DNA from: Clostridia bacterium
GTDB lineage: Bacteria; Bacillota_A; Clostridia; Christensenellales; Aristaeellaceae
Reading direction: 5' to 3'
Length of the DNA: 14,795 bases
Assembly (NCBI GenBank): GCA_017938785.1
Contig: JAGBAU010000085.1
Location: forward strand, 1-14,795
Position 1 is the stretch's first letter, and every line of letters starts with the position of its first letter. The notes beneath the pieces are model-generated. The model was not told the DNA's origin and did not search any database. It was given only the letters and a program-made list of their open reading frames with translations. The position numbers and the translations under genes were made by a program. Shown here one piece after another: positions 1-14,795 of the stretch.

Positions 1-1
1 C

Positions 2-145
2 TATCCGGTGGTACCGCCGAAGACGGAATACAGCCTGACGGAGCTGGGCAAAACCCTGGTGCCCATCATCGAGGACCTGTCCGCCTGGGGCAAGGCCTAC
101 TATAAGCTGCAAAATCTCCCCTACCCCGGCGAAATCACGGAATGA
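2..145 (+). CDS. HxlR-family winged-helix transcriptional regulator, C-terminal part only
   Basis: The reading frame is open from the left edge and stops with TGA at 143-145, giving 47 residues. The residues VPPKTEYSLTELGKTL, followed by a Trp-Gly pair (AWG), match the wing strand and last helix of HxlR/MarR-like DNA-binding proteins, where 'PP-x-V/T-EYSLT-x-G' is the usual signature. Members are about 110-120 residues long, so about 60% of the protein lies outside the window. They often sense redox or electrophile stress and control a neighbouring gene; the target is not visible here. The stop codon lies only a few bases from the end of the IS200-type element, so the gene appears intact at its 3' end. 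The family call rests on the short tail alone. Confidence 0.75.
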   Translation, partial: YPVVPPKTEYSLTELGKTLVPIIEDLSAWGKAYYKLQNLPYPGEITE

Positions 146-151
146 ATCATG

Positions 152-172
152 ACCACCGGCTTAGCCGGTGGT
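152..172. repeat. IS200 right-end subterminal hairpin
   Basis: Arms ACCACCGGC (152-160) and GCCGGTGGT (164-172) are perfectly complementary around a TTA loop. In the IS200/IS605 family TnpA recognises such a subterminal hairpin in single-stranded DNA. It lies seven bases after the stop codon of the HxlR gene, which places the element boundary there. Confidence 0.7.
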
Positions 173-248
173 ATGACTAAGCCCTATAAGGGCATGGTAC
201 CGGCAGCGCTAAAGCGCACGAAGATCTGACAGCCGCACCACGTTCACT

Positions 249-277
249 GGCGGCCCCTAAAGGGGCTGCCTTTTATT
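249..277 (+). terminator. Terminator-like hairpin inside the IS200 right end, plus-strand direction
   Basis: GGCGGCCCCT (249-258) and AGGGGCTGCC (261-270) pair over ten positions, with one G-U pair, and are followed by TTTTATTT on the plus strand. It would stop transcripts entering from the HxlR gene before they run antisense through tnpA. Protection from outside transcription is known for IS200; assigning that role here is inference. Confidence 0.6.
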
Positions 278-743
278 TGCCTTTCTTTCCCGGCTCACCC
301 GTAAACGGGTCAATCAGTTCATTCATCGTCAACTGTTCATACTGTTTGTCTTCCGCTAGTTGATTCCGAATGTATTCTTCGATCGCTTTTTTATTGCGCC
401 CGACCGTGTCCACATAGTATCCTCTGCACCAGAATTGTCTGTTCCCATACCGATACTTCATATTCGCAAACCGATCAAAGATCATCAGCGAGCTTTTCCC
501 CTTCAAATATCCCATTATCTCCGCTACACTGTACTTTGGTGGTATGCTTACCAGCATATGGATGTGATCTGGGCATGCCTCCGCTTCGTGGATTTCTATC
601 CCTTTGCGTTCGCATAGCGTTCTCAGTATCCTCCCTATCTCTACTCTGATCTTTCCGTAGATTATCTGTCTACGGTATTTCGGTGCAAACACGATGTGAT
701 ATTTGCAATTCCAGGTCGTATGTGCTAAACTATTCTTGTCCAT
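273..743 (-). CDS. tnpA: IS200-type Y1 (HUH) transposase TnpA
   Basis: A 156-residue protein of the usual family length (about 130-155). TnpA cuts and rejoins single-stranded element ends through a covalent 5'-phosphotyrosine, working as a dimer. The HUH metal-binding pair is H60-I-H62 in PDHIHMLV. The nucleophile is probably Y124 with its partner Q128 in EEYIRNQ, the Y-x3-Q spacing seen in IS608 TnpA. The N-terminal KYHIVFAPKYRR segment is typical of IS200. I start at the ATG at 741-743 because an AAGGAG site lies eight bases upstream and family members begin there; an in-frame ATG at 788 would add 15 residues unlike the family. There is no frameshift or internal stop, so the copy may be active. 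Confidence 0.93.
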   Translation of the reverse strand: MDKNSLAHTTWNCKYHIVFAPKYRRQIIYGKIRVEIGRILRTLCERKGIEIHEAEACPDHIHMLVSIPPKYSVAEIMGYLKGKSSLMIFDRFANMKYRYGNRQFWCRGYYVDTVGRNKKAIEEYIRNQLAEDKQYEQLTMNELIDPFTGEPGKKGK

Positions 744-841
744 TCGTCTTTCTCCTTTCGCTTTTGATGCGGTTGCCAGACCTTGCATCTATTCTAGCAC
801 AGGGTTGACGAGTGGATTACTCATAGCTGTAAGCTTTCCGG

Positions 842-866
842 AACCCCCACTCTAAGTGGGGGTTTT
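842..866. repeat. IS200 left-end hairpin
   Basis: Perfect arms AACCCCCACT (842-851) and AGTGGGGGTT (855-864) around a CTA loop, followed on the plus strand by TT. It is the left-end recognition hairpin expected about 100 bp upstream of tnpA. It can also act as an RNA stem-loop that limits read-through in either direction. Confidence 0.65.
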
Positions 867-876
867 CTATTGACAC

Positions 877-939
877 AAAAAAGGCTCCCTTGTGTAAAGG
901 GAGCTGGCCCGAAGGGCCTGAGGGATTGCCGTCCCTCAG
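877..939 (-). repeat. Triple-hairpin REP/MITE-like repeat containing a rho-independent terminator
   Basis: Three adjacent stem-loops are visible. GCTCCCTT (884-891) pairs with AAGGGAGC (897-904). GGCCC (906-910) pairs with GGGCC (914-918). CTGAGGGA (918-925) pairs with TCCCTCAG (932-939). On the minus strand the first stem is followed by six T (882-877), making a good terminator for the operon that ends at 936. From memory, similar CTCCCTT-TGTGTA-AAGGGAG plus TGAGGGATTG modules are scattered through genomes of gut Clostridia, so I read it as a dispersed repeat rather than a one-off terminator. The stop codon of the 936-1328 gene lies inside the third stem. Confidence 0.6.
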
Positions 940-1328
940 CGCATCAAATCCTCGGTCAGGCGCAGGATTTCCGGCGCAATGCGCTCCCGCTCCCGCTTGA
1001 GCGTGCGCATGTACAGCGGATAGGCCAGCGCCGCCAGCCCCATGCCGATGAGCCCCGCGATGACGCCCAGCCCGAACACGAATGCGCTTTGTCCCCATAC
1101 CATGCAGCAGCACATGCCCACGCCCAGCACCAGCGTGCCGGTGACGCCCGCGATGATGGCGTACATGGTGGGCCTGCGGTACGCCTGCGCGTCCAGCCTG
1201 CGCACCATTTCCATCTTGTCCTCTTCCCGGGGGATATACTTATTGCGGATGCGCTTCAGCTCCTCCTGCTCCTTTGCGGAATAGGTGTACTGAAAGCCCG
1301 CGTTCATTTTCTCACTCATATCACTCAT
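936..1328 (-). CDS. Small membrane protein of unknown function, two predicted helices
   Basis: A 130-residue protein with a charged N-terminal region (residues 1-52, including EEDKMEMVRRLD), two hydrophobic segments at about 54-79 and 82-104, and a basic then acidic C-terminal helix ending in PEILRLTEDLMR. I recall similar short proteins in Clostridia, some labelled dihydropteridine reductase; nothing in this sequence supports that enzyme name. The start ATG (1326-1328) has AGGAG five bases upstream and overlaps the 3' end of the preceding gene by 8 bp, so the two are translationally coupled. It is the last gene of the operon that begins with the response regulator at 3933. The C-terminus matches the homologue ending I remember, so it looks full length despite stopping inside a repeat. 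Confidence 0.85.
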   Translation of the reverse strand: MSDMSEKMNAGFQYTYSAKEQEELKRIRNKYIPREEDKMEMVRRLDAQAYRRPTMYAIIAGVTGTLVLGVGMCCCMVWGQSAFVFGLGVIAGLIGMGLAALAYPLYMRTLKRERERIAPEILRLTEDLMR

Positions 1329-2196
1329 ATTCTCTCCTGAATCCCCGGAGCTTTCGTCCGGCGTTTACGATCATATACACGGCGATGCCCTGCACCGCCA
1401 ATACCGCCGCCGCGCCGGTCGCGCCCAGCATGACCTGGCGGAAGCCTTCGCTTCTCTCCTGCCCGAAGGCGGTGAGCATGGCGTTTTCAAGGGTGAGCAC
1501 CGAAACCACGGCGCAGGCCAGGGATATGGCCTTGGCCGCCGAGAAGGCGGGGCTGCCGTAGCGCTTATACCTCACGGCGTTCACGATGGCCCGCGCAAGG
1601 GCTGTGAACGTATAGGCCGCCATGGCGATGGTGGTGATTTCGTGGTGCCTGAATTCGCGTATATTCCATACAAAATAGCAGATGAACACCGCCAGCGCCA
1701 GGGTGGTGAACATCAGACACACGCCGCACCTCCGGTACTTGCGCCACTCAATCTCCTGCTGTTCACCGGGCGCATGGCTGCGGGTATGGCGCATGAGCAA
1801 AAGCCGCATCACGGCCAGCAGCAGGTAATAGCCCGCCATGGAATAAAACCACACCGAATGGTGCCATAGCCCCAGCCCCAGCTGAAAGGCCGCGTACACC
1901 GCATTGAAGGCGAACGCGCCCATCAGGGAGATGTTCATCCTGAGCCGCACATCGGAAAAATAGCGCGCAAGATAGCGGTTCTCCCGGCGGAAGCGCCGCA
2001 AAAAGGCGATCACCTCCGGCGTCCGCACCGCCGCCAGCACCAGCCCGCAAAAGGACAGCACATAGGATGCGATGCTCAGCGGATGGGTGTTTTCACAGGC
2101 AAGGGCGCAGTAACCCATCAGCACCAGCCCCGCGGGCAGCATCAGCCCGGCCACCAGCGGATGGGGAAACAGCAGGCGCTTTACAAGCCGCCTCAT
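1321..2196 (-). CDS. Integral membrane protein of unknown function, about eight helices
   Basis: A 291-residue, strongly hydrophobic protein with basic loops. Predicted membrane segments lie near residues 13-33, 41-57, 90-110, 114-134, 158-178, 187-207, 220-243 and 255-277. I see no catalytic or transport motif and do not recognise a named family. Its start overlaps the kinase stop as ATGA (2193-2196), and its stop overlaps the next start, so it is made together with the two-component system. That context suggests a partner or output of the sensor at the membrane, for example a modulator of kinase activity; this is inference from position only. Confidence 0.85.
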   Translation of the reverse strand: MRRLVKRLLFPHPLVAGLMLPAGLVLMGYCALACENTHPLSIASYVLSFCGLVLAAVRTPEVIAFLRRFRRENRYLARYFSDVRLRMNISLMGAFAFNAVYAAFQLGLGLWHHSVWFYSMAGYYLLLAVMRLLLMRHTRSHAPGEQQEIEWRKYRRCGVCLMFTTLALAVFICYFVWNIREFRHHEITTIAMAAYTFTALARAIVNAVRYKRYGSPAFSAAKAISLACAVVSVLTLENAMLTAFGQERSEGFRQVMLGATGAAAVLAVQGIAVYMIVNAGRKLRGFRREYE

Positions 2197-3245
2197 CTGC
2201 GTATCCTCACGGTGAAGGTGCTGCCCTCGCCCAGGGCGCTCTCCACGCTGATTTCGCCGTGCACGATGTCCACCACCCGCTTCACCAGCGCCAGCCCCAG
2301 GCCGTTGCCCCGGGTGGCACGGCTGGTATCGCCCTGGTAGAACTTTTCAAAGATGTGCGCGCCGGTCTCGGCGGACATGCCGCAGCCGGTATCGCGCACC
2401 TGCACGACGGCGTGATGCTCCGTTGCGGTGAGCGTGAGCCCCACCTTGCCGCCCCGGGGCGTGAACTTAAACGCGTTGGACAGCAGGTTGTTCCACACCA
2501 GCAGCATCAGCTCCCGGTCGGCGCATACCGTCACATCCTCGGCGATGTCGGTTTCGATCTCGATCTCCTCCTGCTCCCACAGGCTCTCGAACTGCAAGAG
2601 CGCCTCGCACAGCTGTTCGCCCAGGTTGTACCGTTCGGAATTGGGGAAGATCTGCTGGTTTTCCAGCTTGCTGAGCTTCAGGATATTGCCCATCATGTCC
2701 GCCAGGCGGCGGGAGCTCTCGGTCACGCAGCGGGCATACTCCAGCCTCTTCGCCTCGGGCAAATCCGGTGTCTGCAAAAGCGTTCCGTAATTGTGCATGG
2801 CGGCCAGCGGGGTCTTCATCTCGTGGGACACGTTGGAGATGAAATCGGTTCTCAGGGTTTCCACGCCGGACAGCTCCTGGGCCATGCGGTTGAAGCAGTC
2901 CACGATTTCGGTAAAGCTTTCGTCGGTGCTCAGGCGGCTGGGCGGCGCAACGCGCACGGAGAAATCACCGGCCACGATCTTCTTCGCGGCCTCGGCGATG
3001 CGCCTGGACGTGCGCCCCACGGTGAGCTTGCGGCGCAGGGCGTCGAACAGGGTGAACAGCAGGCTCAGCAGAATCACGTTGGCAAAGGTGAGCTTCGCCG
3101 CCACGTGCAGGTTTTCATCCGTCAGCACCACGCCCAGCGAAGCGGTGAGCATGCTGGTGAACAGCATGATGCAGCAGGTCACCAGGAACGCCGCGATCAG
3201 GAAAAACACCAGGTAACTGTTGACGGCCTTCAAAATGCGCTTCAC
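2193..3245 (-). CDS. Membrane-bound sensor histidine kinase of the two-component system
   Basis: A 350-residue kinase that would autophosphorylate on His and pass the phosphate to the adjacent regulator. Two membrane helices (about 11-34 and 51-68) flank a very short external segment of about 15 residues, suggesting that it senses a signal in the membrane or through a partner protein. A HAMP-like linker follows (70-125). The H box SHEMKTPL carries H141, the N box is near 251-261 (NNLLSNAFKF), the G1 box is DTGCG (285-289), the F box is IFEKFY and the G2 box is GNGLGL (313-318); all are intact. The start is GTG at 3243-3245, 16 bases after the regulator stop, with AGGA 11 bases upstream; no in-frame ATG fits better. 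The stop overlaps the next start. Confidence 0.92.
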   Translation of the reverse strand: MKRILKAVNSYLVFFLIAAFLVTCCIMLFTSMLTASLGVVLTDENLHVAAKLTFANVILLSLLFTLFDALRRKLTVGRTSRRIAEAAKKIVAGDFSVRVAPPSRLSTDESFTEIVDCFNRMAQELSGVETLRTDFISNVSHEMKTPLAAMHNYGTLLQTPDLPEAKRLEYARCVTESSRRLADMMGNILKLSKLENQQIFPNSERYNLGEQLCEALLQFESLWEQEEIEIETDIAEDVTVCADRELMLLVWNNLLSNAFKFTPRGGKVGLTLTATEHHAVVQVRDTGCGMSAETGAHIFEKFYQGDTSRATRGNGLGLALVKRVVDIVHGEISVESALGEGSTFTVRIRR

Positions 3246-3261
3246 TTCAGCATCCGTCCTT

Positions 3262-3933
3262 TCATTTCAAAACCGCCTTATAGCCCAGCCCGTGCACGGT
3301 CTTGATTTCGAAATCATCGCAGTCCGCCAGCTTGCTGCGCAGCTTGGTCATGTAAACGTCCACGGCCCGGGGCGCGGTTTCGGATTCAGCGTCCCAGAAT
3401 TCATCCATCAGTTGCTGGCGGGTGAAGGTCTTTTTGGGATAGGATAAGAGCTTGTACAGGATGTTGAACTCCCGCACGGTCATGGGAATCTCCTCGCCGT
3501 CCAGCTCCGCGGTGAACTCGTCCGCGTCCATGGTGAACTTCCCCACCTCCAGCTTGCGGCTGGACGCGATCTTCGCCCGGCGCAGCAGCGCGCCGATGCG
3601 CAGAAACAGCTCGTCCAGGTCGATGGGCTTGACCATGTAATCGTCCACGCCGATGCGAAAGCCCCGCTGCTTGGAGGCGATGTCGTCCCTGGCGGTCATG
3701 AACAGGATGGGAATATTTTCGTTGAGCGCGCGCACGTTGCGGGCAAACTCGAAGCCGTCGATGCCGGGCATCATGATGTCCGAAACGATCAGGTCGAACA
3801 TGGTTTCATACATGGCGTCGTAGGCCTGACGGGCGTCCATGCAGCCGGTGGCCTCGTAGCCGGAATGATTCAAAAAGGCGCAGACCGAGCGGTTCAGGTC
3901 GCGGTCGTCCTCCACAACAAGGATCTTGAACAT
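3262..3933 (-). CDS. OmpR/PhoB-type response regulator of the membrane-linked operon
   Basis: A 223-residue regulator with a receiver domain (1-115) and a C-terminal winged helix (about 128-223, ending in VDVYMTKLRSKL and TVHGLGYKAV). Acidic pocket E8-D9-D10, phosphorylation site D52 in VSDIMMPG, T80 in MTARDD and K102 in VKP are all present. I start at the ATG at 3931-3933 because AGGAGG is nine bases upstream and the protein then begins MFKILVVEDD; the ATG at 3937-3939 is too close to it. It is the first gene of an operon with its kinase and two membrane proteins. Direct repeats with an 11-bp step just upstream suggest that it controls its own promoter. Confidence 0.94.
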   Translation of the reverse strand: MFKILVVEDDRDLNRSVCAFLNHSGYEATGCMDARQAYDAMYETMFDLIVSDIMMPGIDGFEFARNVRALNENIPILFMTARDDIASKQRGFRIGVDDYMVKPIDLDELFLRIGALLRRAKIASSRKLEVGKFTMDADEFTAELDGEEIPMTVREFNILYKLLSYPKKTFTRQQLMDEFWDAESETAPRAVDVYMTKLRSKLADCDDFEIKTVHGLGYKAVLK

Positions 3934-3957
3934 GTGCATCCTCCTCCTGATACCCCC

Positions 3958-3989
3958 ATGATAGCACACAAATATTTGAATTTTGTTTA
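3958..3989 (-). promoter_or_regulatory. Promoter and candidate regulator operator of the response-regulator operon
   Basis: On the minus strand an extended -10, TGC-TATCAT, has its hexamer at 3958-3963, with no recognisable -35. Upstream are TAAACA (3984-3989) and CAAATA (3973-3978), spaced by 11 bp, the second ending nine bases from the -10. The same layout, with a 12-base identical stretch (3977-3988), recurs before the 4284-4655 gene. OmpR-class regulators bind such direct repeats; assigning these to the regulator at 3262-3933 is inference. Confidence 0.55.
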
Positions 3990-4010
3990 CGCGGCGGGGA
4001 ACCGCACAAA

Positions 4011-4031
4011 AAAAGCGGAGCCTGCCGCCCC
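4011..4031 (-). terminator. Weak terminator after the 76-residue protein gene
   Basis: On the minus strand a short GCGG/CCGC stem is followed by seven T, directly downstream of the TAA at 4040-4042. The stem is only about four base pairs, so termination may be partial and some transcripts may continue into the response-regulator operon. Confidence 0.35.
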
Positions 4032-4039
4032 GCCCTTGC

Positions 4040-4270
4040 TTACTTCTCCTCGTCTTCGCCGTTCAGGCGCGCCTTGGCCTGCTCAACGGTTTCGCCCTCG
4101 CGGGTCAGGAACTGATCCACGAACCTGTCGGTCATTTTGTTGAAGCCGGAAACCACGCCGTCCTCGATCTTCCTGTAGCCGCCGACCACGCCGTCCTCGA
4201 TCTTCTTGTAGCCCTCAACCACGGTCTCTGCAATCTTTTCATTCACCTGAGCGATCTTATTCTTAGCCAT
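4040..4270 (-). CDS. Small soluble protein built of 11-residue amphipathic repeats, unknown function
   Basis: A 76-residue protein with no signal peptide or membrane helix. Residues 17-27, 28-38 and 39-49 are three consecutive 11-residue repeats of the form VV-x-G-Y/F-x-K-I-E-D-G, the first two differing at only two positions; a weaker match precedes them. An 11-residue period is typical of extended amphipathic helices that lie on lipid, as in synuclein-like and LEA proteins, and suggests contact with the membrane protein encoded just upstream. The tail (57-76) is acidic. AGGAGG overlaps the upstream stop codon; the ATG at 4268-4270 is eight bases from it, against two for the ATG at 4276, so I chose the former. 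Family and function are not known to me. Confidence 0.85.
   Translation of the reverse strand: MAKNKIAQVNEKIAETVVEGYKKIEDGVVGGYRKIEDGVVSGFNKMTDRFVDQFLTREGETVEQAKARLNGEDEEK
4124..4222. repeat. 33-bp tandem repeat inside the 76-residue protein gene
   Basis: Three in-frame 33-bp units encode the 11-residue repeats; the first two units (4157-4222) are nearly identical in DNA and the third has diverged. Such a tract can gain or lose units by slippage without shifting the frame. Confidence 0.75.
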
Positions 4271-4283
4271 TTTCATATCCTCC

Positions 4284-4655
4284 TTATTTCAAACCCTTGA
4301 ACACGGGAATCAGGCCCAGCAGCAGCACGATGCCGACCACGCCCACGATCATGCCGGGGATGAAGAGTCCCTCGAAGGCCATGATCATCGCCATGCCCGC
4401 GCCCAGCACCAGGCAGGCCGCCACGCAGTAGGCGATCCTGCCCACGCGGTTCCAGTTGATGGTGGGAATGGGCTTGCCCGCCATGATCCAGCGCACCAGG
4501 CCGATGGCCAGCAGCACGATCGCGCCCAGGGCAGTGACCACCACGCCGGCGTTAAAGGCGTTCCACTCCGGCAGCAGGCACATGCACATGCCCATCGCAA
4601 ACAGCAGGCCGCCCACAACGCTCAGCACCAGGAACATGAAATTCTTCTTCGTCAT
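4284..4655 (-). CDS. Four-helix membrane protein of unknown function
   Basis: A 123-residue protein with hydrophobic segments at about 7-27, 34-58, 72-93 and 97-117, and a conserved-looking middle loop (KPIPTINWNR). The two halves have a similar helix-loop-helix layout. There is no recognisable enzyme or transport motif. I start at the ATG at 4653-4655, which has GGAGG nine bases upstream; an upstream in-frame ATG at 4706 would add a polar stretch and lies within the -10 region. Its stop is followed after seven bases by the first ATG of the 76-residue protein gene and overlaps that gene's ribosome binding site, so the pair is an operon. The promoter repeats shared with the neighbouring two-component operon suggest control by that regulator, perhaps as an envelope response. 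Confidence 0.85.
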   Translation of the reverse strand: MTKKNFMFLVLSVVGGLLFAMGMCMCLLPEWNAFNAGVVVTALGAIVLLAIGLVRWIMAGKPIPTINWNRVGRIAYCVAACLVLGAGMAMIMAFEGLFIPGMIVGVVGIVLLLGLIPVFKGLK

Positions 4656-4704
4656 CACAATCAACCTCCGTATTCTCGATGTTTTCTCGCTTTCAACGAT
4701 ACCC

Positions 4705-4747
4705 ATTATAGGCGGGGGCTGTTTGGGATTTATCTGAATTTTGTTTG
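4705..4747 (-). promoter_or_regulatory. Promoter and three-site operator of the four-helix protein operon
   Basis: On the minus strand a perfect TATAAT (4705-4710) lacks a consensus -35 at the usual spacing. Upstream stand three hexamers at exact 11-bp steps: CAAACA (4742-4747), CAGATA (4731-4736) and CAAACA (4720-4725), the nearest nine bases from the -10. A -10 without a -35, plus phased direct repeats, fits a promoter activated by an OmpR-class regulator. The 12-base block 4735-4746 is identical to 3977-3988 before the response-regulator gene. Confidence 0.6.
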
Positions 4748-4753
4748 AGAATT

Positions 4754-4785
4754 ATTAAAACCCGGCCTGCGGACAGGTCGGGTTT
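4754..4785 (-). terminator. Rho-independent terminator of the moxR-VWA operon
   Basis: Eleven-base arms at 4758-4768 and 4775-4785 pair with one A-C mismatch, followed on the minus strand by TTTT and an AT-rich tail. It begins 13 bases after the stop codon of the VWA gene and separates that operon from the next promoter. Confidence 0.8.
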
Positions 4786-4798
4786 CGTATATCTTTTC

Positions 4799-6073
4799 TC
4801 AATCCGCCAGCTTGCGGCAGGCCGCGGCCAGCGCGCCCAGCGTGGAGCAGCTCACCATGGTGCACACCTGGTTGAAGGCCTGGGTGCTCTTCAAGTGATG
4901 CCACTTGTGTTCGGGGATGGGGTTCAGCCAGATCACCCTGCCCGCCAAGCGCTTGGCTTCCATCAGGTGCCGCACGGCGCGCATCTGGTCCACGGTCTTT
5001 GCGTCAGAGAGGATGAGCAGCGTGGTTGCGTCGGTGAGGGCCATGGGCCGCACGGCGCACAGATCCTCCAGCGCACGTCCAAGGTCGGTTCCGCGTCCGT
5101 ACAGGCCGGACTTGCGCACGTATTCCCGGAACAAATCCATATTTTGAAGGCTGAAGGGATCGGCCTCAAACAGCTCCTCGGAGAACAGAAACACCCTGCT
5201 GCTCTCGGACACATGGTTGAGGCTCTGCACGAACCGCAGCGCGAATTCCGAAAACTGCACCATGGAGCCGGACACATCGCACAAAAGCACCAGGTGCTTG
5301 CGCCTCGTGCGCTTCTTCCTGTACTTCAGGCGGTAGAAGCTGCCGCCGGTCTCCAGGCCCTTGCGTATGGTGCGGCGGAAGTCCAGCTTGCCGGAATGGC
5401 CGTGGTTCTTCCGCTTGGCGGAGAGCTCGCCGTTGATCTGCTGGGAAATACTCTGGATGATGGATATGGCCTTGGGAATCTCCGCGTCCTTGAAGCGGGA
5501 GATGTCCCGAAACATCAGGCCGAAATCCGGGTCGGCCTCCTCCACGCCCAGGCCCGCGTCCTCCATGCGCATCTGCTCCTCCAGAATCACCTTGGTGAAC
5601 ACGGAATGGATGAAGTTATTGTACAGGTCGGGGCTGCGGGCGGCGGCGTCCTTGTAGGTGTCCATGAAGCGGCGCAGGCGGTCGCGGGCGCCATCGGACA
5701 TGGCGGCATAGGTATCCCTCTGCTCGTCGGATAAGTCCATGGGTTCGCCGTTGATCTGCAGCTCCTCCTCGGCGGCCTCGCGGTTCTGCTCAAACTGCTG
5801 CTGCTGTTCAAGCTGCTTTTGCGCCCGCGCCTTCATCATCTCCTCGGAGATAAAGAAGTTGTCGAAGCAGCGGTCGAAGCAGAGCTGCTCCTCCCGGGAC
5901 TTGGCGAACACGGTGCGCAGCGCCGTCCTTGTCAGCTCCCTGTCCTCCAAACCCAGCTCGATGATCACCCGGCAGGCGTCCTCGGTTTCCCGGGGGCCGA
6001 TGGTCAGCCCCTCCCGGCGCAGAAGCCGCGAAAAGTGGGAAATCTTTTCAAGGTACACGCCAAAATCAGGCAT
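4799..6073 (-). CDS. CoxE-like VWA domain protein, partner of a MoxR ATPase
   Basis: A 424-residue cytoplasmic protein with no signal peptide or membrane helix. The N-terminal 250 residues are largely helical with a Gln/Glu-rich stretch (82-108); the C-terminal half (about 260-424) is a von Willebrand A domain. The MIDAS metal site is intact: DVSGSM at 266-271, T329 in GRGTDLG, and D357 in LSDA. CoxE-like VWA proteins work with MoxR AAA+ ATPases as chaperones that insert or activate metal or cofactor centres in client enzymes, best known in CO dehydrogenase maturation. The gene overlaps the ATPase gene by 8 bp, so the two are made together. No client enzyme is encoded in the window, so the substrate is unknown. 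Confidence 0.9.
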   Translation of the reverse strand: MPDFGVYLEKISHFSRLLRREGLTIGPRETEDACRVIIELGLEDRELTRTALRTVFAKSREEQLCFDRCFDNFFISEEMMKARAQKQLEQQQQFEQNREAAEEELQINGEPMDLSDEQRDTYAAMSDGARDRLRRFMDTYKDAAARSPDLYNNFIHSVFTKVILEEQMRMEDAGLGVEEADPDFGLMFRDISRFKDAEIPKAISIIQSISQQINGELSAKRKNHGHSGKLDFRRTIRKGLETGGSFYRLKYRKKRTRRKHLVLLCDVSGSMVQFSEFALRFVQSLNHVSESSRVFLFSEELFEADPFSLQNMDLFREYVRKSGLYGRGTDLGRALEDLCAVRPMALTDATTLLILSDAKTVDQMRAVRHLMEAKRLAGRVIWLNPIPEHKWHHLKSTQAFNQVCTMVSCSTLGALAAACRKLAD

Positions 6074-6965
6074 GGTGATGCCCTCCGCAGTGGCAGTGGT
6101 CGTGGCCGCAGCCGCACTTTTCGTCCTGGGTCTGCCCGATCAAATCCAGATCCTCGCTGTTTTTGAGCACGAAGCCGGCGGTCTGGCGCAGGGCTTCGGG
6201 GCTGAGCTCGCGGATGCCCAGCGCATCCAGCGCCGCGGCCCAGTCCAGGGTTTCGGCGATGGAGGGCTTCTTCAGGATGGCCTCGTTGTCGCGCAGCCTC
6301 TGCACGGCCTGGGCCACCTGCAAACGCAGACGGTCGTCCACGTGAGGGAGCTTTTTGCGCAGAATTTGAAGTTCCTTGTCCAGGTCCGGATACTGGATGT
6401 ACAGGTAGGCGCAGCGGCGGCGCAGGGCCTCGGACAGCGGGCGGGCGCGGTTGGAGGTGAGCACCACGAAGGGGATGCTCTTTGCGCGTATGGTGCCCAC
6501 CTCTGGGATGGTCACCTGCATTTCGGAGAGCATCTCCAGCAGGAAGGCCTCGAACTCCTCGTCGGCCTTGTCGATTTCGTCGATCAAAAGCACCACCGGC
6601 TCCTCGGACTGGATGGATTTGAGCAGCGGGCGCTCCAGCAGGAAGTCATCGCTGAAGAGGCTGCGGGTCAGCTCATCCTTGTCCTCGCTCGCCATGTTCA
6701 CCTGGATGGACAGAAGCTGCTTCTGGTAGTTCCACTCGTACAGGGCCTTGCTCTCGTCCAGGCCCTCGTAGCACTGCAAACGCACAAGCTCCCTTCCCAG
6801 CGCCTGGGCCATGACCTTGGCGATTTCGGTCTTGCCCACGCCGGCGGCGCCTTCGATGAGCAGGGGCCGGCCCAGCTGCAGCGCCACGGCCAGCACGGTG
6901 GCCAGGGTATCGTCAAATACGTAATTGGCTTCGGTCAGTTTTGCCTTCAGTTCATTCAAATTCAT
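6066..6965 (-). CDS. MoxR-family AAA+ ATPase with a Cys/His-rich C-terminal tail
   Basis: A 299-residue AAA+ protein. Walker A is GAAGVGKT (39-46), Walker B is VVLLIDEID (124-132), sensor 1 is N172 in LTSNRARPL, and likely arginine-finger residues are R182-R184. MoxR proteins form rings that remodel a client together with a VWA partner, here encoded immediately downstream with an 8-bp overlap. The unusual part is the end: residues 284-298 are C-G-C-G-H-D-H-C-H-C-G-G-H-H-H, a compact metal-chelating tail with four Cys and six His. Nickel chaperones such as HypB, CooJ and SlyD carry similar tails, so a role in metal delivery or sensing is plausible but inferred. ATG 6963-6965 has GAGGAG eight bases upstream. 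Confidence 0.93.
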   Translation of the reverse strand: MNLNELKAKLTEANYVFDDTLATVLAVALQLGRPLLIEGAAGVGKTEIAKVMAQALGRELVRLQCYEGLDESKALYEWNYQKQLLSIQVNMASEDKDELTRSLFSDDFLLERPLLKSIQSEEPVVLLIDEIDKADEEFEAFLLEMLSEMQVTIPEVGTIRAKSIPFVVLTSNRARPLSEALRRRCAYLYIQYPDLDKELQILRKKLPHVDDRLRLQVAQAVQRLRDNEAILKKPSIAETLDWAAALDALGIRELSPEALRQTAGFVLKNSEDLDLIGQTQDEKCGCGHDHCHCGGHHHA

Positions 6966-7032
6966 GGAATCTGCTCCTCAATATGGTCTGCATATAGATA
7001 ACCCTCAGCGGGATTTTTGTAACACAGCATCC

Positions 7033-7061
7033 ATTATATCAACGCAAATGCATCCTGTCAA
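7033..7061 (-). promoter_or_regulatory. Perfect consensus sigma-A promoter of the moxR-VWA operon
   Basis: On the minus strand TTGACA (7056-7061) and TATAAT (7033-7038) are separated by exactly 17 bases, matching the housekeeping consensus at all twelve positions. The expected start near 7026 leaves an untranslated leader of about 60 bases with no obvious riboswitch. Expression should be strong and constitutive unless a repressor acts. Confidence 0.85.
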
Positions 7062-7062
7062 A

Positions 7063-7094
7063 ACAAAAGCCCCGGTTCGCAGGAACCGGGGCTT
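7063..7094 (-). terminator. Rho-independent terminator of the exported-protein gene
   Basis: Perfect 12-base arms AAGCCCCGGTTC (7067-7078) and GAACCGGGGCTT (7083-7094) with a four-base loop, followed on the minus strand by a T-rich tract, 11 bases after the stop codon at 7106-7108. The T tract directly adjoins the -35 of the next promoter. Confidence 0.9.
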
Positions 7095-7105
7095 CGCGCA
7101 TGCGC

Positions 7106-7816
7106 TTATGCAATCTTTTCGAAGTACATGGTGATGGCCATGCCGTCGCTCTCCTCGGCGAAGACGATCTTGCCGTCCTGCTGAAGCCTGAGCGTCATGG
7201 GCATCTGGTCGTCCACGGCGGCCACGGTCAGGGTATTGCCCTCCAGGGTCACGGGCGCCTCATAGCGCAGCTCCGCGCCGTCTTCATTGCTGGTCACCTT
7301 GGCCGTTTCGCCGGCGATCTCCACCACCAGCTGCATGCCGATGGCGTCCATGGAAACCTGCATGCCCATCATGTCGATCAGCGCGGCGTTCCAGCTGCCC
7401 TCGAAATCGGAGAGGGCGGGGCTTTCCTCCACGGCTGCGGGCACATAGAGCTGCAATGCCTGCTTTTCCTGGCCGAAGATCATGGTGATGCCCGCGTCGG
7501 GGTTCGCGATCACCATATTGCCGCCGTCCAGCCTGGCTGCGAAGGCCACGCCGGAGGCGTCGGCAATCTGCGCCACGCCGTCCACGGTGGTCCAGCTCCA
7601 GCCGGCTTCGATTTCGCCGCCGTTGTCCATCTCGGCGCTGCCGTCGGCGTTGAGGCTCAGGGTCATCTCCATGCCGATCATGGCGGGATCCAGCTGCATG
7701 CCCTCGGTTTCAACGATGTTCAAATACCAAACGCCGGTCAAATCCACCGCCTCCGCCATGGCGAAGCCCAGCAGGCCCAGGGCCAGAACCAGCATCATGG
7801 AAAGCGCTCTTTTCAT
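7106..7816 (-). CDS. Exported protein with a duplicated lipocalin-like domain, unknown function
   Basis: A 236-residue protein with a signal peptide (MKRALSMM then a hydrophobic core, likely cut after AMA near residue 21) and no lipobox Cys, so it is probably released or retained by other means. The mature part contains two similar beta-rich halves. One begins LTGVWYLN and has GMQ and IGM at matching distances; the second begins FEGSWNAA with the same GMQ and IGM marks. The G-x-W start followed by short beta strands resembles lipocalin-like repeats found in Clostridia. The start ATG 7814-7816 has GGAGG eight bases upstream; earlier in-frame ATGs at 7822 and 7831 are too near or beyond it. It lies downstream of phoR but has its own promoter and terminator. 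Confidence 0.85.
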   Translation of the reverse strand: MKRALSMMLVLALGLLGFAMAEAVDLTGVWYLNIVETEGMQLDPAMIGMEMTLSLNADGSAEMDNGGEIEAGWSWTTVDGVAQIADASGVAFAARLDGGNMVIANPDAGITMIFGQEKQALQLYVPAAVEESPALSDFEGSWNAALIDMMGMQVSMDAIGMQLVVEIAGETAKVTSNEDGAELRYEAPVTLEGNTLTVAAVDDQMPMTLRLQQDGKIVFAEESDGMAITMYFEKIA

Positions 7817-7849
7817 GTTCATTTCCTCCAAGAAGTATTACCGGGAGAA

Positions 7850-7878
7850 AGTATAGCACACTTGCGCCGATCACGCAA
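7850..7878 (-). promoter_or_regulatory. Promoter of the exported-protein gene, overlapping the phoR stop
   Basis: On the minus strand TTGCGT (7873-7878) and TATACT (7850-7855) are 17 bases apart, with TGC directly before the -10 (extended -10). A 6-bp hairpin (7861-7866 with 7874-7879) sits in the same place but has no T-run, so phoR transcripts may read through into this gene. Confidence 0.6.
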
Positions 7879-9505
7879 GCGGCGGAAATTCCAGGGTGAT
7901 GCAGGTGCCCCTGCCCTCGCGGCTGTCGAGGCGAATCTCCGCGCCGTGAATCTCCGCGCCGTGCTTGACGATGCTCAGGCCCAGGCCGGTGCCGCCGGTG
8001 GCGCGGGAATGGCTCTTGTCCACCCGGTAGAAGCGTTCGAAGATGCGGCCCTGGTGCTCGGCGGGGATGCCGATGCCGGTATCGCGCACCATGCACCGCG
8101 TGCCCTTCACCTGCACGTCCACCCTGCCCCCGGCGGGGGTGTACTTCACGGCGTTGTCGATGAGGTTATACAGCATCTCGCCCAGCAGCACCCGGTAGGC
8201 GCGCACGGGGCCGCTGTCGCCGGTCACATGCAATTCCACGCCCTTCTCCCGGGCGATGACTTCAAGCCCCGCCGCAGCCTCCTGCGCCGCGGCCAGCAGC
8301 GACATGTTCTCGCTCTCGCCGATGCCGCGCCGCTCGTCCAGCCGGGAGAGGGCCAGGATGTCGTTGATCAGGTTCAGCAGCCGCGCGGCCTCACTGTGGA
8401 TGCGCCCGGCGAAGCCCGGTATGTCCTCCGGGCGCGCCACGCCGTCGCGTATGATCTCCGCGTAGCCGGATATGCTGGTCAGCGGGGTCTTGAGCTCATG
8501 GGAGACATTGGCGGTGAACTCCCTTCGGCTCTGCTCGGCGGCGTAATGCTCGGTCACATCCAGCACCAGCAGCACCGCGCCCTCGGTGCGCCCGCGGGCC
8601 AGCACCGGGTTGGCCAGCAGCTGGTAATGCCTGCCGTTCCACTCCATGGGCAGGCTGGTGTAGCGGCCGGTGAGGGCGGTGTACACCGCATCCCCCACGC
8701 CGGGGGTATGGCAGGCGGAGAGCATATCCTTGCCGATGTTGTCGCCGTCGCTGACGCCCAATACGATCTCGGCGCTGGAGTTCATGGCCAGTATGATGCC
8801 CTGGTAATCCAGCAGCACCATGCCCTCGCGCATGTTGTCCACGATGGTGGAAAGGTTGCGCCGGGCCTCATCGCGGGCGCGCATGTGGCGGTCCATGCGG
8901 GTCAGCAGCGGGGTCAGCTCATCGTAAATCTTATTTTCCAGCGGCGCGCGCAGATCCAGCGCGTTCAGGGGCGCCACGATGCGCTGGGCCTCGATGCGGG
9001 CGATAACCAGCGAAAACAGCACCACCACGGCGATGATCACGCTCAGGCTGGGCAGCACGCTCAGCAGCACGCCCAGGGCGCTGGAGCGCACGCTGGCCAC
9101 GCGCAGGATGTTGCCGTCGTCGGTGCGCAGGGCGTAATAATAGGTGCTCTCGGCCAGGGTATCGGAATAGCGCTCGGCCTCGCCCCAGCCGTTTTCAAGG
9201 GCGTTTTGAACCTCGGGGCGTAAGGCATGGTTGTCCAGGGCGGCGGCGTCGGTGCTGCTGTCGTAGAGCACGGTGCCGTCCCCGGCGATGAGGGTCACGC
9301 GGTTGCGGGAGGAGAAGCCGTCGAAATAGGCCTGTTCGTCCACGGCGCGGCTGAGGGCGTAGCGCAGGCTGTCCGCCTCGCTGCGCAATTCACCGGTCAT
9401 GTCTCCCTCATAGATGCCAAACAGCGACAGCACAATCAGCGCTGCCGCGAGGGTGGCCGCCAGCAGCGCGGAAATCACCACGCTGCGGAATATACGTCTG
9501 GTCAT
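7871..9505 (-). CDS. phoR: Phosphate-regulon sensor histidine kinase PhoR
   Basis: A 544-residue kinase with helices at about 10-30 and 148-168 enclosing an extracytoplasmic domain of about 115 residues, then a linker, a PAS domain (about 220-318) and the kinase core. H336 in SHELKTPLTSI is the phosphorylation site. The N box NLIDNAVKYT (447-456), G1 DTGIGIP (475-481), F box IFERFY and G2 GGTGLGLSIV (504-513) are intact. A large external domain plus PAS is the Gram-positive PhoR layout, unlike the short E. coli form. It follows phoB by 21 bases with GGAGGA seven bases before the ATG, and ends the pst-pho run. PhoR would read phosphate status through the Pst transporter and PhoU. Confidence 0.93.
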   Translation of the reverse strand: MTRRIFRSVVISALLAATLAAALIVLSLFGIYEGDMTGELRSEADSLRYALSRAVDEQAYFDGFSSRNRVTLIAGDGTVLYDSSTDAAALDNHALRPEVQNALENGWGEAERYSDTLAESTYYYALRTDDGNILRVASVRSSALGVLLSVLPSLSVIIAVVVLFSLVIARIEAQRIVAPLNALDLRAPLENKIYDELTPLLTRMDRHMRARDEARRNLSTIVDNMREGMVLLDYQGIILAMNSSAEIVLGVSDGDNIGKDMLSACHTPGVGDAVYTALTGRYTSLPMEWNGRHYQLLANPVLARGRTEGAVLLVLDVTEHYAAEQSRREFTANVSHELKTPLTSISGYAEIIRDGVARPEDIPGFAGRIHSEAARLLNLINDILALSRLDERRGIGESENMSLLAAAQEAAAGLEVIAREKGVELHVTGDSGPVRAYRVLLGEMLYNLIDNAVKYTPAGGRVDVQVKGTRCMVRDTGIGIPAEHQGRIFERFYRVDKSHSRATGGTGLGLSIVKHGAEIHGAEIRLDSREGRGTCITLEFPPLA

Positions 9506-9526
9506 AGGTTCGTCCTCCGGTGGAAA

Positions 9527-10204
9527 TCAGCGGCCGCCGAAGCGGTAGCCCACGCCGCGCACGGTTTCGATCATCTCGCCGCAGGGGCCCAGCTTGGAGC
9601 GCAGGGTTTGGATGTGCACATCCACGGTGCGGGTGCCGCCGATGTAGCCGTAATCCCATATGTGCTCCAGCAGCGCTTCGCGGCTGAACACCGCACCCCG
9701 GTTCTCCATCAGGAAGTGCAAAAGCTCGTATTCCTTCAGGGTGAGGGCCACGTCCCTGCCCTCCACGGTCACGGTATGGGCCACGTTGTCCAGCGTCAGC
9801 GCCCCGGCGGCGTGCACGTGCTTTTCGGTCTCGCGCACGCTCTTGACCCGGCGCAGCCGGGCGCGCACCCGGGCCACCAGCTCCGCCATGCCGAAGGGCT
9901 TGGTGATGTAATCGTCCGCGCCGGTGTCCAGGCCCATCACCTTGTCGTATTCCGCGCCCTTGGCGGTGACCATGATCACGGGAATCTCCTGGGTGTTGCG
10001 GTCATCGCGCAGCCTGCGCAGGATGGACATGCCGTCCTCGTTGGGCAGCATGATGTCCAGCAAAATCAGCTCCGGCTTTTCCAGCGCCATGCCCGCGTCG
10101 AAGGCGGCGCCGTCCCGGAAGCCCCGGGTGGGCAGGCCCATCTGGGTCAGGGTGTAAACCACCAGTTCGCGGATGTTGTCATCATCTTCCACATAGTAGA
10201 TCAT
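9527..10204 (-). CDS. phoB: Phosphate-regulon response regulator PhoB/PhoP
   Basis: A 225-residue OmpR-class regulator: receiver with E6-D7-D8, phosphorylation site D50 in LLDIMLPNEDG, T80 in VTAKG and K102 in TKPFG; winged helix from about 130 with RTVDVHIQTLRSKLG and TVRGVGYRF. The start at 10202-10204 gives the usual MIYYVEDD opening and has AAGGAG ten bases upstream. It overlaps the phoU stop by 4 bp (ATGA). Location behind pstSCAB-phoU and before phoR identifies it as the phosphate regulator (named phoP in Bacillus). The Pho-box-like repeats at 14254-14271 are its likely target. Confidence 0.93.
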   Translation of the reverse strand: MIYYVEDDDNIRELVVYTLTQMGLPTRGFRDGAAFDAGMALEKPELILLDIMLPNEDGMSILRRLRDDRNTQEIPVIMVTAKGAEYDKVMGLDTGADDYITKPFGMAELVARVRARLRRVKSVRETEKHVHAAGALTLDNVAHTVTVEGRDVALTLKEYELLHFLMENRGAVFSREALLEHIWDYGYIGGTRTVDVHIQTLRSKLGPCGEMIETVRGVGYRFGGR

Positions 10205-10857
10205 GATAGGGTTTCTCCTTTGTGCCTGCCGGTGATGGCGTATTCCACCCACTCGGCAATGTTCTGTGCGTGATCGCCGATGCGCTCGAAGTACTTGGCG
10301 ATCATGAGCAAATCGATGGCCTGGGAGCCGTTCTTCGCGTCCAGGCGGATCAGGGAAATCAGCTCCTCCTTGATGATGTCAAAGAGCTCGTCGATGGCGT
10401 CGTCCATGTCCATCACCCGCCGGGCCAGCTCCAGATCCCGGCGCACATAGGCGTCCAGGCTGCCGGTCACCATGCGGATGGCCTCGTCGGCCATGCGGGG
10501 CAGGTGCTCCAGCTTCTTCATGTAGGGCTCATTGGCCAGGTAGATCACGATGCCGGAAATATCCGCCGCCTGGTCGCCGATGCGTTCCATATCGGTGATC
10601 ATCTTCAGCGCGGCGGAGATGTGGCGCAGGTCCCTGGCCACGGGCTGCTGCTGCAAAAGCAGCTTTAAGCACAGGCTCTCGATCTCCTTTTCCTTCTGGT
10701 CGACCTCCCGGTCGGCGGTGATGGCGTTTGCGGCCGCGTCCACGTCCTGATCGATCAGCGCCCGGGTGGCGGCCTGGATGGATTCCACGATCAGCCTTCC
10801 CATCTCCTGCATTTCCTCATTCAAAAGCGCAAGCTGCGCGTCAAAGCGGTTTCTCAT
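10201..10857 (-). CDS. phoU: Phosphate transport regulator PhoU
   Basis: A 218-residue protein with two tandem three-helix bundles. The metal-binding signatures are ERIGDQAAD (91-99) and ERIGDHAQN (191-199), the conserved pair that binds a multinuclear metal cluster. PhoU links the Pst transporter to PhoR and keeps the Pho response off when phosphate is plentiful. The start ATG 10855-10857 has GGAGG ten bases upstream and follows the pstB stop by one base; a longer frame would overlap pstB by 80 bases. The stop overlaps the phoB start. Confidence 0.95.
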   Translation of the reverse strand: MRNRFDAQLALLNEEMQEMGRLIVESIQAATRALIDQDVDAAANAITADREVDQKEKEIESLCLKLLLQQQPVARDLRHISAALKMITDMERIGDQAADISGIVIYLANEPYMKKLEHLPRMADEAIRMVTGSLDAYVRRDLELARRVMDMDDAIDELFDIIKEELISLIRLDAKNGSQAIDLLMIAKYFERIGDHAQNIAEWVEYAITGRHKGETLS

Positions 10858-10858
10858 A

Positions 10859-11608
10859 TCAGCCGAACCTCCCCGTGATGTAATCCTCGGTGCGCTTGTC
10901 CCCGGGCACGGAGAAGATCTGCTGGGTCTCCCCGTACTCAATCACCTCGCCCAGCAGGAAAAACGCCGTCCTGTCGGAGATGCGCACCGCCTGCTGCATG
11001 TTGTGGGTCACCATGATGATGGTGTAATCCTTCTTGAGCTGCAGGGCCAGATCCTCGATCTTCGAGGTGGAGATGGGGTCCAGGGCGCTGGTGGGCTCAT
11101 CCATCAGCAATACCTCCGGCTCCACCGCCAGGGCCCGGGCGATGCACAATCTCTGCTGCTGGCCGCCGGACAGGCCCAGGGCGTTCTTCTTCAAACGGTC
11201 CTTCAGCTCGTCCCATATGGCCGCATCGCGCAGGGATTTTTCGACAATTTCGTCAATTTTCGACTTTGCCTTCACGCCGTGGGTGCGGGGACCGAAGGCG
11301 ATATTGTCGTAAACCGACATCGGGAAGGGGTTCGGCTTCTGGAACACCATGCCCACGCGCCTGCGCAGCAGGCTGGGCTCCATGCCGCCGTATATATCTT
11401 CGCCGTCCAGGGTCACTTTTCCTGTTATTTTGCAGCCCTCCACCAAATCATTCATGCGGTTGAGGGTTTTGAGCAGGGTGCTCTTGCCGCAGCCGGAGGG
11501 CCCGATGAAGGCGGTGATCTCCTTTTCACGTATGGAAAGGTTCACATCCTTCAGGGCGTGGAAGCTGCCGTAGTGCAGGTTCAGATTCTGTATATCAAAT
11601 TTTACCAT
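10859..11608 (-). CDS. pstB: Phosphate ABC transporter ATP-binding protein PstB
   Basis: A 249-residue ABC ATPase, the family's usual length, that powers phosphate import on the cytoplasmic face of PstCA. Walker [10 protein letters not shown] (36-44), Q-loop VFQKPNPFP (88-96; this sequence is typical of PstB), signature LSGGQQQR (146-153), Walker [13 protein letters not shown] (166-177) and switch H202 in VTHNMQQA are all intact. The start overlaps the end of pstA by 14 bp, with GGAGG eight bases before the ATG. Confidence 0.97.
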
Positions 11609-12431
11609 GTTTGTTTCCTCCCAGCCTGCCCGCCGCGAAGGTGGACAGGGCGTTGATGCCGATCACGATCACCAGCAGCACCACCGCCGTGGCGTAGCTC
11701 TGCTTCAGGTACAGCCCCTCCGTGGAGATGGCGTACATGTGCACCGACAGCGTCCGAACGGAATCCATCAGGCTGCCTGCGATCTCCGGCACGGTGCCTG
11801 CGGTGTAGATCAGCGCCGCGGTTTCGCCCACGATGCGCCCGATGGCGAGGATCACCCCGCCCAGTATGCCCGGCGCCGCCGCGGGCAGCACCACCCGGAA
11901 GGTGGTTCTCAGCCGCCCCGCGCCCAGGCCGAAGCTGCCCTCGCGGTAGGAATCGGGCACGGCGGCAAGCGCCTCCTCGGTGGTGCGCATCACCAGCGGC
12001 AACACCATGATGGACAGGGTCAGCGCGCCGGAGCGCAGCGATAGCCCCAGCTTCAGCGCCACCACGAAGAACCGCGAGCCGACCAGGCCGTAGATGATCG
12101 ACGGTATGCCGCTCAGGGTCTCCGCGGTGAGGCGCACCAGCTTCACAAGCCGGCTGCCCCGGCGGGCGTATTCGTTTAAGTAAATCGCCGCGCCCACGCC
12201 CAGCGGCACCGCGAACAGCAGCGACAGCGCCGTCATAAACAGGGTGTTCACCAGCGCGGGCATGAGCGATACGTTCTGGGAATTGTATTCCCAGGCAAAC
12301 AGCTCCGGGCTCAGGTTCGGGATGCCCCGGATGAGGATGTACCCCACCATCAATACCAGCACGCAAACCGTGAACCCCGCCGCCGCGTATACCGCGCCCC
12401 GCATCATGCGGGCCTTCGTTTTGTTGGACAT
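11595..12431 (-). CDS. pstA: Phosphate ABC transporter permease PstA
   Basis: A 278-residue inner-membrane permease with about six helices and a MetI-like fold. The coupling loop facing PstB is the stretch [20 protein letters not shown], and the GIPSIIYG motif is typical of Pst permeases. Two in-frame ATGs compete: 12437 overlaps the pstC stop as ATGA but stands only three bases from AGGGGAG, while 12431 has nine bases, so I chose the latter; the difference is two residues. It pairs with PstC to form the channel. Confidence 0.95.
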
Positions 12432-12433
12432 AC

Positions 12434-13279
12434 TCATTTTCTCCCCTTCAGCAGGCTGAACATCAAATTGATGATCAGTATGAACACAAACAGCACCACC
12501 GCCGTGGCGATCAGCGCCTCCCGGTGCAGATCCGCCGCATAGCCCATCTCCATGACGATGTTGCTGGTCAGGGTGCGCACGCCCTTGGTTAAACCCTTGG
12601 GCATGCCGGTGCGGTTGCCCGCCACCATCATCACCGCCATGGCCTCGCCGATGGCCCGGCCCACGCCCAGGATGACGCCCGCCATCACGCCGGATTTGGC
12701 TGCGGGCAGCACCACGCTAAACACGCTGCGCTCGTGGGTGGCGCCCAGGGCCAGCGCGCCCTCGTAATAGCTCACGGGCACGGCGTTCAGCGCGGATTCG
12801 GAAACGGTGATGATGGTGGGCAGGATCATCATGCCCAGCAGCAGGCAGGCGGACAAGAGGCTCGAACCGCTGCCGCCGAAGATTTCGCGCACCGCGGGCA
12901 CGATCACCACCAGCCCAAAAAAGCCGTACACCACCGAGGGGATGCCCGCCAGCAGCGATACCGCGGGGCGCAGGATTTTCACCTGCTGCTTTGTTGCAAA
13001 CCTGGACATGAACACCGCTGTGAGCAGTCCCGCGGGCACGCCCACGATCAGCGCTCCCGCCGTCACATACACCGAGCCCAGGATCATGGGCAGGATGCCG
13101 TAGACGTCGTTGCCGGGCTTCCATTTCGTGCCGGACAGGAAATTCCAAACGCCGATTCTGCGCATGCCCGGAATGCCGTTTGCAAACAGGAACACGCAGA
13201 TCAGGGCCACCGCCAGTATCGAAATACAGGCCGTGCATATAAAGATGAGCCTGGCAAATTTCTCTTTGAATTCTTTCAT
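12434..13279 (-). CDS. pstC: Phosphate ABC transporter permease PstC
   Basis: A 281-residue permease with about six helices, GIPSVVYGFFG in the middle and the coupling loop AAKSGVMAGVILGVGRAIGE. This is the first permease of the pair. I start at the ATG at 13277-13279, giving the basic MKEFKEKFARL opening before the first helix; its ribosome site (AAGGG) is weak. An upstream in-frame ATG at 13336 would lie inside pstS and adds a non-family leader. A 43-base gap with a stem-loop separates it from pstS. Confidence 0.95.
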   Translation of the reverse strand: MKEFKEKFARLIFICTACISILAVALICVFLFANGIPGMRRIGVWNFLSGTKWKPGNDVYGILPMILGSVYVTAGALIVGVPAGLLTAVFMSRFATKQQVKILRPAVSLLAGIPSVVYGFFGLVVIVPAVREIFGGSGSSLLSACLLLGMMILPTIITVSESALNAVPVSYYEGALALGATHERSVFSVVLPAAKSGVMAGVILGVGRAIGEAMAVMMVAGNRTGMPKGLTKGVRTLTSNIVMEMGYAADLHREALIATAVVLFVFILIINLMFSLLKGRK

Positions 13280-13295
13280 ATAAAAACCCTTATGA

Positions 13296-13314
13296 GGAGG
13301 GGTCGTGCCCCTCC
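13296..13314 (-). promoter_or_regulatory. Stem-loop between pstS and pstC
   Basis: Perfect 7-bp arms GGAGGGG (13296-13302) and CCCCTCC (13308-13314) with a five-base loop. There is no T-run directly after it on the minus strand, so it is more likely an mRNA-stabilising or partial-attenuation element that lets the binding protein be made in excess over the permeases, as is common for ABC operons. The stem also lies just before the weak pstC ribosome site. Confidence 0.6.
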
Positions 13315-13322
13315 CCGGTTCA

Positions 13323-14162
13323 TTATGCAATTTCATCCCAGTCGGTCACTTCGCCCGTGTAGATGCCCTGCACCTGCTGCGCGCTCAGGCCGTCCACGCT
13401 GTTTTCGTTGCTCACAATCACGGCGATGCCGTCCATGGCGATCACGATGGGCGTAAGGCCCGCCTCCAGCTCGCTGTCCTTGAGCTCACGGGAGGCCATG
13501 CCGATGTCGCACACGCCGTCCTTCAGGGAATTCATGCCCGCGGAGGAATCGCTCTGCTGGATTTCGATTTCGGCGTTGGGATTCAGGGCGGTGTAGGCCT
13601 CCTTCAGCTTTTCCATCACCGGGGTGACGGAGGAGGAGCCTGCGACCACAACCTTGCCGGAGATTTCGCTGCCCGGATATGCCGGCGCGTCCTCAACGGA
13701 GGCGATGTAGCCGTTTGCCTCCACCACAGCCTGGCCCTCGGCGCTCAGGATGAAGTCGATGAACGCCTGGGCGGCTTCGGTGACGTTTGCGCCGGTGGCG
13801 ATGTTGAACGGGCGGGCGATTTTGTAGCTGCCGTTCTTGATGTTCTCAACGCTTGCCGCCGCGCCGTCGATGGCCAGGGCCTTCACCGTTTCGTTCAGGC
13901 TGCCCAGGGAGATGTAGCCGATGGCCGCATCGTTGCCGGACACGCTGGTCATCATGACGGAGGTGGAGTTGGTGATGTCCGCCTCATCGGTGGTCATGTC
14001 GATCTTCACGCCGTTTTCATCCTTCTGCTCGATGCCGAAGAGCTCGATGAACGCGCCGCGGGTGCCGCTGCCGTCCTCGCGGGAGATGACGTTGATTTCG
14101 TCCGCCAGCGCCGCGCCGGTGACCATCAGCATTGCCAGAACCAGTGCCAGGATTTTCTTCAT
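13323..14162 (-). CDS. pstS: Phosphate-binding protein PstS with circularly permuted halves
   Basis: A 279-residue exported binding protein of the phosphate transporter. Residues 1-20 form a signal peptide ending in ALA, without a lipobox Cys. In ordinary PstS the segment GSSSVTP...IYTG-x-x-x-x-W comes first and the SRE-x-GSGTR-x-x-F segment second. Here SREDGSGTRGAF is at residues 27-38, followed by the usual C-terminal half (NIATG, FILSAEGQ, ANGYI at 149-153), then a linker (154-169), then AGSSSVTPVMEKL (174-186), QQSDSSAGM (202-210), DIGMASRELKDSE (219-231) and finally IYTGEVTDWDEI (267-278). Both phosphate-binding loops are kept, so the fold can close normally. The start ATG 14160-14162 has AAGAAGG nine bases upstream. 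First gene of the pst-pho run. Confidence 0.93.
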   Translation of the reverse strand: MKKILALVLAMLMVTGAALADEINVISREDGSGTRGAFIELFGIEQKDENGVKIDMTTDEADITNSTSVMMTSVSGNDAAIGYISLGSLNETVKALAIDGAAASVENIKNGSYKIARPFNIATGANVTEAAQAFIDFILSAEGQAVVEANGYIASVEDAPAYPGSEISGKVVVAGSSSVTPVMEKLKEAYTALNPNAEIEIQQSDSSAGMNSLKDGVCDIGMASRELKDSELEAGLTPIVIAMDGIAVIVSNENSVDGLSAQQVQGIYTGEVTDWDEIA

Positions 14163-14188
14163 AACCGTATACCTTCTTTCCTTGCTTA

Positions 14189-14208
14189 CCGGGCTTTTCT
14201 CCGCCCGG
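14189..14208 (-). other. Stem-loop in the pstS leader
   Basis: CCGGGC (14189-14194) pairs with GCCCGG (14203-14208) around an eight-base loop, between the pstS promoter and its ribosome site. There is no T-run. It may stabilise the 5' end of the transcript; no known riboswitch is recognisable. Confidence 0.35.
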
Positions 14209-14239
14209 CGCAAGTTCAGGATAAGCCCGGAATGTCCGA

Positions 14240-14271
14240 ATTGAATACGGTTTTTGTCAGGAGCTTGTAAA
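14240..14271 (-). promoter_or_regulatory. Pho-box-like direct repeats and promoter of the pst operon
   Basis: On the minus strand TTTACAA (14265-14271) and CTGACAA (14254-14260) are 7-base direct repeats with a 4-base gap, the 11-bp step and core (T-x-ACA) of PhoB/PhoP sites. Downstream TTCAAT (14240-14245) is a weak -10, with no good separate -35, as in activator-dependent Pho promoters. The match is by eye; the position before pstS supports it. Confidence 0.6.
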
Positions 14272-14293
14272 ATCGTTCCGGAAATGATACAAT
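14265..14293 (+). promoter_or_regulatory. Promoter of the small CxxC protein gene, overlapping the Pho-box-like site
   Basis: TTGTAA (14265-14270) and TACAAT (14288-14293) are 17 bases apart, with TGA just before the -10. The -35 coincides with the distal repeat of the pstS Pho-box-like site on the other strand, so a bound phosphate regulator could block this promoter. Confidence 0.6.
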
Positions 14294-14326
14294 GGCATCC
14301 GTACAAAAAACACGGAGCAAGCAAGC

Positions 14327-14542
14327 ATGAACCTCAATTACACCATCACCTACCTGAAATGCCAGAGCTGTACGGCAAAGATCCACTGCGACGACTGCGC
14401 TGCAGAGCTCACCGAGCGCCTTTTAAAGGACGGCGTGAAGGCCGCCATCGACATCCCTGGCCGCAGCGCCCGCATCGAAACAGCCATGGACGAGGATGAT
14501 CTTCTCGACCTGCTGGAGGAAACCGGCGTATTCGCCGACTGA
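14327..14542 (+). CDS. Small four-cysteine protein, HMA-like, unknown function
   Basis: A 71-residue cytoplasmic protein. Two CxxC pairs stand close together: C12-x-x-C15 and C21-x-x-C24, with H20 beside the second. The predicted order strand (YTITYLKC), helix (AAELTERLLKDG), strands (VKAAIDIPGRSARIET) and helix (DDLLDLLEETG) resembles the beta-alpha-beta-beta-alpha fold of heavy-metal-associated (HMA) domains, but those have a single CxxC, so this could be a zinc- or copper-binding variant. GGAG lies nine bases before the ATG. It is transcribed divergently from pstS and followed by a strong terminator. No metal transporter is nearby to name the metal. Confidence 0.85.
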   Translation: MNLNYTITYLKCQSCTAKIHCDDCAAELTERLLKDGVKAAIDIPGRSARIETAMDEDDLLDLLEETGVFAD

Positions 14543-14567
14543 AGCCCCGCCCGGGGCTCTTTTTTTA
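14543..14567 (+). terminator. Rho-independent terminator of the small CxxC protein gene
   Basis: Perfect 7-base arms AGCCCCG (14543-14549) and CGGGGCT (14552-14558) with a CC loop, then C and eight T. It begins directly after the stop codon. Confidence 0.9.
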
Positions 14568-14579
14568 TGCCCGTTATAC

Positions 14580-14612
14580 TGGCGAAACTATATCGCCAAG
14601 GGGCTTTTTTTC
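14580..14612 (+). terminator. Second hairpin with T-run, possibly the end of a short transcript
   Basis: TGGCGA (14580-14585) pairs with TCGCCA (14593-14598), followed by AGGGGC and a T tract to about 14612. A TATACT stands just before the stem. It may be a back-up terminator or the end of a very short RNA; the spacing between stem and T-run (six bases) is longer than usual. Confidence 0.4.
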
Positions 14613-14636
14613 CTTCCCAAATCCCGACAAACTTGT

Positions 14637-14795
14637 TATAATGATTAGGAATTCATTTATGAATTCCGGGTCGGCGGGCGGCGGTTCGTAAACCGCACGC
14701 CGACAATCACGGTATAATGATTAGGAATTCATTTATGAATTCCGGGTCGGCGGGCGGCGGTTCGTAAACCGCACGCCGACAATCACGGTATAATA
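14637..14795. repeat. Perfect 76-bp tandem repeats with two hairpins per unit, running off the window
   Basis: Unit 1 (14637-14712) and unit 2 (14713-14788) are identical over all 76 bases; a third begins at 14789 and is cut by the window end, its seventh base (14795) already differing. Each unit starts with TATAAT, then a perfect AT-rich hairpin (unit 1: 14648-14667, 9-bp arms, TT loop), then a GC-rich nested hairpin (unit 1: 14670-14704; outer arms GTCGGCG/CGCCGAC, inner arms GCGGTT/AACCGC). The 13 bases before unit 1 (from 14624) partly match the end of the unit, suggesting a worn edge. There is no open reading frame of note. Its nature is unknown. Confidence 0.9.

What the first reader, a model, noticed from the sequence alone, without database searches (positions are those of the whole stretch)
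13323..14162. Circularly permuted phosphate-binding protein PstS
The two halves of PstS stand in reversed order: the SREDGSGTRGAF half comes first, right after the signal peptide, and the GSSSVTP...IYTGEVTDW half comes last. The break falls at the linker that normally joins the IYTG-x-x-x-x-W segment to the I-x-V-x-SRE strand, and a new 16-residue linker (154-169) joins the former C- and N-termini. All other genes of the operon are ordinary. I recall similar sequences in some Clostridia but know of no description. The permutation could change hinge motion, docking to PstCA, or anchoring, as the lipobox is also missing.
Basis: partly seen in the sequence, partly recalled or inferred. Interest (0 to 1): 0.75.

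Follow-up and report, generated by a model that had tools for sequence, protein, structure and literature searches.

The report
Phosphate-binding protein with swapped halves
A bacterial phosphate-catching protein is encoded with its two halves in reverse order yet is predicted to keep the normal shape and sits in a normal phosphate-import operon; the arrangement recurs in many gut and anaerobic bacteria and in a solved pneumococcal structure, though our searches found no paper describing it.

Summary
The minus-strand gene 13323-14162 (279 aa) encodes PstS with its halves exchanged. Canonical PstS chains in the PDB match it as two swapped pieces; 4h1x (S. pneumoniae SP_2084) matches end to end in the same swapped order. 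The AlphaFold model (pLDDT 94.1) superposes on 4h1x at 1.3 A over 257 residues. It heads a complete pstSCAB-phoU operon followed by PhoB/PhoR-like genes.

It is no private oddity: all 80 loci kept from one genome scan carry it, mostly Clostridia, with Pyramidobacter, Desulfovibrionaceae and Flexilinea, and so does a Treponema plasmid. SP_2084 belongs to pneumococcal Pst1, the low-phosphate-induced importer (passages of PMC4913102 and PMC6722419), so the permuted form very likely works. The cut lies in a surface loop of one lobe, so I expect ordinary binding. The missing lipobox looks like a habit of the lineage.

New lead: a clade of canonical-order PstS with an odd joint sits inside the permuted operons on a PstC-A-B tree (one permuted clade rejected, AU p 2.3e-5). 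PstS alone does not settle it. A reversal is possible, not shown.

The parts
13323..14162 (-). pstS, circularly permuted (279 aa and stop)
14103..14162 (-). signal peptide, residues 1-20, ...TGAALA, no Cys
   Evidence: sequence; lower-confidence N-terminal stretch in the model
13704..14102 (-). residues 21-153: canonical C-terminal half (SREDGSGTRGAF ... FIDFILSAEGQ) placed first
   Evidence: query 23-149 aligns to 4q8r 120-239
13659..13703 (-). residues 154-168: new linker joining former C- and N-termini
13326..13658 (-). residues 169-279: canonical N-terminal half (GSSSVTPVMEKL ... IYTGEVTDWDEIA) placed last
   Evidence: query 169-278 aligns to 4q8r 4-113
12434..13279 (-). pstC
   Evidence: TIGR02138, 284.8 bits over cut-off 196.45
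11595..12437 (-). pstA
   Evidence: TIGR00974, 266.9 bits over cut-off 193.45
10859..11608 (-). pstB
   Evidence: TIGR00972, 415.1 bits over cut-off 343.2
10201..10860 (-). phoU
   Evidence: TIGR02135, 203.3 bits over cut-off 130.25
9527..10207 (-). PhoB-like response regulator
   Evidence: TIGR02154, 227.2 bits, below cut-off 296.2
7871..9505 (-). PhoR/PnpS-like sensor kinase
   Evidence: NF046044 PnpS, 280.2 bits, below cut-off 400

Best explanation
This is a genuine, working PstS whose gene is circularly permuted. The chain starts and ends in lobe 2, at the surface loop that in ordinary PstS joins IYTG-x4-W to I-x-V-x-SRE; the old ends in lobe 1 are joined by a linker of about 15 residues. 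The lobe order becomes 2-1-2 instead of 1-2-1. Both strands that cross between the lobes remain unbroken, so the protein should close on phosphate like any type II binding protein and hand it to PstCA. Shown: order, agreement of the predicted fold with 4h1x, operon, spread. Inferred: lobe assignment, phosphate binding, unchanged hinge and docking, and an origin in Clostridia by tandem duplication, fusion and trimming, with spread to other phyla as part of the pst operon.
Against: No binding assay for any permuted PstS was seen. I did not learn whether 4h1x holds phosphate. AlphaFold may have learned from 4h1x, so the model is not independent of it. The pneumococcal uptake data concern whole-operon deletions, not pstS alone, and the PDB entry's molecule name is 'pstS 2' while the papers call SP_2084-8 Pst1. 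The lobe assignment rests on secondary structure and general knowledge; I had no coordinates.
Confidence: 0.92

Rival explanations
1. The swapped order is an assembly or annotation artefact, or a fusion of pieces of two genes.
For: No genome is held for the window, and its end carries an imperfect 76-bp tandem repeat.
Against: The same colinear order recurs in named strains such as Thermoclostridium caenicola and Acetivibrio mesophilus, in 26 of 26 genomes tested (chosen for it), and in the crystallised 4h1x.
Confidence: 0.01
2. It has been recruited for another ligand or a sensing role, and canonical PstS elsewhere does the phosphate work.
For: Seven of 26 genomes have a further canonical or divergent TIGR02136 match (my reading). 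The window's own genome could not be searched.
Against: The pst operon beside it is complete, motif residues are conserved, and the solved relative belongs to the low-phosphate-induced Pst1.
Confidence: 0.05
3. On the history: permuted PstS arose several times at the same loop, rather than once with a later reversal.
For: On PstC-A-B the permuted operons are not one clade (AU p 2.3e-5). L194 is permuted but falls next to canonical rows. PstS alone leaves the question open (p 0.497, 0.512, 0.091).
Against: Without a reversal about four or five separate permutations at one loop are needed (my reading of the tree, where two changes are the fewest).
Confidence: 0.35
4. On the history: the canonical-order clade kept or acquired a canonical pstS by replacing the permuted gene in its operon.
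For: Forcing its PstS together with the six divergent permuted rows that share its operon branch gave p 0.0525, near rejection, and in that tree a canonical row falls inside it.
Against: In one search the ordinary canonical proteins form one side (87/91) with this clade on the permuted side, and both halves of L199 have permuted proteins as their six best matches.
Confidence: 0.3

Closest known systems
PDB 4h1x, PstS SP_2084 of S. pneumoniae TIGR4 (Pst1)
   Same: Same chain order; predicted fold agrees; colinear over 257 residues, 47-48% identical.
   Different: From a Streptococcus; its regulator and kinase genes lie upstream of the operon (PMC4913102, passages), in the window downstream.
Canonical PstS of C. 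perfringens, 4q8r and 4gd5
   Same: Both halves match; about 40% identity over the part aligned in structure.
   Different: Halves in the opposite order; about 130 residues align in one pass.
Tp0684/MglB-2 of Treponema pallidum (PMC4990184, abstract and passages)
   Same: A natural circular permutation of a binding protein, proposed as 'Type Ic/Cluster Bc'; relatives in treponemes and Gram-positive, many gut, bacteria.
   Different: Type I sugar-binding fold, different cut, a fourth cross-over; presumably an unrelated event.
Canonical-order clade with odd joint (L199, L200, L203-L224, L226-L228)
   Same: Operon partners nested among permuted operons.
   Different: Halves in canonical order; no IYTGxxxxW-type joint in the 25 counted (three matches with the ordinary joint, L225, L229, L230, had been set aside as canonical); PstC and PstA in one open frame in 15 of 15 examined.

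Membership tests
PstS family (TIGR02136) | Score over NCBI's curated cut-off | tested here: not met
   192.8 bits against 206.6, split into two stretches; I take the split as the cause
PstS family (TIGR02136) | Both conserved halves present | tested here: met
PstS family (TIGR02136) | Canonical N-to-C order | tested here: not met
PstS family (TIGR02136) | Linkage to pstCAB | tested here: met
PstS family (TIGR02136) | Phosphate binding | not testable with these tools
   needs purified protein
4h1x-type permuted PstS | Colinear full-length match in swapped order | tested here: met
4h1x-type permuted PstS | Chain ends at IYTG-x4-W motif | tested here: met
   window ends IYTGEVTDWDEIA; 150 of 152 permuted sequences (redundant set) have such a motif in their last 22 residues
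Type Ic (MglB-2) permuted binding proteins | Type I fold with permuted N lobe | not tested
   not compared directly

The most novel reading that the evidence does not exclude
Circular permutation of PstS is reversible in nature. An ancestral clostridial operon switched to the permuted order, and one descendant clade switched back to the canonical order by a new, shorter joint lacking the IYTGxxxxW motif. Such a round trip would be, as far as I recall, undescribed.
Probability: 0.33. Interest if true: 0.75.

Novelty: new variant of a known kind. Interest (0 to 1): 0.5.

Why it matters
It gives a large natural set of circularly permuted binding proteins for one importer, next to canonical relatives at about 40% identity. 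That makes it possible to test what chain order, and which lobe carries the membrane tether, do to binding and docking. It also shows that a family profile such as TIGR02136 can undercall these proteins, and that public annotation can be vague (the two annotated permuted copies on plasmids are named 'substrate-binding domain-containing protein'). The possible reversal would be a rare case of order switching back.

Tried and rejected
Changed hinge as the consequence: not supported, because the cut lies in a lobe-2 loop (inferred). Lost lipid anchor as a consequence of permutation: not supported. Of 30 SBP_bac_1 loci taken from six kin genomes, 23 N-termini could be read. By eye one (L248) is a clear lipoprotein; four more (L231, L232, L237, L243) hold a Cys that fits the loose pattern but have an A-x-A-like or similar site further on; 18 fit no pattern. 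One search, a first try, had read many loci on the wrong strand and is not used. Lgt matches were found in 6 of 6, Omp85 in 0 of these 6 (found in the two comparison genomes G012 and G015). Tether length: medians 19 residues in permuted and 18 in canonical lipobox proteins, no difference. Phage carriage: 8 of 9 phage-collection records are 'Bacteriophage sp.' from faeces without annotation, which I judge likely bacterial DNA (not followed). A tandem-fused intermediate: G176 has two adjacent canonical pstS genes, not fused. Rfam: no hit in the window.

Trees, results against or unsettled: the quick PstS tree needed three changes of order. In some searches no bootstrap tree had the permuted proteins as one side, yet holding them so cost only 0.25 log units (p 0.497) or even gained 0.89 that the search had missed (p 0.512). 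In one search neither the permuted, the canonical nor the odd-joint group was one side, and three long branches are flagged. PstC-PstA fusion also needs two changes on the operon tree (L192 and L160 are unfused), so it is not a clean shared mark. The odd-joint clade was noticed and delimited from PstS matches and joints, and the PstC tree was seen before the AU test, so its p-value is optimistic.

Rows dropped: one search kept 71 of 123 by identity; one search left out L101, L192, L032_3514, L129 and L194 and added L200 (67 rows); one search kept 58 of 100; one search kept 93 of 198; four of 64 loci (L276, L285, L286, L287) missed the script's criterion (PstC over 80 bits and two partner genes); I dropped L289 and L293 and thinned 14 rows (44 left). 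Searches lacked PstA of fused proteins through the script's own rule, changed.

Literature: ten searches. Their listings (titles and starts of abstracts) show no description of a permuted PstS; most subscription papers are not held, so this is no proof of absence. Passages seen: PMC4913102, PMC4990184, PMC8540371, PMC6581856, PMC6722419, PMC12421899. Two papers asked for by id were not held, nothing seen.

Full report
The observation. The gene at 13323-14162 lies on the minus strand and encodes 279 residues. Against the PDB, canonical PstS chains such as 4q8r and 4gd5 match it in two pieces in exchanged order, while 4h1x matches residues 20-278 in one colinear stretch. NCBIfam TIGR02136 matches in two stretches and stays below its cut-off, 192.8 against 206.6 bits. 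The downstream genes pstC, pstA, pstB and phoU pass their own cut-offs; a PhoB-like and a PhoR/PnpS-like gene follow, below theirs.

Spread. All 80 show the colinear swapped match. Most are titled as Clostridia; the exceptions by name are Pyramidobacter (L041), Desulfovibrionaceae (L061, L069) and Flexilinea (L079). Matches running in one stretch through both halves were found in: 5 of 61 genomes of the phylum of the Pyramidobacter genome; 9 of 249 of the phylum of Thermoclostridium (match list cut at the weak end); 2 of 251 of the phylum of Flexilinea; 1 of 247 of the phylum of the Desulfovibrionaceae genome; 17 of 101 of the order of L001's genome; and 41 of 146 of the order of Lachnospiraceae bacterium A4. 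Searches were cut at E 1e-25. Each sample includes its centre genome, which was picked because it has the protein. These counts are mine, from the match rows. A Treponema saccharophilum plasmid carries pstS-C-A-B-phoU with it, and a Monoglobus plasmid record also matches over 97% of the query.

Context. Among 80 loci, pstC was found in 79 and starts within 450 bp in 76; in 67 of 67 with all five genes the order is pstSCAB-phoU on one strand. L079 shows no pst genes beside it. In 26 genomes chosen for it, all 26 show the permuted pair of stretches; seven (G001, G002, G003, G012, G013, G024, G025) show a further canonical, partial or divergent match beyond weak N-terminal hits (my reading).

Function. 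The 4h1x record names SP_2084. SP_2084-8 is Pst1 with PhoU, activated by PnpR/S, and was reported as absent from S. mitis, S. oralis and S. infantis (PMC6722419, passages). The PDB molecule name is 'pstS 2', so names clash; the locus tag decides. pst1 is induced about 210-fold at 10 uM phosphate, and the initial uptake rate is about halved without pst1-phoU1 (PMC4913102, passages). That text holds no word beginning 'permut'. So the permuted form very likely serves a real importer, though no binding data were seen.

Anchoring. 64 of 75 de-replicated permuted proteins fit a loose lipobox pattern, which gives false positives. Of the window's nearest loci L001-L007 and L009, five fit no pattern and three (L001, L004, L005) fit it only loosely, beside an A-x-A site. 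Other binding proteins of six kin genomes mostly look alike (details under Tried and rejected), although Lgt is present and no Omp85 was found.

History. Trees on halves aligned in a common order put ordinary canonical proteins on one side (87/91), with permuted proteins and a canonical-order clade on the other; another sampling did not keep this. PstS alone does not resolve permuted against odd-joint rows (p 0.497; 0.512; 0.091). Of 38 ordinary canonical proteins 31 have the usual joint motif, of 25 odd-joint ones none, but three matches with the usual joint had been assigned to the canonical set. On PstC-A-B (44 rows, 798 columns) the odd-joint clade is nested in permuted operons: 32 rows at 100/97, 18 rows at 100/99, 16 rows at 100/98; the PstC tree agrees. 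Holding the permuted operons together costs 91 log units with 20 rows (AU p 2.3e-5) and 111 with all 21 (p 8.8e-5). PstC and PstA form one open frame in 15 of 15 of this clade, 4 of 29 permuted operons and 0 of 16 canonical ones, one of which had no PstA in view; on the tree the fusion needs two changes. This fits a reversal. Independent permutations, or replacement of pstS in that lineage, are not excluded; constraining PstS to the operon grouping gave p 0.0525.

Literature. Natural permutation of a binding protein is published for T. pallidum MglB-2 (PMC4990184, abstract and passages). My ten searches found no description of a permuted PstS (listed under Tried and rejected).

Verdict. The permutation is real, functional in the most likely reading, widespread in Clostridia, and already in a deposited structure; it appears undescribed in the literature that I could search.

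Noticed in passing
L199, L200, L262-L274; also L188-L190, L193: PstC and PstA lie in one open frame of about 595-773 residues (a permease fusion).
   Followed up: partly
L231-L260 (six genomes close to the window): Extracellular binding proteins of this lineage, in which no Omp85 was found, mostly lack a clear lipobox although Lgt homologues are present; how they are held at the cell is unexplained.
   Followed up: partly
window 14624-14775: Imperfect 76-bp direct repeat, two copies, each with GGAATTCATTTATGAATTCC, close to the window end.
   Followed up: no
window 14327-14542, +: Small divergent gene beside pstS with a marginal heavy-metal-associated domain (25.0 bits, cut-off 24.8).
   Followed up: no
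window 273-740, -: IS200-like Y1 transposase.
   Followed up: no
L194 (G981): Permuted PstS with the same cut whose sequence and operon fall near canonical rows; a possible second origin.
   Followed up: partly
L032:3514-4425, L018:2782-3591: A second, divergent PstS-like gene near the permuted pstS: permuted order in L032; in L018 only one half was recognised.
   Followed up: no
L019 and L039: Two permuted pstS genes in tandem before pstC.
   Followed up: no
L151 (G176): Two adjacent canonical pstS genes in the same frame, the kind of tandem from which a permutation could arise.
   Followed up: no
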